A stretch of DNA of 64,000 bases. Source: Janibacter cremeus. GTDB lineage: Bacteria > Actinomycetota > Actinomycetes > Actinomycetales > Dermatophilaceae. Numbering within the stretch: the first letter of the stretch is position 1; each line of letters opens with the position of its first letter. Shown in pieces: positions 1-64,000 of the stretch. The position numbers were made by a program, and so were the translations under genes. Where the stretch lies: the NCBI RefSeq assembly GCF_029395675.1, contig NZ_CP115184.1:3348001-3412000 (forward strand). The letters run 5' to 3'. The notes under the pieces were generated by a model. The model saw nothing but the letters and a program-made list of their open reading frames with translations, was not told where the DNA came from and did no database searches.

Positions 1-828
1 GGCTTCGACGTCTCGCCCTCACGCACCGGTTTGACGCTGGAGACCAAGGGCCTGGGAGCCGAGGTCGTCGAGGCGATGGACAAGAAGGGCGACGAGCGGG
101 TCGCCACGGCGTCGGCGACGACGACGCAGCCGGAGCTGACCACGCAGAAGGCCAGGAGCACCCTGCCGAAGGAGACCATCTCCAGCTTCACGACGTACCT
201 GCCGGACAACCCGGTCCGCACGGCCAACATCAGGCTGGCCGCGCGCACCCTCGACGGCGCGTACGTCGCGCCGGGGGAGACCTTCTCCCTCAATCAGCGC
301 CTGGGCGAGCGCACCGCGGCCAAGGGCTACAAGCAGGCCGGCGTCATCTACAACGGCCGGCTGGCCAAGGACTACGGCGGCGGCATCTCCCAGCTGTCGA
401 CGACGCTGTTCAACGCCGTCTTCTTCTCCGGGGCGAGGATCGAGGAGTTCCACCCGCACTCCTTCTACATCTCGCGCTACCCCGAGGGCCGCGAGGCGAC
501 GATCTCCTGGCCGAACCTCGACAACCGGTTCACCAACGACACCGGCGCCGGCATCCTCATCAACGCCTCGGTCAGCGGCAACGAGGTCACCGTGAGCTTC
601 TCCGGCCGCAAGGCGTACGACGAGATCAGGTCCGACAAGAGCCCGCGGCGCAACATCGTCGAGCCGGAGCGGATCACCGACGACAGCGACAAGTGCGTGC
701 CGCAGTCGCCCAACCCCGGCTTCACCGTCGACATCACCCGGTCGTTCATCCAGAACGGCAGCACCGTGAAGTCCTCGTCCTTCACGACCGTCTACGACGC
801 CGCCGACCACATCGTCTGCACGGGCTGA
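1..828 (+). CDS. VanW family protein, 5' truncated by window edge
   Basis: The reading frame is open from base 1, so this is the C-terminal part (about 275 residues) of a longer gene. It carries the VanW-domain core: PGETFSLNQ, then GVIYNGRLAKDYGGGISQ and LFNAVFFSGARIEEFHPHS. VanW proteins are cell-envelope proteins of unknown biochemistry, often with N-terminal peptidoglycan-binding or transmembrane parts that would lie upstream of this window. The last 90 residues form a beta-rich tail containing one Cys pair (KCVPQ and IVCTG). A TTG inside the frame at 31 is not a plausible start because the domain continues upstream of it. Confidence 0.85.
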   Translation, partial: GFDVSPSRTGLTLETKGLGAEVVEAMDKKGDERVATASATTTQPELTTQKARSTLPKETISSFTTYLPDNPVRTANIRLAARTLDGAYVAPGETFSLNQRLGERTAAKGYKQAGVIYNGRLAKDYGGGISQLSTTLFNAVFFSGARIEEFHPHSFYISRYPEGREATISWPNLDNRFTNDTGAGILINASVSGNEVTVSFSGRKAYDEIRSDKSPRRNIVEPERITDDSDKCVPQSPNPGFTVDITRSFIQNGSTVKSSSFTTVYDAADHIVCTG

Positions 829-870
829 CGGACCCCTCGACGGGTGTGCCCGCCGGGGGGCGCGGTGGTC

Positions 871-1914
871 TCAGGAGTACTCGTAGGCCAGCACCGGTCC
901 GTCGACGTGGACCGGCACGACCTCACCGACCTCGGGCGTGCGTCGCCCGGTGACCCGGACGGTGACCTCGGTGCCGTCGACGAGCGCGACCCGCACGAGC
1001 GCGTGGGCACCGTGGTAGCGCGTGTCCAGCACGGTGCCGTGGGCGCAGGCCGGGGCATCGGTGAGGGTGAGGTCCTCCGGGCGGACGACGACGTCGACGA
1101 CCGCCGAGGAGGCGAAGGGGGTGGCCCCCGCCGGGGTGTGCACCACACCGAGGGCGCAGCTGATCCCGCCGTCCGCGGGTCGGCCCGGCAGGCGCACGAC
1201 GTCACCGAGGAAGGCGGCCTCCCGGATGTCCACGGGGGACTCGTAGATCTCCCGGGGCGTGCCGACCTGGCTGAAGCGGCCGTCGCGCATGATCGCGACC
1301 TGGTCGGCGAAGGAGAGCGCCTCCTGCTGGTCGTGCGTGACGAGGATCGTCGTGGCCCCGGCCTCCGCGAGCGCCCGGGCCACTGCCTCCCTGGTGCTGG
1401 CGCGCAGCGCCGTGTCGAGGGAGGAGAAGGGCTCGTCGAGCAGGACGACGCGGGGGGAGAGCGCCAGCGCCCGCGCGAGTGCCACGCGCTGCTGCTGGCC
1501 CCCGGAGAGCTGGTCCGGGCGCTTGGTCGAGATGTCGCCGGGAAGGCCCACGAGCTCGAGCAGCTCGCCGACGCGCTCGCGCCGGCGGCGGGACGCCCGG
1601 GGCATGCCGAAGGTGATGTTGCCGCCGACGTCCAGGTGCGGGAAGAGGCCGCCGTCCTGGCGCACGTAGCCGACCCCGCGCCGCTCCGGGGGCACCGCGC
1701 GGCCGCTGCCGGCCACGAGCTGCTCGCCGACGCGGACGGTGCCCGCCTCGGGTGCGAGGAAGCCGGTGATGACCCGCAGCAGGGTGGTCTTGCCCCCACC
1801 GGAGGCACCGAGGACGGCTGTCGTGGTGCCGCTCGGCACGGTGAGGTCGATGTCCTGCAGGACGGGCACGCCGCCGTACCCGACGCGGACGCCGTCGATC
1901 TGGACTGTACTCAT
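871..1914 (-). CDS. Ferric iron ABC transporter, ATP-binding protein (FbpC-like)
   Basis: 347-residue ABC ATPase that would power inner-membrane iron import. Walker A is GASGGGKTT (about 36-44), the signature is LSGGQQQR, Walker B is VVLLDEP, and the switch histidine is in VTHDQQEA. A C-terminal TOBE-like region of about 110 residues follows, as in FbpC/PotA-type importers. The start ATG overlaps the permease stop as ATGA, so the two are translationally coupled. It is the last gene of the operon that begins at 7034. The family and partners make iron the best substrate guess, though thiamine- or polyamine-type importers share this architecture. Confidence 0.88.
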   Translation of the reverse strand: MSTVQIDGVRVGYGGVPVLQDIDLTVPSGTTTAVLGASGGGKTTLLRVITGFLAPEAGTVRVGEQLVAGSGRAVPPERRGVGYVRQDGGLFPHLDVGGNITFGMPRASRRRRERVGELLELVGLPGDISTKRPDQLSGGQQQRVALARALALSPRVVLLDEPFSSLDTALRASTREAVARALAEAGATTILVTHDQQEALSFADQVAIMRDGRFSQVGTPREIYESPVDIREAAFLGDVVRLPGRPADGGISCALGVVHTPAGATPFASSAVVDVVVRPEDLTLTDAPACAHGTVLDTRYHGAHALVRVALVDGTEVTVRVTGRRTPEVGEVVPVHVDGPVLAYEYS

Positions 1915-3440
1915 TGCTCGATCCCACTCTGTCGGAGCATCAGGACGGTCAGGGGTGCGGACAACAGGATCATCATCGCCGCATAGGGGGCCGCACCCAC
2001 GTAGTCGAACTCGTCGCTGGCGGCCCAGAAGGCGGTGGCAAGCGTCGAGGTCCCCGTCGGGGCGAGGAGCAGGGTGGCGGTCAGCTCGGTGGCGGCCGCG
2101 ATGGCGACCAGGGCCGCACCGGTGAGCACCGACGGCAGCATCAGCGGCAGCACGACGCGACGGAAGGCGCCCACGGGTCCGGTGCCCAGGGAGCGGGCCG
2201 CCTCGCCCAGCTCCGGCGGCGCCGCGGCCAGCCCGGCGCGCAGGGAGATCATCGCGCGGGGAATGAAGAGGATCGTGTAACCGAGCACGAGGATGAAGGG
2301 GCTCTGGTAGATGCCCGGCAGGTAGCTGACGGTGAGGGTGATCATCGCCAGGCCGATGACGGCGCCGGGCAGGGAGCTGGCGACGTACGTGGCGCGCTCG
2401 AGCAGCATCGTCCACCCGGTGCGGCGGCGGCTCAGCAGCCACGCTCCGGGGAAGGCCATGGCGGTCGCGAGCGCGGCCGCGGCGAGGGCGAGCGAGACCG
2501 ACGAGCCGGTGGTCAGCAGCAGCGAGGGTCGGGGGAAGGCATCGGTGTCGGGCGTCGTGAGGTGGGCGAGCAGCCACCGGCCGACGGTGGTCACCGGGAC
2601 GACGAGGGCGATGACCACCACGAGCCCGAGGGCGGTGGTGGCGATCGGGGACCACCGGCCGAGGCGAACGGGGTCGGCGCGACGGTGCACACCCCGGCCG
2701 ACCCGGGAGGTGCGGGCGGTACCGCGCAGGAGGTGCTCGAAGGTGAGCACGGTGAGGCAGAGGAGGGTGAGGACGAGGGCGAGCAGGCTGCCCCGGTGGC
2801 TGTTGAAGCTGACCTCGTACTGCACGAGGATCGCGGTCGTGAAGGTCTGGTAGCGCATCATCTCGAGCACGCCGAACTCCGCGAGCAGGTGCAGCGCGAC
2901 CAGGAGCGCGCCGCCGCTCGCGGCCGGGCGCAGCCGGGGCAGGACCGTGCGCCACCAGGCGGCGAAGGGGGTGGCCCCCAGGGCGCGGGCGTCCTCCACC
3001 GGCGAGGCGTCCAGGTCGCGCAGGATAGCGGCGACGGGGAGGTAGACGAAGGGGAAGTACGCGGCGGTCGTCACCAGCGCAGCACCGCCGAGGCCGTCGA
3101 GACCCGGCCAGATGGAGATCCACGCATAGCTGGCGACGAAGGCCGGGACCGCGAGCGGAGCACCGAGCGCCACCCGCCACACCCCGGCGAAGGCCAGGTC
3201 GGTGCGCTCGACGAGCCAGGCGGCGCCCACGCCCAGGACGAGGCATGCGGGCACGGTGACGAGCACGAGCACGACCGTGTTGCCCAGCAGCTCGCCGATG
3301 TGGGGTCGCAGCAGGTAGTCCAGGACCGCGCGGGGAGAGGCGGCCATCCCATCCGCGGCGACGACCGCGATCGGGAGCAGCGTGACGGCCGCGACGAGGA
3401 TCGCCGCGGCCGTCACGAGCTGCTTAGAGGATGCCGGCAT
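1911..3440 (-). CDS. Ferric iron ABC transporter permease (FbpB-like, fused two-domain)
   Basis: 509-residue integral membrane protein with about twelve hydrophobic segments in two homologous halves, the fused arrangement typical of FbpB/CysW-type iron permeases. Each half has an EAA-like loop: ARALGATPFAAWWRTVLPRLRPA in the first and EAARSLGTGPVGAFRRVVLPLML in the second. The start at MPASSKQ overlaps the last 17 bases of the upstream binding-protein gene, and its stop overlaps the ATPase start. It would form the channel for iron released by the lipoprotein encoded at 3424. Confidence 0.88.
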   Translation of the reverse strand: MPASSKQLVTAAAILVAAVTLLPIAVVAADGMAASPRAVLDYLLRPHIGELLGNTVVLVLVTVPACLVLGVGAAWLVERTDLAFAGVWRVALGAPLAVPAFVASYAWISIWPGLDGLGGAALVTTAAYFPFVYLPVAAILRDLDASPVEDARALGATPFAAWWRTVLPRLRPAASGGALLVALHLLAEFGVLEMMRYQTFTTAILVQYEVSFNSHRGSLLALVLTLLCLTVLTFEHLLRGTARTSRVGRGVHRRADPVRLGRWSPIATTALGLVVVIALVVPVTTVGRWLLAHLTTPDTDAFPRPSLLLTTGSSVSLALAAAALATAMAFPGAWLLSRRRTGWTMLLERATYVASSLPGAVIGLAMITLTVSYLPGIYQSPFILVLGYTILFIPRAMISLRAGLAAAPPELGEAARSLGTGPVGAFRRVVLPLMLPSVLTGAALVAIAAATELTATLLLAPTGTSTLATAFWAASDEFDYVGAAPYAAMMILLSAPLTVLMLRQSGIEQ

Positions 3441-4446
3441 CCGTCATCATCTGCGTGACCTTCTCCGAGTCGAGGTCGACCGGGTCGATGGCCGGGGCCT
3501 CGAGGGACTCCAGTGTCGGCAGGTCGGGGTCGGAGGTCGCGCCCTTGGCGACGGAGTACTCCTTGGAGCCGCTGGTCTCGAGGACCTTCTGGCCCTCGTC
3601 CGAGAGGATGTAGGCGAGGAACTCCTGCGCCTTCTTCGGGTGCTCGGCGTTCTTGAGCACGCCTGCGGCGGAGAGGCTGACGAACGCGCCGGGGTCGCCG
3701 TTCCTGAAGTAGTGCAGCTTGGTGTTGCCCGAGCCCTCCTGGGTCTCGGCCTGGTCGCGGTACCAGTAGTAGTGGTAGATGACGCCCATCGGCACCTCAC
3801 CGGCGTTGACCGCGTTCATCGTGGCGACGTTGTGCTTGTAGATCTCCGCGTTCTCCTGCAGGCCCTCGAGCCACGCGGCGGTCTTCTCCTCGCCCTGGTC
3901 GGCGAGCATGCCGGCGACGATGGCCTGGAAGTCGGCCTGGGTGGCGCCGGCACCCCACATGCCCTGGTACTCGGGCTTCTGCAGGTCCATCAGCGACTCG
4001 GGCAGCTCCGACTCGGCGATCTCGTCCGGGTTGTAGACGAGGACGGTCGAGCGTGCCGCGACGCTGGTCCAGTTGCCGCTGGAGGGGCGGCGGTCCTTCG
4101 GGACGAGCTCCAGCGTCGAGTCGTCGACGGGGGCGAGCAGGTCGTTCTGCTCGACGAGGGTCATCGCCGGGCTGTTCTCGGTGAGGAAGACGTCGGCGGG
4201 GGACTCGGCGCCCTCCTCGACGATCATGTGCCCCATCGAGGCGTCCTCGCCGGGGCGGATCTGGGTCGCGATGCCGCTCTGCTCCTCGAAGCCCTCCGCC
4301 CAGGCCTGGGTGAGGTTGTCGTGCTGGCTGGAGTAGATCTGCAGCGCGTCCGGGTCGGGCGAGTAGCTCTCGCCGGCACCCCCGCACGCGGACAGTGCCA
4401 GGACCGACGAGGTCAGGGCGGTGGTGATCAGGGTGCGACGACGCAT
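3424..4446 (-). CDS. Iron ABC transporter substrate-binding lipoprotein (FbpA-like)
   Basis: 340-residue extracellular solute-binding protein. It has a lipoprotein signal peptide with lipobox LSAC (Cys 21), so it should be tethered to the outer face of the membrane. The mature part has the SBP family 1/FbpA fold signatures (IYSSQHDNL near the N-terminus; VFLTENSPAM). A tyrosine-rich stretch, YHYYWYR (about residue 222), matches the paired tyrosines that FbpA proteins use to bind Fe(III). The ATG overlaps the end of the upstream A-T-acyltransferase gene by 19 bases, so the four genes read as one operon. Confidence 0.88.
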   Translation of the reverse strand: MRRRTLITTALTSSVLALSACGGAGESYSPDPDALQIYSSQHDNLTQAWAEGFEEQSGIATQIRPGEDASMGHMIVEEGAESPADVFLTENSPAMTLVEQNDLLAPVDDSTLELVPKDRRPSSGNWTSVAARSTVLVYNPDEIAESELPESLMDLQKPEYQGMWGAGATQADFQAIVAGMLADQGEEKTAAWLEGLQENAEIYKHNVATMNAVNAGEVPMGVIYHYYWYRDQAETQEGSGNTKLHYFRNGDPGAFVSLSAAGVLKNAEHPKKAQEFLAYILSDEGQKVLETSGSKEYSVAKGATSDPDLPTLESLEAPAIDPVDLDSEKVTQMMTDAGIL

Positions 4447-7034
4447 GGGGTGTCCTCGGGGTGTCGGTGTCGGTGACGGGGAGTGGTGGGGGCGATGAGC
4501 TCGGTCAGGGCGCGCGTCGGGGGGTGCAGCAGGGCCCAGGCCGCGACGCCGGCCGCCAGGCTCAGCACGAGCGCGATGAGGCCGTTGTCGATGTACGGGT
4601 AGATCCGGAACTGCACGAGGTAGATGTGCAGCGACGCGGTGGCGAGCAGGCCGGTGAGCGGGGCCAGCAGCCGTGGCAGCGGGATCCGCGGGACGAGGGC
4701 GAGGACGACGACCGCGGCGAGCACGGTGGCCCCGCGCGTGGGGTCGAAGAAGAAGCCGACCATGCCGACCGCGGTGAGGGCGAGTGCGGCCAGGTGCTGC
4801 CGTCGGGTCGTGGCCACCCCGAGCGCCATGCCGACGGCGAAGAGCCACAGGACGCTGCCGGGAAGGCCGCTGATCGACCCGGTGGGGTCGGGGATGAGGA
4901 GGTAGCGCGGGACGAGCGCGAGCCCGGCGAGCCCCATGCTCCAGGCCCACGGGGAGCGCAGGTAGGCGCGCCTGGTCGCGGGCACCGCCATCAGGGCCAG
5001 GACGAGCACGATGCACGCGAGCAGCGCCTCGATGAACCACAGCTGCACCCGTGGGCCGTCGCTGACGACGGTGCCGACGAGCCAGTTGACGAGGAAGACG
5101 TTGGCCCAGTCGTAGCCTCCTCCGGCCAGGCGCACCGCGAGGGCGACGAGCACGGATGGCACGACGAGCGCGACGACGGCGCGGATCCCCCGCCGGCGGT
5201 GCTCCGCCGGGTCGGAGGAGACGAGGGTGAAGCGGGCCATGGCCCAGCCGGCGACGACGAGGAGGGTGTGGGCCCCACCCGGCCAGCTGACCAGCCCGAT
5301 GTGCGAGGCGCAGATGGCCAGCACCGCGGCGGCGCGCAGCACCACGGGGGTCTCCAGCCAGCTGATGGCACCGGTCCGTCCGCTGGTGGTGCGGACGAGC
5401 TCGGTCAGCGGCACCCGGTGCCAGTCTGAGGGGAGGGGCCCGAGGACCTTCTCGAGCCGGACCGATGTCTGCACGAGACTGTAGGAGTCACCGCCGAGCT
5501 CGGTGAAGGAGCGGCCCGCGTCGATGTCGTCGCGGCCGAGGGCGGAGGCGACGACGCCGACGGTGGCGCCCAGACGGTCGCCGTCGGCAGCGTCGGCCGC
5601 GTCGTCCGCCCGCTCGGCGTGGTCGAGGGCGTGACGACGGCAGCCGGCCCGGTCGGTCTTGCCGTTGGCCAGCCGCGGCAGCCCGGCGATCGGGGCGACG
5701 ACGACGGAGCCGGGGGGCAGGCCCGAGGCCTCCGCGGCGAGGGCGCGCACCTCTCGTGCGCTCTCCCGCGTGCCGGGACCGGCGGGGTCCGCCACGAGCG
5801 TGACGAGGAGCCGCTGGGCGTCGGAGGTGACGACGACGTCGTGGCCGGCCGCCGTGATCGCCTCGGAGACCCGCCCGAGGTCGATGCGCAGGCCCATAAC
5901 CTTCGCGACCTGGTCACGCCGGCCGACGATGCGCACCAGCCCGTCGTCGCCGATCCGCCCCAGGTCGCCGGTGCGCAGCTCGGTGACCATCCGGCCGAGC
6001 GCGAGCTCGTCGGCGTGCTCGGCGTAGCCGAGCATCACCCCGGGGCCGGTGAAGACGAGCTCGCCGACCTCGTCGGACCCGCCGGGCACGTCGTGGTCGA
6101 GCCGGAAGGAGGAGTTCGCGATCGGCGCCCCGACGGAGTCGGGGTGGGCGAGGACGTCGCGGCCGGGGAGGACCGCCATCCGCGCGGTCGCCTCCGTCTG
6201 CCCGTACATGACGGCCAGCTGCCACCCCTTCGCCCGCCCGGTCTCGGCGATCTCGGTCACGCGCTCGGGGGCCATCGCACCGCCCGCCTGGGTGACCAGC
6301 CGTAGGCCCGGCAGGTTGCCGCGCAGCCGGGAGCCGACGAGGTCGAAGGTGTGCGGGACCCCGGCGAAGAGGGTGGCGCGGTGCTCGGCCTGCAGCCGCC
6401 AGAAGCGGTCGTCCGTGACCGAGTGGTCGGTGACCACGACGCTGCCGCCGACGAGCAGGACGCTGTGCAGCACCGACAGGCCGTAGCAGTAGTGCAGGGG
6501 AAGGGAGGTGATCGCCCGGTCGTCGGCGTCCAGCTCGAGGGCGGTCGCGATGCCGTCGGCGTTGGCCGCGAGGTTGTCGTGGGTCAGGCGCACGAGCTTG
6601 GGGCTCCCGGTGCTGCCCGAGGTGGACAGCAGCAGCGCCAGGTCCGGGTGGAGGAGGTGCTGGGCGTCGGGGGAGATCACCTCGACGTCGGCGCCGGCGA
6701 GGCGCACGTCGGGGGCGAACCGGTCCGTGACGGACGTGGCCTGCGGGCCGGTCACCAGCGCGACGTGGCCGGCTGCGAGGACGGCGAGGTACCCGACGAC
6801 GTCGTCGAGGTGCTCGGTCAGTGGCAGGTGGACCAGGCGACGGCCGGTGGCCACGTCCGGCAGTCGCTCGACCACGGCGGCGACCCGCACGGCCAGCTCG
6901 TCGTGGGCGAGCGTGCGCTCGCGCGTGATCAGCGCCGTCGACGTGCAGGTGGGGTGCAGGAACGGTACCGCCCACCGGCTGCCGCTCGCGGGAGCCGGGA
7001 CCGGCATCTCGTGCAGCTCCGCGAGCAGTGACAT
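4428..7034 (-). CDS. Adenylation - carrier protein - acyltransferase-3 membrane fusion
   Basis: 868 residues in three parts. Residues 1-470 are an AMP-forming adenylation domain: STSGSTGSPK (137-146), YGQTE (277-281), RTGDLG (354-359) and NGKTDR (457-462). Residues 480-550 are an acyl-carrier domain with LGGDSYSL, whose Ser 517 is the predicted phosphopantetheine site. Residues 560-845 are a membrane domain of about nine helices resembling acyltransferase-3 (His 578 in CASHIGL; a late YLVQF motif). There is no condensation or thioesterase domain. The domain order resembles a one-protein version of DltA-DltC-DltB, with AT3 in place of the MBOAT partner. The ATG has TAGGCA exactly six bases upstream (leaderless style), inside a DtxR-like box. 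It leads the iron-transporter operon. Substrate and acceptor are unknown. Confidence 0.85.
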   Translation of the reverse strand: MSLLAELHEMPVPAPASGSRWAVPFLHPTCTSTALITRERTLAHDELAVRVAAVVERLPDVATGRRLVHLPLTEHLDDVVGYLAVLAAGHVALVTGPQATSVTDRFAPDVRLAGADVEVISPDAQHLLHPDLALLLSTSGSTGSPKLVRLTHDNLAANADGIATALELDADDRAITSLPLHYCYGLSVLHSVLLVGGSVVVTDHSVTDDRFWRLQAEHRATLFAGVPHTFDLVGSRLRGNLPGLRLVTQAGGAMAPERVTEIAETGRAKGWQLAVMYGQTEATARMAVLPGRDVLAHPDSVGAPIANSSFRLDHDVPGGSDEVGELVFTGPGVMLGYAEHADELALGRMVTELRTGDLGRIGDDGLVRIVGRRDQVAKVMGLRIDLGRVSEAITAAGHDVVVTSDAQRLLVTLVADPAGPGTRESAREVRALAAEASGLPPGSVVVAPIAGLPRLANGKTDRAGCRRHALDHAERADDAADAADGDRLGATVGVVASALGRDDIDAGRSFTELGGDSYSLVQTSVRLEKVLGPLPSDWHRVPLTELVRTTSGRTGAISWLETPVVLRAAAVLAICASHIGLVSWPGGAHTLLVVAGWAMARFTLVSSDPAEHRRRGIRAVVALVVPSVLVALAVRLAGGGYDWANVFLVNWLVGTVVSDGPRVQLWFIEALLACIVLVLALMAVPATRRAYLRSPWAWSMGLAGLALVPRYLLIPDPTGSISGLPGSVLWLFAVGMALGVATTRRQHLAALALTAVGMVGFFFDPTRGATVLAAVVVLALVPRIPLPRLLAPLTGLLATASLHIYLVQFRIYPYIDNGLIALVLSLAAGVAAWALLHPPTRALTELIAPTTPRHRHRHPEDTPCVVAP

Positions 7035-7052
7035 GAGGTTTGCCTATCCTTG
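7034..7052. promoter_or_regulatory. DtxR/IdeR-like iron box in divergent promoter
   Basis: TGAGGTTTGCCTATCCTTG matches the actinobacterial iron-repressor consensus TTAGGTTAGSCTAACCTAA at 14 of 19 positions. It spans the only gap between the minus-strand operon (start 7034) and the plus-strand PPTase (start 7098). It covers the likely minus -10 (TAGGCA, six bases from the ATG) and a possible plus -10 (TATCCT, 7045-7050). A bound repressor would therefore shut both directions when iron is plentiful. Matching was done by eye. Confidence 0.6.
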
Positions 7053-7097
7053 GTTCTGACGGCGAAACAGTACCGCGCCCCACCACCCGGAGGAAAC

Positions 7098-7670
7098 ATG
7101 GCCGTGCGAGATGGTCAGGTCGTGGACCTGTGGTGGGCCGACTTGCGCTCTGCGGAGGCGCGACTGTTCGCCTTCCTCGACGATCGCGAGCTCGAGCGCC
7201 TGGAGCGGATGGACCGCGCGGGGGACCGCGGTCGGTTCGCCCTCGGGGCGGTGCTGCTGCGGGTCGCCGTCGCGGCGGCCACGGGGGTCGAGCCGCGATC
7301 GGTCACGGTCGAGCGCACGTGCACCGACTGCGGCGCGCCCCACGGCGCGCCCCGGGTCGCCGGAGCGCGGGTCAGCGTCGCGCACGCCGGTCCGCTCGTC
7401 CTCGTCGGGACGGCGGACGTCGCGGTCGGGGTCGACGTCGAGTCCGTCGACCGGGGTGAGGACGTGGCGCGCTGGGTCGTGCGGGAGGCGCTCTTCAAGG
7501 CGGGCGCCGCGCCGCAGGCGCCGGTGGCCTCGCTGATGGTCCCGGCGCCGTGGCCCCGGTACCTCGCGGCGCTCGCCTGCGCCGGCCCGGACCAGCCGGT
7601 GGTCGTGACCCACGACCTCGACGAGTCCGCCGCGGCCCTCGAGCAGCTCGCCGCGGGCAGGTGGCCCTGA
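7098..7670 (+). CDS. 4'-phosphopantetheinyl transferase (Sfp/EntD-like, compact)
   Basis: 190 residues. It would transfer phosphopantetheine from CoA to the serine of the neighbouring carrier domain. The magnesium-binding VGVDVES motif is present, followed by WVVREALFKAG in the position of the family's W-x-x-KEA-xx-K motif. The first Lys of KEA is Arg here, and the stretch between the motifs is only about 12 residues, shorter than the usual 40 or so. ATG 7098 was chosen because GGAGGA lies just upstream; an upstream TTG at 7050 falls in the promoter. Divergent pairing with the carrier gene supports the call. Confidence 0.72.
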   Translation: MAVRDGQVVDLWWADLRSAEARLFAFLDDRELERLERMDRAGDRGRFALGAVLLRVAVAAATGVEPRSVTVERTCTDCGAPHGAPRVAGARVSVAHAGPLVLVGTADVAVGVDVESVDRGEDVARWVVREALFKAGAAPQAPVASLMVPAPWPRYLAALACAGPDQPVVVTHDLDESAAALEQLAAGRWP

Positions 7671-7673
7671 CGT

Positions 7674-7782
7674 CGCAGGAGCTTGGGCTCCTGCGAAGGG
7701 AGTCGGCCCGGTGGGTCCCAGGAGCCCAGGCTTTTGCGAAGGGAGTCGGCCCGGTGGGGTTGCAGGAGCCTAGGCTTTTGCG
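7674..7782. repeat. Tandem palindromic repeat (2.5 units of about 43 bp)
   Basis: Copies of CAGGAGC(C/T)(T/C)(A/G)GGCT start at 7676, 7719 and 7763, separated by the near-identical spacer GAAGGGAGTCGGCCCGGTGG. The first copy is a near-perfect hairpin. The third copy encodes the last two codons and the TAG stop of the minus-strand GNAT gene. It lies between two convergent genes and may act as a bidirectional terminator. Related copies lie at 24163-24210 and 53922-53976. Confidence 0.75.
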
Positions 7783-8798
7783 AGGGGAGAGGCGCCTCGG
7801 GCGAGGTAGACGTAGTCGTGGTGCTGCTGCATGCCCAGGCCCCGGTAGAGCTGCTGGGCGGCCTCGTTGGACGGCTCGACCTGCAGATAGGTCAGCGAGG
7901 CCCCGCTCTCCCGGGCCGCGCGCGCGGCCGCGAGCGTGAGCCACCTCCCGACCCCGCGGCGGCGGTGCCCGGGTGCCACGTGCAGACCGAAGATCCCCGC
8001 CCAGCCGTCGGCGAGGGCGACGCGGACGACGCCGGCGGTCCCCCCTTCGCCGTCCTGCGCGGTGAGGAAGACCTGGTGCGGCGGCAGGGCGAGGATCTCG
8101 CGGGCCGCGTCATGGTGCTGCTGCAGGCGGGGCGGGGAACCCGCCAGCCAGGTCTCGTCCACGTGCTCGCTCGCGTGCAGGGTCAGGCCCTCGGGAGCCG
8201 GCGCGGACCCGGTCAGGAGGGTGTCGGTGCGGCCGGTGAGGACGTCGGCGGGGTGGCCCTCGGTCCAGCCGCGCTGGAGCAGCAGCCGGCCGAGCGGGTC
8301 GTCGCCGGTGCCTGCGCCACGGGGGCGGGGGAGCATGACGAGCGGGGTGAGGTCGCGCTCGGTGTACCAGGCGTCGACCGCGTCGACCGCGTCGGGGAGC
8401 GGGAGCCCGGGGTCGCCGAGGGGGAGGGCGGAGTTGGAGCGCCCGGTCCAGCCGTGGCCGGCCCGCAGCAGCCAGCCCTCGCGCTCCTCGCCGAGCCAGG
8501 CCTGGGTGCTGCCGGGCTGCCCCTTGGTCATCACGAGGTGGAGGTCCTCGATCCCGATGGCCCGGTGGGGTGCGCCGCGACGGGTCGGCCGCGGCGGGAT
8601 GGCGCGGGTGGCGACGACGAGGTCGCGGCGCAGGGTGACCTCGCCGGTGCGCGTGGTCATCCGCACGCTCTCCTCGTCGAGCGCGGCGATCTCGCCGACG
8701 GTGTCGGTCAGCTGCGGTCCGTCGGCCGGTGGCGGCTCGATCCGGGTGCGCACGACTGCCCTGGACCCTGAGGTGAGACCCCGGAACAGATCGCTCAT
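7770..8798 (-). CDS. GNAT family N-acetyltransferase
   Basis: 342 residues. The C-terminal third holds the acetyl-CoA site (LHVAPGHRRRGVGRWLTLAA) and the closing YLQVEPSNEAAQQLYRGLGMQ segment of GNAT enzymes. The N-terminal 80 residues look like a small beta-barrel, as in actinobacterial homologues of this size. The start is set at MSDLFRGL; longer frames run into the divergent ferredoxin promoter. Its stop codon comes from a CCTAGG repeat. The acetylated substrate is unknown. Confidence 0.75.
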   Translation of the reverse strand: MSDLFRGLTSGSRAVVRTRIEPPPADGPQLTDTVGEIAALDEESVRMTTRTGEVTLRRDLVVATRAIPPRPTRRGAPHRAIGIEDLHLVMTKGQPGSTQAWLGEEREGWLLRAGHGWTGRSNSALPLGDPGLPLPDAVDAVDAWYTERDLTPLVMLPRPRGAGTGDDPLGRLLLQRGWTEGHPADVLTGRTDTLLTGSAPAPEGLTLHASEHVDETWLAGSPPRLQQHHDAAREILALPPHQVFLTAQDGEGGTAGVVRVALADGWAGIFGLHVAPGHRRRGVGRWLTLAAARAARESGASLTYLQVEPSNEAAQQLYRGLGMQQHHDYVYLARGASPLAKA

Positions 8799-8807
8799 GG
8801 GGGCACA

Positions 8808-8820
8808 TAGTATGGGCTGC
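8808..8820 (+). promoter_or_regulatory. Leaderless-type -10 for ferredoxin gene
   Basis: TAGTAT followed by seven bases and then ATG, with no Shine-Dalgarno sequence. Confidence 0.45.
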
Positions 8821-9147
8821 ATGACGTACGTGATCGCGCTGCCCTGTGTGGACCTCAAGGACAAGGCCTGCATCGAGGAATGCCCCGTCGACTGCATCTA
8901 CGAGGGCAAGCGCAGTCTCTACATCCATCCCGACGAGTGCGTCGACTGCGGCGCCTGCGAGCCCGTGTGCCCCGTCGAGGCGATCTACTACGAGGACGAC
9001 ACCCCCGAGGAGTGGGCCGAGTACTACAAGGCCAATGTCGAGTTCTTCGACGACCTCGGCAGCCCCGGTGGCGCCGCCAAGATGGGCATGATCGACAAGG
9101 ACCACCCGATCATCGCCGCCCTGCCCCCGCAGGAGCACGATGAGTGA
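8821..9147 (+). CDS. fdxA: 7Fe ferredoxin (fdxA/fdxC type)
   Basis: 108-residue cytosolic electron carrier with the seven-iron ferredoxin pattern. CVDLKDKACIEECPVDC supplies ligands for the 3Fe-4S and 4Fe-4S clusters, and ECVDCGACEPVCPVEAI supplies the rest. The start MTYVIA is the conserved family N-terminus; an in-frame ATG three codons earlier is possible. dapC follows after 15 bases, the same ferredoxin-dapC pairing seen in mycobacteria (Rv1177-Rv1178). A second 7Fe ferredoxin, encoded at 50395, belongs to the benzoyl-CoA cluster. Confidence 0.93.
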   Translation: MTYVIALPCVDLKDKACIEECPVDCIYEGKRSLYIHPDECVDCGACEPVCPVEAIYYEDDTPEEWAEYYKANVEFFDDLGSPGGAAKMGMIDKDHPIIAALPPQEHDE

Positions 9148-9162
9148 CGGACCCTGCTCACG

Positions 9163-10323
9163 GTGATCTCGTTACCTGAGTTTCCCTGGGACTCGCTCGC
9201 TCCTGCCAAGGCGCGGGCGAGATCCTTTTCGTCCGGCGACCCCGCCCTGGGTGAGGGGCTCGTCGACCTCTCGGTCGGCACACCCGTCGACCCCGCCCCG
9301 CAGGTCGTGCAGGACGCGTTGATCGCGGCCGCGAACGCCCCCGGCTACCCGCAGACGTGGGGGACGCCCGACCTGCGCGAGGGTGTCGCCGCGTGGTTCG
9401 CCCGGCGTCGCGGGGTGCCCGACCTCGACCCGGGCGGCGTCCTGCCGACGATCGGCTCCAAGGAGCTGGTCGCGTGGCTGCCGACCCTGCTCGGTCTCGG
9501 TGCCGGTGACGTCGTCGGTTTCCCGACCGTGGCCTACCCGACCTACGACGTGGGCGCCCGGGTCGCCGGGGCCACGTCCTTCGCCGCGGACGCCACCACC
9601 GCCTTCGGCCCGACGACACCGTCGAGCGCGCCGAAGCTGCTGTGGCTCAACAGCCCGAGCAACCCGACCGGGAAGGTCCTGGGGGTCGAGCACCTGGCCA
9701 AGGTCGTCGCCTGGGCGCGCGAGCGGGGCGTCGTCCTCGCGTCCGACGAGTGCTATGCGGAGCTGGACTGGCGCTCCGAGGAGGAGCGCGGCCAGTCCTA
9801 CGCCGAGCTGCCGACGACACCGTCGATCCTCGACCCGCGCGTCAACGGTGGCTCCCACGAGGGGCTGCTCGCCGTCTACTCCACGTCCAAGCAGTCCAAC
9901 CTCGCCGGGTACCGGGCGGCCTTCGTCGCCGGCGACCCGACGCTGGTGAAGCGCCTGCTCGAGGTGCGCAAACACGTCGGGATGATCGTGCCGTGGCCGG
10001 TCCAGCGCGCCCTGCTCGCCGCGGTCTCCGAGGACGAGCACGTCGCGGCCCAGCGGGAGCGGTACCGGGCCCGGCGTGAGGTCCTGCGCCCGGCCGTCGA
10101 GGGCTTCGGCCTGCGGATCGACGACTCCGACGCCGGGCTGTACCTGTGGGCCAGCGCCGACGAGCCCTGCCGGGTGACGCTCGACCGGCTCGCCGAGCGC
10201 GGGATCCTCGCCGCGCCTGGTGAGTTCTACGGCCCGTCGGGCCAGCAGCACGTGCGCATCGCGCTCACCGCCACCGACGAGCACATCGCCGCCGCGGCCG
10301 CCCGCCTGTCCGCGCAGCGGTAG
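9163..10323 (+). CDS. dapC: Succinyldiaminopimelate transaminase DapC
   Basis: 386-residue fold-type I PLP aminotransferase. It forms N-succinyl-LL-diaminopimelate in lysine and peptidoglycan synthesis, between DapD (12726) and DapE (14665). The nucleotide-fold features NSPSNPTGKV and ASDECYAEL are present, and the PLP lysine lies in YSTSKQSNLAGYR. The GTG at 9163 is the first workable start after the ferredoxin stop. The length agrees with actinobacterial DapC (about 360-390). Confidence 0.9.
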   Translation: MISLPEFPWDSLAPAKARARSFSSGDPALGEGLVDLSVGTPVDPAPQVVQDALIAAANAPGYPQTWGTPDLREGVAAWFARRRGVPDLDPGGVLPTIGSKELVAWLPTLLGLGAGDVVGFPTVAYPTYDVGARVAGATSFAADATTAFGPTTPSSAPKLLWLNSPSNPTGKVLGVEHLAKVVAWARERGVVLASDECYAELDWRSEEERGQSYAELPTTPSILDPRVNGGSHEGLLAVYSTSKQSNLAGYRAAFVAGDPTLVKRLLEVRKHVGMIVPWPVQRALLAAVSEDEHVAAQRERYRARREVLRPAVEGFGLRIDDSDAGLYLWASADEPCRVTLDRLAERGILAAPGEFYGPSGQQHVRIALTATDEHIAAAAARLSAQR

Positions 10324-10411
10324 GGGCGGCACCTCCCCCCACCCACGTCCCACCCCTCGTACCCGCGTGGTGACCCGGCCCACGGCTGAGGTAGTTTCGG
10401 AGAAGAATCGC

Positions 10412-10468
10412 ATGCCCGGGGCCACCGCCTCCGCGGCACGGCACGAACGAAGGGCTGATACCTCATGA
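10412..10468 (+). CDS. Possible 18-codon leader peptide before citrate synthase
   Basis: An ATG at 10412 preceded by GGAGAAG encodes MPGATASAARHERRADTS. Its TGA overlaps the citrate synthase ATG (ATGA), which would couple the two translations. A plausible -10, TAGTTT, lies upstream at about 10392. No homologue is recognised. Evidence is only the ribosome-binding site, position and overlap, so this may be chance. Confidence 0.25.
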   Translation: MPGATASAARHERRADTS

Positions 10469-11747
10469 CCGATGACGCCACCTTCTCCGCCGCAGGCAAG
10501 GACCTGACCTTCCCGCTCGTCAAGGCCAGCGAGGGCAACGACGGATACGACGTCTCCACACTGCTGAAGGAGACCGGCAACGTCACGTTGGACACGGGCT
10601 TCGTCAACACCGCGGCCTGCAAGTCCGACATCACCTACATCGACGGCGGCAACGGCATCCTGCGCTACCGCGGGTACCCGATCGAGCAGCTGGCGAGCAA
10701 GTCGACCTTCGTCGAGGTCGCCTACCTGCTCATCTACGGCGAGTTGCCGACTGCCTCCCAGCTGGGTGACTTCGAGGAGCGCATCAGCCGGCACACGATG
10801 CTGCACGAGGACCTCAAGGCCTTCTTCAACGGCTTCCCGCGCGACGCGCACCCGATGCCGGTGCTCTCCTCGGCGGTCTCCGCCCTGGGCACCTTCTACC
10901 AGGACAGCCTCGACCCCTTCGACCCGGAGCAGGTCGAGATCTCGACCATCCGCCTGCTGGCGAAGTTGCCGACGATCGCGGCCTACGCGCACAAGAAGAG
11001 CGTCGGCCAGCCGTTCCTGTACCCGGACAACTCGCTGAGCCTGACCGAGAACTTCCTGCGGATGACCTTCGGCTTCCCGGCCGAGCCCTACGAGCTCGAC
11101 CCCGAGATCGTCAAGGCGCTCGACCAGCTGTTCATCCTCCACGCCGACCACGAGCAGAACTGCTCCACCTCGACGGTGCGTCTCGTCGGCTCCGCGCACG
11201 CCAACATGTTCAACTCCGTCTCCGCGGGCATCCACGCCCTGTCCGGCCCGCTCCACGGCGGCGCCAACCAGGCGGTCCTGGAGATGCTCGAGCAGATCCA
11301 GGCCTCCGACGACGGTGCCGAGACCTTCATGAAGCGGGTGAAGAACAAGGAGGACGGCGTCCGCCTCATGGGCTTTGGTCACCGGGTCTACAAGAGCTAC
11401 GACCCGCGTGCGGCCATCGTCAAGGACACCGCCCACACCATCCTGGAGAAGATGGGCGGCGACGAGCAGCTCGAAATCGCCATGAAGCTCGAGGAGGTCG
11501 CCCTCGCCGACGACTACTTCGTCGAGCGCAACCTCTACCCGAACGTCGACTTCTACACCGGCCTGATCTACACGGCCATGGGTTCCACCCGAAGATGTTC
11601 ACCGTCCTCTTCGCGATCGGTCGTCTCCCGGGCTGGATCGCCCAGTGGCGCGAGATGATCGAGGACCCGGCCACCAAGATCGGCCGTCCGCGCCAGATCT
11701 ACACCGGCCCCACCGAGCGCGACTACGTCGACCTCGACAACCGCTGA
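10465..11747 (+). pseudogene. gltA: Citrate synthase with a -1 frameshift near the 3' end
   Basis: Type II citrate synthase, which condenses oxaloacetate and acetyl-CoA in the TCA cycle. Active-site regions are intact: [18 protein letters not shown] and [10 protein letters not shown] (catalytic His, His and Asp). One base is missing at about 11581-11584, where a Gly codon should precede TTC. As written, translation runs into 25 foreign residues and stops at 11658. Restoring one base recovers the normal ending ([18 protein letters not shown], then RPRQIYTGP) up to the stop at 11747. The lost segment contains the conserved C-terminal arginines. Since this enzyme is normally needed, a sequencing error is at least as likely as a real mutation. 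Confidence 0.85.
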
Positions 11748-11750
11748 CCA

Positions 11751-11809
11751 CGCGCAACCGCACCGGCCCCCTTCGCCCCCACGGGTGGAGGGGGCCGCTG
11801 CGTTGCGCG
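11751..11809. terminator. Bidirectional hairpin between convergent genes
   Basis: The arms CGCGCAACCGCACCGGCCCC and its near-complement GGGGCCGCTGCGTTGCGCG give a stem of about 21 pairs with one mismatch and one bulge. It sits between the citrate synthase end and the convergent gene at 11851. There is no poly-T tract, which is common in high-GC actinobacteria. Confidence 0.6.
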
Positions 11810-11850
11810 ACCACGGCACGGACACCGCGGTCCGGCTGGGTCGTGCGGGC

Positions 11851-12723
11851 TCAGCCCCCGTGGAGGGTCACGCGCACCTCGGAGGCGGGTACGGCCTCGT
11901 CCGCGTCACCCCACGACATGGCGCCATCGCCCATCTCCCGGGTCCACCGGCGGTCGCCGACCTGGACGGAGCGGACGTTGCGGGCCTTGGCCTGGGCCAC
12001 GGCCCAGGCGCCGACCGCCCACGCGAGCCGCTCGTCGCTCGCCCGGACCGAGATGACCTGTCCCTCGGCCGTGGCCTCCTGACCGGTCTGCTCGGCGACC
12101 GCGGCGACGAAGGTGTCCGGGCGTCCGGGCCCGGTCGGCTCCTCGAGGCGACAGACCAGGCCGGTCGGGGAGTGGCCGGTGAGGACCGAGGCGATGGTCC
12201 GCCCTTCGTGCTCGTGGTCGGCGTAGGCCTCCGGGTAGGCGCTGCGCTGCACCTCCTGGGCGATCTCGGTGATCCGCATGCCCTCCCAGCCGTCGATCCT
12301 GGTCAGCTCGTCGTAGAAGGCATTGGTCGCGTAGACCGGGTCCTGCAGCTCGTCGACGGTGCCCCAGCCCTGGCTCGGCCGCTGCTGGAAGAGGCCGACG
12401 GAGTCGCGGTCACCGTAGGTGAGGTTGCGCAGCTTCGACTCCTGGATGGCGGTGGCGACGGCGATCGACCCGGCGCGTGCGGGCAGCCCGCGCTTGACGC
12501 CGAGCAGCACGATCGTGCTCGCGTGGTTCATCTGGTCGGGGGCGAAGCTGACGGTCTCGCCGAGCGCGGTCGCCTCGCACTTCTCCCCGAGGAAGAGACC
12601 GATGCGGTCGCGTGCGTACCAGAGGCCGGCGGTGCACAGGAGGCCGACGACGCACAGGGTCGCGACCGCCGGTACCCAGCGGCGACCGCGCTTGTCGTCG
12701 GGGGCCGGTCGGGAGCGGGGCAC
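11851..12723 (-). CDS. Membrane-anchored lysozyme/transglycosylase-like protein
   Basis: 290 residues: a short basic N-terminus, one transmembrane helix (about 17-36, VPAVATLCVVGLLCTAGLWY), then an extracytoplasmic domain. That domain contains AVATAIQESKLRNL and YGDRDSVGLFQQRPSQGWG, which resemble the Glu-containing helix and Gly-Leu-Phe-Gln segment of transglycosylase folds. Similar actinobacterial proteins are often mislabelled as heavy metal transporters. GTG 12723 was chosen because it lies just after the dapD stop (5 bases). The role is probably cell-wall remodelling, by inference. Confidence 0.55.
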   Translation of the reverse strand: MPRSRPAPDDKRGRRWVPAVATLCVVGLLCTAGLWYARDRIGLFLGEKCEATALGETVSFAPDQMNHASTIVLLGVKRGLPARAGSIAVATAIQESKLRNLTYGDRDSVGLFQQRPSQGWGTVDELQDPVYATNAFYDELTRIDGWEGMRITEIAQEVQRSAYPEAYADHEHEGRTIASVLTGHSPTGLVCRLEEPTGPGRPDTFVAAVAEQTGQEATAEGQVISVRASDERLAWAVGAWAVAQAKARNVRSVQVGDRRWTREMGDGAMSWGDADEAVPASEVRVTLHGG

Positions 12724-12725
12724 GG

Positions 12726-13658
12726 TCAGTCGTTGGCGTGCAGCGCGTCGTTGAGCGCGATGCCGTGGCCGGCACGGTCCCGGGCCTCGACGGCGCCGGT
12801 GAGCGAGTTGCGCAGGAAGAGCAGGGAGCTGCGGCCGGAGAGGTCCCCGGCCTTGACGACCGACCCGTCCGGCAGGGCCACCTTGGTCCCCGCCGTGACG
12901 TAGAGCCCGGCCTCGACGATGCAGTCGTCCCCGAGCGCGATACCGATGCCGGCCTCGGCACCGACGAGGCAGCGCTCGCCGATGGAGACCCGCTCGGTCC
13001 CGCCCCCGGAGAGGGTGCCCATGGTCGAGGCGCCGCCGCCGATGTCGGTGCCGTTGCCGACGACCACGCCCTGGCTGATCCGGCCCTCGACCATGGAGGT
13101 ACCCAATGTCCCGGCGTTGAAGTTGACGAAGCCCTCGTGCATCACGGTGGTGCCGGAGGCGAGGTGGGCACCCAGGCGCACGCGGTCGGCGTCGCCGATG
13201 CGCACGCCCGTGGGGGTGACGTAGTCGGTGAGGCGGGGGAACTTGTCGATGCTCGTGACCTGCACCGGGCCGCGGGCGCGCAGCCGGGCGCGGGTCGCCT
13301 CGAATCCCTCGACGGCGCAGGGGCCGTGGTTGGTCCACACGACGTTGGCCAGCTGGCCGAAGAGCCCGTCGAGGTTGATCGAGTTGGGCTGGACCAGGCG
13401 GTGGGAGAGCAGGTGCAGGCGCAGGTACCCGTCGGAGGCGCCCTGCGGCGCGGCGTCGAGGTCGATGCTCACCGTGACGACCTCGATCCGCACGCCGCGC
13501 GCGGTGTCCTCGCCGGCGATGGCGAGCAGCTCCTCGGGCGCCGTCGCGCCCTCCGGGACCTCGCCCAGCCGGGGCTCCGGGTACCAGGTGTCGAGCACGG
13601 TTCCGTCGGTGGTCACGGTGGCCACTCCATGGGCCCAGGCAGTGCGGGTCGTCGTCAT
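12726..13658 (-). CDS. dapD: Tetrahydrodipicolinate N-succinyltransferase DapD
   Basis: 310-residue actinobacterial-type DapD. It succinylates tetrahydrodipicolinate from succinyl-CoA in the succinylase branch of lysine/meso-DAP synthesis. The middle has the hexapeptide-repeat left-handed beta helix ([23 protein letters not shown], then [20 protein letters not shown]). The N-terminal domain contains [11 protein letters not shown]. Length matches Rv1201c. The start has TAGGAT six bases upstream, suggesting a leaderless transcript. dapE lies divergently about 1 kb away. Confidence 0.93.
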
Positions 13659-13664
13659 GGCTGA

Positions 13665-13670
13665 ATCCTA
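13665..13670 (-). promoter_or_regulatory. Leaderless-type -10 for dapD
   Basis: TAGGAT on the minus strand, six bases before the dapD ATG; no Shine-Dalgarno sequence between them. Confidence 0.45.
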
Positions 13671-13696
13671 CGAGACCCACTCCTCCCGGCCCTTTG

Positions 13697-14320
13697 TCAG
13701 GGTCGCTGCCAGGTCCACTCGGCCTCGTGCTTCACGAGGGGTGCGTGCAGACGCCTGTCGAGGACCGAGTTCCAGGTGACCTGCCCGTGGGGCGGCAGCC
13801 GCCGTCCGGCCGCGTCACGGGCGATGAGGTCGGGTGCGCCCCACATCTCGTCGGCGTCCTCACCGAGCGGTGTTGCGACACCGGACTCCGCCGGGACGAT
13901 GGCCAGCCGGTAACCCAGGTGCCGCAGGAACGACTCGACCCGGTGGAGGGACAACGGTGCCGCATCGCGCTCGGCCCGGTGCAGACTCGGTTGGCTCCAT
14001 CCGATGACTTCTGCGAGGGAACGTTGGCTGAGCCCGCGCTCGCGGCGGAAGCGGCGGCTCACCAGTCCCACCCGCGCTCCGACGTCGAGTCGCTCCCTGT
14101 GACGGCGGAGGCCTTCCAACATGGTCGGAGCGGTCCGGCCGGGTGGTGCAGGGATCTGTGTGGCACGAGGGGGGACGGCCTCCGGCCAGAGGAGGCAGTC
14201 CAAGCAGTCCTCACAGCCATGGGGTGCCAGCTCCTGACACCGGTCGCACGGCATCGGGCAGTCCATGTCGTCGCCAAAGCCGGGATCATCGATGCCCGTG
14301 GGAGGGGGGTCTGCGTCCAT
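13697..14320 (-). CDS. XRE-family helix-turn-helix regulator with Cys-rich N-terminus
   Basis: 207 residues. A cysteine cluster comes first (about residues 21-42, CPMPCDRCQ, then CEDCLDC; seven Cys), suggesting a zinc-ribbon-like metal site. An HTH of the XRE type follows (RRERGLSQRSLAEVIGWSQPSLHRAERD, about 93-120). The C-terminal 80 residues are not recognised. It is convergent with nothing nearby, and its stop lies 38 bases from the dapD start region. A toxin-antitoxin or small-molecule sensor role cannot be decided from sequence. Confidence 0.65.
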   Translation of the reverse strand: MDADPPPTGIDDPGFGDDMDCPMPCDRCQELAPHGCEDCLDCLLWPEAVPPRATQIPAPPGRTAPTMLEGLRRHRERLDVGARVGLVSRRFRRERGLSQRSLAEVIGWSQPSLHRAERDAAPLSLHRVESFLRHLGYRLAIVPAESGVATPLGEDADEMWGAPDLIARDAAGRRLPPHGQVTWNSVLDRRLHAPLVKHEAEWTWQRP

Positions 14321-14448
14321 GCTCGATCTTCGCTGCGGTGGTCAGGTCGAATCGGGAGGTGCTGCCCCCCTGTGGACGGGATGCAGGTCACGGCAGGGGT
14401 GGGGAGCGTGCAGGTCGGCGCGATCATCTGCGGGTGCTCAGGGGCTCC

Positions 14449-14592
14449 GGTCCTGAATCACGAGGTGAATCGCCGATGCCCCGTTGGGGTTCGCCCTCGC
14501 CCTCGCCCTCGCCCTCGCCCTCGCCCTCGCCCTCGCCCTCGCGCTCGTCTTCGCCATCGCTGCCCTCGTGATTCATCAGCTGAGTCAGGACC
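14449..14592. repeat. Inverted repeat flanking a TCGCCC microsatellite
   Basis: GGTCCTGA plus ATCACGAG at the left (14449-14464) is mirrored on the right by CTCGTGAT (14565-14572) and TCAGGACC (14585-14592), with 12 extra bases between the two right blocks. Between the arms, TCGCCC repeats about 8.7 times at 14491-14542. Confidence 0.75.
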
Positions 14593-14652
14593 GGAGGGGC
14601 CGGACCGGCCATCGGCGGCAGCGCACGAGGACGCACTCGGGGTGGGACACCC

Positions 14653-14664
14653 TAAGGTGGCGGC
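14653..14664 (+). promoter_or_regulatory. Leaderless-type -10 for dapE
   Basis: TAAGGT, six bases, then ATG of dapE; no Shine-Dalgarno sequence. Confidence 0.45.
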
Positions 14665-15741
14665 ATGCCGAGCCTGGACCTCACCGCGGACGTCGTGACC
14701 CTGACGCAGCAGCTGTGCGACATCGAGTCCGTCAGCCGTGACGAGGGGGCCATCGCCGATGCGATCGAGGACGCTCTCGCCCCGCTGACGCACCTCACCG
14801 TGACGCGTCGCGGCAACACGCTCGTCGCGCGCACCGACCTCGGTCGTGACGAGCGGGTCGTGCTGGCGGGGCACCTCGACACCGTCCCGCTCACGAGCGA
14901 CCCGGCAAACCTCCCTGTCCGCCGGGAGGACATCGGTGGGCAGGAGGTGCTGTGGGGGCGCGGCACCGTCGACATGAAGGGTGGCGTCGCCGTCCAGCTC
15001 AAGGCCGCGCTGCTTCCCGAGCCGAGCCGCGACATCACCTTCCTGTTCTACGAGGCCGAGGAGATCGACGAGGTCTACAACGGCCTCGCGCTGCTGTCCC
15101 GGTCCGACCCGGAGCTGCTCGAGGCGGACTTCGCCGTGCTCCTGGAGCCGACCAACGCGGCCGTCGAGGGCGGGTGCAAGGGCACCATGCGCGTCGAGGT
15201 GCAGCTCAAGGGCATCGCCGCCCACTCCGCCCGTCCCTGGAACGGCCACAACGCCATCCACGACGCGCACGAGGTCCTCGCCGCCCTGGCCGCGCACGAG
15301 GAGCAGACCGTCCACGTCGACGGTCTCGACTACCACGAGGCACTCCAGGCGGTCGGGATCACCGGTGGCATCGCCGGCAACGTCATCCCCGACAGCTGCA
15401 GCGTCCTCATCAACTACCGCTTCGCCCCGGACAAGGACGGTGAGGCCGCGCTCGCGTACGTCCGGACGGTCCTGCCCGGGCGCGAGCTGCACGTGCGCGA
15501 CCTGGCCGAGGGCGCCCGCCCGGGGCTGGACCTGCCCGCCGCGCGGTCCTTCGTCTCGGCGCTCGACGTGCCCGTCGGCCCCAAGGAGGGCTGGACGGAC
15601 GTCGCGCGCTTCTCCGCGATGGGCATCCCGGCGGTCAACTTCGGGCCCGGTGACCCCAATCTCGCGCACCACGACGAGGAGCGCTGCCCGGTCGAGCAGA
15701 TCGTCGCATCCGAGGAGGCCGTGCTCCGGTGGCTCGCGTAG
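14665..15741 (+). CDS. dapE: Succinyl-diaminopimelate desuccinylase DapE
   Basis: 358-residue M20-family zinc hydrolase that removes succinate to give LL-diaminopimelate. Metal and catalytic motifs are visible: GHLDTVP (about 69-75), GRGTVDMKGG, EAEE (general base region) and AHHDEE at the C-terminus. Length matches actinobacterial DapE. The ATG has TAAGGT six bases upstream. With DapC and DapD this window encodes three consecutive steps of the succinylase branch. Confidence 0.93.
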   Translation: MPSLDLTADVVTLTQQLCDIESVSRDEGAIADAIEDALAPLTHLTVTRRGNTLVARTDLGRDERVVLAGHLDTVPLTSDPANLPVRREDIGGQEVLWGRGTVDMKGGVAVQLKAALLPEPSRDITFLFYEAEEIDEVYNGLALLSRSDPELLEADFAVLLEPTNAAVEGGCKGTMRVEVQLKGIAAHSARPWNGHNAIHDAHEVLAALAAHEEQTVHVDGLDYHEALQAVGITGGIAGNVIPDSCSVLINYRFAPDKDGEAALAYVRTVLPGRELHVRDLAEGARPGLDLPAARSFVSALDVPVGPKEGWTDVARFSAMGIPAVNFGPGDPNLAHHDEERCPVEQIVASEEAVLRWLA

Positions 15742-15751
15742 TGTCGCGACC

Positions 15752-16522
15752 GTGACACCCCAGGGCAAGAGCGAACGCTGGTACCACCGGGGCCCCGTCG
15801 TCATGCGGGGCCGGGAGGTGCCGAAGACCACGACCGACCAGCGGCTGCTCGACGACCGCAGCCGCGCCGACTGGCTGCACACCGACCCGTGGCGCGTCCT
15901 GCGCATCCAGGCGGAGTTCGTCGAGGGTTTCGGTGCCCTCGCGGAGCTCGGTCCGGCGGTCAGCATCTTCGGCAGCGCCCGCACCCCCGTCGACTCCCCG
16001 TGGTACGCGAAGGGGGTCGAGCTGGGTCGTCTCGCGGCGGAGGCCGGGTTCTCCGTGATCACCGGTGGGGGCCCCGGGGCCATGGAGGCGGCCAACCGCG
16101 GCGCCCGCGAGGGCGGGGCCACGTCCGTGGGCCTGGGCATCGAGCTGCCCTTCGAGGCGGGACTGAACCCGTACGTCGACCTCGGCATCAACTTCCGCTA
16201 CTTCTTCGCCCGCAAGACGATGTTCGTCAAGTACAGCGAGGGCTTCCTCGTCCTGCCGGGTGGGTACGGCACGCTCGACGAGGTCTTCGAGGCGGTCACC
16301 CTCGCGCAGACGGGCAAGGTCACGAGCTTTCCCATCGTGCTCATCGGCGTCGAGTACTGGTCGGGTCTCCTCGACTGGCTGCGCCACTCGGTGGAGAGCG
16401 GCGGCATGATCAGCGAGGGCGACCTCGACCGGCTCATCGTCACCGACGACTGCGAGGCAGCCGTGCGCCACCTCAAGGACGGCTCCGGTCGGATCGCCCC
16501 CGACCAGACGAACCCGGAATGA
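15752..16522 (+). CDS. LOG-family (TIGR00730) phosphoribohydrolase-like Rossmann protein
   Basis: 256 residues. It has the LOG signature GGGPGAMEAANRGA and PGGYGTLDE, which in this family bind the nucleotide phosphate and form the active site for cleaving nucleoside 5'-monophosphates (cytokinin-activating type). The GTG start is 10 bases after dapE, the same order as Rv1202-Rv1205. Its stop overlaps the next ATG (ATGA). The physiological substrate in a non-plant-associated actinobacterium is unclear. Confidence 0.85.
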   Translation: MTPQGKSERWYHRGPVVMRGREVPKTTTDQRLLDDRSRADWLHTDPWRVLRIQAEFVEGFGALAELGPAVSIFGSARTPVDSPWYAKGVELGRLAAEAGFSVITGGGPGAMEAANRGAREGGATSVGLGIELPFEAGLNPYVDLGINFRYFFARKTMFVKYSEGFLVLPGGYGTLDEVFEAVTLAQTGKVTSFPIVLIGVEYWSGLLDWLRHSVESGGMISEGDLDRLIVTDDCEAAVRHLKDGSGRIAPDQTNPE

Positions 16523-16800
16523 TCTGGGTCCTGCTCATCGTCGTCGCCGTCCTCGTGGCCGTCGCGACCGCGGCGGTCGTCGTCGGGCGGTTCACCCCCG
16601 ACCCCATGGCCGACCCGGTCACGTCGACGCCGCACCACGGGCTGCCCGCCGGGACCATCCGGTCCGGCGACGTCGCCGAGGTCACCTTCGACACCGCACT
16701 GCGCGGTTACCGCATGGACCAGGTCGACGACGTCATGGATCGCCTCCAGCAGCGCATCGCCGATCTGGAGAGCGAGGGGCGGGACACCAGTCGACCCTGA
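16519..16800 (+). CDS. Small membrane protein with DivIVA-like segment
   Basis: 93 residues: one N-terminal transmembrane helix (2-24), then a linker, then VTFDTALRGYRMDQVDDVMDRL, the short DivIVA/coiled-coil signature. The start overlaps the LOG gene stop by four bases, so they are co-translated. Probably a membrane-linked cell-division or polar-growth accessory; this is inference from the motif. Confidence 0.7.
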   Translation: MIWVLLIVVAVLVAVATAAVVVGRFTPDPMADPVTSTPHHGLPAGTIRSGDVAEVTFDTALRGYRMDQVDDVMDRLQQRIADLESEGRDTSRP

Positions 16801-16823
16801 TTAGGCCTACCGATGCGGCGGGG

Positions 16824-16829
16824 TGGATA
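16824..16829 (+). promoter_or_regulatory. -10 box for DUF3117 gene
   Basis: GATAAT in a GC-rich setting, about 80 bases before the ATG at 16908, so this gene would have a leader with a ribosome-binding site (GAAGGGA). Confidence 0.4.
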
Positions 16830-16907
16830 ATGGGAGCAGCGTCGACGCGAGGGCGTCGGGTGGTTGGCGTTGTGCCGACCACGTATGAATTCGAAGGGAA
16901 CGCACAC

Positions 16908-17084
16908 ATGGCGGCAATGAAGCCACGTACCGGGGATGGTCCGCTCGAGGTCGTCAAGGAGGGCCGCGGCATCGTCCTGCGCATGCCCCTGGAGGGTGGC
17001 GGTCGCCTCGTCGTCGAGATGAAGCCCGATGAGGTCCTGGAGCTCGGCGAGGCCATCGACAACTGTGACGGCCTGAAGAAGTAG
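16908..17084 (+). CDS. DUF3117 domain protein
   Basis: 58 residues, highly conserved in actinobacteria and of unknown function (Rv1211 type): MAAMKPRTGDGPLEV, GRGIVLRMPLEGGGRLVVEM. GAAGGGA lies upstream of the ATG. The frame is open back to 16830, but conservation begins at MAAMKPR. A strong hairpin follows 10 bases after the stop. Confidence 0.85.
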   Translation: MAAMKPRTGDGPLEVVKEGRGIVLRMPLEGGGRLVVEMKPDEVLELGEAIDNCDGLKK

Positions 17085-17093
17085 TTGCTGCAC

Positions 17094-17127
17094 GGAGCCC
17101 CCCGGACCGGTCGGTCCGGGGGGCTCC
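17094..17127. terminator. Perfect 16-bp stem terminator
   Basis: GGAGCCCCCCGGACCG and its exact complement are separated by GT. The hairpin lies directly downstream of the DUF3117 gene; no T tract. Confidence 0.75.
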
Positions 17128-17236
17128 CTCGTGCCCGGGGACGTTCGGATGATGACACGGGGCTGCCCAGCACGGGCGCGACTGGTTACGTTGGCCGGAT
17201 ACTGCTGAGCAGGCTCACCGAGCCGAGGGGACAACG

Positions 17237-17593
17237 ATGAACGCTGGATACGGACTCACCGTCCGCTGGTCACTGACCGAGGCCCCGCAGGGCGTGGCCG
17301 AGCAGCTGCGCGAGTACGTCGTCGGGACCTCGATGGCCAACTTCATGTTCCTCGACGGACTGGCCTTCAAGACGTGGCGGATGCGCGAGGGGGAGTGGTT
17401 CGAGGGGACCTACATCTTCCAGGCCGCGAAGGACCGGGACGAGTTCTGCGCCGACTTCGCCACCACGGCCGCCGACTCCGCCGGCAGCAAGATCATCGGC
17501 TCGGCCCCGATCGAGATCGAGCCCTTCGAGGTCGTGGCCATCGCCGAGGGGCCCGCCCAGTTCCGCCGCGGCCCCGGCCCGGGCACCGCCTGA
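17237..17593 (+). CDS. Conserved hypothetical protein, possible YdhR-like ferredoxin fold
   Basis: 118 residues, no signal peptide or membrane segment. MFLDGLAFKTWRMREGEWFEGTYIFQ followed by IIGSAPIEIEPFEVVAIAEGP resembles the dimeric alpha/beta barrel of YdhR/ABM-type proteins, but I cannot confirm the family. A -10-like GATACT lies about 40 bases upstream and a purine-rich GAGGGGACAA precedes the ATG. Function unknown. Confidence 0.6.
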   Translation: MNAGYGLTVRWSLTEAPQGVAEQLREYVVGTSMANFMFLDGLAFKTWRMREGEWFEGTYIFQAAKDRDEFCADFATTAADSAGSKIIGSAPIEIEPFEVVAIAEGPAQFRRGPGPGTA

Positions 17594-17625
17594 CCGAGCA
17601 CGCCACCCGAGGTCTTTCGGGGGGT

Positions 17626-17665
17626 CACGGGGGCGCGGGTCGCTCAGCGACCGTGAGCCCCCGTG
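17626..17665. terminator. Hairpin between convergent genes
   Basis: CACGGGGGC pairs with GCCCCCGTG, with an inner GGTCGCT/CAGCGACC stem. It overlaps the last codons of the methyltransferase at 17644. Confidence 0.55.
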
Positions 17666-18297
17666 TGTCGCTTGACGGCGGCGAGCATCCCGTCGCCGAC
17701 GGGCAGCAGGCTGGCGACGAGTCGCTCGTCCTCCCGCAGCTGCTTGCCGAGGTTGCGCAGCAGGGTCGTGGTCTGGTCGCGGACCGCGGGGTCGGCGACC
17801 TTGTCGTGCCAGAGCATGTTGTCGATGGCCATGACGCCACCGGGGCGGAGCAGCCGGATGGCGTGCTCGACGTAGTCGGGGTAGCCCTCCTTGTCCGCGT
17901 CGATGTGGACGAGGTCGTAGGCGTTGTCGTTCATCCGCGGCAGCACGTCCAGGGCGCGGCCGCTGATGACCCGCGTGCGATGGCCGACGATGCCGGCGGC
18001 GGCGAAGGACTTCTTGGCGCGCGCGGCGTTCTCCGGCTCGAGCTCGATCGTCGTGAGCACACCGTCGGAGGGCATGCCGGCGAGCAGCCAGAGCCCCGAG
18101 GTCCCGGCTCCGGTCCCGATCTCGACGACGTGACGCGCCTGGGAGGCGGCGGCGAGCAGACGCAGAGCAGCACCGCCTCCGGTGCCGATCGGCGGCGCGC
18201 CCAGCTCGGTGCCGGCATGACGGGCCGCCTCGACGACGTCGTCCTCGGGGACGAACTGCTCGGCGTAGGCAAGGCTGGTCAGTTGCGCGGCGGTCAT
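17644..18297 (-). CDS. Class I SAM-dependent O-methyltransferase
   Basis: 217 residues of the catechol/caffeoyl-CoA O-methyltransferase family. SAM-binding motif VVEIGTGAGTSGLWLL (about 58-73), acidic loop IELEPENAARA, and metal/substrate region DLVHIDADKEGYPDY are visible. It is adjacent to and divergent from sigE, as Rv1220c is in mycobacteria. The natural substrate is unknown. Confidence 0.88.
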   Translation of the reverse strand: MTAAQLTSLAYAEQFVPEDDVVEAARHAGTELGAPPIGTGGGAALRLLAAASQARHVVEIGTGAGTSGLWLLAGMPSDGVLTTIELEPENAARAKKSFAAAGIVGHRTRVISGRALDVLPRMNDNAYDLVHIDADKEGYPDYVEHAIRLLRPGGVMAIDNMLWHDKVADPAVRDQTTTLLRNLGKQLREDERLVASLLPVGDGMLAAVKRHTGAHGR

Positions 18298-18387
18298 GGG
18301 AGCCCACCCTAGTCCGGTTGCGCACGGCCCACCGTCCGCGCAGGCACATCACAGGCTTCTGTCAGGTTCGCCCATGACGATGGGTCG

Positions 18388-19020
18388 GTGACCTTCGATG
18401 CCGAGACCACCGATCGCGCTGGGGACGAGTGGGTCCAGCCCACGTGGAGCGAGGTGGTCGAGGACCACGGGGCGAGGGTCTACCGTCTCGCCTACCGCCT
18501 CACGGGCGACACCCACGAGGCCGAGGACCTGACGCACGACGTCTTCATCAGGGTCTTCCGTTCCCTCGACGGGTTCGTGCCGGGGACCTTCGAGGGATGG
18601 CTGCACCGGATCACGACCAACCTCTTCCTCGACAAGGCCCGGCGCAGGCAGCGCCTGCGCTTCGACTCGCTCACCGATGACTTCGCCGCCCTGCTGCACA
18701 GCGGCACCGCCACCCCCGAGCAGATCGTCCTGCGGGACCACCTCGACGCCGACATCCAGCGCGCGCTGGATGCGCTGCCGCCGCAGTTCAGGGCCGCCGT
18801 CGTGCTCTGCGACGTCGAGGGCCTGACCTACGAGGAGGTCGCCGCGGCACTCGACATCAAGCTCGGGACCGTCCGCTCACGCATTCACCGGGGTCGGGCC
18901 ATGCTCCGCGAGAGCCTCAGCCACCGCGAGCCGACCACCACGCGCGCGCCGCGCACGGAGTCGCGCCGGCGGGGCGGCTCGGGCTTCCCGCTCGCGCGCC
19001 CGGTGACCGGGACCCTGTGA
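18388..19020 (+). CDS. sigE: ECF RNA polymerase sigma factor SigE
   Basis: 210 residues with sigma region 2 (YRLAYRLTGDTHEAEDLTHDVFIRVFRSL) and region 4 (LPPQFRAAVVLCDVEGLTYEEVAAALDIKLGTVRSRIHRGRAML). A basic, disordered C-terminal tail of about 30 residues follows. SigE controls the envelope-stress response in actinobacteria. htrA begins 22 bases downstream; the anti-sigma gene rseA, which separates them in mycobacteria, is absent. GTG 18388 was chosen as the first start giving a complete region 2. Confidence 0.9.
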   Translation: MTFDAETTDRAGDEWVQPTWSEVVEDHGARVYRLAYRLTGDTHEAEDLTHDVFIRVFRSLDGFVPGTFEGWLHRITTNLFLDKARRRQRLRFDSLTDDFAALLHSGTATPEQIVLRDHLDADIQRALDALPPQFRAAVVLCDVEGLTYEEVAAALDIKLGTVRSRIHRGRAMLRESLSHREPTTTRAPRTESRRRGGSGFPLARPVTGTL

Positions 19021-19042
19021 CCGACAAGGCACAATCATCAGC

Positions 19043-20443
19043 ATGAGCTCTCCGCACCAGGGTGACGAGCCGACCCCACGGGACGACAGCACCGGGCCGA
19101 TGCCGTCGGGCCCGTACCTGCCCTACGACTCGCTCGGCTCGCAGGAGCAGGGCGCGTCGCAGGCCCACGGCGAGGGCGGCTCCACCGGTGGCCAGCAGGG
19201 GTGGTGGGACGAGACCCGGCAGGACCCGTATGCCCACGACGCCTACGGACAGCCGCACCACGGGTATGCCCAGCAGGGCCCCTCGCAGGGGTACCCGTAC
19301 CCGGGCTCGCCCGGGACACCCCCTTCGTCCGCCGACCGGCGCCGCGGACCGGGCTGGCTCGGTGCGGGGGCACTCGCTCTGGCCGCTGCCCTGATCGCCG
19401 GTGCCATCGGCGGGATCGGTGGCGGACTGGTCACCGACATGCGTGACGACGGCAGCGGCGGCGGGCCCACCATCGTCCAGCGTGACGGGGAGCAGGCCGA
19501 GCGGCCCGAGGGGTCGGTCGCGGCCATCGCCGCCGACGCGGTCCCGAGCGTCGTGACGATCCGCGTCAACGGTTCCGGCGGCTCCGGGACGGGCTCGGGC
19601 TGGGTCTACGACGACCAGGGCCACATCGTCACCAACAACCACGTCGTCGAGGCCGCCGGCGGCTCCGGCAGGGTGCGCATCGAGCTCAGCGACGGCAGCC
19701 GCCGCAGCGCCGAGGTCGTCGGCCGGGACTCCGCGTACGACCTGGCCGTGCTCAAGGCCGACCCCCAGGGACTGGAGCCCCTCGCGATCGGCAGCTCGGA
19801 CGAGGTCGTCGTCGGCGACGAGGTCGTCGCCGTCGGGTCCCCGCTCGGCCTCGGCTCCACGGTCACCGCCGGCATCGTCTCCGCGCTGGAGCGACCGGTC
19901 GCAGCCGGCGAGAGCGGCGACGAGTCCTACATCTCCGCGATCCAGACCGACACGGCGATCAACCCCGGCAACTCCGGTGGGCCGCTGCTCAACAGCGACG
20001 GCAACGTCGTCGGCGTCAACACCGCGATCGCGCAGCTTCCCGGCCAGATGTCGGCCTCCGGCTCGATCGGCCTCGGCTTCGCCATCCCCTCCGACGTCGT
20101 CGTGCGGACCGTCGACCAGCTCATCAGCAGCGGTGAGGCGCAGCACCCGATCATCGGCGTCTCCCTCGACCGGCGGTGGCAGGGCGAGGGCGCCAAGGTC
20201 ATCGAGGAGAGTGACATGCCGGGGGACCAGCCCTCGGTCGTGCCGGGCGGTCCCGCGGACAAGGCGGGCATCAAGCCCGGTGACGTCATCATCGAGATGG
20301 ACGGCCGGCGGGTCACCGACCTCGACCAGCTCGTGGTGCGCATCCGCGCCCAGGCCGTGGGCGATAAGGTCACTCTCAAGGTCCTGCGGGACGGTGACGA
20401 GCGCGAGCTCACGATGACGCTCGAAGCGGCGGAGGAGAACTAG
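19043..20443 (+). CDS. htrA: HtrA-like trypsin/PDZ serine protease
   Basis: 466 residues: a Gly/Gln/Tyr-rich cytosolic N-terminus (1-100), one transmembrane helix (about 105-128), a trypsin-like domain, and a C-terminal PDZ domain (about 365-460). The catalytic triad reads His 200 (TNNHVVE), Asp 233 (SAYDLAVL) and Ser 311 (GNSGGPLL). It should be membrane-anchored with the protease outside, clearing misfolded envelope proteins. It sits directly after sigE and before tatB, as in Rv1221-Rv1224 minus rseA. Confidence 0.92.
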   Translation: MSSPHQGDEPTPRDDSTGPMPSGPYLPYDSLGSQEQGASQAHGEGGSTGGQQGWWDETRQDPYAHDAYGQPHHGYAQQGPSQGYPYPGSPGTPPSSADRRRGPGWLGAGALALAAALIAGAIGGIGGGLVTDMRDDGSGGGPTIVQRDGEQAERPEGSVAAIAADAVPSVVTIRVNGSGGSGTGSGWVYDDQGHIVTNNHVVEAAGGSGRVRIELSDGSRRSAEVVGRDSAYDLAVLKADPQGLEPLAIGSSDEVVVGDEVVAVGSPLGLGSTVTAGIVSALERPVAAGESGDESYISAIQTDTAINPGNSGGPLLNSDGNVVGVNTAIAQLPGQMSASGSIGLGFAIPSDVVVRTVDQLISSGEAQHPIIGVSLDRRWQGEGAKVIEESDMPGDQPSVVPGGPADKAGIKPGDVIIEMDGRRVTDLDQLVVRIRAQAVGDKVTLKVLRDGDERELTMTLEAAEEN

Positions 20444-20446
20444 GCG

Positions 20447-20836
20447 ATGCCAGTCAACGGCTGGGAGTTCATCCTCCTCATCGTTCTGGCCTTCATCATC
20501 CTCGGTCCCCAGCGCATGCCGGAGTACGCAGCGAAGCTCGCGCGGTTCGTCGTGCAGTTGCGCCGCATGGCCAACGACGCCAAGACGCAGCTGAAGGACC
20601 AGATGGGTCCGGAGTACGAGGACCTGGACTGGCGCCAGTACGACCCGCGCCAGTACGACCCCCGGCGCATCGTCAAGCAGGCGCTCATGGAGCCCCTCGA
20701 GGACGCCTTCAGCCTCGAGGACAAGCCGAGCACGACGACGGCTGCACCGCGGGCGGCCGCCACGCCCGACGCGACGGGGTCAGTTGCCGCGACGCGGACC
20801 GCGGCCGGAACTCCCTGGGACCCCGAGGCCACCTGA
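20447..20836 (+). CDS. tatB: Sec-independent translocase subunit TatB
   Basis: 129 residues. The N-terminal hydrophobic helix contains FILLIVLAFIILGPQRMPEYA, followed by an amphipathic helix (KLARFVVQLRRMANDAKTQLKDQ) and a charged tail, the TatB plan. The GP hinge between the helices is conserved. It starts three bases after htrA and is co-transcribed. A short DPRQYDPR duplication lies in the tail. Confidence 0.87.
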   Translation: MPVNGWEFILLIVLAFIILGPQRMPEYAAKLARFVVQLRRMANDAKTQLKDQMGPEYEDLDWRQYDPRQYDPRRIVKQALMEPLEDAFSLEDKPSTTTAAPRAAATPDATGSVAATRTAAGTPWDPEAT

Positions 20837-20873
20837 GCGCACGTAGCGCGGGGGTAGGGCGCCCGACTCAGGC

Positions 20874-20928
20874 CCCGGTCCGGCTCGTACGCCCATGGTC
20901 CGATGACGACCGAGGCGGCCGGACCGGG
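20874..20928. terminator. Candidate hairpin between tatB and mrp
   Basis: CCCGGTCCGGC (20874-20884) pairs exactly with GCCGGACCGGG (20918-20928) across a 33-base loop. The gene pair is convergent. Confidence 0.4.
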
Positions 20929-21013
20929 CGCCAAGGGCCGCCCCTGCGTCCGCGCGAGGGGAGCGCCGGGCCACCCCCTTCGGACATGCGCCAAGGGGCT
21001 CGGCCGCCCGGCC

Positions 21014-22156
21014 TCAGTTCCCGGTGGGGGTGAGGCTCAGGCTGCGGCCGGCCAGTCCGCGCGAGCGCGAGGCGATGCCCCGGGCGATGCCACGCAGGGC
21101 CACGGCGGCGGGCCCGTCGGGGTTGGACAGGACGGTCGGCTCGCCGTGGTCGGAGCCCTCACGCAGCGTGACGTCGAGCGGGATCTGGCCGAGCAGCGGG
21201 ACCTCGGCGCCGACGGTGCGGGTGAGCGAGTCGGCGACGGACTGGCCACCGCCGGAGCCGAAGAGCTCCTGCCGGCTGCCGTCGGGCAACTCGAGCCAGG
21301 ACATGTTCTCGATGACGCCGACGAGACGCTGGTGCGTCTGCATCGCGATCGAGCCGGCGCGCTCGGCGACCTCGGCCGCGGCCTGCTGCGGCGTGGTCAC
21401 GACGAGCAGCTCGCTGTTCGGGATCAGCTGGGCGACGGAGATGGCGATGTCACCGGTGCCCGGGGGCAGGTCGAGCAGGAGCACGTCGAGGTCGCCCCAG
21501 AAGACGTCGCCGAGGAACTGCTGCAGCGCCCGGTGGAGCATCGGGCCGCGCCAGACCACCGGCTGGTTGCCGGGGACGAACATGCCGATCGAGATCACCT
21601 TCACCTCGGAGGCGATCGGCGGCAGGATCATGTCGTCGACCTGTGTCGGCGCGTGGGTCACGCCGAGCATCCGGGGGATGGAGAAGCCGTAGATGTCGGC
21701 GTCGACGACCCCGACCTTCAGCCCCTCGGCCGCGAGGGACGCGGCGAGGTTGGCGGTGATGGAGGACTTGCCGACGCCGCCCTTGCCGGAGGCGATGGCG
21801 TAGACGCGGGTGAGCGAGCCCGGCTTGGCGAAGGGGATCTCCTTCTCCGCCTGGCCACCGCGCAGGTGGTTCTTCAGCTCGGCACGCTGCTCGTCGTTCA
21901 TCACGCCGAGGGTGACCTTCACGTCGGTGACGCCCTCGATGGACTTCATCGCGTTGGTGGTGTCGTTGGTCAGGGTGTCCTTGAGGGGGCACCCCGAGAT
22001 GGTGAGCAGGATGGTGACCGTGGCCAGGCCGTCGGCGTCGACGGCCGCGGACTCGACCATGCCCAGCTCGGTGATGGGCCGGCGGATCTCGGGGTCGATG
22101 ACGGTGCTGAGCGCGTCACGCAGCTGCTCGTCGGTGATCGTGGGGTGGGGGGCCAT
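21014..22156 (-). CDS. mrp: Mrp/NBP35-type P-loop ATPase (Fe-S carrier family)
   Basis: 380 residues: an N-terminal DUF59/MIP18 domain (1-95, containing GCPLKDTL), then a deviant Walker A P-loop GKGGVGKSSITANLA (about 123-137) and LLLDLPPGTGD. The family delivers Fe-S clusters. The C-terminal CPxC cluster-binding pair of enterobacterial ApbC is absent here (ENMSWLELPDGS), as in mycobacterial Rv1229c. The ATG has TACGAT six bases upstream. Longer frames upstream are not conserved. Confidence 0.9.
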   Translation of the reverse strand: MAPHPTITDEQLRDALSTVIDPEIRRPITELGMVESAAVDADGLATVTILLTISGCPLKDTLTNDTTNAMKSIEGVTDVKVTLGVMNDEQRAELKNHLRGGQAEKEIPFAKPGSLTRVYAIASGKGGVGKSSITANLAASLAAEGLKVGVVDADIYGFSIPRMLGVTHAPTQVDDMILPPIASEVKVISIGMFVPGNQPVVWRGPMLHRALQQFLGDVFWGDLDVLLLDLPPGTGDIAISVAQLIPNSELLVVTTPQQAAAEVAERAGSIAMQTHQRLVGVIENMSWLELPDGSRQELFGSGGGQSVADSLTRTVGAEVPLLGQIPLDVTLREGSDHGEPTVLSNPDGPAAVALRGIARGIASRSRGLAGRSLSLTPTGN

Positions 22157-22162
22157 GCATCC

Positions 22163-22168
22163 ATCGTA
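22163..22168 (-). promoter_or_regulatory. Leaderless-type -10 for mrp
   Basis: TACGAT on the minus strand, six bases before the ATG. Confidence 0.4.
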
Positions 22169-22202
22169 GGTCCGTATTTCGGGCCCTCCGACGTGGGTCC
22201 GC

Positions 22203-22778
22203 TCACCAGCGCGGGCTGGGGCCCTCCGGCGCCTCGTCCACCTCGTCCGCGGCGGCGTCGTTCTCGCGCCGGCGCACCTCGAGGCCCTTGGTCTCCATCT
22301 CCTCGAGCAGGTCGCGCAGCTCGCCGCGGATGAAGTCGCGCGTGGCCGCGTCGCGCAGGGCGATGCGCAGGGCCGCGACCTCACGGGTGAGGTACTCGGT
22401 GTCGGCGAGCGCCCGCTCGGCCTGCACGCGGTCCTGCTCCAGGCCGACGCGGTCGCGGTCGTCCTGCCGGTTCTGCGCGAGCAGGATCAGTGGGGCGGCG
22501 TAGGAGGCCTGCAGCGAGAGGATCAGCGTGAGGAGCGTGTAGTTCAGCGCCCGAGGGTCGAACTGGGCGGACTGCGGCGCGAAGGTGTTCCACGCGAGCC
22601 ACACGGTGACGAAGATCGTCATCCAGATGAGGAACCGCGGCGTGCCCATGAAGCGCGCGAACTTCTCCGACAGCACGCCGAAGGTCTCGCTCGACATGCC
22701 GGACGGGCGGCGGATCAGCTGGCGCCGGACCTCCTGGGGGGTGTCGACGCGGGCGGTGCGGCGCTCGCGCTCACTCAT
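22203..22778 (-). CDS. DUF1003 family membrane protein
   Basis: 191 residues with two transmembrane helices (about 49-67 and 79-103) and the DUF1003 core (FGVLSEKFARFMGTPRFLIWMTIFVTVWLAWN; LTLILSLQASYAAPLILLAQNRQ). A long charged coiled-coil tail follows. The ATG overlaps the end of the MgtE-like gene by eight bases, so the two are one operon. Function is unknown; the pairing suggests membrane or metal homeostasis. Confidence 0.82.
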   Translation of the reverse strand: MSERERRTARVDTPQEVRRQLIRRPSGMSSETFGVLSEKFARFMGTPRFLIWMTIFVTVWLAWNTFAPQSAQFDPRALNYTLLTLILSLQASYAAPLILLAQNRQDDRDRVGLEQDRVQAERALADTEYLTREVAALRIALRDAATRDFIRGELRDLLEEMETKGLEVRRRENDAAADEVDEAPEGPSPRW

Positions 22779-24045
22779 CGCTCACCTCGTGGCGCTCCTC
22801 GCGCCAGTCCTCGGGGAGGATGTGGTCGAGCACGTCGTCGACGGTCACCGCACCGAGCAGGTGCTCCTGCTCGTCGACGACGGGGGCGGAGATCAGGTTG
22901 TAGGTCGCCAGCGTCCGCGTCACCTGGCCGAGCGGCTCCTCCGGGCGAAGGGGGTCGATCGCCTTGTCGAGGTAGCGCCCGATGCTCTCGTGCGGGGGCT
23001 CGCGCAGCAGCCGCTGGATGTGGATCATCCCGAGGTACTTGCCCGTCGGCGTCTCCAGCGGCGGGCGGCAGACGTAGACGGTGGCCGCCAGCCCGGCGGT
23101 GATCTCCTCGCGGCGCACGACGGCGAGGGCCTCGGCGACGGTGTCCTCGGGCGCGAGGATCACCGGGTCGGTCGTCATGAGACCACCGGCGGTGTTCTCG
23201 TCGTAGCTGAGCAGGCGACGCAGCGGCTCCGCGTCGTCGGGCTTCATCAGCTGCAGCAGCGTCTCGGTGCGCTCGGCCGGCAGCACGGAGAGCAGGTCGG
23301 CCGCGTCGTCCGGGTCCATGGCCTCGAGGACGTCGGCGGCGCGCGTCTGGGTGAGGGTCCCGATGATCGCGATCTGGTCGTCCTCGCCGAGCTCCTGGAG
23401 GATGTCGGCGAGCCGGTCGTCCCCGAGGGCGGCGACGACCGCGTCCCGGCGCTCGGGCGCGAGGTCGGAGATGACCTCGGCGAGGTCGGCGACCTTGAGG
23501 TCCTCGACCGACTCGAGCAGCTTGACCGCGGAGTGCTCGGCGGCGCTGGCCCGCTCGGACAGCCCGGTCACGTCCTCGACGGGCACGGTGAAGGTCTCCC
23601 CGCGCCGGCGCACGAGCAGCCCGCGCCGGGACTTGCGCCCCCCGCGCACGAAGACCTTGGTCACCGACCAGGTGCGGTTGGGCAGCTGCTCGATGCCCAC
23701 GTCCTCGACCGTCGCCTCGACGGGGCCGTCGTCGGTGCGCACGGTCACGGGGCGCTCGAGCAGCTCGGCGAGCACGAGCGTCTCCGTCGCGCGCTTCTCG
23801 AAGCGGCGCATGTTGACCAGACCGGTCGTGATGACCTGACCACCCTCGACGGAGGTCACCCGCGTCATGGGGACGAAGACGCGTCGCCGGCCGGGGACCT
23901 CGACGACCAGACCGATGGCCCGCGGGCGGCGCGAGGCGGAGAAGGTGATGACGACGTCGCGCACCCGCCCCACCTGGTCACCGAGGGGGTCGAAGACGTT
24001 GAGGCTCGCCAGACGGGCGACGAAGAACCGGGAGGGAGCGCTCAC
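22771..24045 (-). CDS. Soluble MgtE N-domain / CBS protein with PRC barrel
   Basis: 424 residues. PRC-barrel-like segments come first (FDPLGDQVGRVRDVV; VEATVEDVGIEQLPNRTWSVTKVFV), then the MgtE helical domain (AVVAALGDDRLADILQEL; AADVLEAMDPDDAADLL), then a CBS pair (TTDPVILAPEDTVAEAL; ISAPVVDEQEHLLGAVTVDDVL). The transmembrane magnesium channel of MgtE is missing, as in Rv1232c. It may sense Mg2+ or nucleotides for a separate partner. GTG 24045 (VSAPSRFFVARL) was chosen; upstream residues are not conserved-looking. Confidence 0.82.
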   Translation of the reverse strand: MSAPSRFFVARLASLNVFDPLGDQVGRVRDVVITFSASRRPRAIGLVVEVPGRRRVFVPMTRVTSVEGGQVITTGLVNMRRFEKRATETLVLAELLERPVTVRTDDGPVEATVEDVGIEQLPNRTWSVTKVFVRGGRKSRRGLLVRRRGETFTVPVEDVTGLSERASAAEHSAVKLLESVEDLKVADLAEVISDLAPERRDAVVAALGDDRLADILQELGEDDQIAIIGTLTQTRAADVLEAMDPDDAADLLSVLPAERTETLLQLMKPDDAEPLRRLLSYDENTAGGLMTTDPVILAPEDTVAEALAVVRREEITAGLAATVYVCRPPLETPTGKYLGMIHIQRLLREPPHESIGRYLDKAIDPLRPEEPLGQVTRTLATYNLISAPVVDEQEHLLGAVTVDDVLDHILPEDWREERHEVSDE

Positions 24046-24128
24046 GGTTCCCCAGACTAATGGGCTGCCGGCCAGCGGCCACCAGGTCGGCGGGCGAGTC
24101 CCGGCGCGGGCCGACATCCGCACGCCTT

Positions 24129-24210
24129 CGCAACTGCCTGAACAGTTGCGACCGGACGCCCACAGGAGCCTAGGCTCCTGCGGATCTGCAGGAGCCTAGG
24201 CTCCTGCGGA
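24129..24210. repeat. Cluster of three palindromes (CCTAGG family)
   Basis: CGCAACTG-CCTGAA-CAGTTGCG at 24129-24150 is a perfect hairpin. GGAGCCTAGGCTCC follows in two copies (24163-24183 and 24187-24210), each inside CAG/CTG. The last copy supplies the TAG stop of the minus-strand gene at 24196. Confidence 0.8.
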
Positions 24211-24723
24211 TCTGCGAGAGCGGGACCGGCCGCCCAGGTGCCACGGACGACGCGGGCGGGTGCCCCCTTCGCCCGTGGTGATCGGGGCGTCCACCCGGGC
24301 GGTGGAGTCCGGGCCCGGCATGCCCGGGGCCTGCAGCGGCGCGCCGTACGGTGCGAGCGACCACAGCGTCGTCGCGGTGCGCCACTGCTCGAGGAGGTCC
24401 TGCGGGGCGTTGAGGCGCTCGCCGAGCAGGGAGTGGGCCGCCGACTCCCACAGCGGGTTGCCGGGGTCGATCGAGCGGGCCTCGGCGCGCAGGGTGAGCA
24501 GGCGTCCGCCGTCGCCCTTGCTGCGCAGGATCAGCTCGACCTCGTCGGGCAGGGGACCGAGGTCGACCTCCGGCCCGCCGGAGGCGAGGAGCACGTGGTC
24601 GGCGAGGTCGTCGTCCCCGGTGGCGAACCACGTGGCGCGGTCGCGACCGCCGGCCCGCAGCCACAGCACCGTGGACTTGCTCAGCGCCTCACTCGTGAGG
24701 GCCGAGAGGTTGACCTCGCTCAT
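24196..24723 (-). CDS. Conserved hypothetical protein
   Basis: 175 residues, cytosolic, not recognised with certainty. The N-terminus ([30 protein letters not shown]) and central [28 protein letters not shown] look like a compact alpha/beta domain common in actinobacteria without a named function. The tail is Arg/Ser-rich, and its last residues (RRSAGA) and stop codon are encoded by the CCTAGG repeat, so the original stop may have been elsewhere. TATGGT lies six bases before the ATG. Confidence 0.65.
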
Positions 24724-24729
24724 GGGCCA

Positions 24730-24735
24730 ACCATA
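24730..24735 (-). promoter_or_regulatory. Leaderless-type -10 for the gene at 24196-24723
   Basis: TATGGT on the minus strand, six bases before ATG. Confidence 0.4.
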
Positions 24736-24834
24736 GGCGGCCCCCGTGATGTGGATCATGAGCCGCGGCCCGGGCCCGCTGCTAGGTTTCGCAGCGATAC
24801 CCCTTCGCCGTTTCGAGAGGACTCGAGCCACCCC

Positions 24835-25926
24835 ATGCGCAGTGCCAAGGACTTCTTCGCCCCCCTTGCCGTGGGCGCCCCCACGCCCGTCCGTGAGGTG
24901 CCCGCCCGGCCGAGCCGGATGATCCACTTCTTCGACCCGAGCAACGAGAAGATGGCCAAGAAGGTCCCGGACATGGTCGGTGTCTCGGACGTGCTCCTCG
25001 GCAACCTCGAGGACGCCGTCGTGGCCGACAAGAAGGAGGCCGCGCGCGAGGGCCTGGTGAGGATCGCCCGGGAGGTCGACTTCGGCGAGCACACCCAGCT
25101 GTGGACGCGGATCAACTCCCTCGACAGCCCGTGGGTCCTCGACGACCTGACCCGCCTCGTCACCGAGGTCGGCGACAAGCTCGACGTCGTCATGGTGCCC
25201 AAGGTCCAGGGCCCGGAGGACATCCACTACATCGACCGGATCCTCGCCCAGCTCGAGGCGAAGGGGGGCGTGCAGCGCCCGATCCTCGTCCACGCGATCC
25301 TCGAGACCGCGCGCGGCATGGCCAACGTCGAGGAGATCGCCGGTGCGTCCCCGCGCATGCAGGGCATCTCCCTGGGCCCGGCCGACCTCGCCGCGGACCG
25401 CCGGATGAAGACCACGCGCGTTGGTGGCGGCCACCCCGGCTACCTTGTGCGCCAGGACCCGACGAAGTCAAAGGACGCAGTGGACGGCACTCCTGATTAT
25501 TTCGGGCAGCGCGCCGTCTTCCAGCAGGACCTGTGGCACTACACGATCGCCCGGATGGTTGACGCCTGCGCGATGCACGGCATCTTCCCGTTCTACGGGC
25601 CCTTCGGCGACATCAAGGACACCGTCGCGTGCGAGGACCAGTTCCGCAACGCCTTCCTCCTCGGCTGCGTCGGCGCGTGGAGCCTGCACCCGGTGCAGAT
25701 CGAGATCGCGAAGAAGGTCTTCAGCCCCACCGCGGAGGACGTCGCCCACGCCCGCCGCGTCAAGGAGGCCATGCCCGACGGGCGCGGCGCCGTGATGATC
25801 GACGGCAAGATGGAGGACGACGCCTCCTACAAGCAGTGCATGGTCGTCCTCGAGCTCGCCGAGCGCCTCTCCGCCAACGACCCCGAGCTGGCGAAGACGT
25901 ACGCCGAGGCCGGGAAGGAGGCCTGA
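24835..25926 (+). CDS. Malyl-CoA / beta-methylmalyl-CoA lyase-like (HpcH/HpaI-CitE family)
   Basis: 363 residues of the CitE/Mcl fold. [21 protein letters not shown] carries the conserved acidic metal/CoA region, then [38 protein letters not shown] and [13 protein letters not shown]. The length and the GPADLAADR and GPFGDIKD segments are closer to L-malyl-CoA/methylmalyl-CoA lyases (Mcl1) than to citrate lyase beta. It should cleave or form C4-C5 malyl-CoA thioesters with glyoxylate. The next lyase gene starts two bases after its stop. The ATG was chosen at MRSAKDFF; the frame upstream is not conserved. Confidence 0.82.
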
Positions 25927-25928
25927 TC

Positions 25929-26795
25929 ATGAGCGAGACGTACACCCCCCGCCGCTCCGTCCTCTACATGCCCGCCTCCAACGCCCGCGCGCTGGAGAAG
26001 GCCAGGACCCTGCCCGTCGACGCCCTGATCCTCGACCTCGAGGACGCGGTCGGCCCGGACGACAAGCCCGCCGCCCGCGAGGCCGCCTGCGCCGCGGTGC
26101 AGTCCGGTGAGTACGGGGACCGGGAGCTGACCATCCGCGTCAACGGCATCGGCACGCAGTGGCACGAGGAGGACATCGCCGCCGCGTCCGCGGCCGGGCC
26201 CGCCGGCATCGTCGTGCCCAAGGTCAACACGGCCGACGAGGTGCGTGCGCTCGTCGCGGCGATGGAGGCCGCCGGCGCCCCCGGGCACACGAAGCTGTGG
26301 GCGATGATCGAGACGCCCGCCGCGATCTTCAACATCCGCGAGATCGCGCAGGCCTCCGACCGGCTCGTCGCCTTCGTCATGGGCACCAACGACCTCGTCA
26401 AGGAGCTGCAGGCCGACCACGTCCCCGGCCGTGCGCCGCTGCTCACCTCCCTGTCGTGGGCGCTGCTCGCGGCCCGCGAGGCCGGCATCGCCGTCCTCGA
26501 CGGCGTCTACAACGCGGTCAAGGACCTCGAGGGCTTCACGGCCGAGTGCGAGCAGGGCCGCGACATGGGCTTCGACGGCAAGACGCTCATCCACCCCGGC
26601 CAGGTCGAGGTGTGCAACACGACCTTCGCGCCGAGCGAGGCGGCCGTCGAGGAGGCCAAGGGCATCCTCGCTGCCTGGGAGGAGGGCGCCGGCACCGGCG
26701 TCGTCACCCACAACGGCAAGATGATCGAGAACCTCCACGTGGACATCGCCCGCCGGGTGCTCTCCACCCACGAGGCGATCCTCGCGAGGTCCTGA
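25929..26795 (+). CDS. CitE-like CoA-ester lyase
   Basis: 288 residues, a second HpcH/HpaI-fold lyase: RRSVLYMPASNARALEKA, ALILDLEDAVGPDDKPAARE, TIRVNGIGTQW, IVVPKVNTADEV, AMIETPAAIFNIREIA, GKTLIHPGQVEV. It lacks citrate-lyase partner subunits nearby, so it is probably a stand-alone CitE-like enzyme such as a (citra)malyl-CoA or malyl-CoA lyase/thioesterase. Transcribed with the preceding lyase. Confidence 0.85.
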   Translation: MSETYTPRRSVLYMPASNARALEKARTLPVDALILDLEDAVGPDDKPAAREAACAAVQSGEYGDRELTIRVNGIGTQWHEEDIAAASAAGPAGIVVPKVNTADEVRALVAAMEAAGAPGHTKLWAMIETPAAIFNIREIAQASDRLVAFVMGTNDLVKELQADHVPGRAPLLTSLSWALLAAREAGIAVLDGVYNAVKDLEGFTAECEQGRDMGFDGKTLIHPGQVEVCNTTFAPSEAAVEEAKGILAAWEEGAGTGVVTHNGKMIENLHVDIARRVLSTHEAILARS

Positions 26796-26820
26796 CCGAC
26801 CGGCTCCTGACGAGGGGAGC

Positions 26821-26868
26821 CACGAAGGGGGGCGACCCGGGCTGATCGGCCGGGTCGCCCCCTTCGTG
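26821..26868. terminator. Terminator made of an inverted CGAAGGGGG pair
   Basis: CACGAAGGGGGGCGACCCGG pairs with CCGGGTCGCCCCCTTCGTG (19 pairs, one bulge). It follows the lyase operon. The arms contain the over-represented 9-mer in both orientations. Confidence 0.75.
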
Positions 26869-27006
26869 CTGCCCGCCCGCGCCCGGGGACGGCGCGCGTC
26901 ATCGTTTTGTGACCTCCTGGCACGCAACCGGCCGAGGTGTCCCGGACGTCTGGGTCAGTGAGGGGCGGGCAGGGACGCTCGTCCTCGACCACAGGGGGTC
27001 AGTCAG

Positions 27007-27975
27007 ATGAACACTCACCAGCCTCGCCACGCGGCCGGCACAACGAGGGGGGTGCTCGACCGGCGACTGCTCATGCGAGGAAGTGTGGCTGCCGCGCTGG
27101 CAGCCGGCCTCGGAGGAGTCGGCGTCGTCGCACCCGCCCACGCCGCCACCCATCCGCTGCTCCGCCTCGGCAGCCGGGGGACCGCCGTCCGTGAGCTGCA
27201 GCGCAAGCTGCTCGACGCCGGGTACGAGCACATGGGTGTCGACGGCATCTACGGGCCGTCGACCCGGGGGGCGGTCATGGCACTCCAGCGCGACCACCGG
27301 CTCGTCGTGGACGGCATCTGCGGGCCCAACACCTGGGCGGTCGTCGACCGTCTCGCCGGGTCCGGTGGCGGTGGCGGTGGCGAAACCGCCACCGAGTCGT
27401 CCGGCTCGCACCCGCTGCTGCGCAGCGGCAGCCGGGGCTCGGCGGTGACGCGCCTGCAGCGCACGATGCGGGCCAACGGCTACTGGCACACGGGCAACGA
27501 CGGCGTCTACGGTCACACCACCGCACAGGCCGTCATGGCCGTGCAGAAGGTCCACGGACTCGCGCGCGACGGTGTCTGCGGGCCCAACACCTGGGCCGTC
27601 ATAGACCGTCTGAACCGACCGCGTGGGCGCACGACCAGCGGCACGGTCATGGAGGTCGACCTCGGCAGGCAGGTCGTGATCTTCGTCGTGTCGGGTCGCA
27701 CGAGATGGGTCCTCAACACCAGCACCGGCAAGTCCGGCTGGCGCACCCCGCGGGGGCGGTACCGGATCTTCCGCCAGGTCAACCGGATGGACTACGGGCC
27801 GCTCGGCGCGCTGTGGCGCCCGAAGTACTTCAACGGCGGCATCGCGATCCACGGCTCCGGGTCCATCCCCGGCTACCCGGCCTCCCACGGTTGCGCGCGC
27901 GTGTCGAACGCCGCGATGAACTACGTCTGGGGCTCCGGCCTCGCACCGATCGGCCGAAGGGTCTGGGTGTACTGA
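27007..27975 (+). CDS. L,D-transpeptidase with two peptidoglycan-binding domains, Tat-type signal
   Basis: 322 residues. The N-terminus RRLLMRGSVAAALAAGLGG with a later AHA site looks like a twin-arginine-style signal (RRLLMRG), so the protein is exported. Two PG_binding_1 repeats follow (about 49-112 and 133-195; each ends DG(I/V)CGPNTWAV). The C-terminal YkuD domain has IAIHGSGSIPGYPASHGCAR with the catalytic HGC. It should form 3-3 peptidoglycan crosslinks or attach proteins. Monocistronic, between two strong hairpins. Confidence 0.88.
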   Translation: MNTHQPRHAAGTTRGVLDRRLLMRGSVAAALAAGLGGVGVVAPAHAATHPLLRLGSRGTAVRELQRKLLDAGYEHMGVDGIYGPSTRGAVMALQRDHRLVVDGICGPNTWAVVDRLAGSGGGGGGETATESSGSHPLLRSGSRGSAVTRLQRTMRANGYWHTGNDGVYGHTTAQAVMAVQKVHGLARDGVCGPNTWAVIDRLNRPRGRTTSGTVMEVDLGRQVVIFVVSGRTRWVLNTSTGKSGWRTPRGRYRIFRQVNRMDYGPLGALWRPKYFNGGIAIHGSGSIPGYPASHGCARVSNAAMNYVWGSGLAPIGRRVWVY

Positions 27976-27987
27976 CGGCACCGACGA

Positions 27988-28024
27988 GGCGAAGGGGGAC
28001 GAGCAGGGGGCGTCCCCCTTCGCC
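27988..28024. terminator. Perfect 14-bp terminator from inverted CGAAGGGGG pair
   Basis: GGCGAAGGGGGACG and CGTCCCCCTTCGCC flank a 9-base loop, 12 bases after the L,D-transpeptidase stop. Confidence 0.8.
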
Positions 28025-28133
28025 CCTGTCCGACGTGGCCGAGGACACCCGCGGACGCCGTGGCGGAGGGGGCACCCGGCTGGGATACTGGCCCGGATCC
28101 CTTGCCCACGACCGCAATGAGGTTTGAACGCGC

Positions 28134-29333
28134 ATGTCCCGACTGCAGACGACCGACGGACTCACCGAGGAGCAGCAGGACCTGCTCGGGCTCGTGAAGG
28201 AGTTCGTCGACGAGCAGATCATCCCCGTGGCCCAGGAGCTGGAGCACGCGGATGAGTACCCGCAGAAGATCGTCGACCAGATGAAGGAGATGGGGATCTT
28301 CGGTCTGATGATCCCCGAGGAGTTCGGTGGTCTCGGCGAGTCCCTGCTCACCTACGCCCTGTGCGTCGAGGAGATCGCGCGCGGCTGGATGCCGGTCTCG
28401 GGCATCATCAACACCCACTTCATCGTGGCGTGGATGATCCTCAAGCACGGTACCGAGGAGCAGAAGCAGCGCTACCTGCCGAAGATGGCCACCGGTGAGA
28501 TCCGCGGCGCCTTCTCGATGTCGGAGCCGGCGCTCGGCTCGGACGTCGCCGGCATCAAGACCAAGGCGGTCAAGGGTGAGGGCGATGAGTGGACCATCAA
28601 CGGCCAGAAGATGTGGCTGACCAACGGTGGCTCCGCCAACCTCGTCGCGGTGCTGTGCCGGACCGACCTCGGTGCCGACACCGCGCACAAGAACATGTCG
28701 ACCTTCCTCATCGACAAGACCGAGGGCTTCGGCGAGACCGCGCAGGGCGTCACCGTCCCCGGCAAGATCGAGAAGATGGGCTACAAGGGCGTCGACACGA
28801 CCGAGCTGATCTTCGACAACCACCGCACCAGCACCGCCCAGCTGCTCGGTGGCGAGCCCGGCAAGGGCTTCTACCAGATGATGGACGGCGTCGAGGTCGG
28901 CCGGGTCAACGTCGCCTCGCGCGCGTGCGGCCTGATGATGCGCGCCTTCGAGCTCGGCATCGACTACGCCCAGCAGCGCGAGACCTTCGGCAAGAAGATC
29001 GTCGACCACCAGGGCATCCTCTTCCGCATCGCGGACATGGCCGCCAAGGTCGAGGCCGGCCACCAGCTGATGGTCAAGGCCGCCCGGCTGAAGGACAAGG
29101 GCGAGCGCAACGACCTCGAGGCCGGTATCGCGAAGTACATGGCAGCCGAGTACTGCGCCGACGTCGTCGAGCAGTCCTTCCGCATCCACGGTGGCTTCGG
29201 CTACACCAAGGAGTACGAGATCGAGCGCCTCTACCGCGAGGCCCCGATGCTGCTCATCGGTGAGGGCACCGCCGAGATCCAGAAGATGATCATCGGCAAG
29301 AGCATCCTGAAGGACTACCCGGCCAAGCGCTGA
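28134..29333 (+). CDS. Acyl-CoA dehydrogenase
   Basis: 399-residue FAD flavoenzyme that introduces the alpha-beta double bond in acyl-CoAs. Family signatures are AFSMSEPALGSDVAGI (FAD loop), MWLTNGG and FRIHGGFGYTKEYEIERLYREAP with a glutamate base in the C-terminal region (LIGEGTAEIQ). Single gene with GAGG upstream. Close in length to short/branched-chain enzymes; it lacks the N-terminal extension of methylsuccinyl-CoA dehydrogenase. Substrate cannot be set from sequence. Confidence 0.88.
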   Translation: MSRLQTTDGLTEEQQDLLGLVKEFVDEQIIPVAQELEHADEYPQKIVDQMKEMGIFGLMIPEEFGGLGESLLTYALCVEEIARGWMPVSGIINTHFIVAWMILKHGTEEQKQRYLPKMATGEIRGAFSMSEPALGSDVAGIKTKAVKGEGDEWTINGQKMWLTNGGSANLVAVLCRTDLGADTAHKNMSTFLIDKTEGFGETAQGVTVPGKIEKMGYKGVDTTELIFDNHRTSTAQLLGGEPGKGFYQMMDGVEVGRVNVASRACGLMMRAFELGIDYAQQRETFGKKIVDHQGILFRIADMAAKVEAGHQLMVKAARLKDKGERNDLEAGIAKYMAAEYCADVVEQSFRIHGGFGYTKEYEIERLYREAPMLLIGEGTAEIQKMIIGKSILKDYPAKR

Positions 29334-29352
29334 CCGGACCCCAGGACCGTCG

Positions 29353-29441
29353 GATACGAACTACTGCAGGCAGCCTTTCGTATCGTCGGCCGTAGCTCGA
29401 GCTACTGCAGGCGATACGAGGTACTGCCTGCAGTAGTTCGT
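29353..29441. repeat. Long inverted repeat with nested palindromes
   Basis: ACGAACTACTGCAGGCAG (29356-29373) is exactly mirrored at 29424-29441. GATACGAA/TTCGTATC forms an inner stem at 29353-29384, and TAGCTCGAGCTA is a palindrome at 29393-29404. It lies downstream of the acyl-CoA dehydrogenase gene. Confidence 0.75.
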
Positions 29442-29492
29442 TGGCGCGTGTGCACCGGATCACCGCGGGGTTGGGGGTCAGGAGTTTGGTGG

Positions 29493-29498
29493 GACAAT
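29493..29498 (+). promoter_or_regulatory. Leaderless-type -10 for stress-protein gene
   Basis: GACAAT, six bases, then ATG 29505. Confidence 0.4.
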
Positions 29499-29504
29499 GG
29501 GGCC

Positions 29505-30089
29505 ATGAGTACGCAGCCGCACATGACCGCCCGGATGGAAGATCACCTCGGGCTGCGCTTCCCGATGTCCCTGGTCACCTATGACACCTATGCCGAGGCG
29601 CAGCGTGCCGTCGACTTCCTCGCCGACAAGGAGTTCCCCGTCGAGGACGTCATGATCGTCGGCACCGACCTCAAGCAGGTCGAGCGGGTGCGCGGACGCC
29701 TCACCACGAGCAAGGTGCTCCTCGGCGGCCTGCTGTCCGGTCTGTGGATCGGTGTCTTCGTCGGGCTCGTCTTCGCGATGTTCGAGGGCGGGGACAACCT
29801 CGTCCAGCGTCTGGTGTCCACGGTCCTCATCGGTGCCGTCTTCGGCCTCGTGTGGGCGTGGCTGGGCTACCGCTCCACCGGTGGGCAGCGCGACTTCACC
29901 TCGATCAGCCAGGTCGTCGCCTCCCGCTACGAGGTGCTCACCGAGCACAAGCACATGCAGACCGCCCGCGAGCTGCTCGCCGAGCTCGACCCGATGCGCG
30001 CCGCCCAGGAGCAGGTGCGCCAGCGGCAGGAGCAGGCCCGCGCCGAGCAGGAGCGCATGGACCGTGACCGGGGCGGGCAGACCACCTGA
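29505..30089 (+). CDS. General stress protein (YflT-like), two-helix membrane protein
   Basis: 194 residues: an N-terminal soluble domain with the general-stress-protein motif (LVTYDTYAEAQRAVDFLADKEFPVEDVMIVGTDL), then two transmembrane helices (about 74-90 and 102-121), and a Gln/Arg/Glu-rich C-terminal helix (RAAQEQVRQRQEQARAEQE). Members are induced by general stress; the mechanism is unknown. Monocistronic; a 24-base hairpin follows. Confidence 0.8.
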   Translation: MSTQPHMTARMEDHLGLRFPMSLVTYDTYAEAQRAVDFLADKEFPVEDVMIVGTDLKQVERVRGRLTTSKVLLGGLLSGLWIGVFVGLVFAMFEGGDNLVQRLVSTVLIGAVFGLVWAWLGYRSTGGQRDFTSISQVVASRYEVLTEHKHMQTARELLAELDPMRAAQEQVRQRQEQARAEQERMDRDRGGQTT

Positions 30090-30096
30090 CCCGTGA

Positions 30097-30120
30097 CGAA
30101 GGGGGGAGGGCCCCCCTTCG
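30097..30120. terminator. Compact terminator from inverted CGAAGGGGG pair
   Basis: CGAAGGGGGG-AGGG-CCCCCCTTCG, a perfect 10-bp stem, eight bases after the stress-protein stop. Confidence 0.75.
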
Positions 30121-30163
30121 CCATCAGCCGGCTCGGGGGGTGGCCGGAACGCGCTCGGCTGGA

Positions 30164-30169
30164 TAGCGT
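30164..30169 (+). promoter_or_regulatory. Leaderless-type -10 for PIG-L gene
   Basis: TAGCGT, six bases, then GTG 30176. Confidence 0.45.
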
Positions 30170-30175
30170 CGCGGT

Positions 30176-30916
30176 GTGACCATCCTGTCCGACCTGGCCG
30201 CCCTCGACGAGTCCTCCTTCGACTCCGTGCTCTGCGTCGTCGCCCATCCCGACGACATCGAGTACGGCATGGCCGCAGCCGTCGCCGCGTGGACCGGCGC
30301 GGGCAAGACCGTGCGCTACTTCCTGCTCACCCGGGGTGAGGCCGGGATCGACACGATGGACCCCATCGACGCCGCCCCTGCCCGGGCCGACGAGGAGCGC
30401 GCCAGCGCAGCGGTCGTCGGGGTCGAGTCCGTGGAGTTCGGTGACCACCCCGACGGGACGATCGAGTACGGGCTGCGGTTGCGCCGCGACATCGCCGCGG
30501 CCATCCGCCGGGCGAAACCCGACCTCGTGCTGACCCTGACCCACGCCGAGACCTTCGCCGGGGGCCACCTCAACCAGGCCGACCACCGCGCCGTCGGTCT
30601 GGCCACGCTCGACGCGAGCGCCGACGCGGGCAACCGGTGGATCTTCCCCGAGCTCATCGACGAGGGCCTCGAGCCGTGGAAGGTCACCGCCGTCGGCGTG
30701 GTCGCCGGGCCGACACCGACCCACTACGTCGACGTCACCGGACACCTGGACGACGCGATCGAGTCCCTCGAGGAGCACCGGCTCTACAACGCCGCGCTCC
30801 CGGAGGACTTCCCGTCGCCGGCGGAGCTGCTGGGAAACATCCTCGGGATGGGTGCCGAGCGGGTGCGCGACCCCATGGTCACGCACGCGTTGCTCGTCGA
30901 GCACTTCCCGCGCTGA
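30176..30916 (+). CDS. PIG-L/LmbE family zinc deacetylase
   Basis: 246 residues. Zinc-binding AHPDDIEYG (about 23-31), RGEAGI and the downstream HLNQADHRAVG histidine motif are those of N-acetylglucosaminyl de-N-acetylases such as MshB (mycothiol) and bacillithiol enzymes. Slightly shorter than MshB (about 300), so it may act on another GlcNAc conjugate. Monocistronic and leaderless-like; followed by a 50-base hairpin. Confidence 0.83.
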   Translation: MTILSDLAALDESSFDSVLCVVAHPDDIEYGMAAAVAAWTGAGKTVRYFLLTRGEAGIDTMDPIDAAPARADEERASAAVVGVESVEFGDHPDGTIEYGLRLRRDIAAAIRRAKPDLVLTLTHAETFAGGHLNQADHRAVGLATLDASADAGNRWIFPELIDEGLEPWKVTAVGVVAGPTPTHYVDVTGHLDDAIESLEEHRLYNAALPEDFPSPAELLGNILGMGAERVRDPMVTHALLVEHFPR

Positions 30917-30943
30917 TCCCCCCTTCGGCGCGCTCGCTGGGCA

Positions 30944-30993
30944 CAGAAATCGAGTCGGGACGTGGTAATTCCTGCGTCCTGACTCGATTTCTG
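30944..30993. terminator. Long hairpin downstream of PIG-L gene
   Basis: CAGAAATCGAGTC and GACTCGATTTCTG pair perfectly; the stem continues with GGACG/CGTCC after one mismatch, to roughly 20 pairs. Unlike neighbouring terminators it is not GC-rich and carries no CGAAGGGGG in its arms. Confidence 0.55.
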
Positions 30994-31064
30994 CGTCCGG
31001 GACGAAGGGGGAGGCCTGTGGATATCGTGAGCGGCCGTTTCCGCGGGTCCGTCACGATCGGACG

Positions 31065-31991
31065 GTGGATGATCGACTGCGACGACGGGCCGAGCAGAAC
31101 GGCGACGTCTTCACCTGGGAGGACGTGCGCTCCTGCCTCCTGGGCGAGCATGACGTGCGGGAGGTCGTGCGGGCAGGGGAGGCGGTTCGGGTGCGGCGCA
31201 ACGCCTACGTGCTCGAGGACCGGTGGCGATCGGCGCGTCCGGAGGAGCAGCTCGCCCTGCGCGTCCGCGCGGTCCTGCTGGGCCGACCGGGCCACACGGC
31301 GAGCCACCAGAGCGCGCTCGCGCTCCACGGCATCGCGCTGTGGGGCGTCCCGAGCCGCGTGGTCGACCTGATGGCCCCGGTGCCGCGGACCCGGACGGTC
31401 AGCGGTGTGCGGACCCATCCCGTCGATGCCGCGATCGAGCCGGTCCACGTCGGCGGTTACGCGACAGTGGACATCGCGACCGCGGTCGTCCAGGTCACGC
31501 TCCGGTGCGGTGTCGAGGCAGGCGTGGTGGCACTGGATGATGCCCTGCACCAGCGCAGGTGCCGGCTGCCCCAGGTGCAGGCGGCCGGTGAGCGGCTTGC
31601 ACGCGGTCCACTGGACAGGGCGCGGGTGGCCGCGCTGGTGGAGCGGGCGGATCCCTCGTGCGAGTCGGTCGGCGAGAGCCGGACGCGGCTGCTCCTGCAC
31701 GGGCTCGGCTACGACGTGCGCAGCCAGGTGAGCGTGAGCGACGACCACGGGAGCTTCGTTGGCCGGGTCGACTTCATGGTGGGTGGAGCCGTCGTCGTTG
31801 AGTTCGACGGCATGGTCAAGTACGAGGGCGCCGACGGGCGCGGTGCCCTGGCGCGGGAGAAGGCCCGGGAGGAGCGCCTCACCGCCCTCGGGTGTGTCGT
31901 CATCCGGCTCGTCTGGGCCGATCTGGACCACCCGGAGCGCGTGCGGGCGAGGATCGACGGCGCTCAGCGGCGGGGCATCAGCACCGTGTAG
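31065..31991 (+). CDS. AbiEi-antitoxin-like HTH protein with endonuclease-like C-terminus
   Basis: 308 residues. The N-terminus (VFTWEDVRSCLLGEHDVREVVRAGEAVRVRRNAYVL) matches the type IV AbiEi-type winged helix; a middle region follows (HTASHQSALALHGI). The C-terminus (SRTRLLLHGLGYDVRSQ; FVGRVDFMVGGAVVVEFDGMVKY; EERLTALGCVVIRLVW) looks like the DUF559/Vsr nuclease fold with D and E-F-D metal residues. No toxin gene is adjacent, so it is an orphan of unknown role. Its end overlaps the convergent hydratase gene by 28 bases. CACGAT lies six bases before the GTG. Confidence 0.7.
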   Translation: MDDRLRRRAEQNGDVFTWEDVRSCLLGEHDVREVVRAGEAVRVRRNAYVLEDRWRSARPEEQLALRVRAVLLGRPGHTASHQSALALHGIALWGVPSRVVDLMAPVPRTRTVSGVRTHPVDAAIEPVHVGGYATVDIATAVVQVTLRCGVEAGVVALDDALHQRRCRLPQVQAAGERLARGPLDRARVAALVERADPSCESVGESRTRLLLHGLGYDVRSQVSVSDDHGSFVGRVDFMVGGAVVVEFDGMVKYEGADGRGALAREKAREERLTALGCVVIRLVWADLDHPERVRARIDGAQRRGISTV

Positions 31992-33019
31992 TCGAGGTCG
32001 AGCACGACCTCGGGGAGGTACTTGCCGTCCTCGCCCCTGTACGGGAAGTCCGCGCACGGGGTGTCCTTGGTCGCGACCGTGCGCAGGCGAAGCGCGCCGA
32101 CGTCGGTGCGGCCCGGCAGCTCGATCCTCTCGAGGACCTCGGACCACGCGTAGACCGTGTCTCCGGCGAAGGTGGGGTTGGCGTGCGCGCCGGCGTTGAT
32201 CGCGGCGATCGTCTGGCCGTTCGCCAAGCCGTTGAAGGACAGGGCCCGGGCGAGGCTGATGACGTGCCCGCCGTAGATGAGCCGGCGGCCGATCGTCGAC
32301 TGCGACTGGGCGTGCTGGTTGAAGTGGACCTTCGCGGTGTTCTGGTACAGCCGCGTGGCGAGCATGTGGTCCGACTCCTCGATGGTCATGCCGTCGAGGT
32401 GGTCGATGCGCTCGCCGGCCTCGTAGTCCTCCCAGAGGAATGGGCTGCCGGCCAGGTCCACGTCGTACTCGCGACCGGCGAGGTGGAAGGGCACGTGCAG
32501 GTCCTCGGCGGCGACCGCCCCGGGCAGATCGGGGACGACCGTCTCGGGGGCGGGGGAGGCCGGGTCCTTCTTGTGGACCATCACCCAGCGGACGTAGTCG
32601 ACGACCATCTCGCCGCGCTGGTTGACGCCGACGGAGTTGACGTAGACGACGCCGGTCCTGCCGTTGGAGTTCTCCTTCAGGCCGATGACCGTCGAGGTCG
32701 TGGTCACGGTGTCACCGACGTGAAGCGGGGCGCCGAAGCGACCGCCCGCGTACCCGAGGTTGGCGACGGCGTTGAGCGAGATGTCCGGGACGGACTTGCC
32801 GAAGACGAGGTGGAAGGCCAGCAGGCTGTCGACCGGCATCCGCGCGAAGCCCATCGCCTCCGCGAAGGTCGAGGCGCTCGTCGCGGCGAAGCGCGAGCCG
32901 TACAGCCCGGTGTAGAGAGCGATGTCGCCGTCGGTCACCGTGCGCGGCGTCGCGTGCCGGATCTCCTGACCGATCGAGAAGTCCTCGAAGTAGTTGCCGG
33001 GGACCGTCTTGGTGGACAT
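31964..33019 (-). CDS. Mesaconyl-CoA hydratase-like double-hotdog MaoC protein
   Basis: 351 residues with two MaoC hotdog halves: YFEDFSIGQEIRHATPRTVTDGDIALYTGLYGSRF at the start and YEAGERIDHLDGMTIEESDHMLATRLYQNTAKVHFN in the second half, the latter with the hydratase D-x-x-x-H-type segment. Length and architecture match mesaconyl-CoA (beta-methylmalyl-CoA) hydratase, the natural partner of the Mcl-like lyase at 24835. Other double-MaoC hydratases are possible. The 3' end overlaps the convergent AbiEi-like gene. Confidence 0.78.
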   Translation of the reverse strand: MSTKTVPGNYFEDFSIGQEIRHATPRTVTDGDIALYTGLYGSRFAATSASTFAEAMGFARMPVDSLLAFHLVFGKSVPDISLNAVANLGYAGGRFGAPLHVGDTVTTTSTVIGLKENSNGRTGVVYVNSVGVNQRGEMVVDYVRWVMVHKKDPASPAPETVVPDLPGAVAAEDLHVPFHLAGREYDVDLAGSPFLWEDYEAGERIDHLDGMTIEESDHMLATRLYQNTAKVHFNQHAQSQSTIGRRLIYGGHVISLARALSFNGLANGQTIAAINAGAHANPTFAGDTVYAWSEVLERIELPGRTDVGALRLRTVATKDTPCADFPYRGEDGKYLPEVVLDLDYTVLMPRR

Positions 33020-33080
33020 GCGGGGGCCTTTCGTCGGGCGAAGGGGGATCACCGCCATCTTCGCGCACGGCCGGCGAAGG

Positions 33081-33115
33081 GGGTGTGGCCGAGTCGTGTT
33101 GACCCGGCCACACCC
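33081..33115. terminator. Hairpin in mch-pepP interval
   Basis: GGGTGTGGCCG and CGGCCACACCC, a perfect 11-bp stem with a 13-base loop. Confidence 0.5.
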
Positions 33116-33132
33116 GCGCACTTCCCTGGTGT

Positions 33133-33155
33133 CGCATTTCCCTGTGGTCGTGCGC
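33133..33155. repeat. CGCA(T/C)TTCCC repeat, copy 1
   Basis: CGCATTTCCCTGTGGTCGTG resembles CGCACTTCCCCGGGGTCGTG at 61588-61609 (17 of 20 identical). Both lie in 3' intergenic DNA. Confidence 0.45.
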
Positions 33156-33161
33156 ATGGTT

Positions 33162-33187
33162 GCCGCATTTCCCCGGGGAGATGCGGC
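33162..33187. terminator. Terminator for pepP (minus strand)
   Basis: GCCGCATTTCCCC pairs with GGGGAGATGCGGC with one mismatch and no loop spacer; it begins 8 bases beyond the aminopeptidase stop. Confidence 0.6.
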
Positions 33188-33195
33188 GGTCCGGC

Positions 33196-34698
33196 TCAGC
33201 GGGCCTGCACCTGAGCGATCCACGCCTCGATCTCGTCGGCGGAGTGCGGCCACTCGCCGGAGAGGTTGCGGCAGCCGTCCTCGGTGACGACGACGTCGTC
33301 CTCGAGGCGCACGCCGATGCCACGGAAGCGCTCGGGGACCTTGAGGTCGTCGGCCTTGAAGTACAGGCCCGGCTCGACGGTGAGGACCATGCCCGGTGCG
33401 AGCTCGGCGTCCATGTACTCCTCGCGCGTGGCCAGGGCGCAGTCGTGGACGTCGAGGCCGAGGTGGTGGCTCGTGCCGTGCACCATCCAGCGGCGGTGGT
33501 ACTGGCCGTGCTCCTTGTCGAGGGTGTCCTCGACGGAGACCCCCTCGGGCAGCAGCCCCCAGGCGTGCAGGTGCTCGGCGATGACGCGGATGGCGGCGGC
33601 GTGGACGTCGGAGAACTTCGCACCCGGCCGGACTGCGGCGATCCCGGCGGCCTGCGCGGCGACGACGGCCTCGTGGATCTCGCGCTGGGTCTCGCTGAAG
33701 GTCCCGCTCACCGGCAGCGTGCGCGTGATGTCGGCGGTGAAGAGCGAGTCGAGCTCGACGCCGGCGTCGAGCAGGATGAGGTCGCCCTCGGAGATGTCGC
33801 CGGTGTTCTTGATCCAGTGCAGCGTGTTGGCGTGGTCACCGGAGGCACAGATCGAGTCGTAGCCGACGCCGTTGCCCTGGTGGCGGGCGTGCAGGCCGAA
33901 GGTCCCCTCGACCCAGCGCTCGCCCCGACCGCGCTCGGGCAGGCTCGGCAGCTCACGGATGACCGCCTCGAAGCCGACGCGGGTGGCGTCGACGGCCTCC
34001 TGCATCTGCTCGACCTCCCAGTCGTCCTTGATCATCCGCAGATGGGACAGGTCGTGGGCGAGGGCCTCGTCCGCCTCCACCAGGCTCTCCTCGCTCGCGC
34101 CGCCCTGCACCCGCACGGTGTCCAGGCGGGCGGTCAGGGCGAGGTCGGCGTCGCGGACCATCCGCACGACGACCTGCCCGGCATCCTTGCCGATGGCGTC
34201 CTCGAGCTGGTCGACGTGGCGGCCGGTGAGGCCCAGCTCGGACTCGACGTCCTCGATCGACGGGCGGGCGCCGACCCAGAACTCCCCGTAGCGGGCGTCC
34301 CCGAAGAACTCCTCGGAGTCGCGCGGCGCCAGGGGACGGAAGTACAGCGAGGCCTCGTGGCCGGCTCGCTCGTCGGGGCCGCCCAGCGGCTCCATGACCA
34401 GGACGGCGTCCGGCTCCCGGTCGGCGCCCAGACCGGTGAGGTGGGCGAAGGCGGTGTGCGGCCGGAAGACGTAGTCGGTGTCGTTGGCGCGCACCTTCAA
34501 GCCACCCGCCGGGACGACCAGGCGCTCGCCCTCGTGGGCGGCGGAGACGGTGGCGCGGCGCTCGGCGGCGCGCCTCGCGGCCTCGGTCAGCGGGGGGCGG
34601 TCGCTCGACCGCGGCGCCCAGTCCTGGGCCACGAAGGCTCGGAACTCGTCCGTCGTCGGTCGCTTGCGGTTGTCTGCTTGCTGCTGCTCCTCGCTCAT
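33196..34698 (-). CDS. pepP: Xaa-Pro aminopeptidase (AMP_N + M24 metallopeptidase)
   Basis: 500 residues. An N-terminal AMP_N domain (to about 185; DYVFRPHTAFAHLTGL) precedes a pita-bread M24 domain with the metal ligands in LLDAGVELDSLFTADITRTLPVSG (two Asp), MVHGTSHHLGLDVHD (His), and late glutamates in VEPGLYFK and IGVRLEDDVVV. It cleaves N-terminal residues before proline. GACGAT lies six bases before the ATG. Length matches actinobacterial homologues (about 490-510). Confidence 0.9.
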   Translation of the reverse strand: MSEEQQQADNRKRPTTDEFRAFVAQDWAPRSSDRPPLTEAARRAAERRATVSAAHEGERLVVPAGGLKVRANDTDYVFRPHTAFAHLTGLGADREPDAVLVMEPLGGPDERAGHEASLYFRPLAPRDSEEFFGDARYGEFWVGARPSIEDVESELGLTGRHVDQLEDAIGKDAGQVVVRMVRDADLALTARLDTVRVQGGASEESLVEADEALAHDLSHLRMIKDDWEVEQMQEAVDATRVGFEAVIRELPSLPERGRGERWVEGTFGLHARHQGNGVGYDSICASGDHANTLHWIKNTGDISEGDLILLDAGVELDSLFTADITRTLPVSGTFSETQREIHEAVVAAQAAGIAAVRPGAKFSDVHAAAIRVIAEHLHAWGLLPEGVSVEDTLDKEHGQYHRRWMVHGTSHHLGLDVHDCALATREEYMDAELAPGMVLTVEPGLYFKADDLKVPERFRGIGVRLEDDVVVTEDGCRNLSGEWPHSADEIEAWIAQVQAR

Positions 34699-34704
34699 GG
34701 CGCC

Positions 34705-34710
34705 ATCGTC
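34705..34710 (-). promoter_or_regulatory. Leaderless-type -10 for pepP
   Basis: GACGAT on the minus strand, six bases before the ATG. Confidence 0.35.
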
Positions 34711-34788
34711 TCACCATGTGGCTCGGGGCTACGGCGGCGGAGGGGGTGACCCCCTTCGGCAGCCGGGAAGGAAGGTCGACAGAACAAC

Positions 34789-34794
34789 TAGCGT
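34789..34794 (+). promoter_or_regulatory. -10 box for a leaderless leader peptide
   Basis: TAGCGT, six bases (GACGAC), then ATG 34801. The spacing is the same as for the other leaderless-type genes in the window, which places transcription start at the leader-peptide ATG rather than the SDR gene. Confidence 0.45.
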
Positions 34795-34800
34795 GACGAC

Positions 34801-34845
34801 ATGAAAGTGTGGCATGTTGGTCGGGACGAAGGGAGTCGACGATGA
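34801..34845 (+). CDS. Candidate leaderless 14-residue leader peptide (uORF)
   Basis: ATG 34801 opens MKVWHVGRDEGSRR, ending in TGA that overlaps the SDR ATG at 34842 (ATGA). A TAGCGT box sits exactly six bases before the uORF ATG, so ribosomes would enter here and reinitiate on the SDR gene. Its GAAGGGAG codons also form the SDR ribosome-binding site. No homologue is known; translation is inferred. Confidence 0.4.
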   Translation: MKVWHVGRDEGSRR

Positions 34846-35561
34846 CTACTGCCCTGGTACTGGGCGGAGCCGGAGGGATCGGCGCGGCAGTGACCCGTCG
34901 CCTCGCGGCGGACCACGACGTGACCATCACCCACCACAGCCACCCGGAGCGCGCAGCGCAGCTGGCCGAGGAGCTGACGACCAACGAGCGCACGGTGCGC
35001 ACCCTCGAGGCCGACGCCACCACGGAGCAGGGCGTCGTGGCCGCCTTCGACGCGGCAGAGGAGGCCGGCGAGCTCGCCGTCGTCGTCAGCTGCGTCGGCG
35101 GCTGGGACTACCCCCGCATCACCGACCTGACGCGCGAGCAGATCGACGACTCGCTCTCCCTCAACCTCGTCTCGGCCCTGCTGGTGCTGCGCGAGGCGGC
35201 GCGCCGCGTCGCCGACGGCGGACGGATCGTCATGGTCTCCAGCGCCGCCGCGCGGGTCGCCCCGGCCCGGCAGAGCACCTACGCCGCAGCCAAGGCCGGA
35301 CTCGAGGCCGCGACGAGGGTCGCCGCCAAGGAGGTCGCCAAGCGCGGCGTCACGGCCAACGTCGTGCGTCCCGGGGCCACCGACACCGAGTACATGCGCT
35401 CGATCACCTCCGAGAAGGCGGTCGAAGCGATGGCCTCGAGCAACGCGTTGCGTCGCCTCGGCACTCCGGAGGACATCGCCGGCGTCGTCGCCTTCCTCGT
35501 CTCGGAGGACGCCCGCTGGGTCACCGGCGACGTCATCGACGCGAGCGGAGGTCTCGCATGA
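34842..35561 (+). CDS. Short-chain dehydrogenase/reductase
   Basis: 239 residues: NAD(P) motif GGAGGIGAAV (about 8-17), VVSCVGGWDYP in place of NNAG, catalytic Ser (VSSAAARVAP), Tyr and Lys in STYAAAKAGLEAA, and GDVIDASGGLA at the end. FabG-like, first structural gene of the three-gene unit SDR-HAD-boxD, each overlapping by ATGA. It may reduce or oxidise a hydroxyacyl intermediate of the benzoyl-CoA route; that is inference from the operon. Confidence 0.87.
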   Translation: MTTALVLGGAGGIGAAVTRRLAADHDVTITHHSHPERAAQLAEELTTNERTVRTLEADATTEQGVVAAFDAAEEAGELAVVVSCVGGWDYPRITDLTREQIDDSLSLNLVSALLVLREAARRVADGGRIVMVSSAAARVAPARQSTYAAAKAGLEAATRVAAKEVAKRGVTANVVRPGATDTEYMRSITSEKAVEAMASSNALRRLGTPEDIAGVVAFLVSEDARWVTGDVIDASGGLA

Positions 35562-36439
35562 CCGCCGGAGGGCTCCCCGCCCGCACCGGGGTCATCGGCG
35601 GCGGTCTCATGGGCGCCGGCATCGTGCACGGGATGCTCATGGCCGGCTGCGAGGTCGTCCTCCTCGAGCGGGACGTGGAAAGCGTGTCAGCGGCAACATC
35701 TCGAGTGCAGCGCTCGTGCGACAAGAGCGTCGAGCGCGGCAAGATCACCGACGCCGCCGAGCCCATGGCTCGCCTGACCACGACCACCGACGCGGCCGAC
35801 CTCGCCGGGTGCGGCCTCGTCGTCGAGGCCGTCCCCGAGGACGAGGCGCTCAAGCGGGAGACGCTGCAGCGCGCGGAGGCCGTCATCGCCGCCGATGCGG
35901 CCCTGGCCACCAACACCTCGAGCATCTCGCTCGACGCCCTGGCCACCTCCCTTCGCCACCCGGAGCGGCTGCTCGGCCTGCACTTCTTCAACCCGGTGCC
36001 CGCGAGCAAGCTCGTCGAGATCGTCATCGCGACCGCGACCGACGAGGCCTGGCGCGAGCGTGCCGTGGGATGGGTGCGCGACGGGCTCGGCAAGACGCCG
36101 GTCGTCGTCGCGGACTCGCCGGGCTTCGCCAGCAGCCGCCTCGGGGTCGCGATCGGCCTCGAGGCGATCCGCATGCTCGAGTCCGGCGTCGCCTCCGCGG
36201 AGGACATCGACGCGGCCATGTCCCTGGGCTACGGCCACCCGATGGGCCCGCTGAAGCTCACCGACCTCGTCGGCCTCGACACCCGCCTGGGCATCGCCCG
36301 CTACCTCGAGCGCGAGCTCGGGCCCCGCTTCGCCCCGCCGCAGCTGCTCGTCGACCTGGTCGAGCAGGGCCACCACGGCCGCAAGACCGGGCGCGGCTTC
36401 TACGACTGGAACGACGACACGCAGGAGAAGACAGCATGA
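35558..36439 (+). CDS. 3-hydroxyacyl-CoA dehydrogenase
   Basis: 293 residues. NAD motif GVIGGGLMGAGI (about 11-22), TNTSSISLDALA, the catalytic His-containing GLHFFNPVPASKLVEIV, and a C-terminal helical domain with YGHPMGPLKLTDLVGLDTRL. Predicted to oxidise 3-hydroxyadipyl-CoA to 3-oxoadipyl-CoA (PaaH-like) in the lower benzoyl-CoA pathway. The start overlaps the SDR stop and the stop overlaps boxD. Confidence 0.9.
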   Translation: MTAGGLPARTGVIGGGLMGAGIVHGMLMAGCEVVLLERDVESVSAATSRVQRSCDKSVERGKITDAAEPMARLTTTTDAADLAGCGLVVEAVPEDEALKRETLQRAEAVIAADAALATNTSSISLDALATSLRHPERLLGLHFFNPVPASKLVEIVIATATDEAWRERAVGWVRDGLGKTPVVVADSPGFASSRLGVAIGLEAIRMLESGVASAEDIDAAMSLGYGHPMGPLKLTDLVGLDTRLGIARYLERELGPRFAPPQLLVDLVEQGHHGRKTGRGFYDWNDDTQEKTA

Positions 36440-37983
36440 GTGAGATCCTCGAGAGCTACGTCGCCGGCCGATGGGCCGCCGGCACCGGAGAGGGCCGCGA
36501 GGTCCACGACGCCGTGACCGGCGAGGTCGTGACCCGGGTGTCCAGCGAGGGCATCGACCTGGGGGAGGCCGTCGCCCACGCCAGGACGAAGGGGGGACCC
36601 GCCCTCCGCGCGATGACCTTCCCCGAGCGCGCGGCCGCGCTCAAGGCCGCGGCCGGTGCCGTCCAGGAGGGCAAGGACGAGCTCTACGCCCTGTCCGCCC
36701 GGGCCGGCTGCACCGCGCGCGACTCCGCCGTCGACGTCGACGGCGGCATCGGCACGGCCATGGTCTACGCCTCGCTCGGCCGCAAGGGCCTGCCCGAGGG
36801 CACCGTGGTCGTCGAGGACGACTTCATCCAGCTGGGCAAGGAGGGCGTCTTCGGCGGACGGCACGTGCTGAGCAGCCCCCACGGCATCTCCCTGCAGATC
36901 AACGCCTTCAACTTCCCCGTCTGGGGGATGCTCGAGAAGCTGGCACCCGCCCTCCTCGCCGGCGTCCCGACGATCGTCAAGCCGGCCACGCCGACGGCCT
37001 ACGTCGCCGTCGCAGCGGTGCGGATGATGATCGACTCCGGCGCCCTTCCCGAGGGTGCGCTGCAGGTCGTCGCGGGCTCGATCCCGGGCCTCCTCGACGA
37101 GCTCGGCGGCCAGGACCACATCGGCTTCACCGGCTCGGCGGACACCGCGGCGATGCTGCGGCGCGACCCGGCCGTCACCGAGCGCTCGGCGCACTTCAAC
37201 GCCGAGGCGGACAGCCTCAACGCCTCCGTCCTCGGGCCCGACGCGGTCCCCGGCGAGCCGGAGTTCGACCTCTTCGTCAAGGCCCTCGTCACCGAGATGA
37301 CGGTCAAGGCGGGGCAGAAGTGCACCGCGATCCGCCGCGCGATCGTCCCCGAGTCCCAGCTGGACGCGGTCGCCGACGCGGTCTCCGAGCGCCTCTCGGG
37401 CGTCGTCGTCGGGGCGCCGGGTGCGGAGGGCGTGCGCATGGGCGCCCTCGTCGGCACCGACCAGCGCGCCGACGTGCAGAAGGCCGCCCGGCAGATCGCC
37501 GACGCCGGCACCGTCGTCTTCGGCGACCTCGACTCCGTCGACGTCGTCGGTGCCGACGCGGACAAGGGTGCCTTCATGTCACCGGTGCTCGTGCGCATCG
37601 ACGACGCGGACCGTCGCGAGCCGCACGAGGTCGAGGCCTTCGGCCCGGTGAGCGCCCTGATGGGCTACCGCGACGCCGACCACGCGGTCGAGCTGATGGC
37701 CCGGGGCGAAGGGAGCCTGGCCGGCTCCGTCGTGTCCGCGGACCCGGACTTCGTCTCGGCGATCGTCGCCGGGGCGGCACCGTGGCACGGGCGCATCCTC
37801 GTCCTCGACCGCGACAGCGCGCCCGAGTCGACCGGGCACGGCACGCCGATGCCGCAGCTCGTCCACGGTGGCCCCGGCCGCGCCGGCGGGGGAGAGGAGG
37901 AGGGCGGCCTGCGGGCCGTGTACGCCCACCTCCAGCGCACGGCGGTCCAGGGCAGCCCGGCGGTCCTCGACCGGCTCGGCTGA
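36436..37983 (+). CDS. boxD: 3,4-dehydroadipyl-CoA semialdehyde dehydrogenase (BoxD; PaaZ ALDH-like)
   Basis: 515-residue aldehyde dehydrogenase that would oxidise the ring-opened semialdehyde made by BoxC. HISLQINAFNFPVWGM-type segment (residues about 153-168), TGSADTAAM, the glutamate in NAEADSLNA, and catalytic Cys in KAGQKCTAIRRA. It resembles the aldehyde dehydrogenase half of PaaZ, but ends where PaaZ's MaoC half would begin, which fits BoxD (about 500 residues) rather than a truncation. ATGA overlap with the dehydrogenase upstream; boxB starts 98 bases downstream from its own promoter. Confidence 0.8.
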   Translation: MSEILESYVAGRWAAGTGEGREVHDAVTGEVVTRVSSEGIDLGEAVAHARTKGGPALRAMTFPERAAALKAAAGAVQEGKDELYALSARAGCTARDSAVDVDGGIGTAMVYASLGRKGLPEGTVVVEDDFIQLGKEGVFGGRHVLSSPHGISLQINAFNFPVWGMLEKLAPALLAGVPTIVKPATPTAYVAVAAVRMMIDSGALPEGALQVVAGSIPGLLDELGGQDHIGFTGSADTAAMLRRDPAVTERSAHFNAEADSLNASVLGPDAVPGEPEFDLFVKALVTEMTVKAGQKCTAIRRAIVPESQLDAVADAVSERLSGVVVGAPGAEGVRMGALVGTDQRADVQKAARQIADAGTVVFGDLDSVDVVGADADKGAFMSPVLVRIDDADRREPHEVEAFGPVSALMGYRDADHAVELMARGEGSLAGSVVSADPDFVSAIVAGAAPWHGRILVLDRDSAPESTGHGTPMPQLVHGGPGRAGGGEEEGGLRAVYAHLQRTAVQGSPAVLDRLG

Positions 37984-38014
37984 CCCCCTTCGCAAACCGA
38001 TAGTCCACAAAGTC

Positions 38015-38043
38015 TTGTCGTCGCGACAGGGCATCTGTAGAGT
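38015..38043 (+). promoter_or_regulatory. boxB promoter
   Basis: TTGTCG, 17 bases, TAGAGT. The -10 is of the same TGTAGA type found before the importer operon and boxC. TAGTCCACAA lies just upstream in the position of the TACTACRA element seen at those promoters. Confidence 0.5.
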
Positions 38044-38081
38044 AAACCGAAGCCTCCGCAACGACGCGCCAAGGAGAGAGC

Positions 38082-39574
<1,493 letters not shown>

Positions 39575-39578
<4 letters not shown>

Positions 39579-40117
39579 CCTCCCTGACGTGGGAGCACGA
39601 GGCTCGGCCGATCTGGGACGCGGAGAAGGCGAGGATCGCCGCCTCCGCCCCGGAAGGGGCCCTGGCCTTCGACTTCGCGGACGGCGCCGAGCTCCCCGGT
39701 GACTGGTTCGTGGCTCGGGACGGTGACTCCGTGGTCGGCTTCGGCTCCCTCGACACGACCTGGGGCGGCGACGCCGAGATCACCCTCGTCGTCGACGCGC
39801 AGCGTCAGGGCCAGGGCGTCGGGACCTTCGTCATGGACCACCTCGAGCAGGAGGCCGGCGACCGGGGCATCAACTACGTCTACAACACCGTGCGGGACAC
39901 CCACCCGCAGCGTGACGACGTCCACGACTGGCTCCTCGTGCGCGGCTACCGGGGCAACGAGTCCGACGCCTCGCTGCGCAAGCACGTCGGCGAGAAGCCG
40001 CACGCGCAGTTCGGTCCCGTCCAGACCTCCCCGCCGGAGCGGGTGCCCTCGGGCTCGCGCTCCGAGGGTCAGGAGGAGAGCGGCGACTACGTCGGTGTGG
40101 AGTCACACCGCTACTGA
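39575..40117 (+). CDS. GNAT acetyltransferase translationally coupled to boxB
   Basis: 180 residues. Acetyl-CoA site VVDAQRQGQGVGTFVMDHLEQEA (about 69-91) and a final WLLVRGYRGNESDASLRK segment place it in GNAT. The GTG overlaps the boxB stop (GTGA), so it is made with BoxB. Such a gene is not a standard box-pathway member. It might acetylate an enzyme lysine (for example the CoA ligase) or detoxify a metabolite; both are inference. The last 40 residues are charged and disordered. Confidence 0.75.
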
Positions 40118-40127
40118 CCGACAGTGA

Positions 40128-40171
40128 GACGAAGGGAGGTGCGCACCGGCGGGTGCGCACCTCCCTTCGTC
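40128..40171. terminator. Perfect 20-bp bidirectional terminator
   Basis: GACGAAGGGAGGTGCGCACC and its exact complement lie between the convergent GNAT and paaX-like genes. The arms carry CGAAGGGAG, a one-base variant of the over-represented 9-mer. Confidence 0.8.
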
Positions 40172-40181
40172 GTGCCGGGGG

Positions 40182-41051
40182 TCAGGTGCGCTCGCCGGCG
40201 GCGGTCTCCATGCGCTCCCACTCGCGCTGGGCGAGGCGGTGCCAGCGGTCGCGGCGGGTGTGGAAGAGGGTCGCGGCCTGGGGGCCGGGCCAGTCCCGGG
40301 GGAGCAGCTCGGCCGGCAGGTCCGGGTCGGCGAAGGGGAAGGAGCGCCAGGCCTGGATGAGCTCCACCTGGGCGACGAAGGCCTCCGCATCGTCGGCGAC
40401 GGTCCGCTCGGCGAACTCCTCGACGAACTCGACGTAGCGGTCGCGCACCTCGTCCAGGTCCCACGCGGCGTCGATGAGCGAGGCGGGGTCCGTGCCGGCC
40501 GCACGTCGACCGACCCACGCGAAGGCGCGGTCGCTCAGGTCGAGGTCGGCGAGGACCGTCTGCACCTCCTCCTCCTTGTCGGCGTCCGGGATGATCCACA
40601 TGCCGGGGGTGGGGCAGCCCAGGCCGAGCCAGGTCAGGCGGGTGCGCAGCTTGTGCCGGGTGCTGCGCTGCGACTCGGGGACCGCGGCCGCCACGACGAG
40701 CCACCGCCCGTCCCAGGTGCGCTGGTTGCGCAGGAAGCCGTAGATGCGCTCGGTGCCCTCCGCGAGTAGCACGCGGCCCTTCTCGGTGATCCGCCACCGG
40801 ACGCGTCGACCGTGGCGCTCGGAGACGATGATCCCTTGGCTCGCGGTGCGGGCGATCGTCTGGCGGGCCGACTTCTCCTCCACCCCGAGGCCGGCGAGCG
40901 CGGCGACGAGGCTGCCCGTCCAGGCCGATCCGTCCCGGGGGTGGACGAACTCGCCGAGGATCGTCAGGAGCAGCGATCGGGCACTGGCCGTCGTCGTCCG
41001 GTCGCCGGCCGACGGCGCGGCCTTGCTGTCCACCTTCGTCGTCACGCTCAT
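40182..41051 (-). CDS. PaaX-family transcriptional regulator
   Basis: 289 residues: N-terminal winged helix (SLLLTILGEFVHPRDGSAWTGSLVAALAGLGVEEKSARQTIARTASQGII), a central PaaX domain (RWLVVAAAVPESQRSTRHKLRTRLTWLGLG) and the C-terminal PaaX_C part (FVAQVELIQAWRSFPFADPDLPAELLP). PaaX repressors respond to phenylacetyl-CoA; by position this one should respond to benzoyl-CoA or a related thioester and control the box genes. GAGGAG abuts the first ATG with no spacing, so the GTG two codons later (41045) may be the true start. Confidence 0.85.
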   Translation of the reverse strand: MSVTTKVDSKAAPSAGDRTTTASARSLLLTILGEFVHPRDGSAWTGSLVAALAGLGVEEKSARQTIARTASQGIIVSERHGRRVRWRITEKGRVLLAEGTERIYGFLRNQRTWDGRWLVVAAAVPESQRSTRHKLRTRLTWLGLGCPTPGMWIIPDADKEEEVQTVLADLDLSDRAFAWVGRRAAGTDPASLIDAAWDLDEVRDRYVEFVEEFAERTVADDAEAFVAQVELIQAWRSFPFADPDLPAELLPRDWPGPQAATLFHTRRDRWHRLAQREWERMETAAGERT

Positions 41052-41174
41052 CTCCTCGGATCACGAGTAGGGGTGGGTCCCACGCCCCTCGCGACCGTAC
41101 AACGTCACCCGGTTGGTGCCATCGGCTCCGACGGTCCCCGCTCGGGGCCGGCCACGCCCGCGTTCTCTGCAACC

Positions 41175-41214
41175 TACTACGAAAAGTTACCGACGCGCCT
41201 ATTGACTGTAGAAC
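41175..41214 (+). promoter_or_regulatory. Promoter and shared upstream element of the importer operon
   Basis: TACTACGA (41175-41182) lies 34 bases before TAGAAC (41209-41214), with TTACCG 16 bases upstream of the latter. An alternative pair, TTGACT-17-CATTCT, overlaps. The same TACTACRA-to-TAGAA spacing recurs before boxC. Confidence 0.5.
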
Positions 41215-41305
41215 GAATGCGCGACATTCTCGGTGGAGCCGACGACGGGGTCGGCGCGCAGCGCCCATCCCGTCGTGCCTGTTCACACACACCCCTGGAG
41301 TACGC

Positions 41306-42484
41306 ATGCGCCCCACCCGAGCCCTTCCGCTGGCCCTCACCGCGACCCTCGCCCTCACCGCGTGCGGCGGGTCCGCACTCTCCGGCGGCGACGGGGGTGG
41401 TGGCGAGGGCGACGACAGCGTCACCATCGGTCTCCTCGTGCCCAAGTCCGGCGTCTACGCCCCCCTCGGTGAGGACATGGAGGCCGGCTTCCGCCTCTTC
41501 CTCGAGCAGAACGAGAAGCAGCTCGGCGGCAAGGACGTCAAGGTGAAGGTCGTCGACGAGGGCGGCGGGCCCGACGACGGCGTCCCCGCCGGCACCACGC
41601 TCGCCCAGGACGAGTCGGTCGACGCCGTCGTCGGCATCGTCAACTCGGCCGTGGCCCTGGGCCTGACCGACGCCTTCACCGAGGCCAAGAAGCCGCTGGT
41701 CATCGCCAACGCCGGCGCCAACGCGATCACCGGTGACAGCGGCTCCGACTACGTCTGGCGCACCAGCTTCGCCAACGGCGAGGTCGGTGCGGCCATGGGC
41801 GAGCACGTGGCCAAGGAGGTCGACGGCGAGGTCTACCTCGTGGGCCCCGACTACGCCGCGGGCGACGAGTTCCTCGCCGGCTTCAAGGAGACCTTCGAGG
41901 CGGCCGGCGGCAAGATCGCGGGCACCCAGATGACCCCCTTCGGCACGACGACCAACTTCCAGCCGTACCTGCAGAAGGTCCGCAACGCCGACCCGGACGC
42001 GGTCTTCGCCTTCTACGCGGGCTCCGAGGCGGTCACCTTCGTCAAGCAGTACGACAGCCTCGGCCTGCACGGCAAGATCCCCTTCTACGCCACCGGCTTC
42101 CTCACCGAGGGCGGTGCCCTGGAGGCGCAGGCCGGCGCGGCCGAGGGCATCTTCACCTCGCTGCACTACTCCTCGGCCCTGGAGAACGAGACGAACGCGC
42201 AGTTCGTCAAGGACTACCAGGAGGCCAACAACGAGCCGCCGACCGTCTACGCGGTGCAGGCCTACGACGCGGCCGCGGCGCTCGGCCAGGCCCTGGAGAC
42301 CGGCACCTCCGGCGACGACATCGTCGAGGGGCTGAAGGGCATCGAGGAGATCGACAGCCCGCGCGGCGCCTGGTCCTTCAAGAACAACGGTCCGGACCAG
42401 ACGTACTACCTGCGCAAGGTGGCCCAGCAGGACGGTGAGTGGACGAACGTCATCGAGAGCGAGCTGACCAAGCCCTCCTCCTGA
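41306..42484 (+). CDS. Branched-chain-type ABC transporter substrate-binding lipoprotein
   Basis: 392 residues, lipobox LTAC (Cys 20), then a Gly-rich linker and a Leu/Ile/Val-binding-protein fold (VTIGLLVPKSGVYAPLGEDMEAGFRLFLEQ; VDAVVGIVNSAVALGLTDAF; VYLVGPDYAAGDEF). First gene of a five-gene importer unit inside the box cluster, so its ligand is probably benzoate or a similar aromatic acid rather than an amino acid. TTGACT/TAGAAC promoter elements lie about 100 bases upstream. Confidence 0.88.
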   Translation: MRPTRALPLALTATLALTACGGSALSGGDGGGGEGDDSVTIGLLVPKSGVYAPLGEDMEAGFRLFLEQNEKQLGGKDVKVKVVDEGGGPDDGVPAGTTLAQDESVDAVVGIVNSAVALGLTDAFTEAKKPLVIANAGANAITGDSGSDYVWRTSFANGEVGAAMGEHVAKEVDGEVYLVGPDYAAGDEFLAGFKETFEAAGGKIAGTQMTPFGTTTNFQPYLQKVRNADPDAVFAFYAGSEAVTFVKQYDSLGLHGKIPFYATGFLTEGGALEAQAGAAEGIFTSLHYSSALENETNAQFVKDYQEANNEPPTVYAVQAYDAAAALGQALETGTSGDDIVEGLKGIEEIDSPRGAWSFKNNGPDQTYYLRKVAQQDGEWTNVIESELTKPSS

Positions 42485-42512
42485 CCCCTTCCGCCCCACC
42501 AGGAGTGAATCT

Positions 42513-43418
42513 GTGACCGCACTGACGGCCAACCTCATCACCGACAACGCGGTGACGATCGTGGACGGGCTCGCCTTCGGCGTCCTGCTCTTCGTCATCG
42601 CACTCGGACTGTCCCTCGTCTTCGGCGTCATGGACGTCCTCAACCTCGCCCACGGGGCCACGTACCTCGTCGGCGCCTACATCGCCGTCGCGCTCTTCGG
42701 GGGCGGGACGACGGTCACCCTGCTGGCCTTCGCGGGGGCGGTCGTCCTCGCGGCCGTCCTCGGTGGCCTGGGTGGCTGGGGGCTGTCCGCGATGGTCCGA
42801 CCGGTGGCCAACCGCGGCCACCTGGACCAGGCGCTGCTCACCCTGGGCATCGCACTCGTCGCCGCCGACCTGATCTCGATGCAGTTCGGCAACGAGGTGC
42901 AGACGGTCCCCGCACCGGCGGGCCTGGACGGCAGCATGTCGGTCTTCGGCCAGTCCTACCCGGTCTACCGGCTGATCGTCATCATCGTCGGTGGGCTGCT
43001 GGCCGTCGGTGCGCTCTACGTCATCGAGCGCACCCGCGTCGGCTCGCTCGTGCGGGCCTCGGTCGTCGACCCGCAGATGGTCTCCGCCCTCGGGGTCGAC
43101 ACCAAGCGCCTCGTCACCGGGGTCTTCGCCGCCGGCGCCGCCCTCGCGGCCGCCGGCGGCGTGATCGGCGGGCCGATCCTCTCCGCCTATCCCGGCCTGG
43201 ACAACCGGGTGCTCCTGCTCGGCCTCGTCGTCGTCGTCATCGGCGGCCTCGGCTCGGTCAGCGGCGCGCTCGTCGGGGCGCTGGTCATCGGCCAGATCGA
43301 GACGCTCGGCGTCTCCCTCCTGCCGAACCACGCGTCCTTCCTCGTCTTCGGTGCCATGGGTCTGATCCTGCTGCTGCGCCCCCAGGGCCTGCTCGGCCGG
43401 AAGGAGGTGGCGGCATGA
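42513..43418 (+). CDS. ABC transporter permease, LivH-like
   Basis: 301 residues, about eight transmembrane helices, with the LivH/M-type signatures GLSLVFGVMDVLNLAHG near the N-terminus and a conserved cytoplasmic loop around VDPQMVSALGVDTKRL. GTG start preceded by AGGAGTG. Overlaps the next permease by four bases. Forms the aromatic-acid importer channel with LivM-like 43415. Confidence 0.88.
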   Translation: MTALTANLITDNAVTIVDGLAFGVLLFVIALGLSLVFGVMDVLNLAHGATYLVGAYIAVALFGGGTTVTLLAFAGAVVLAAVLGGLGGWGLSAMVRPVANRGHLDQALLTLGIALVAADLISMQFGNEVQTVPAPAGLDGSMSVFGQSYPVYRLIVIIVGGLLAVGALYVIERTRVGSLVRASVVDPQMVSALGVDTKRLVTGVFAAGAALAAAGGVIGGPILSAYPGLDNRVLLLGLVVVVIGGLGSVSGALVGALVIGQIETLGVSLLPNHASFLVFGAMGLILLLRPQGLLGRKEVAA

Positions 43419-44380
43419 TGCGCCCCCGCTCCTCCGCGGTCATCGCCGCCCTCGTCGTGCTGGCGCTCGTCGCCGTACCGCTGGTCCTGCCGGCGGACTC
43501 GGCCAACGTGCTCAGCCGCGTCCTCGCCCTCGCGCTCCTCGCGGTGAGCCTCGACCTGCTCGTCGGTGTCTCCGGGATGCCCTCGCTCGGGCACGCCGCC
43601 CCCTTCGGCGTCGGTGCCTACACGGCCGCGCTGGTGACCCGGGACGTCGACGCCTTCGCTCCCGTCCCCCTGCTGGCGGCGGTGGTCACCGGCGGGCTCT
43701 TCGCGCTCCTGACCGGCGTGCTCATGGTCCGCACGAAGGGGACGTACTTCCTCATGCTGACCCTGGCCGTCGCCGAGCTGACCCACGTGCTCGCCCTGCG
43801 CTGGGACGGGCTGACCGGCGGCAGCAACGGCCTCTACGGCATCCCCTCGATCACCCTGGCGCCCGGTGGCGAGGCGGTGACGCTGGCGGGCATCCGCTAC
43901 TGGTGGATCCTGCTCGTCTTCCTCCTCGGCTTCGCCGTCATCTGGTGGACCTCGCGCACGACCCTGGGCCGCTCCCTCCGCGGCCTGCGGGACAACGAGG
44001 AGCGGATGGCCTCGATCGGCTACGACACCTTCCGGCTCAAGCTCGCCGTCTACGCCATCGCCGGCGCGGTGGCGGGCGCCGCCGGGTCGATGTGGGTGGC
44101 GCAGACCCGCTTCGTCTCCCCGGCCGATCTCGGCTTCGAGGTCTCCGCGATGGCCCTGCTGGCCGTGGTCCTCGGTGGCCGCGGGCGGCTCTGGGGTGCG
44201 GTGCTCGGCGCCGCGGTCGTGACCATCGTGCGGGACGACATCGGGGCCGTGCTCGGCGGGCGGGGCCCGCTGCTGCTGGGCGTCGTCTTCATCCTCGCCG
44301 TCTACCTGCTGCCCCGTGGTTTCGCCGGCACCGACTGGCGTGGCCTGCTGACCCGACGCACCCAGGAGAAGAGCGCATGA
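43415..44380 (+). CDS. ABC transporter permease, LivM-like
   Basis: 321 residues, about nine transmembrane helices. GVSGMPSLGHAAPFGVGAYTAAL is the BPD_transp_2 N-terminal signature, and LRGLRDNEERMASIGYDTFRLKL is the coupling loop. ATG 43415 overlaps the LivH-like stop; another in-frame ATG follows directly (43418). The stop overlaps the ATPase start. Confidence 0.88.
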   Translation: MMRPRSSAVIAALVVLALVAVPLVLPADSANVLSRVLALALLAVSLDLLVGVSGMPSLGHAAPFGVGAYTAALVTRDVDAFAPVPLLAAVVTGGLFALLTGVLMVRTKGTYFLMLTLAVAELTHVLALRWDGLTGGSNGLYGIPSITLAPGGEAVTLAGIRYWWILLVFLLGFAVIWWTSRTTLGRSLRGLRDNEERMASIGYDTFRLKLAVYAIAGAVAGAAGSMWVAQTRFVSPADLGFEVSAMALLAVVLGGRGRLWGAVLGAAVVTIVRDDIGAVLGGRGPLLLGVVFILAVYLLPRGFAGTDWRGLLTRRTQEKSA

Positions 44381-45225
44381 CCACCGACGTGCACCCCGAG
44401 GTCCCCGCGCTGAGCCTGCGCAACGTCACCAAGAAGTACGGCGCGCTCGTCGCCGTGGACGACGTCAGCCTCGATGTGGCGAAGGGGGGCAGGCACGCCC
44501 TCATCGGGCCCAACGGAGCAGGGAAGTCGACGCTGTTCAACCTCATCGCCGGTGGGCTGCCGATCACCTCCGGGCAGGTGCTCTTCTCCGGCACGGACGT
44601 CTCGGGTCGGTCCGCCGCGTGGCGCGCCCGGCAGGGGCTGGGCAAGACCTTCCAGCACAGCTCGCTCTTCCTGTCGATGAACCCGCTGGACAACGTCGCG
44701 CTCGCGGCGCAGCGGGTGGCCGGCAAGGGGATGTCGTGGCTGACGTCCTCGGCGAGGCGCACGAGCGACATCGACGACCTCGCGGAGCAGTGCGTCGCCG
44801 ACGTCGGCCTCACCGACCGGTCGCACATCATGACCGGCAACCTCAGCCACGGCGAGCGTCGCCAGCTCGAGGTGGCGGTCGCCCTCGCGACCCGACCGAA
44901 GCTGCTCCTGCTGGACGAGCCCGCCGCCGGGATGTCCCCGGCGGAGAGCCAGCGCTTCGGCGACCTCGTCCGCTCGCTGCCGGCGGACCTCACGGTGGTG
45001 ATCATCGAGCACGACCTGGAGCTCGTCTTCCAGCTGGCCGACCGGGTCAGCGTGCTCCACCTGGGGGCGCTCATCGCCGACGGCCCGGCCGACGAGGTGC
45101 GCGAGGACCCCGAGGTCCAGAAGGCCTACCTCGGCGAGGGCTCCATGGAGGAGCTCTTCCACGAGACACCGACCGACCCGGCGCTGCCCCCGGTGCCCGC
45201 CACGACCGAGGAGGTCACCCGATGA
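44377..45225 (+). CDS. ABC transporter ATPase, LivG-like
   Basis: 282 residues. Walker A GPNGAGKSTLF (about 44-54), LivG-type KTFQHSSLF, signature LSHGERRQLE (a variant of LSGGQ), Walker B LLLLDEPAAGM, switch region IIEHDLELVF. A C-terminal extension of about 25 residues (HETPTDPALPPVP) is unusual for the family. ATGA overlaps on both sides. Confidence 0.88.
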   Translation: MTTDVHPEVPALSLRNVTKKYGALVAVDDVSLDVAKGGRHALIGPNGAGKSTLFNLIAGGLPITSGQVLFSGTDVSGRSAAWRARQGLGKTFQHSSLFLSMNPLDNVALAAQRVAGKGMSWLTSSARRTSDIDDLAEQCVADVGLTDRSHIMTGNLSHGERRQLEVAVALATRPKLLLLDEPAAGMSPAESQRFGDLVRSLPADLTVVIIEHDLELVFQLADRVSVLHLGALIADGPADEVREDPEVQKAYLGEGSMEELFHETPTDPALPPVPATTEEVTR

Positions 45226-45935
45226 GCACGTCCGGAGCGGACCTGAGGATCCAGGGCGTGGAGGCGGGGTACGGCGGCAGCACCGTCCTCACCGGCGTCG
45301 ACCTGCACGTCGGCGCCGGCGAGACCGTGGCGCTGCTCGGGCGCAACGGCGTCGGCAAGACGACGCTGATGTCGACGATCATGGGTTTCGTCCAGACGCT
45401 CGGGGGCAGCATCCACGTCGGCGACGAGGACATCACGCGCCTGCCGACGCACGCCCGTGCCCGGTCCGGTGTCGCCATCGTCCCCCAGGGCCGACGGGTC
45501 TTCGCCCCGCTGACCGTCCACAACAACCTGCGCATCGCCGAGGGCAAGCACTCGGGTGACTGGACGCTCGAGCGCGTCTACGAGCTCATGCCCCGCCTGC
45601 GCGAGCGGCGCGGCAACCGCGGCGACCAGCTCTCCGGGGGCGAGCAGCAGATGCTCGCCATCGGCCGGGCACTGCTGCTCGGCCCCCGTGTGCTGCTCCT
45701 GGACGAGCCCTCCGACGGGCTCGCCCCGGCGATCGTCCAGCAGGTCACGGGCATCGTGCGCGAGCTCGCGGGGGAGGGCATCACCGTCCTCATCGTCGAG
45801 CAGGACCTGCGCGCGGCCTTCACCGTCGCCGACCGCGTGGCCGTGATGGAGAAGGGGCGGATCGTCCACTCCAGCACCGTGCACGAGTTCCGCGGGGACG
45901 GCGAGCGGGCTCGACGGCTTCTCGGCGTCGGATAA
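45222..45935 (+). CDS. ABC transporter ATPase, LivF-like
   Basis: 237 residues. Walker A GRNGVGKTTLM, LivF-type VPQGRRVFAPLTVHNNL, signature LSGGEQQMLAIGRAL, Walker B VLLLDEPSDGLAP, switch VEQDL. Last gene of the importer unit; a short A/T-rich patch (GATAAATAAATACTAC) separates it from boxC and contains that gene's regulatory element. Confidence 0.9.
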   Translation: MSTSGADLRIQGVEAGYGGSTVLTGVDLHVGAGETVALLGRNGVGKTTLMSTIMGFVQTLGGSIHVGDEDITRLPTHARARSGVAIVPQGRRVFAPLTVHNNLRIAEGKHSGDWTLERVYELMPRLRERRGNRGDQLSGGEQQMLAIGRALLLGPRVLLLDEPSDGLAPAIVQQVTGIVRELAGEGITVLIVEQDLRAAFTVADRVAVMEKGRIVHSSTVHEFRGDGERARRLLGVG

Positions 45936-45940
45936 ATAAA

Positions 45941-45980
45941 TACTACAACCCCTTGACGGAACGCATGAGTAATGTAGAAG
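45941..45980 (+). promoter_or_regulatory. boxC promoter with TACTACAA element
   Basis: TTGACG (45953), 16 bases, TAGAAG (45975). TACTACAA at 45941 lies 34 bases before the -10, the same distance as TACTACGA at the importer promoter. Confidence 0.55.
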
Positions 45981-46047
45981 ATGAAGGGGTACCCCGACGT
46001 CGTGGTCACTCCGCGACGCCCGACCGGAACGACGGAAGGTTTTCCAC

Positions 46048-47778
46048 GTGAGCGAGTCCACGATCGAGCAGGCCCCCGCGAGCAGCGGTGGCGACGAGCA
46101 GACGACGGGGGCGCCGCCCGTCGTCGACTTCCGCACCTCGCCCGAGCGGTACCGCCACTTCAGCGTCGAGTACGACGGTGAGGTCGCCACGGTCAAGCTG
46201 GCCGTCGACGAGCAGGGGGGCCTCGTCCCCGGCTACGAGCTGAAGATGAACTCCTACGACCTCGGTGTCGACATCGAGCTCTACGACGTCGTCCAGCGGC
46301 TGCGCTTCGAGCACCCGGAGGTCAAGGCGGTCGTCATGACCGGTGGGATCGAGCGGATGTTCTGCGCCGGCGCCAACATCCGGATGCTCGCGGGATCCCC
46401 GCACAGCTGGAAGGTCAACTTCTGCAAGTTCACCAACGAGACCCGCAACGGCATCGAGGACGCCACGGCCAACTCCGGCCAGAAGTGGATCGCCGCCCTC
46501 AACGGCACCGCCGCCGGTGGTGGCTACGAGCTCGCCCTCGCCTGCGACGACATCGTCCTCGTCGACGACAACTCCTCGACCGTCTCCCTCCCCGAGGTGC
46601 CCCTGCTGGGTGTCCTCCCGGGGACCGGCGGCCTGACGCGCGTCGTCGACAAGCGCATGGTGCGCAAGGACCGCGCCGACCTCTTCGCGACGAAGTCCGA
46701 GGGCTACCGCGGTGACACCGCCGTGGACTGGGGCTTCATCGACGCGACCTTCCCGCGTGGCTCCTGGGACGAGGAGATCAGCAACCGGGCCAAGGCCGCC
46801 GCCGCGCAGTCCCCCCGCACCGGCGCGGCCGGCGAGGGGGTGCAGCTGACCGAGCTGGAGCGCACCATCGACGGCGACACGATCAGCTACCGCCACGTCA
46901 GCGCCACCATCGACCGCGCCGGCCGCCGCGCCGACATCACCGTCTCCGCGCCGACCGAGCAGCCGCCCGCCGACGCCGAGGCCGCCCGTGCGCAGGGCGT
47001 GGACTACTACCCGCTGGCGCTCGCCCGCGAGCTCGACGACCTGATCCTCCACCTGCGCACCAACGAGCTGCTCATCGGCACCTGGGTGCTGCGGGCCGTC
47101 GGTGACCAGGGCCTCGTGCTCGCCCACGACGAGAAGCTCACCGAGTGGGCCGACCACTGGTTCGTCAACGAGGTCAACCACTACCTCAAGCGCACGCTCA
47201 AGCGCCTGGACGTCACCTCGCGCAGCCTCATCGCGGTCATCGAGCCGGGATCGGCCTTCGTCGGCACCCTGCTGGAGCTCGCGCTCGCCGCGGACCGCCA
47301 GTACATGCTCGAGGGCGTCTACGAGGACGTCGACCCGGACGCCGCCCCGGCGACCATCCGCCTGACGGAGGTCAATGACGGCCGGTACCCGATGGGCAAC
47401 GGCCTCACCCGCCTCGAGTCGCGCTTCTTCGGGCGGGACGAGGACCTGGCCACCGCCCGCGCCGCCAAGGGCAAGGACCTCGACTCCGCCGCTGCGGACG
47501 AGGCCGGACTCGTGACGATGGCGCTGGACGACATCGACTTCGAGGAGGAGCTGCGCATCATCCTCGAGGAGCGTGCCGCGCTCAGCCCCGATGCCCTCAC
47601 CGGCATGGAGGCCAACCACCGCTTCGTCGGCCCCGAGACGATGGAGACGAAGATCTTCGGTCGCCTCACCGCGTGGCAGAACTGGATCTTCATCCGTCCC
47701 AACGCCTCCGGCCCCGACGGTGCCCTGCGTCGCTACGGCTCCGGGCAAAAGGGCGAGTACAACCTGGAAAGGGTCTGA
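46048..47778 (+). CDS. boxC: 2,3-epoxybenzoyl-CoA dihydrolase BoxC
   Basis: 576-residue crotonase-family enzyme that opens the epoxide ring to 3,4-dehydroadipyl-CoA semialdehyde and formate. Family features: GGIERMFCAGANIRMLAGSPHSWKVNF (about 101-127), GTAAGGGYELALACDDIVLVDD, and the BoxC-specific C-terminal half (NHYLKRTLKRLDVTSRSLIAVIEPGSAF; MEANHRFVGPETMETKIFGRLTAWQNWIF). The length is full. GTG start with GGAAGG upstream; benzoate-CoA ligase follows after three bases. Confidence 0.95.
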   Translation: MSESTIEQAPASSGGDEQTTGAPPVVDFRTSPERYRHFSVEYDGEVATVKLAVDEQGGLVPGYELKMNSYDLGVDIELYDVVQRLRFEHPEVKAVVMTGGIERMFCAGANIRMLAGSPHSWKVNFCKFTNETRNGIEDATANSGQKWIAALNGTAAGGGYELALACDDIVLVDDNSSTVSLPEVPLLGVLPGTGGLTRVVDKRMVRKDRADLFATKSEGYRGDTAVDWGFIDATFPRGSWDEEISNRAKAAAAQSPRTGAAGEGVQLTELERTIDGDTISYRHVSATIDRAGRRADITVSAPTEQPPADAEAARAQGVDYYPLALARELDDLILHLRTNELLIGTWVLRAVGDQGLVLAHDEKLTEWADHWFVNEVNHYLKRTLKRLDVTSRSLIAVIEPGSAFVGTLLELALAADRQYMLEGVYEDVDPDAAPATIRLTEVNDGRYPMGNGLTRLESRFFGRDEDLATARAAKGKDLDSAAADEAGLVTMALDDIDFEEELRIILEERAALSPDALTGMEANHRFVGPETMETKIFGRLTAWQNWIFIRPNASGPDGALRRYGSGQKGEYNLERV

Positions 47779-47781
47779 TCC

Positions 47782-49365
47782 ATGACGGAAGCCGGCTTCA
47801 ACGCTGCAGCCTGGCTCGTCGACCGGGTGGCCGCCGAGCGCGGTGACCACCCGGCCGTCGAGACTCCCACGCAGAGCGTCACCTACAACGAGCTCGTCGA
47901 GCTCACCGGCCGGGCCGCCGCGGGCCTGCGTTCCCTGGGGATGCGCCGCGACGACCGCGTCGTCTTCGTCGCCAACGACGACATCCCGCTCTTCGCCGGG
48001 GTCCTCGGCGCGATGCGCGGTGGCCTCGTGGCGGTCCCCGTCTCGACGATGTACGGCCCGAGCGAGCTGGCCGAGATCATCGCCGACTCCGGTGCCGTGA
48101 CCCTCGTCGCGAGCTCCACCTACGCCGAGGCCGTGGCCCGCGCCACCGCCCAGTGCCCCGACCTGAAGCAGGTCGTCTGGGACGGCGACCCGGGGGAGCA
48201 CGCTGACGCCGTCCAGGGCGCCGACCAGCTCAGCTGGGAGGACCTCGTCGCCCGCGGCGCGGCCGCGGACGCCGCGGACCGCGCCCCGGTCCCGGCTGGG
48301 TCCGACTCCTGGGCCCTGTGGCTCTACACCTCGGGCACCACGGGCAAGCCGAAGGGGGCGATGCACCGCCACGAGAACATCCGCATCGTCAGCGACACGT
48401 ACGGCACGCAGGTGCTCGGGATCACGCCGGAGGACCGGTGCCTGTCCGTGGCGAAGCTCTTCTTCGCCTACGGGATCGGCAACTCGATGTTCTTCCCGCT
48501 GTCCGTGGGCGCCACGTCGGTGCTCGAGCCCGCGCGCCCGACTCCTGCCGGGATGGCCGAGCGGGTCGCGAAGGGGGCGCCGACCCTCTTCTTCGGCGTC
48601 CCGACGTTCTACGCCGGCCTGCTCGCCAGCGACATCCCGGACGACACCTTCGCAGGTGTGCGTCTGGGTGCCTCGGCCGGCGAGCCGCTGCCGCCCGGCG
48701 TCCAGGAACGGATGCTCTCGCGCTTCGGTCTGGAGATCCTCGACGGGATCGGCTCGACGGAGTGCCTGCACATCTTCCTGTCCAACCGTCCCGGTGAGAT
48801 CAAGCCGGGCACGACGGGTCAGGCCGTCCCCGGGTACCACCTGGAGATCCGCGACCTCGACGGCGCGCTCGTGCCGGACGGGGAGCCGGGCACGCTCTTC
48901 GTGCGCGGAGGCTCCGCGGCCCTGGGCTACTGGCGCCGGGCGGAGGCCACCCGCGACGTCTTCCAGGGCGAGTGGATCAACACCGGCGACACCTACGTCC
49001 GGGACGCGGAGGGGTACTACACCTGCATGGGCCGCTCGACCGACCTGCTCAAGGCCGGCGGCATCTGGGTCAGCCCGACCGAGGTGGAGGACCGTCTCCT
49101 CGACCACGACGCGATCGTCGAGTGCGCCGTCGTGGGCCAGGAGGACGAGGACGGCCTCGTCAAGCCCGTCGCCGCGGTCGTCACCCGCTCCGAGGTGAGC
49201 GCCGCCGAGATCGACGAGTGGTGTCGTGCGGGGCTCGCGTCCTTCAAGCGACCGCGACGGATCTACTTCGTCGACGAGCTGCCGAAGACGGCCACCGGTA
49301 AGATGCAACGATTCAAGGTGCGGGCCCTGGTCAAGGAGCTCGACGCCAAGGAGGCGGTGTCATGA
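47782..49365 (+). CDS. Benzoate-CoA ligase
   Basis: 527-residue AMP-forming acyl-CoA synthetase of the benzoate-CoA ligase family. AMP motif LYTSGTTGKPKGAMHRHENI, then GIGSTECLHIFLSN, INTGDTYVRD, and the C-terminal catalytic Lys in KTATGKMQRFK. It sits between boxC and the reductase, overlapping the latter by ATGA. Predicted to activate benzoate imported by the 41306-45935 transporter. Confidence 0.92.
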   Translation: MTEAGFNAAAWLVDRVAAERGDHPAVETPTQSVTYNELVELTGRAAAGLRSLGMRRDDRVVFVANDDIPLFAGVLGAMRGGLVAVPVSTMYGPSELAEIIADSGAVTLVASSTYAEAVARATAQCPDLKQVVWDGDPGEHADAVQGADQLSWEDLVARGAAADAADRAPVPAGSDSWALWLYTSGTTGKPKGAMHRHENIRIVSDTYGTQVLGITPEDRCLSVAKLFFAYGIGNSMFFPLSVGATSVLEPARPTPAGMAERVAKGAPTLFFGVPTFYAGLLASDIPDDTFAGVRLGASAGEPLPPGVQERMLSRFGLEILDGIGSTECLHIFLSNRPGEIKPGTTGQAVPGYHLEIRDLDGALVPDGEPGTLFVRGGSAALGYWRRAEATRDVFQGEWINTGDTYVRDAEGYYTCMGRSTDLLKAGGIWVSPTEVEDRLLDHDAIVECAVVGQEDEDGLVKPVAAVVTRSEVSAAEIDEWCRAGLASFKRPRRIYFVDELPKTATGKMQRFKVRALVKELDAKEAVS

Positions 49366-50381
49366 GCACCACGACAGTCGACGTGCTCATCGTGGGAGCC
49401 GGTCCCGTGGGACTCTTCGGGGCCTACTACGCCGGCGTCCGCGGCCTGAGCACCGCCGTCATCGACAGTCTCAGCCAGGTCGGCGGCCAGGTCACGGCGA
49501 TGTACCCGGAGAAGGAGATCTTCGACATCGCCGGCTTCCCGGCCGTCTCGGGCCGCACGCTCATCTCCAACCTCGTCGAGCAGGCCGCCCCCTACGAGCC
49601 CACGTACGTCCTGGGTCAGGAGGCGCAGGACCTGCAGCACGTCACCGACGAGCAGGGCCGTGAGCGACTGCTCGTCACCACGAGTGCCGGCCAGACGATC
49701 GACGCCGGCGCGGTGGTCGTCACCGGCGGGATCGGGACCTTCACCCCGCGCACCCTGCCGGCGGGCGAGGACTTCCTCGGCCGCGGACTGGAGTACTTCG
49801 TGCCCAGCTCCGCGGAGTACGCCGGCCAGGACGTCGTCATCGTCGGTGGCGGGGACTCGGCGGTGGACTGGGCCAACATGCTCCACCCGATCGCCAAGTC
49901 GGTCACCCTCGTGCACCGTCGCGACAAGTTCCGCGCCCACCACGGCTCCGTCGCGCAGATGGAGGCGGCGCCGGTGGAGGTGGTCCTCAACGCGCAGGTC
50001 ACCGAGACCCTCGGTGGCGACCGGCTCGAGTCGGTCACCGTCACGCCCAAGGGGAAGGGGGAGGAGCCCCGCACCCTTCCCTGCACCAAGCTGGTGGCCG
50101 CCCTGGGCTTCACGGCGAACCTGGGCCCCCTTCGTGAGTGGGGGGTCGAGCTGCACGACAACCGGCACCTCGTCGTCGACCCGGCCATGCGCACCAATGT
50201 CCCGGGGGTGTTCGCCGCCGGCGACATCACCGACTACGACGGCAAGGTGCGTCTCATCGCGGTCGGCTTCGGTGAGGTCGCCACGGCCGTCAACAACGCC
50301 GCGGTCCACATCGACCCCGACGCGCAGCTCTTCCCGGGCCACTCCACCGACAACCAGCCCGCCGTACCGCAGCCCGCCTGA
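49362..50381 (+). CDS. Ferredoxin-NADP+ reductase (thioredoxin-reductase-like type)
   Basis: 339 residues. FAD motif IVGAGPVGLFGAYYAG (about 8-23), DSLSQVGGQVTAMYPEK, NADPH motif VIVGGGDSAVDWAN, and final FAAGDITDYDGKVRLIAVGFGEVATAVNN. It lacks the CxxC of thioredoxin reductases, as expected for FNR2-type enzymes. Located directly before a 7Fe ferredoxin gene within the box operon, so it likely feeds electrons from NADPH through that ferredoxin to BoxB in place of BoxA. Confidence 0.88.
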   Translation: MSTTTVDVLIVGAGPVGLFGAYYAGVRGLSTAVIDSLSQVGGQVTAMYPEKEIFDIAGFPAVSGRTLISNLVEQAAPYEPTYVLGQEAQDLQHVTDEQGRERLLVTTSAGQTIDAGAVVVTGGIGTFTPRTLPAGEDFLGRGLEYFVPSSAEYAGQDVVIVGGGDSAVDWANMLHPIAKSVTLVHRRDKFRAHHGSVAQMEAAPVEVVLNAQVTETLGGDRLESVTVTPKGKGEEPRTLPCTKLVAALGFTANLGPLREWGVELHDNRHLVVDPAMRTNVPGVFAAGDITDYDGKVRLIAVGFGEVATAVNNAAVHIDPDAQLFPGHSTDNQPAVPQPA

Positions 50382-50394
50382 GAGAGGAATCGAC

Positions 50395-50724
50395 ATGCCC
50401 TACGTCATCGCCGGGGACTGCCTCGACATCATGGACCAGTCCTGCACGGAGGAGTGCCCGGTCGACTGCATCTACGAGGGGGAGCGCAAGCTCTACATCA
50501 ACCCCAAGGAATGCATCGACTGCGGAGCCTGCGAGCCGGTCTGCCCGGTCGAGGCGATCAGCCAGGACCGTCGTGTCGCCGAGGACATGACCGAGCACAT
50601 CGAGGACAACCGACGCTTCTTCACGGAGGTCCTCGAGGGACGTGACGAGCCACTCGGTGCCCCGGGCGGCTCGCACAAGACCGGCCCCATCGGGGTCGAC
50701 ACCGCGATGGTCAAGGACCTCTGA
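50395..50724 (+). CDS. 7Fe ferredoxin of the benzoyl-CoA operon
   Basis: 109 residues. MDQSCTEECPVDC and ECIDCGACEPVCPVEAI give the ligand pattern of 3Fe-4S/4Fe-4S ferredoxins. It parallels the housekeeping copy at 8821 but differs through the tail (GAPGGSHKTGPIGVDTAMVKDL). GAGAGGAA precedes the ATG. Its position after the reductase argues for a dedicated BoxB electron carrier. Confidence 0.9.
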   Translation: MPYVIAGDCLDIMDQSCTEECPVDCIYEGERKLYINPKECIDCGACEPVCPVEAISQDRRVAEDMTEHIEDNRRFFTEVLEGRDEPLGAPGGSHKTGPIGVDTAMVKDL

Positions 50725-50730
50725 GGCGCC

Positions 50731-51603
50731 GTGCTCGACGGACACCCCCTCGTCGACGCGCACGTCCACGTGCCCGTCCTCTCCTCGCTCTCCCAGTCGT
50801 GGGTCGATTGGGCCCGCCAGTTCGGGCCCGAGGGCCTGCTCGAGCGGGCCTGGGACGGCGAGGGCCGCCCCCGCCCCGCGGTCATCGACGAGCTCTTCGC
50901 GGACCAGGGCGTCGACGTCGCCGTGCTCTTCTGCGAGTACAGCCCGAAGGCGACCGGCATGCAGCTCTTCGACGATCTGCTGCCGATCGTCGAGCACAAC
51001 CCGCAGCGGTTCCGCCCGATGGCCAACGTCAACCCGCACCTGCACCACCCGATCGCGGCGGAGGTCCGCCGCCAGCTCGGGCACGGTGCAGCGGGGTTGA
51101 AGCTGCACCCGGTGCACGGCGGCTTCCGCTGCGACGACCCGATGCTCTACCCGGCCTACCAGGTGCTGGTCGAGGAGGGGGCGCCGCTCGTCGTGCACTG
51201 CGGCACCTCGACCTTCTCCGGGTCGGCCAACGAGTACGCCGACCCGACCTACCTGCTGCCGGTGGCGCGCGACTTCCCGGAGCTCGACATCATCCTGGCC
51301 CACGGTGGTCGCGGCTGGTGGTACGAGCAGGCGGCCTTCATGGCCATGAGCAACCCGCACGTGTGGATCGAGCTGTCGGGCCTGCCGCCCAAGCGCCTGC
51401 CGCAGTACTACGCCGCGGCCGGCCTGGACAGGCTCGCTCGCAAGATGATCTTCGCGACCGACTGGCCCGGTGTCCCCGGCGCGGACGTCAACGCCCGCGC
51501 GGTGGCTGACCTCGTGCCGGCGGAGACCGTCCCGGCGGTCCTCGGTGGCAACGCCCTGCGCCTGTACGCCAGCATGCCGTTGGTGGGAGAGGAGGTGGTC
51601 TGA
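50731..51603 (+). CDS. Amidohydrolase_2-family hydrolase in box operon
   Basis: 290 residues with metal-dependent hydrolase motifs: VDAHVHVPV (HxH), GLKLHPVHGGF, VVHCGTSTF, ILAHGGRGWWYE, and the C-terminal Asp in FATDWPGVPGA. The family includes decarboxylases and lactone hydrolases. GTG start six bases after the ferredoxin stop. It is not a standard box enzyme; it might hydrolyse a lactone formed from a pathway intermediate, by inference only. Confidence 0.75.
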   Translation: MLDGHPLVDAHVHVPVLSSLSQSWVDWARQFGPEGLLERAWDGEGRPRPAVIDELFADQGVDVAVLFCEYSPKATGMQLFDDLLPIVEHNPQRFRPMANVNPHLHHPIAAEVRRQLGHGAAGLKLHPVHGGFRCDDPMLYPAYQVLVEEGAPLVVHCGTSTFSGSANEYADPTYLLPVARDFPELDIILAHGGRGWWYEQAAFMAMSNPHVWIELSGLPPKRLPQYYAAAGLDRLARKMIFATDWPGVPGADVNARAVADLVPAETVPAVLGGNALRLYASMPLVGEEVV

Positions 51604-51604
51604 C

Positions 51605-52126
51605 GTGCCCGTCTACGCCCTCGGGGACCGGGAGCCGGTCATCCCCGACTCCGCCTTCGTCCATCCCGACGCCGTGGTCATCGGTGCGGTGACCCTCGGG
51701 GAGCAGGCGTCCGTGTGGCCGACCGCCGTCCTGCGGGCGGACTTCGGCGAGATCATCATCGGCGAGCGCACCTCGATCCAGGACGGCACGATCATCCACT
51801 GCATCGAGGAGCAGCCCACCGCCGTCGGTGCCGACTGCGTCGTCGGGCACAACGTCCACCTCGAGGGGTGCACCGTCGGTGACGAGTGCCTCATCGGGTC
51901 CGGTTCCGTGGTGCTCAACTTCGCGCGGATCGGCTCGGGCTCGGTCGTCGGCGCCGGCGCCGTGGTCACCGAGCACGCCGACGTCCCCGCGGGGTCCCTG
52001 GCCGTCGGGGTGCCCGCGAAGGCGCGCCCCGCGCCCGACGAGGCAGCGGAGTGGGTCCGCTTCGGCGTCGGCGAGTACCTCACCAACTCCACCGTGTACC
52101 GCGACCAGCTGCGTCGGCTCGACTGA
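51605..52126 (+). CDS. Gamma-carbonic-anhydrase family hexapeptide protein (PaaY-like)
   Basis: 173 residues of left-handed beta-helix repeats. Zinc-ligand region IIHCIEEQP and VVGHNVHLEGC (three His) match the gamma-CA/PaaY/CaiE family. PaaY in phenylacetate clusters is a thioesterase that rescues CoA from dead-end products; a similar role is plausible here. GTG start overlaps nothing but follows the previous stop by one base. Confidence 0.8.
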   Translation: MPVYALGDREPVIPDSAFVHPDAVVIGAVTLGEQASVWPTAVLRADFGEIIIGERTSIQDGTIIHCIEEQPTAVGADCVVGHNVHLEGCTVGDECLIGSGSVVLNFARIGSGSVVGAGAVVTEHADVPAGSLAVGVPAKARPAPDEAAEWVRFGVGEYLTNSTVYRDQLRRLD

Positions 52127-52163
52127 CGCACGAGAGCCCGACCGCACGACGAAGGGAACGATC

Positions 52164-52709
52164 ATGAACGACGCCACCCAGGGTGTCCCCGCATCCCAGC
52201 TCAGTGACGAGGAGCTGGAGAAGCAGGGCAAGAGCGCCCACGAGACCCGCAACTGGGTCTTCCTGCACGGCAGCGCCGAGCAGTTCGCCCACCACACCGC
52301 CCGGATGCTCGAGCTGGAGCGCGAGTACCTGCGCCGCCACCCCAAGCGCACCTGGCAGGGCAGCGGCGGTGCGCCCACCGACCTCGCCCAGACGGCCGCC
52401 TCCTGGCGCGAGACCGTCCGTGGTGTCATCGCCCAGCTCGAGGCCCTCGTCGACCTGCCCGACCCGCAGTCCGCGGAGGCCCCCGGCGTGGCCGACCCCG
52501 CCCGCGCGTTCCTCCAGCGCCTCGCCGACAACGACGGGCGGATGGACAAGCTCGAGGCCCACCAGGCCGCCCGCGAGGTGGGGCTCGACCCCGCCGTGCG
52601 CGCCGACCTCTACAAGGCCGAGCCGCCGCTCGTCGTGACCGAGGGCAAGGAGCGCGTCCTCACCGACGCGGGCCGCGCGCGCCTGACGGAGCAGGAAGGC
52701 GCCGCGTGA
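52164..52709 (+). CDS. DUF6158-like conserved hypothetical protein
   Basis: 181 residues, soluble and helical. LSDEELEKQGKSAHETRNWVFLHGSAEQFAHHTARMLELEREYLRRHPKRTWQG is the recognisable N-terminal half; the C-terminal half (AFLQRLADNDGRMDKLEAHQAAREVGLDPA) may be a separate helical unit. Start has GAAGGGAACG upstream. It overlaps the thiolase GTG by four bases, so it belongs to the same transcript. Role in benzoate degradation unknown. Confidence 0.65.
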   Translation: MNDATQGVPASQLSDEELEKQGKSAHETRNWVFLHGSAEQFAHHTARMLELEREYLRRHPKRTWQGSGGAPTDLAQTAASWRETVRGVIAQLEALVDLPDPQSAEAPGVADPARAFLQRLADNDGRMDKLEAHQAAREVGLDPAVRADLYKAEPPLVVTEGKERVLTDAGRARLTEQEGAA

Positions 52710-53917
52710 GCGCTGCGGTGCGCCGTGCCTACCTCGTCGACGGGGTCCGCACGCCCGTCGGGAAGTACGGCGGTGCGCTGGCCACGGTGCGTCCCGACGA
52801 CCTCGCCGCACACGTCATCCGCGAGCTCGTCGCCCGGCACCCCGACCTCGACCCCGCCGTCGTCGACGACGTCGTCCTCGGCAACGCCAACCAGGCCGGT
52901 GAGGACAACCGCAACATCGCGCGGATGGCCGCGCTGCTCGCCGGGCTGCCGGTCGGTGTGCCCGGGACGACGATCAACCGGTTGTGCGGCTCCGGCCTCG
53001 ACGCGATCGGGTACGCCGCCCGCGCGATCCGTGCCGGTGACGCCGACCTGATGATCGCCGGGGGAGCGGAGAGCATGAGCCGTGCCCCCTTCGTCGTGCC
53101 CAAGGCGGCCGGCCCGTTCTCCCGGTCCATGACCCTCGAGGACACGACGATCGGGTGGCGTTTCGTCAACCCGGAGATGGAGCGGATGTACGGCACCGAC
53201 CCGATGCCCCGCACCGCGGAGAACGTCGCCGTCGACCACGCCGTCGCGCGCGAGGACCAGGACGCCTTCGCCCTGCGCTCGCAGGAGAAGGCCGCGGCCG
53301 CGATCGCCTCCGGGCGCCTGGCCCGCGAGATCGTCCCGGTCTCCGTACCCCGGCGCAAGGCCGAGCCCCTCGTCGTCGACACCGACGAGCACCCGCGCGC
53401 GACCTCGCTCGAGGCGCTCGGCGGGCTGCGGCCGCTCTTCGAGGGGGGCAGCGTCACGGCCGGCAACGCCTCCGGCGTCAACGACGGCGCGGCAGCGCTG
53501 CTCGTCGCCTCGGAGGAGGCCGTCGACAAGCACGGGCTGACCCCCTTCGCCCGGATCGACGCGGTGACCGCCGTCGGCGTGGAGCCGCGCGTCATGGGGA
53601 TGGGCCCCGCCCCGGCCGTGCAGCGGCTCGTGCAGCGCACGGGTGTCTCCCTCGACGACGTCGGCGTCATCGAGCTCAACGAGGCCTTCGCCTCGCAGGG
53701 CCTGGCCGTCCTGCGCGAGCTGGGCATCGCCGACGACGACCCGCGCGTCAACCCCCACGGCGGCGCCATCGCCCTCGGGCACCCGCTCGGCATGAGCGGT
53801 GCGCGCATCGCCCTCTCCGGCGGGATGTCGATGGCCGACGACGGCCACGACCACGCGATCATCACCATGTGCATCGGTGTCGGTCAGGGCATCGCCGCGC
53901 TGCTCTCCCGTCCCTGA
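52706..53917 (+). CDS. Acetyl-CoA acyltransferase, 3-oxoadipyl-CoA thiolase type
   Basis: 403 residues. Nucleophile Cys in TINRLCGSGLDAIGYAARAI (about 92), active-site His in GGAIALGHPLGMSGAR, second Cys in ITMCIGVGQGIAALL. Length and the GVGQG ending match PcaF/PaaJ-type enzymes that cleave 3-oxoadipyl-CoA to succinyl-CoA and acetyl-CoA, the final box step. GTG start overlaps the previous stop. CCTAGG-type repeats follow the stop. Confidence 0.9.
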   Translation: MSAAVRRAYLVDGVRTPVGKYGGALATVRPDDLAAHVIRELVARHPDLDPAVVDDVVLGNANQAGEDNRNIARMAALLAGLPVGVPGTTINRLCGSGLDAIGYAARAIRAGDADLMIAGGAESMSRAPFVVPKAAGPFSRSMTLEDTTIGWRFVNPEMERMYGTDPMPRTAENVAVDHAVAREDQDAFALRSQEKAAAAIASGRLAREIVPVSVPRRKAEPLVVDTDEHPRATSLEALGGLRPLFEGGSVTAGNASGVNDGAAALLVASEEAVDKHGLTPFARIDAVTAVGVEPRVMGMGPAPAVQRLVQRTGVSLDDVGVIELNEAFASQGLAVLRELGIADDDPRVNPHGGAIALGHPLGMSGARIALSGGMSMADDGHDHAIITMCIGVGQGIAALLSRP

Positions 53918-53921
53918 CCCT

Positions 53922-53976
53922 CGCAACTGCTTAGGCTCCTGCGACCACCTTGCGCAACTGCCTAGGCTCCTGCGAC
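53922..53976. repeat. Two CCTAGG-family repeats
   Basis: GCAACTGCTTAGGCTCCTGC (53923-53942) and GCAACTGCCTAGGCTCCTGC (53955-53974) lie between thiolase and enoyl-CoA hydratase. The right halves match the palindromes at 24163-24210; the left halves match the hairpin at 24129-24150. Confidence 0.75.
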
Positions 53977-54011
53977 TCCACGTCCCCGACCCACCTGAAA
54001 ACAAGGACCCC

Positions 54012-54803
54012 ATGACCGACTCCACCGCGCCCCTCGTCCGTATCGACCGCCTCGACGACGGTGTCGTCGAGGTCGTCCTCGACCGGCCCGAGGCGATGAA
54101 CGCCGTGTCGACGGCCATGGCGCAGGCCCTCGTGGCGGCCGGTGACGAGCTGCGGGCCGACCCGGGTGTGCGGGCGGTCGTGGTCACCTCCAGCCACCAG
54201 AAGGCGTTCTGCGTCGGGGCCGACCTCAAGGAGCGCAACGGCTTCAGCGACGACGACCTGCGGGCGCAGCGACCCGGCAACCGCCGGGCCTACCGCGCCC
54301 TGTACGACCTGCCGGTCCCGACCATCGCCGCCGTGGACGGGCACGCCCTCGGCGGGGGGTGCGAGCTCGCCCTCGCGTGCGACCTCATCGTGGCGGGGCC
54401 GAAGGCCTCCTTCGCGCTGCCCGAGGTCTCGGTCGGGGTCATCCCCGGCGGTGGCGGCACGCAGCTGCTCACCCGCCGCATCGGGTGGTCGCGGGCCGCG
54501 GACCTGATCTTCACCGCCCGTCGCGTCGACGGCCCGGAGGCCGCGCGCCTCGGCCTCGTCGACCGGGTCGTCGAGGACGCGAAGGGGGAGGCGCTCGCGA
54601 TGGCCGCCACCATCGGCCGGCACTCGCCGGTCGGGGTGCGCAACGCCAAGGCGGCCATGCGTGGTGGCCTGGACCTGACCATCGACGAGGGGCTCGACCT
54701 CGAGGACGCCCGCTGGCACGACACCGCCTTCAGCGCCGACCGCGCCGAGGGCGTGCGGGCCTTCGCGGAGAAGCGTCGCCCGAACTGGCCGGGACCGCGC
54801 TGA
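54012..54803 (+). CDS. Enoyl-CoA hydratase/isomerase
   Basis: 263-residue crotonase. CVGADLKERNGF oxyanion segment, GHALGGGCELALACDLIVAG, and PEVSVGVIPGGGGTQLLTRRIG are present. Likely acts as the 2,3-dehydroadipyl-CoA hydratase/isomerase (PaaF/PaaG-like) step between BoxD and the 3-hydroxyacyl-CoA dehydrogenase. ATG with ACAAGGA upstream. The repeat pair separates it from the thiolase, so it may have its own transcript. Confidence 0.88.
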   Translation: MTDSTAPLVRIDRLDDGVVEVVLDRPEAMNAVSTAMAQALVAAGDELRADPGVRAVVVTSSHQKAFCVGADLKERNGFSDDDLRAQRPGNRRAYRALYDLPVPTIAAVDGHALGGGCELALACDLIVAGPKASFALPEVSVGVIPGGGGTQLLTRRIGWSRAADLIFTARRVDGPEAARLGLVDRVVEDAKGEALAMAATIGRHSPVGVRNAKAAMRGGLDLTIDEGLDLEDARWHDTAFSADRAEGVRAFAEKRRPNWPGPR

Positions 54804-54806
54804 GCC

Positions 54807-55604
54807 CTACTCGGTGAGCCCGGGCGCCGCGTCGCGCCACTCCGCCTGGCTCCGGGCCACGAGGGCCTCACCCCGGTGGGCGGCGTGGTCGTCGGCGATG
54901 AGCCGGCAGGTCGGGTCGTCCTGGGGCAGCAGGCTGACCACGGCGTCCGCGGAGTCGGCGAGCCGGCACTCCCCGTGCTCGAGGGCCGGGCAGGTGCGTC
55001 CGGCCTCGTTGGTCGGGCCCTGGCACTTGCGCACCTCGACGCCGGCCTCCCACAGCGCCTGCACCTCGGGGGTGTCGACGAGGCTCCGCGTCTCGATGAG
55101 GACCTTGCGCGAGGGGCCCCCGACCGGCCACGGCGGCATCAGGTCGTCGGTCGCGAGGTCGAAGACCACCTCGCCCTCCTCGACCGGGGCGGCGATCGCC
55201 GTGCTCGTCGTGCGCAGCAGCCGCAGCATGGCGCGGTTGTCGGTGCGCACGACGGCGCGAAGGGTCAGCAGGCCGTCCGCGCGGGCCCGCTCCCGCAGGG
55301 CCGCGAGCAGTCGGGCACCCAGGCCGTGGCCCTGCCGGCCGACGGCGACGGCCATCGCGAGCTCGGGTGGCTGACCCTCGTCCGTCCGCTCGTACCGCGC
55401 CTCGCCGACGACCGTCCCCGCGTGCAGGGCGACGAGGGAGGTGGTGCCGGGATGCAGGGCCGCGAGCGCGGCGAGCTCCTGCGTCGAGACGGAGTGGGAG
55501 AAGCGCATCCGGGCCGACTCGGGGTCGAGCCCGGTGAAGAGGGCGGCGATGCCCCCTTCGTCCCCGGGCGTCGCCGACCGGATCGTGAACTCGTCCTGCA
55601 CCAT
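54807..55604 (-). CDS. GNAT acetyltransferase with Cys-containing C-terminal domain
   Basis: 265 residues. The N-terminal GNAT domain (FTIRSATPGDEGGIAALF; AVAVGRQGHGLGARLLAALRERA) is followed by about 120 residues with no recognised family, containing four Cys (VRKCQGP, RTCPALEHGEC, DPTCRLI) that could bind metal. Its stop lies three bases from the convergent hydratase stop, with no terminator between. Confidence 0.75.
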   Translation of the reverse strand: MVQDEFTIRSATPGDEGGIAALFTGLDPESARMRFSHSVSTQELAALAALHPGTTSLVALHAGTVVGEARYERTDEGQPPELAMAVAVGRQGHGLGARLLAALRERARADGLLTLRAVVRTDNRAMLRLLRTTSTAIAAPVEEGEVVFDLATDDLMPPWPVGGPSRKVLIETRSLVDTPEVQALWEAGVEVRKCQGPTNEAGRTCPALEHGECRLADSADAVVSLLPQDDPTCRLIADDHAAHRGEALVARSQAEWRDAAPGLTE

Positions 55605-55714
55605 GGCTCCTCCCGGTGACCCAGTCTACGGCCGCACAGCTCCTCCCGGGTGGGCTCGACGTCACCGGCTGCCACGAGGTCGACCGTCGCTCGTCCGTCA
55701 CCGCCGGGAGGTCA

Positions 55715-55726
55715 TATGGTGGCGAT
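55715..55726 (+). promoter_or_regulatory. Leaderless-type -10 for PHP gene
   Basis: TATGGT, six bases, GTG 55727; supports this start over longer frames. Confidence 0.45.
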
Positions 55727-56575
55727 GTGATCGACCTGCACACCCACTCCGCCCGGAGCGACGGGACGGACGCGCCCGCGGAGCTCGTCGCCCAGGCCGC
55801 CGAGGCCGGGTTGAGCACGATCGCGCTCACCGACCACGACACGACCGTGGGCTGGGCCGAGGCCGCCGCCGCGGCGCAGCGGCACGGCATCACCCTCGTG
55901 CGCGGGGCCGAGCTGTCCACGCGCCACAACCGGCGCTCGGTGCACCTGCTGGCCTACCTCTTCGACCCCGACGAGGCGCAGCTGGCCGAGGAGATGCGCC
56001 GCACCCGCGAGGACCGGGTGCCGCGGCTGCAGCGGATCGTCGAGCACATGGCCGCCGAGGGCTTCCCCGTGACCTGGGAGGACGTCCTGGCGCAGGTTCC
56101 CGAGGGGCCGGTCTCGCTGGGCCGCCCGCACCTGGCCGATGCGCTCGTTGCCAAGGGGCTCGCGCACGACCGCAGTGAGGTGTTCGCGCGCTGGCTGCAC
56201 AACGGCTCGGCCTTCTACGAGCCCCACTACGCCACCGCGACCGTCGACGCGGTGCGCCTGGTGCGGGCCGCCGGTGGGGTGCCCGTCCTCGCCCACCCCT
56301 TCGCCGTGCGACGCCAACGCGCGGTCGACGGCGACGACGTGGCGATGCTCGCCGAGGCCGGGCTCGTGGGCATCGAGGCGGACCACCGTGACCTCGACGA
56401 CACCGGCCGCGGTCTCGCGCGCGACCTCGCCGCCGCCCTCGACCTCGTCGTCACCGGCAGCAGCGACTTCCACGGGGACGGCAAGACCAATCGGCTGGGG
56501 GAGAACACCACGTCGCCGGAGTCGCTCGCGCGCATCGAGGCCATCGCCTCCGGTGCCACGCCACTCCTGCGCTGA
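55727..56575 (+). CDS. PHP-domain phosphoesterase
   Basis: 282 residues. IDLHTHSARSDGT (metal-binding HxH), ALTDHDTTVGW, RGAELSTRH, VPVLAHPFA and GSSDFHGDG are the ordered PHP motifs. Members hydrolyse 3',5'-nucleotides or short oligonucleotides (YciV/RNase AM type). GTG 55727 was chosen because the family begins IDLHTHS and TATGGT lies six bases upstream. Confidence 0.88.
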   Translation: MIDLHTHSARSDGTDAPAELVAQAAEAGLSTIALTDHDTTVGWAEAAAAAQRHGITLVRGAELSTRHNRRSVHLLAYLFDPDEAQLAEEMRRTREDRVPRLQRIVEHMAAEGFPVTWEDVLAQVPEGPVSLGRPHLADALVAKGLAHDRSEVFARWLHNGSAFYEPHYATATVDAVRLVRAAGGVPVLAHPFAVRRQRAVDGDDVAMLAEAGLVGIEADHRDLDDTGRGLARDLAAALDLVVTGSSDFHGDGKTNRLGENTTSPESLARIEAIASGATPLLR

Positions 56576-56605
56576 GCCGTCCAGCCGCTCCCCACCCGGG
56601 GGCGC

Positions 56606-56617
56606 TACCGTCGGCCC
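56606..56617 (+). promoter_or_regulatory. Leaderless-type -10 for DUF2252 gene
   Basis: TACCGT, six bases, then ATG 56618. Confidence 0.4.
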
Positions 56618-57931
56618 ATGAGCGACAGCCACCGCCAGCAGTACGTCATCGAGACGCTCGAGACCGCCTTCGCCGACCTGATGCGGGCCGACCCGGCCGC
56701 CTTCCGGGTGAAGTACCGCAAGATGGCCGACAACCCCTTCGCCTTCTACCGCGGGACCGCGTGCCTCTTCCACCGCGACCTCGCCGCCTCCGAGCAGCCC
56801 TGGGTCGACGACCGCACCGGCCGGGTGTGGATCCACGGTGACCTGCACCCGGAGAACTTCGGGACCTACATCAACTCCCACGGTGAGCTCGTCTTCGACG
56901 TCAACGACTTCGACGAGGCGTACGTGGGGCCCTTCGCGTGGGACCTGCGCCGCTTCGTCGCCGGCTTCGCGGTCATGGCGTGGCAGAAGGCGCTGCCGGA
57001 GCAGACCGTGCGCGACCTGGCCGCCGGCTACCTGCGGGCCTACCTCGAGCGGCTGCACGGCTTCGTCGAGGGGAGCGGCGACGAGGAGTTCGCGCTGCGG
57101 CTGGGCAACACGACCGGTGCGCTCCACACGACACTGCAGCAGGCCCGTCGGCAGAGCCGGGCGGCGATGCTCGACTCGATGACCGAGATCGGTGGTGACG
57201 GACGCTGGTTCACCGACGGGAAGGGGGTCCGTCGCCTGGAGGAGGCCGAACGGGACGTGGTGCTCGAGGCCTACCGGCGGTACCTGGAGACGATCCCCGA
57301 GGCCAAGCGGGTGGAGCGGGAGACCTTCTACCAGGTCAAGGACGTGGTGGGCCGCTCGGGCTTCGGCATCGGGAGCGCGGGCCTGCCTGCCTACAGCATC
57401 CTCATCGAGGGGTTCAACGAGGCGCACGAGAACGACATCGTCCTGTCGATGAAGCAGGCCAACCGGCCCGCGCTCGCGGACGTCGTCGAGGTGCCGAGGA
57501 TGGCGGAGCTCTTCACCCACGAGGGGGAGCGGACGGTCATCAGCCAGCGCGCGCTGCAGGTGCACGCCGACCCGCTGCTCGGGTACACGACGATCGACGG
57601 CGTCGGCTTCCTCGTCGACGAGGTCTCGCCGTACGAGCTCGACCTGTCCTGGGACGAGCTGAACGAGCCGGCCGACATGGAGCCGGTCGTCGACGCGCTC
57701 GGTCGGGCGACCGCCAAGATCCACTGCGTCTCCGACGCCGACAGCGACCACACGGTCGTCGACTTCCAGACGGAGGAGGCGATCGTCGAGGTGCTGCAGG
57801 GGCGGGAGGAGGAGTTCGTCCGGGAGATCGTCGACTTCGGGGTGGGGTACGCGCAGCGGGTCCGGGACGACCACGCACTCTTCGTCGAGGCCTTCCGCGA
57901 GGGGCGCATCGGGCAGGTCGCCTCGGTCTGA
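56618..57931 (+). CDS. DUF2252 family protein (kinase-like fold)
   Basis: 437 residues. MADNPFAFYRGTACLFHRDL and WIHGDLHPENFGTYINSHGELVFDVNDFDEAYVGPFAWDLRRF carry the family's HGDxHxxNF and DFD motifs, reminiscent of aminoglycoside phosphotransferase-like kinases. No membrane segments. Biochemical role unknown. Monocistronic by the upstream box; parA follows after 94 bases with its own ribosome-binding site. Confidence 0.85.
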   Translation: MSDSHRQQYVIETLETAFADLMRADPAAFRVKYRKMADNPFAFYRGTACLFHRDLAASEQPWVDDRTGRVWIHGDLHPENFGTYINSHGELVFDVNDFDEAYVGPFAWDLRRFVAGFAVMAWQKALPEQTVRDLAAGYLRAYLERLHGFVEGSGDEEFALRLGNTTGALHTTLQQARRQSRAAMLDSMTEIGGDGRWFTDGKGVRRLEEAERDVVLEAYRRYLETIPEAKRVERETFYQVKDVVGRSGFGIGSAGLPAYSILIEGFNEAHENDIVLSMKQANRPALADVVEVPRMAELFTHEGERTVISQRALQVHADPLLGYTTIDGVGFLVDEVSPYELDLSWDELNEPADMEPVVDALGRATAKIHCVSDADSDHTVVDFQTEEAIVEVLQGREEEFVREIVDFGVGYAQRVRDDHALFVEAFREGRIGQVASV

Positions 57932-58025
57932 GTGTGCTGGGTCACGCGGGGGACCTTCGCGTGCAGGCGCACCCGACCTGCGAGGATGACCTCGCAGTCC
58001 CGCACCTCGAGGAGGGGTATCACCG

Positions 58026-58799
58026 GTGGCACGAGCCAAGAAGTCAGCGATCATCGCCGTCGCGAACCAGAAGGGCGGTGTCGCCAAGACAACGTCCGTG
58101 GCATCGATCGGTGCGGCGATGGCCGAGGAGGGGCGGCGGGTGCTGCTCGTCGACCTCGACCCCCAGGCGAGCCTGACCTTCAGCCTGGGGATCGACCCCG
58201 ACGTCGTCGAGGTGTCCATCCACGAGGTGCTGCTCGGCCAGGCGGAGGTCGCCGACGCGATCCTCGAGGCCAGCGAGGGCGTGGACCTGCTCCCGTCGAC
58301 GATCGACCTCGCCGGGGCGGAGGCGCAGCTGCTGACCCGGCCCGGGCGCGAGTTCATCCTCCAGTCGGTCCTGGAGGAGGTGCGCACCGACTACGACGTG
58401 ATCCTCCTCGACTGCAGCCCGAGCCTGGGGGTGCTGACGCTGGCGGCGCTGACCGCGGCGACCGGCCTGATCATCCCGATGCAGGCCGAGATGCTCAGCC
58501 ACCGCGGCGTCGGCCAGCTCCTCGACACAGTGCGCGACGTCAAGAAGCTGCTGAACAAGAAGCTGAAGACCATCGGCATCCTGCCGACCATGTACGACGG
58601 TCGCTCCAACCACGCCCGCGAGGTGCTCGACGACCTCGGCGGTCGCTACCAGCTGCCGGTGCTCTCGCCGCCCATCCCGCGCACCGTCCGCTTCGCCGAG
58701 GCACCGGCGGCCGGGCGCTCCATCCTCGACACCGCCCGCTCCAGCAAGGGCGCGTCGGCCTACCGCGAGGTCACCGAGCGGATCCTCGAGGCCATCTGA
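58026..58799 (+). CDS. ParA-family ATPase (Rv3213c-like orphan)
   Basis: 257 residues. Deviant Walker A NQKGGVAKTTSVASIGAAMA (about 14-33; Ala replaces the Gly before Lys), VDLDPQASLTF, and DVILLDCSPSLGVLTLAAL. No parB gene or parS-like site is adjacent, so this is not the chromosome partition operon. GAGGAGG precedes the GTG. The order parA-helicase-ferritin-like-DUF3107-TetR mirrors Rv3213c-Rv3208. Confidence 0.88.
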   Translation: MARAKKSAIIAVANQKGGVAKTTSVASIGAAMAEEGRRVLLVDLDPQASLTFSLGIDPDVVEVSIHEVLLGQAEVADAILEASEGVDLLPSTIDLAGAEAQLLTRPGREFILQSVLEEVRTDYDVILLDCSPSLGVLTLAALTAATGLIIPMQAEMLSHRGVGQLLDTVRDVKKLLNKKLKTIGILPTMYDGRSNHAREVLDDLGGRYQLPVLSPPIPRTVRFAEAPAAGRSILDTARSSKGASAYREVTERILEAI

Positions 58800-58813
58800 G
58801 CGCGGTCCGCGTG

Positions 58814-58873
58814 ATCAGGTGGTCACGTGGTGCGTCTCCGAAGGGGATGTGGCGCACCAGCTGACCACCTGAT
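58814..58873. terminator. 21-bp-stem hairpin downstream of parA
   Basis: ATCAGGTGGTCACGTGGTGC and its partner at 58853-58873 differ at only two positions over 21 pairs. The loop carries CGAAGGGG. Confidence 0.6.
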
Positions 58874-58957
58874 GTGGGTCGGTAGTGCGTGGTCGCGCTG
58901 CAGGGGCCAGGCCACGTGGGCGAAGGGGGAGTCGCAACCCTCGTGCTCGACAAGAGA

Positions 58958-59002
58958 AACCCCGGGTCCGCAGGAGTTCCATACTCTTGCGAACCCGGGG
59001 TT
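58958..59002. terminator. 19-bp-stem hairpin downstream of helicase gene
   Basis: AACCCCGGGTCCGCAGGAG pairs with CTCTTGCGAACCCGGGGTT at 17 of 19 positions. It lies 38 bases beyond the minus-strand helicase stop. Confidence 0.6.
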
Positions 59003-59039
59003 CATCGGGTGACCCGAGATTCGGGAGGTGGGTGAGGCG

Positions 59040-60671
59040 TCAGCCGTTGTTGGGCTGGCCCGCCTGCGACTGGCCGCCGCGGGTGCGACGACGGTTGCGG
59101 CGACGAGGCGGCCGACCCTCGGCGGTGCCGGAGTCCCCCTTCGCCTCGCCGTGGCCGCCGGAGCGACCGCCACCGTCACGTCCGCCGCCGGAGCGACCGC
59201 CACCGTCACGTCCGCCGCCGGAGCGACCGCCACCGTCACGGCCACCGGAACGGCCGCCACCGTCACGACCCCCGGAGCGGCCGCCGCCCTGACGACGCCC
59301 ACCGGACTTGCCGGTCTCGCCGACGTCCTCGAGCTCCTCGGCGTCCAGGCCGGCGCGGGTGCGCTGCGAGCGGGGCAGGCGGCCCTTGGTGCCCTCGGGG
59401 ATGTCGAGGTCGGTGAAGAGGTGCGGGCTGCTGGAGTAGGTCTCCAAGGCCTCCGGGATGCCCAGGTCGAGCTGGCGGTTGATCATCGACCACTTGGTCT
59501 CGTCGTCCCAGTCGACGAAGGTCACGGCGATCCCGGTGTTGCCGGCGCGACCGGTGCGCCCGATGCGGTGGACGTAGGTCTTCTCGTCGTCCGGGCACTG
59601 GTAGTTGATGACGTGCGTGACGTTGTCGACGTCGATGCCGCGGGCGGCGACGTCAGTGGCGACGAGGACGTCGACCTTGCCGTTGCGGAAGGCCCGCAGT
59701 GCCTGCTCGCGGGCACCCTGACCGAGGTCACCGTGGATCGACGCCGCAGCGAAGCCCCGGTCGGCCAGCTCGTCGGCGACCTTGGCGGCGGTGCGCTTGG
59801 TGCGGGAGAAGATGATCGTCAGCCCGCGGCCCTTGGCCTGCAGGATCCGGGCGATCATCTCGACCTTGTCCATCGCGTGGGCCCGGTAGACGAACTGCTC
59901 GGTCGCCTTGACGGTGTGGCTGTCCTTGGCGTCGCCGTCCTCGCTCATCGCGCGGATGTGCGTCGGCTGGGTCATGTAGCGACGGGCCAGCGCGACGATC
60001 GCACCGGGCATGGTCGCGGAGAAGAGCATCGTGTGCCGTGACGGGTTGGTCATCGCCATGATCTTCTCGACGTCGGGCAGGAAGCCCAGGTCGAGCATCT
60101 CGTCGGCCTCGTCGAGGACGACGGTCTTCGTGGCGGACAGGTCGAGGTGCTTCTGCTGGGCCAGGTCGATGAGGCGCCCGGGGGTCCCGACGACGACGTG
60201 CACGCCCGCCTTGAGCGCGTCGATCTGCGGCTCGTAGGCGCGACCGCCGTAGACGGTGAGCACCTTGATGCCCAGCCTCTTGCCGGCCCGCTCGAGGTCG
60301 GCGGCGACCTGGCCGGCCAGCTCACGGGTGGGGGCGACGGCGAGGGCCTGGGGGCGCGGGTCGTCGGTGTCGGTCTCGATGCGGTTGAGCATCGGGACGC
60401 CGAAGCCGAGCGTCTTGCCGGTCCCCGTCTTGGCCTGGCCGATGATGTCGTGCCGGTCCAGGGCGACCGGCAGGGTCATCGCCTGGATGGGGAAGGGGTG
60501 GATGATCCCGCCGTCGGCCAGCGCGGCCACGATCTCGGGGTGGACGTCGAAGTCCGCGAAGGTCTGCTGGGCCGCCTGCGGGGCGGTGCCCTCGACGTCG
60601 GGCGTGGCCTGGACGGCCTCGCCGGCCTCGTCGACGGGTTCGGTGATTTCGGACGTGCTCGCGTCGGTCAT
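59040..60671 (-). CDS. DEAD-box RNA helicase with RGG/GGRD-rich tail (RhlE-like)
   Basis: 543 residues. Motifs in order: AKTGTGKT (I), PTRELAGQ (Ia), TPGRLIDL (Ib), LDEADEMLDLGF (II), FSATMPG (III), IFSRTKRTA (IV), ATDVAARGIDV (V), YVHRIGRTGRAG (VI). The C-terminal 85 residues are Gly/Arg/Asp repeats for RNA binding, encoded by exact 30-bp DNA repeats. Start at MTDASTSE; the longer frame lacks support. Corresponds to Rv3211. Confidence 0.93.
   Translation of the reverse strand: MTDASTSEITEPVDEAGEAVQATPDVEGTAPQAAQQTFADFDVHPEIVAALADGGIIHPFPIQAMTLPVALDRHDIIGQAKTGTGKTLGFGVPMLNRIETDTDDPRPQALAVAPTRELAGQVAADLERAGKRLGIKVLTVYGGRAYEPQIDALKAGVHVVVGTPGRLIDLAQQKHLDLSATKTVVLDEADEMLDLGFLPDVEKIMAMTNPSRHTMLFSATMPGAIVALARRYMTQPTHIRAMSEDGDAKDSHTVKATEQFVYRAHAMDKVEMIARILQAKGRGLTIIFSRTKRTAAKVADELADRGFAAASIHGDLGQGAREQALRAFRNGKVDVLVATDVAARGIDVDNVTHVINYQCPDDEKTYVHRIGRTGRAGNTGIAVTFVDWDDETKWSMINRQLDLGIPEALETYSSSPHLFTDLDIPEGTKGRLPRSQRTRAGLDAEELEDVGETGKSGGRRQGGGRSGGRDGGGRSGGRDGGGRSGGGRDGGGRSGGGRDGGGRSGGHGEAKGDSGTAEGRPPRRRNRRRTRGGQSQAGQPNNG
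59152..59240. repeat. 30-bp tandem repeat coding for Gly-rich helicase tail
   Basis: GAGCGACCGCCACCGTCACG occurs at 59161, 59191 and 59221, each preceded by CCGCCG, giving a 30-bp period inside the helicase gene; degenerate copies continue to about 59290. Confidence 0.8.
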
Positions 60672-60871
60672 GTGTCTCTCGATCAGCGTGGACGGCGCTG
60701 CGTGCGCCGTGGGTGGCACGGGCCGATCGGAGGTCAGTCAAGCGGTCTGCCACGCGTGGGGCGACCGCGCCGGACGTCTCGTCCAGCCGGAAAGGATGCC
60801 GACCGGGCACCGCTGGTCACGACCATGCTACCCGCCGGACGGGGGGTCAGTCGCACGCGCGGGGCTCGCAC

Positions 60872-60883
60872 TAGGCTGCGGGC
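60872..60883 (+). promoter_or_regulatory. Leaderless-type -10 for ferritin-like gene
   Basis: TAGGCT, six bases, then ATG 60884. Confidence 0.45.
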
Positions 60884-61585
60884 ATGAGCGAGCAGGCAAC
60901 TCCCTCGTCCGCCGGGGGTCTTGGGGAGCGCGAGCGAGAGGGCACGATCGAGCTGCTCGGCGTGATCGCCTACGGCGCGATCTCGGGCTTCACCCGCATG
61001 GCCGCGGACTCGGAGATGGCCGATGACCTCGCCCTCAAGCGTGCCCTGGCCGGGATGGCGGTCTCGGAGTTCCACAACCACGAGCTGCTCACCGACCGGA
61101 TCGTCGAGCTCGGCGGTGACCCCAACGCCGCGATGGCACCCTTCCGGCCCGCCTTCGACGCGTACCACGCCCGCACCCGGCCCCGGAACCTCCTCGAGGG
61201 CCTGGTCAAGGCCTACATCGGGGACGGGATCGCCACGGACTTCTTCCTCGAGATCTCGCGGTACGTCGCGGACGACTCCCGCGTGATCATCGAGCAGGCG
61301 AGCACCAGCCACCGGGACGTCGACACGATCGTCACGGCGGTGCGGGCCGGCATCGCCGAGGACCCGCGACGCGGCGGTCCGCTCGCCCTGTGGGGCCGGC
61401 GGCTCGTCGGCGAGGCGCTCACCCAGGGGCAGATGGTCGCCGCCGAGCGGGAGGCGCTCAGTGAGCTGGTGCTCGGCCTCAGCCACGACCGGCCCGGTGC
61501 CACGCTGCACGAGGTGGGCGAGCTGATGCAGCGACTGACCGACCGTCACCAGCTGCGCATGGGGCGCCTGGGCCTGTCCGCCTGA
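60884..61585 (+). CDS. Ferritin-like fold protein (MiaE-like, Rv3210c type)
   Basis: 233 residues, all-helical. Helix-borne acidic/His pairs (MAVSEFHNHELLTDRI; DFFLEISRYVADDS; AEREALSEL) resemble the four-helix bundle of tRNA 2-methylthio-isopentenyl adenosine hydroxylase-like and ferritin-like proteins. Metal content is not certain because the E-x-x-H pattern is incomplete. Divergent from the helicase, as in mycobacteria. Confidence 0.8.
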   Translation: MSEQATPSSAGGLGEREREGTIELLGVIAYGAISGFTRMAADSEMADDLALKRALAGMAVSEFHNHELLTDRIVELGGDPNAAMAPFRPAFDAYHARTRPRNLLEGLVKAYIGDGIATDFFLEISRYVADDSRVIIEQASTSHRDVDTIVTAVRAGIAEDPRRGGPLALWGRRLVGEALTQGQMVAAEREALSELVLGLSHDRPGATLHEVGELMQRLTDRHQLRMGRLGLSA

Positions 61586-61587
61586 GC

Positions 61588-61609
61588 CGCACTTCCCCGG
61601 GGTCGTGCG
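61588..61609. repeat. CGCA(T/C)TTCCC repeat, copy 2
   Basis: CGCACTTCCCCGGGGTCGTG just after the ferritin-like stop; 17 of 20 bases match the copy at 33133. Confidence 0.45.
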
Positions 61610-61624
61610 ACCACCACGGCATGA

Positions 61625-61659
61625 CGAAGGGGGCCCGCTGGCTCAGCGGACCCCCTTCG
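61625..61659. terminator. Terminator from inverted CGAAGGGGG pair
   Basis: CGAAGGGGGCCCGCTG and CAGCGGACCCCCTTCG pair with one mismatch around GCT, between two convergent genes. A second small stem, GCTTGC-AGA-GCAAGC, follows at 61664. Confidence 0.75.
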
Positions 61660-61714
61660 AGACGCTTGCAGAGCAAGCTCCTCAGGACGGCGCCCTTCGT
61701 CGTGCGCGGGTGGC

Positions 61715-61978
61715 TCAGACCTTGCGGCCGACGACCATCCCGTAGATGACGATGAGGACCGCGGCGACGATCACGCCGAGGATGAAGGCGATCCAGTCGA
61801 TCCCGCTCGTCGTCTCGTTGCCGGAGAGTGCGGTGTAGGCCCACGACCCGATGAGGGAGCCGAGGATGCCGAGGATGACCGTGACGAGGGTGGAGATGTT
61901 CTGCTTGCCCGGGAGGACGAGGCGGGCCAGCGCACCGATGATGGCGCCGACGATGATCGTGACGATGATCGTCCACAC
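61715..61978 (-). CDS. GlsB/YeaQ/YmgE family small membrane protein
   Basis: 87 residues, three hydrophobic helices with GAIIGALARLVLPGKQNISTLVTVILGILGSLIGSW, the transglycosylase-associated (Tag) family signature. GTG start with AAGGAG upstream. Usually stress-induced, function unknown. Between the ferritin-like gene (convergent) and a 158-base upstream gap where I see no other gene. Confidence 0.85.
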   Translation of the reverse strand: MWTIIVTIIVGAIIGALARLVLPGKQNISTLVTVILGILGSLIGSWAYTALSGNETTSGIDWIAFILGVIVAAVLIVIYGMVVGRKV

Positions 61979-62136
61979 AGCTGATCACTCCTTCTGCGCC
62001 CCCACGGACGGGTGGGCGCGCTCGGGACCCGTGTGGGTCCGTTCGGATCAACAGTGTCCGAGTGCACTGGAGTGACGCAAGTTGTGACACTCAGGAACGC
62101 ACCGGCCGGCGCGGCAGCCCGCTCGTGGGGCGGGAC

Positions 62137-62355
62137 TCAGGCGCCGAAGCCGACCCGTCCGCGGCTGGGCTCGCCGACCTCGACGTAGCCGAGCGCACCG
62201 GCCGGGACCATGACGCGACGGCCCTTGTCGTCGGTGAGCACGAGGGCGCCACCGTCGAGCGCGCTCTTCACCGCGGTCTCGATCTCGTCCTCGGTGCCGC
62301 TCGCGTCCAGGACGAGCTCGCGGGCGACGTTCTGCACGCCGATCTTGACCTCCAC
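62137..62355 (-). CDS. DUF3107 family protein
   Basis: 72 residues: VEVKIGVQNVARELVLDASG, then ALVLTDDKGRRVMVPAGALGYVEVG. Conserved across actinobacteria next to this TetR gene (Rv3208A position), function unknown. GTG 62355 was chosen because AAGGAG sits five bases upstream; the GTG two codons earlier would overlap the ribosome-binding site. Confidence 0.85.
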   Translation of the reverse strand: MEVKIGVQNVARELVLDASGTEDEIETAVKSALDGGALVLTDDKGRRVMVPAGALGYVEVGEPSRGRVGFGA

Positions 62356-62398
62356 GGTCACTCCTTGGGTTGTGGGGCTGGCTGTGCGTGCCATCGTG

Positions 62399-63055
62399 TC
62401 ACTTGCCCGAGTCGCTGTCCGGGGCGGGGTCGGCGCCCATGCGGTTGACGGGGAAGGAGCCGATGCCCCGCCACGCCAGGTGACCGGCGGCCTGGGCAGC
62501 GACCTCCTGGGAGAACTGGTCGCCGTGGGCCAGCCACGTGCGGGCCATCACCTGCGCGGCGCCGGACATCGCCAGCCCCAGCATCTCGGCGAGCTCCTGC
62601 GGCAGGGTCGTGTCCTGCATGATCCGCTGGGCGATCGCGTCGCCGAGCTGGGCCTCGAGCGCGTCGAGGCGGTGGCGCACCTTGGGGTCGTTGGTCAGGT
62701 CGGACTCGTAGATCAGGCGGAAGGCGCCGCCCTCGTCCGCGACGAAGGCGAAGAAGGCGCGCACCGTCGCGTAGACCCGCTCCTCGTGCTCGTTGCTGGA
62801 CTCCAAGGCCTCCAGGACGAGGGCCTCGAGGTGGTCGCACTGGGTGTCGAGCAGCGCGAGGTAGAGGTCGAGCTTGCCCGGGAAGTGCTGGTAGAGCACC
62901 GGTTTGGAGACGCCCGCCTCGTCGGCGATGTCCTCCATCGCCGCCGAGTGGTAGCCCTTGGACACGAAGACGTTGAGTGCAGCGTCGAGCAGCTGGGCGC
63001 GGCGCTGGGCACGCGGCATCCGCTGGACTCGGGTGCCGGGCGCGGTCGGGCTCAT
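62399..63055 (-). CDS. TetR-family transcriptional regulator (Rv3208-like)
   Basis: 218 residues. N-terminal HTH: RRAQLLDAALNVFVSKGYHSAAMEDIADEAGVSKPVLYQHFPGKLDLYLALLD (about 18-70). The ligand domain is all-helical. GGAGGAA precedes the ATG. A short palindrome at 63129-63145 in the divergent interval is a candidate operator. Regulated pathway unknown. Confidence 0.9.
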   Translation of the reverse strand: MSPTAPGTRVQRMPRAQRRAQLLDAALNVFVSKGYHSAAMEDIADEAGVSKPVLYQHFPGKLDLYLALLDTQCDHLEALVLEALESSNEHEERVYATVRAFFAFVADEGGAFRLIYESDLTNDPKVRHRLDALEAQLGDAIAQRIMQDTTLPQELAEMLGLAMSGAAQVMARTWLAHGDQFSQEVAAQAAGHLAWRGIGSFPVNRMGADPAPDSDSGK

Positions 63056-63128
63056 GATGCGGTTCCTCCGGGGCGTGGACGACCCACTGGGTGCTGTGGG
63101 TCACACGATCCTACCTAGCGGTACGGAC

Positions 63129-63145
63129 AATGCGGCAGACGCATT
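63129..63145. promoter_or_regulatory. Candidate operator palindrome for TetR regulator
   Basis: AATGCG-GCAGA-CGCATT lies in the gap between the TetR gene and the divergent helicase; perfect 6-bp arms with 5-base spacer. Confidence 0.35.
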
Positions 63146-63215
63146 CGGAGTGCGGACAGCGGGGCACCTGCCCTCCCTGCGCACGGCTGTCGGTGACCGG
63201 TGATGGGATGGTCCC

Positions 63216-64000
63216 GTGACAGTGCAGATCCCGACCGTGCAGCTCCGTGCTCCCGTCACCGGCGAGGCGGGGACCGAGGTGCGTCCCGACGAGGACCAGG
63301 CAGCGGCCGTCGCCGCCCGCGGTGACCTGGTGCGCGTGCTCGGGGGTCCGGGGACCGGCAAGACGAGCGTCGCCGTCGCCTCCGTGCTCGACCGGATCGC
63401 GAAGGGGGAGTGTGCCCCCGAGGAGGTCCTCCTCGTCTCCGCGACCCGGCTGGGTGCCGCAGCGGCCCGTGACGCGGTGACGGCCGGCCTCACCGGGGCG
63501 ACCACCGAGCCGTTGGCCCGCACGATGCAGTCGCTCGGCTTCGCGGTGCTGCGCCAGCAGGCGGCCCTGCTCGGCCAGCCCGCCCCCCGGCTGCTCTCCG
63601 GCGCCGAGCAGGACGTGGTCCTCGGTGAGCTTCTCGCCGGCCACGAGGAGGGTGGGACCCGGCCGGACTGGCCCGAGGACCTCGAGCTCGCCCTGCGCAC
63701 CCGTGGCTTCCGCGAGGAGCTGCGTGACCTGCTGATGCGCGCCATCGAGCACGGGGTGGACCCCGACGGGCTCGCCGCGCTCGGCGCCGCCCACGAGCGG
63801 CCCGAGTGGGTCGCCGCCGCGCAGGTGGCCCGTGAGTACGACGAGGTGACCGCGCTGTCGCGCCCGGGCGCCTTCGACCCCGCGTGGGTGCTGACGGCGG
63901 CCGCCGAGCTGCTCGAGGTGGACGGCGAGGCCCGCGACCGCGTGCGCGCCGGCATCCGCACCGTCGTCGTCGACGACGCCCAGGAGCTCACCGCGCCGGC
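63216..64000 (+). CDS. UvrD/REP-type helicase, AdnA-like, 3' truncated by window edge
   Basis: The first 261 residues are present. Walker A VLGGPGTGKTSVAVASVL (about 41-58) follows VRPDEDQAAAV, the Q-motif of superfamily 1A helicases; VVVDDAQEL near the window end is the Walker B variant. Position next to TetR/DUF3107 matches Rv3202c, the AdnA subunit of the AdnAB helicase-nuclease for DNA end resection. GTG 63216 is the first start upstream of the conserved region. Confidence 0.82.
   Translation, partial: MTVQIPTVQLRAPVTGEAGTEVRPDEDQAAAVAARGDLVRVLGGPGTGKTSVAVASVLDRIAKGECAPEEVLLVSATRLGAAAARDAVTAGLTGATTEPLARTMQSLGFAVLRQQAALLGQPAPRLLSGAEQDVVLGELLAGHEEGGTRPDWPEDLELALRTRGFREELRDLLMRAIEHGVDPDGLAALGAAHERPEWVAAAQVAREYDEVTALSRPGAFDPAWVLTAAAELLEVDGEARDRVRAGIRTVVVDDAQELTAP

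Follow-up and report, generated by a model that had tools for sequence, protein, structure and literature searches.

How Fbp-class importers obtain insoluble Fe(III) in bacteria without an outer membrane is, to our knowledge, not settled. An acylating enzyme, apparently iron-controlled, that is encoded in an importer operon would be a concrete possible answer to this question of Fe(III) supply, and the answer would apply to genomes without detected NRPS or NIS siderophore synthetases. Such an arrangement is found in the 64-kb stretch of the Janibacter cremeus genome analysed here (the window). Four successive reading frames, each overlapping the next, lie there on the minus strand: a fusion gene for a protein of 868 amino acids (4428-7034), which combines an adenylation (A), a carrier (T) and an acyltransferase-3 (AT3) membrane domain; fbpA, encoding a ferric-binding lipoprotein of the YfuA/SfuA type (3424-4446); fbpB, encoding a permease with two BPD_transp_1 stretches in the family search (1911-3440); and fbpC, encoding an ABC ATPase with a TOBE domain, identified in the same way (871-1914). 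The fusion and fbpA overlap by 19 bp. A gene for a short PPTase-like protein diverges from the fusion on the plus strand (7098-7670), and a DtxR/IdeR-type iron box (7034-7052, no strand assigned) shares one base with the ATG of the fusion. The first-pass annotation had read the locus as an operon in the order A-T-AT3, FbpA, FbpB, FbpC, coupled to ferric import and preceded by an iron box. The overlapping minus-strand frames bear out the gene order, and the single-gene domain order, the coupling to the importer and the box all recur well beyond the genus.

We know of no acyl-transfer gene in the operons of the ferric importers that FbpABC resembles, SfuABC, YfuABC and HitABC. The window's FbpA matches the solved ferric-binding proteins YfuA (PDB 1xvx, E 3.7e-104), SfuA (2.7e-100) and HitA (1.5e-72); for the family search and tblastn the fbpA query was extended by 8 codons beyond the fbpA ATG. 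The HYY motif at residues 225-227, the tyrosine pair of which we take to be Fe(III) ligands, is present in all 31 aligned proteins (the window's and 30 of the 53 called), and a Y/N-HYY motif occurs in 74 of 76 FbpA rows, FbpA proteins unlinked to the fusion included. The histidine of QH and the glutamate of TEN, presumably additional ligands, are found in the window's FbpA and in the YfuA type, other types differing at one or both positions.

Relatives were counted with tblastn and a codon-based gene caller, since GC3-filtered all-against-all clusters of reading frames mixed real and shadow frames and were set aside. Among 80 named fusion loci, which are the best 80 of 454 matches and are biased to close relatives, 57 have at least two of the three Fbp genes near the fusion, in four arrangements; the FbpA proteins are of several types, and the gene order differs as well. 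Across an evenly drawn phylum sample the fusion was present in 14 of 296 genomes, and the best FbpA lay within 6 kb of it in at least 5 of these 14, a lower bound because one FbpA place was reported per genome. The first-pass annotation had asked whether FbpABC and PPTase genes consistently adjoin the fusion: for the Fbp genes this applies to the loci just counted and not to the remaining 23 of the 80, and for the PPTase-like gene, found beside the fusion in 27 of the 80, adjacency is not consistent. The refuting case of the first-pass annotation, homologues in unrelated contexts with no iron genes, is thus found in part, and if fusion and importer shared an operon by chance, these 23 loci (at 9 of them the sequence on one side is shorter than 6.5 kb) would be expected. 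However, the linkage recurs in four arrangements, of 40 co-directional loci 26 show an overlap of the fusion with fbpA, and a box match (at least 12 of 19 bases) is still present at the fusion in 17 of the 23 loci that lack Fbp genes in the vicinity; we regard accidental neighbourhood as hardly credible. Furthermore, an FbpA-class gene is present somewhere in the genome for 22 of these 23 loci.

The iron box of the window, TGAGGTTTGCCTATCCTTG, agrees with the DtxR consensus at 14 of 19 bases. A strict search of the window with the DtxR consensus, allowing up to three mismatches, gave no match, and a scored comparison with relatives was therefore used. With a matrix learned from the relatives the box scores 18.3 bits, the runner-up in the 64-kb window scores 10.3 bits, and of 200 block-shuffled versions of the window 1 reached 18.3 bits anywhere. 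Among the upstream regions of the 80 fusions, an estimated 85% contain a DtxR/IdeR box found de novo, and conservation of this box suggests that the operon is apparently under DtxR/IdeR control. Over the Janibacter genome itself, the box pattern gave 15 matches at 10 places against 8 matches for a reversed control pattern, which on its own lends little support. At six of these places the reading frames were listed, and at four the gene families were searched, two of which precede Peripla_BP_2 genes; at the other two the family search found no iron gene.

The A domain of the fusion (residues about 20-470; 5625-6977, minus strand) has an AMP-binding match with E 1.3e-39, and the T domain (residues about 487-550; 5385-5576, minus strand) a PP-binding match with E 4.4e-5, which is over its cut-off. 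Ser517 of the GGDS motif, the expected pantetheine site, is present in all 79 aligned fusions. The ligase part also has matches, far under the cut-offs, to NCBIfam PRK08633 and PRK06814, which bear on the Aas-type fusions compared below. In the pocket, an acidic residue is found at positions 182-187 in none of the 79 fusions and an aspartate at position 181 in 6 of 79, the position equivalent to D235 being uncertain; McyG shows that the aspartate at the D235 position of alpha-amino-acid A domains is no absolute requirement. Because of family and pocket, the substrate is probably a carboxylic acid without an alpha-amino group. The VIA rows for the A domain (oxalyl-CoA, feruloyl-CoA, MenE, benzoate-CoA, VinN, DltA and others) lie within 2.6 Z units of one another and leave the donor unnamed. 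To choose a dicarboxylate would be speculative, its basis being solely R285, which is invariant, and the kind of some of the top matches.

The first-pass annotation also proposed that the divergent gene encodes the activating PPTase. A divergent gene is indeed present; its family matches, however, stay below the curated cut-offs (AASDHPPT_N, E 0.0056, 17.3 bits, cut-off 27), and the ACPS family, searched against the genome, hit three other places and not this gene. Among 20 aligned proteins (the window's and those from 19 of the 27 matching loci), 15 reach E 0.01 or better with AASDHPPT_N, the best with 3.2e-8. D113, W126, E130 and K134 are invariant in the 20, and the comparison was made with acidic and lysine motifs that we take to be catalytic in 4'-PPTases; the second acid of GVDVE is a glutamine in many of the aligned proteins. 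The identity of this gene, judged from sequence, is the weakest part of our reading of the locus.

The AT3 domain comprises residues about 560-852 (4479-5357, minus strand). Acyl_transf_3 (PF01757) matches the whole fusion with E 1.2e-5 and 25 bits and the domain alone with 27.9 bits, below the curated cut-off of 31. Among 60 aligned AT3 pieces, the window's included, 57 match PF01757 at E 0.001 or better, the best at 1.8e-16. An AlphaFold2 model of the whole fusion has a mean pLDDT of 89.9 and a pTM of 0.60. In fold models the membrane domain has the ten helices of the TmAT superfamily and resembles a transmembrane acyltransferase of the TmAT type. The TmAT motifs used for comparison were taken from PMC12423673 and PMC9833829. 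As in other members of the AT3/TmAT superfamily, such as OafB, OatA and HGSNAT, R567-x10-H578 of TMH1, G596 of TMH2, G735 (assigned to the TMH6 glycine by reading of the alignment) and S801 and Y805 of the TMH9 SxxxY motif are present, each invariant in 79 of 79 fusions. For the RxxR of the start of TMH3, the window has R615-G-I-R618, and 51 of the 79 fusions show an RxxR in the corresponding region. In contrast, the aspartate of the TMH1 DxxR motif is absent: position 564 holds V in 54, I in 12, L in 5, T in 4, A in 3 and M in 1. Also absent is the phenylalanine of the TMH2 FxxxxG motif, position 591 being leucine in 78 fusions and methionine in one. The DxxR aspartate is reported to be dispensable in OacB (PMC12423673). 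The fusion further differs from the superfamily in that it lacks an SGNH domain and places AT3 behind an A-T pair, and the donor is therefore likely carrier-bound rather than an acyl-CoA. The term 'carrier protein' does not occur in the main text of PMC12423673 or of PMC9833829. A search with the AT3 domain only, with 8000 candidates scored, gave nine proteins of 163-479 amino acids, two of them with a carrier domain, on contigs of which the longest measure 647-5480 bases; they were taken as pieces of the fusion and gave no lead to a stand-alone relative.

That a described system of this makeup is lacking, as the first-pass annotation supposed, agrees with searches of open-licence papers: none of those listed names an A-T-AT3 protein, judged by titles and abstract openings. 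The Dlt system divides between three proteins, DltA, DltC and DltB, what is a single polypeptide ending in AT3 here; DltB is an MBOAT protein and not AT3, and its system transfers D-alanine. Acyl activation and transfer are combined in one polypeptide in the Aas-type fusions of acyl-ACP synthetase and phospholipid O-acyltransferase, but with a different acyltransferase fold and the domain order reversed, and we know of no link of these fusions to iron. The epsilon-poly-L-lysine synthetase likewise joins A, T and membrane regions in a single protein, but its A domain is of the amino-acid kind, and between its helices lie soluble domains in place of AT3.

In its A and T domains the fusion resembles NRPS. 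The absence of condensation modules had been claimed before and stands: the family search found no condensation domain in the fusion or in the complete Janibacter genome, and no IucA/IucC in that genome, thus neither classical type of siderophore synthetase was detected. It is very unlikely that the fusion serves for loading or tailoring in an ordinary siderophore assembly line whose other genes lie at another place in the genome, for while 11 of 30 fusion genomes contain a condensation-domain or IucA/IucC match, the other 19, among them the complete Janibacter genome, match neither family.

We consider it slightly more likely than not that the fusion is an iron-starvation-induced, self-contained transmembrane acylation enzyme whose product helps Fe(III) to reach FbpABC. 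Iron-loaded DtxR/IdeR would repress the operon, low iron would lift the repression, and a PPTase, perhaps the divergent one, would arm Ser517. The A domain may then adenylate its substrate, a carboxylic acid that probably lacks an alpha-amino group, and load it onto T. Fold and motifs of the TmAT domain suggest that the pantetheine arm could enter the AT3 pore from the cytosol, R567 and H578 helping to hand the acyl group to an acceptor at the outer face. From the genomic association, the product would be an exported or surface-bound Fe(III) ligand that feeds FbpA and then FbpBC. More tentatively, and with clearly less confidence, this might be a widespread actinobacterial form of iron acquisition without NRPS or NIS synthetase, in which one membrane protein activates a common carboxylic acid, R285 perhaps holding a di- or tricarboxylate, and passes it from the carrier through the TmAT pore to an outside acceptor, giving a surface Fe(III) trap for FbpABC. 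We know of no earlier TmAT enzyme with a fused carrier-bound donor; the fusion would be the first, and the superfamily would be widened from acyl-CoA donors to carrier-bound donors.

Possibly, though this is unlikely, a surface glycopolymer or lipid is acylated in iron starvation and charge or permeability is altered, in a Dlt-like manner and without iron chelation. AT3/TmAT enzymes are mostly described as acylating extracytoplasmic carbohydrates (PMC12423673), and AimS, a stand-alone AT3 from Acinetobacter under iron and zinc regulation, was reported to act independently of cellular metal content (PMC13345540, a preprint). A direct role in supplying iron nevertheless accounts better for the physical and statistical link to ferric import genes, across several FbpA types and gene orders.

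It is also quite improbable that AT3 is a release domain with a small acceptor in the cytosol or embedded in the membrane, and that it gives a simple ester or amide metallophore which another protein exports. Such a one-enzyme small-molecule synthase would suit the neighbour scan, in which no conserved partner gene was seen at 16 of the 23 loci lacking Fbp genes nearby, whereas the TmAT fold and motifs indicate transfer towards the outer face. The scan covered 73 of 84 proteins from 16 loci (the 11 left out include all four of locus L089), in a set without 6 near-duplicates and proteins above 700 amino acids. Next to the gene no family of exporters is prominent (MFS_1 in 3 of the 73), although at one Rhodococcus locus an ABC-2-like pair was recognised upstream by reading.

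The genome harbouring the window is a single contig of 3.5 Mb with an estimated completeness of 100%, and the closest named relatives of its 868-aa fusion protein belong to Janibacter. The fusion gene (7034–4428), with domains in the order AMP-binding, PP-binding and Acyl_transf_3, is followed on the minus strand by fbpA (4446–3424), fbpB (3440–1911) and fbpC (1914–871), all reading frames that overlap successively, and a short PPTase-like reading frame lies on the plus strand, opposite to the fusion (7098–7670). The flanks look ordinary (31–828, 7770–8873, 8821–9147, 9163–10323, 10465–11658); VanW-like and N-acetylglutamate synthase-like proteins were assigned there by family search, and ferredoxin-like, aminotransferase-like and citrate synthase-like proteins by reading alone. 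No description of the adenylation-carrier-acyltransferase-3 (A-T-AT3) architecture or its link to iron was found among the listed titles and abstract openings from an open-licence library, and an earlier description in subscription papers is possible. AimS from Acinetobacter is regulated by iron and zinc according to a preprint (PMC13345540); it is a stand-alone AT3, a protein different from the fusion. We rate the parts as known and their combination in a single protein, with its regulation, as not found reported.

At least two Fbp genes were located within 8 kb of the fusion in 57 of the 80 named loci, a proportion that is biased upwards since these loci are the best of 454 confirmed matches, retrieved via motifs of close relatives. 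The Fbp genes are downstream co-directional in 40 of the 57, upstream co-directional in seven, upstream divergent in six and downstream opposed in four; on a quick fusion tree these labels require 16 changes, compared to a mean of 35.5 after shuffling. An even phylum sample of 296 genomes, for which linkage counts ignore kinship, contained the fusion in 14 and an FbpA-class gene in 98 genomes. With one FbpA place reported per genome, this place was at most 6 kb from the fusion in at least five of the 14, window included. Uncorrected for kinship, FbpA-class genes occurred in 12 of the 14 fusion genomes versus 86 of the 282 others, and YfuA-type FbpA (E below 1e-90) in five versus none. That fusion and importer are neighbours by mere chance is, in our judgement, extremely improbable. 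Where the fusion locus shows no Fbp nearby, 22 of the 23 genomes encode an FbpA-class gene somewhere, and some of these loci may be cut off from their Fbp genes, since nine have less than 6.5 kb of sequence on one side. Three loci (L031, L039, L041) show no Fbp genes nearby but retain the fusion together with a box match and a PPTase-like match in divergent orientation; L041 also has an upstream gene that reads as resolvase-like.

FbpA matched the solved proteins YfuA, SfuA and HitA, and all 31 aligned sequences have the HYY motif. The best NCBIfam models for the transporter proteins, which are for 2-aminoethylphosphonate or sulfate, all remained under cut-off; the basis of the ferric assignment is therefore the similarity to solved proteins, together with the Tyr pair and the iron boxes. 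Linked FbpA proteins fall into a YfuA-type clade and several divergent places, on a tree that warns of long branches.

The best iron box at the fusion start (7034–7052) agrees with the DtxR consensus in 14 of 19 bases. Scanning from 400 bases upstream to 60 downstream of the match start in L026–L105, the named loci, gave a match of at least 12/19 in 68 of 80 loci, compared to 18 of 743 background windows. Such a match is present in 51 of the 57 loci that have Fbp genes nearby and in 17 of the 23 that do not. An EM motif search with 40 random seeds, blind to iron, returned TTAGGTAAGGCTAACCTAA with an estimated occupancy of 85% and a log-likelihood of 630, compared to 56–74 in four shuffled controls. 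Scored by the learned matrix, the window box reaches 18.3 bits and the runner-up in the window 10.3; 18.3 bits were attained by one of 200 block shuffles and by five of 874 background stretches from the loci of relatives, where boxes belonging to other genes may be present. In the own genome the box pattern gave 15 hits versus eight for the reversed control, and two of ten match places precede siderophore-type binding protein genes. These box matches lie ahead of Peripla_BP_2 genes (G000 contig 1, 2234553 and 1558855), one of which is followed by FecCD; a role in the uptake of foreign siderophores is probable.

Ser517, K459 and R285 of the fusion are invariant in 79 aligned sequences. Residues 182–187 are acidic in none of the 79 (Asp occurs at 181 in six). 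Asp is usual at this place in alpha-amino-acid A domains, although McyG has Val instead (PMC11253843). The donor is therefore more likely to be an acid that lacks an alpha-amino group; structural matches did not tell donor candidates apart. In 27 of the 80 loci a PPTase-like match on the other strand starts 65–230 bases upstream of the fusion; 24 of these loci have Fbp genes and three do not. D113, W126, E130 and K134 are invariant among 20 aligned PPTase-like proteins, and the window protein has family matches under curated cut-offs. Three further ACPS-family places in the genome could provide alternative enzymes for arming the carrier. A second AMP-binding gene has an ACPS-family match close behind (G000 contig 1, 2147535–2149592).

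The following scheme is probably correct: low iron would free the fusion-operon promoter, a PPTase would arm the carrier domain, the A domain would load an acid onto it, the AT3 pore would transfer the acyl group to an acceptor on the outer side, and the product would assist delivery of Fe(III) to FbpA. At 16 of the 23 loci that lack nearby Fbp genes, the neighbourhood of the fusion showed no conserved partner, and it is therefore probable that common metabolites or envelope components serve as donor and acceptor. Remodelling of the envelope, with no chelation, is a possible but unlikely alternative. A family search of the window's complete genome gave no match to condensation-domain or IucA/IucC families. 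Among 30 fusion genomes, one of which (G044) matched over residues 1–547 only, condensation domains were matched in nine (one, G191, below cut-off) and IucA/IucC in seven; 11 had either family and 19 neither. That the fusion is a piece of a remote assembly line seems to us quite improbable; that it makes a metallophore in one step is somewhat less doubtful, falling just short of envelope remodelling. The fusion was present in nine of 15 other Janibacter genomes and is thus kept patchily in the genus. In Rhodococcus (L056), the stretch about 2.4–0.7 kb ahead of the fusion encodes, in the same direction, an ABC ATPase paired with a membrane protein; by reading, the pair resembles an ABC-2 exporter. 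The fusion relative on G351 contig 41 (40156–42330) is interrupted by a single in-frame TAG, which may reflect decay of this copy or an error in sequencing.
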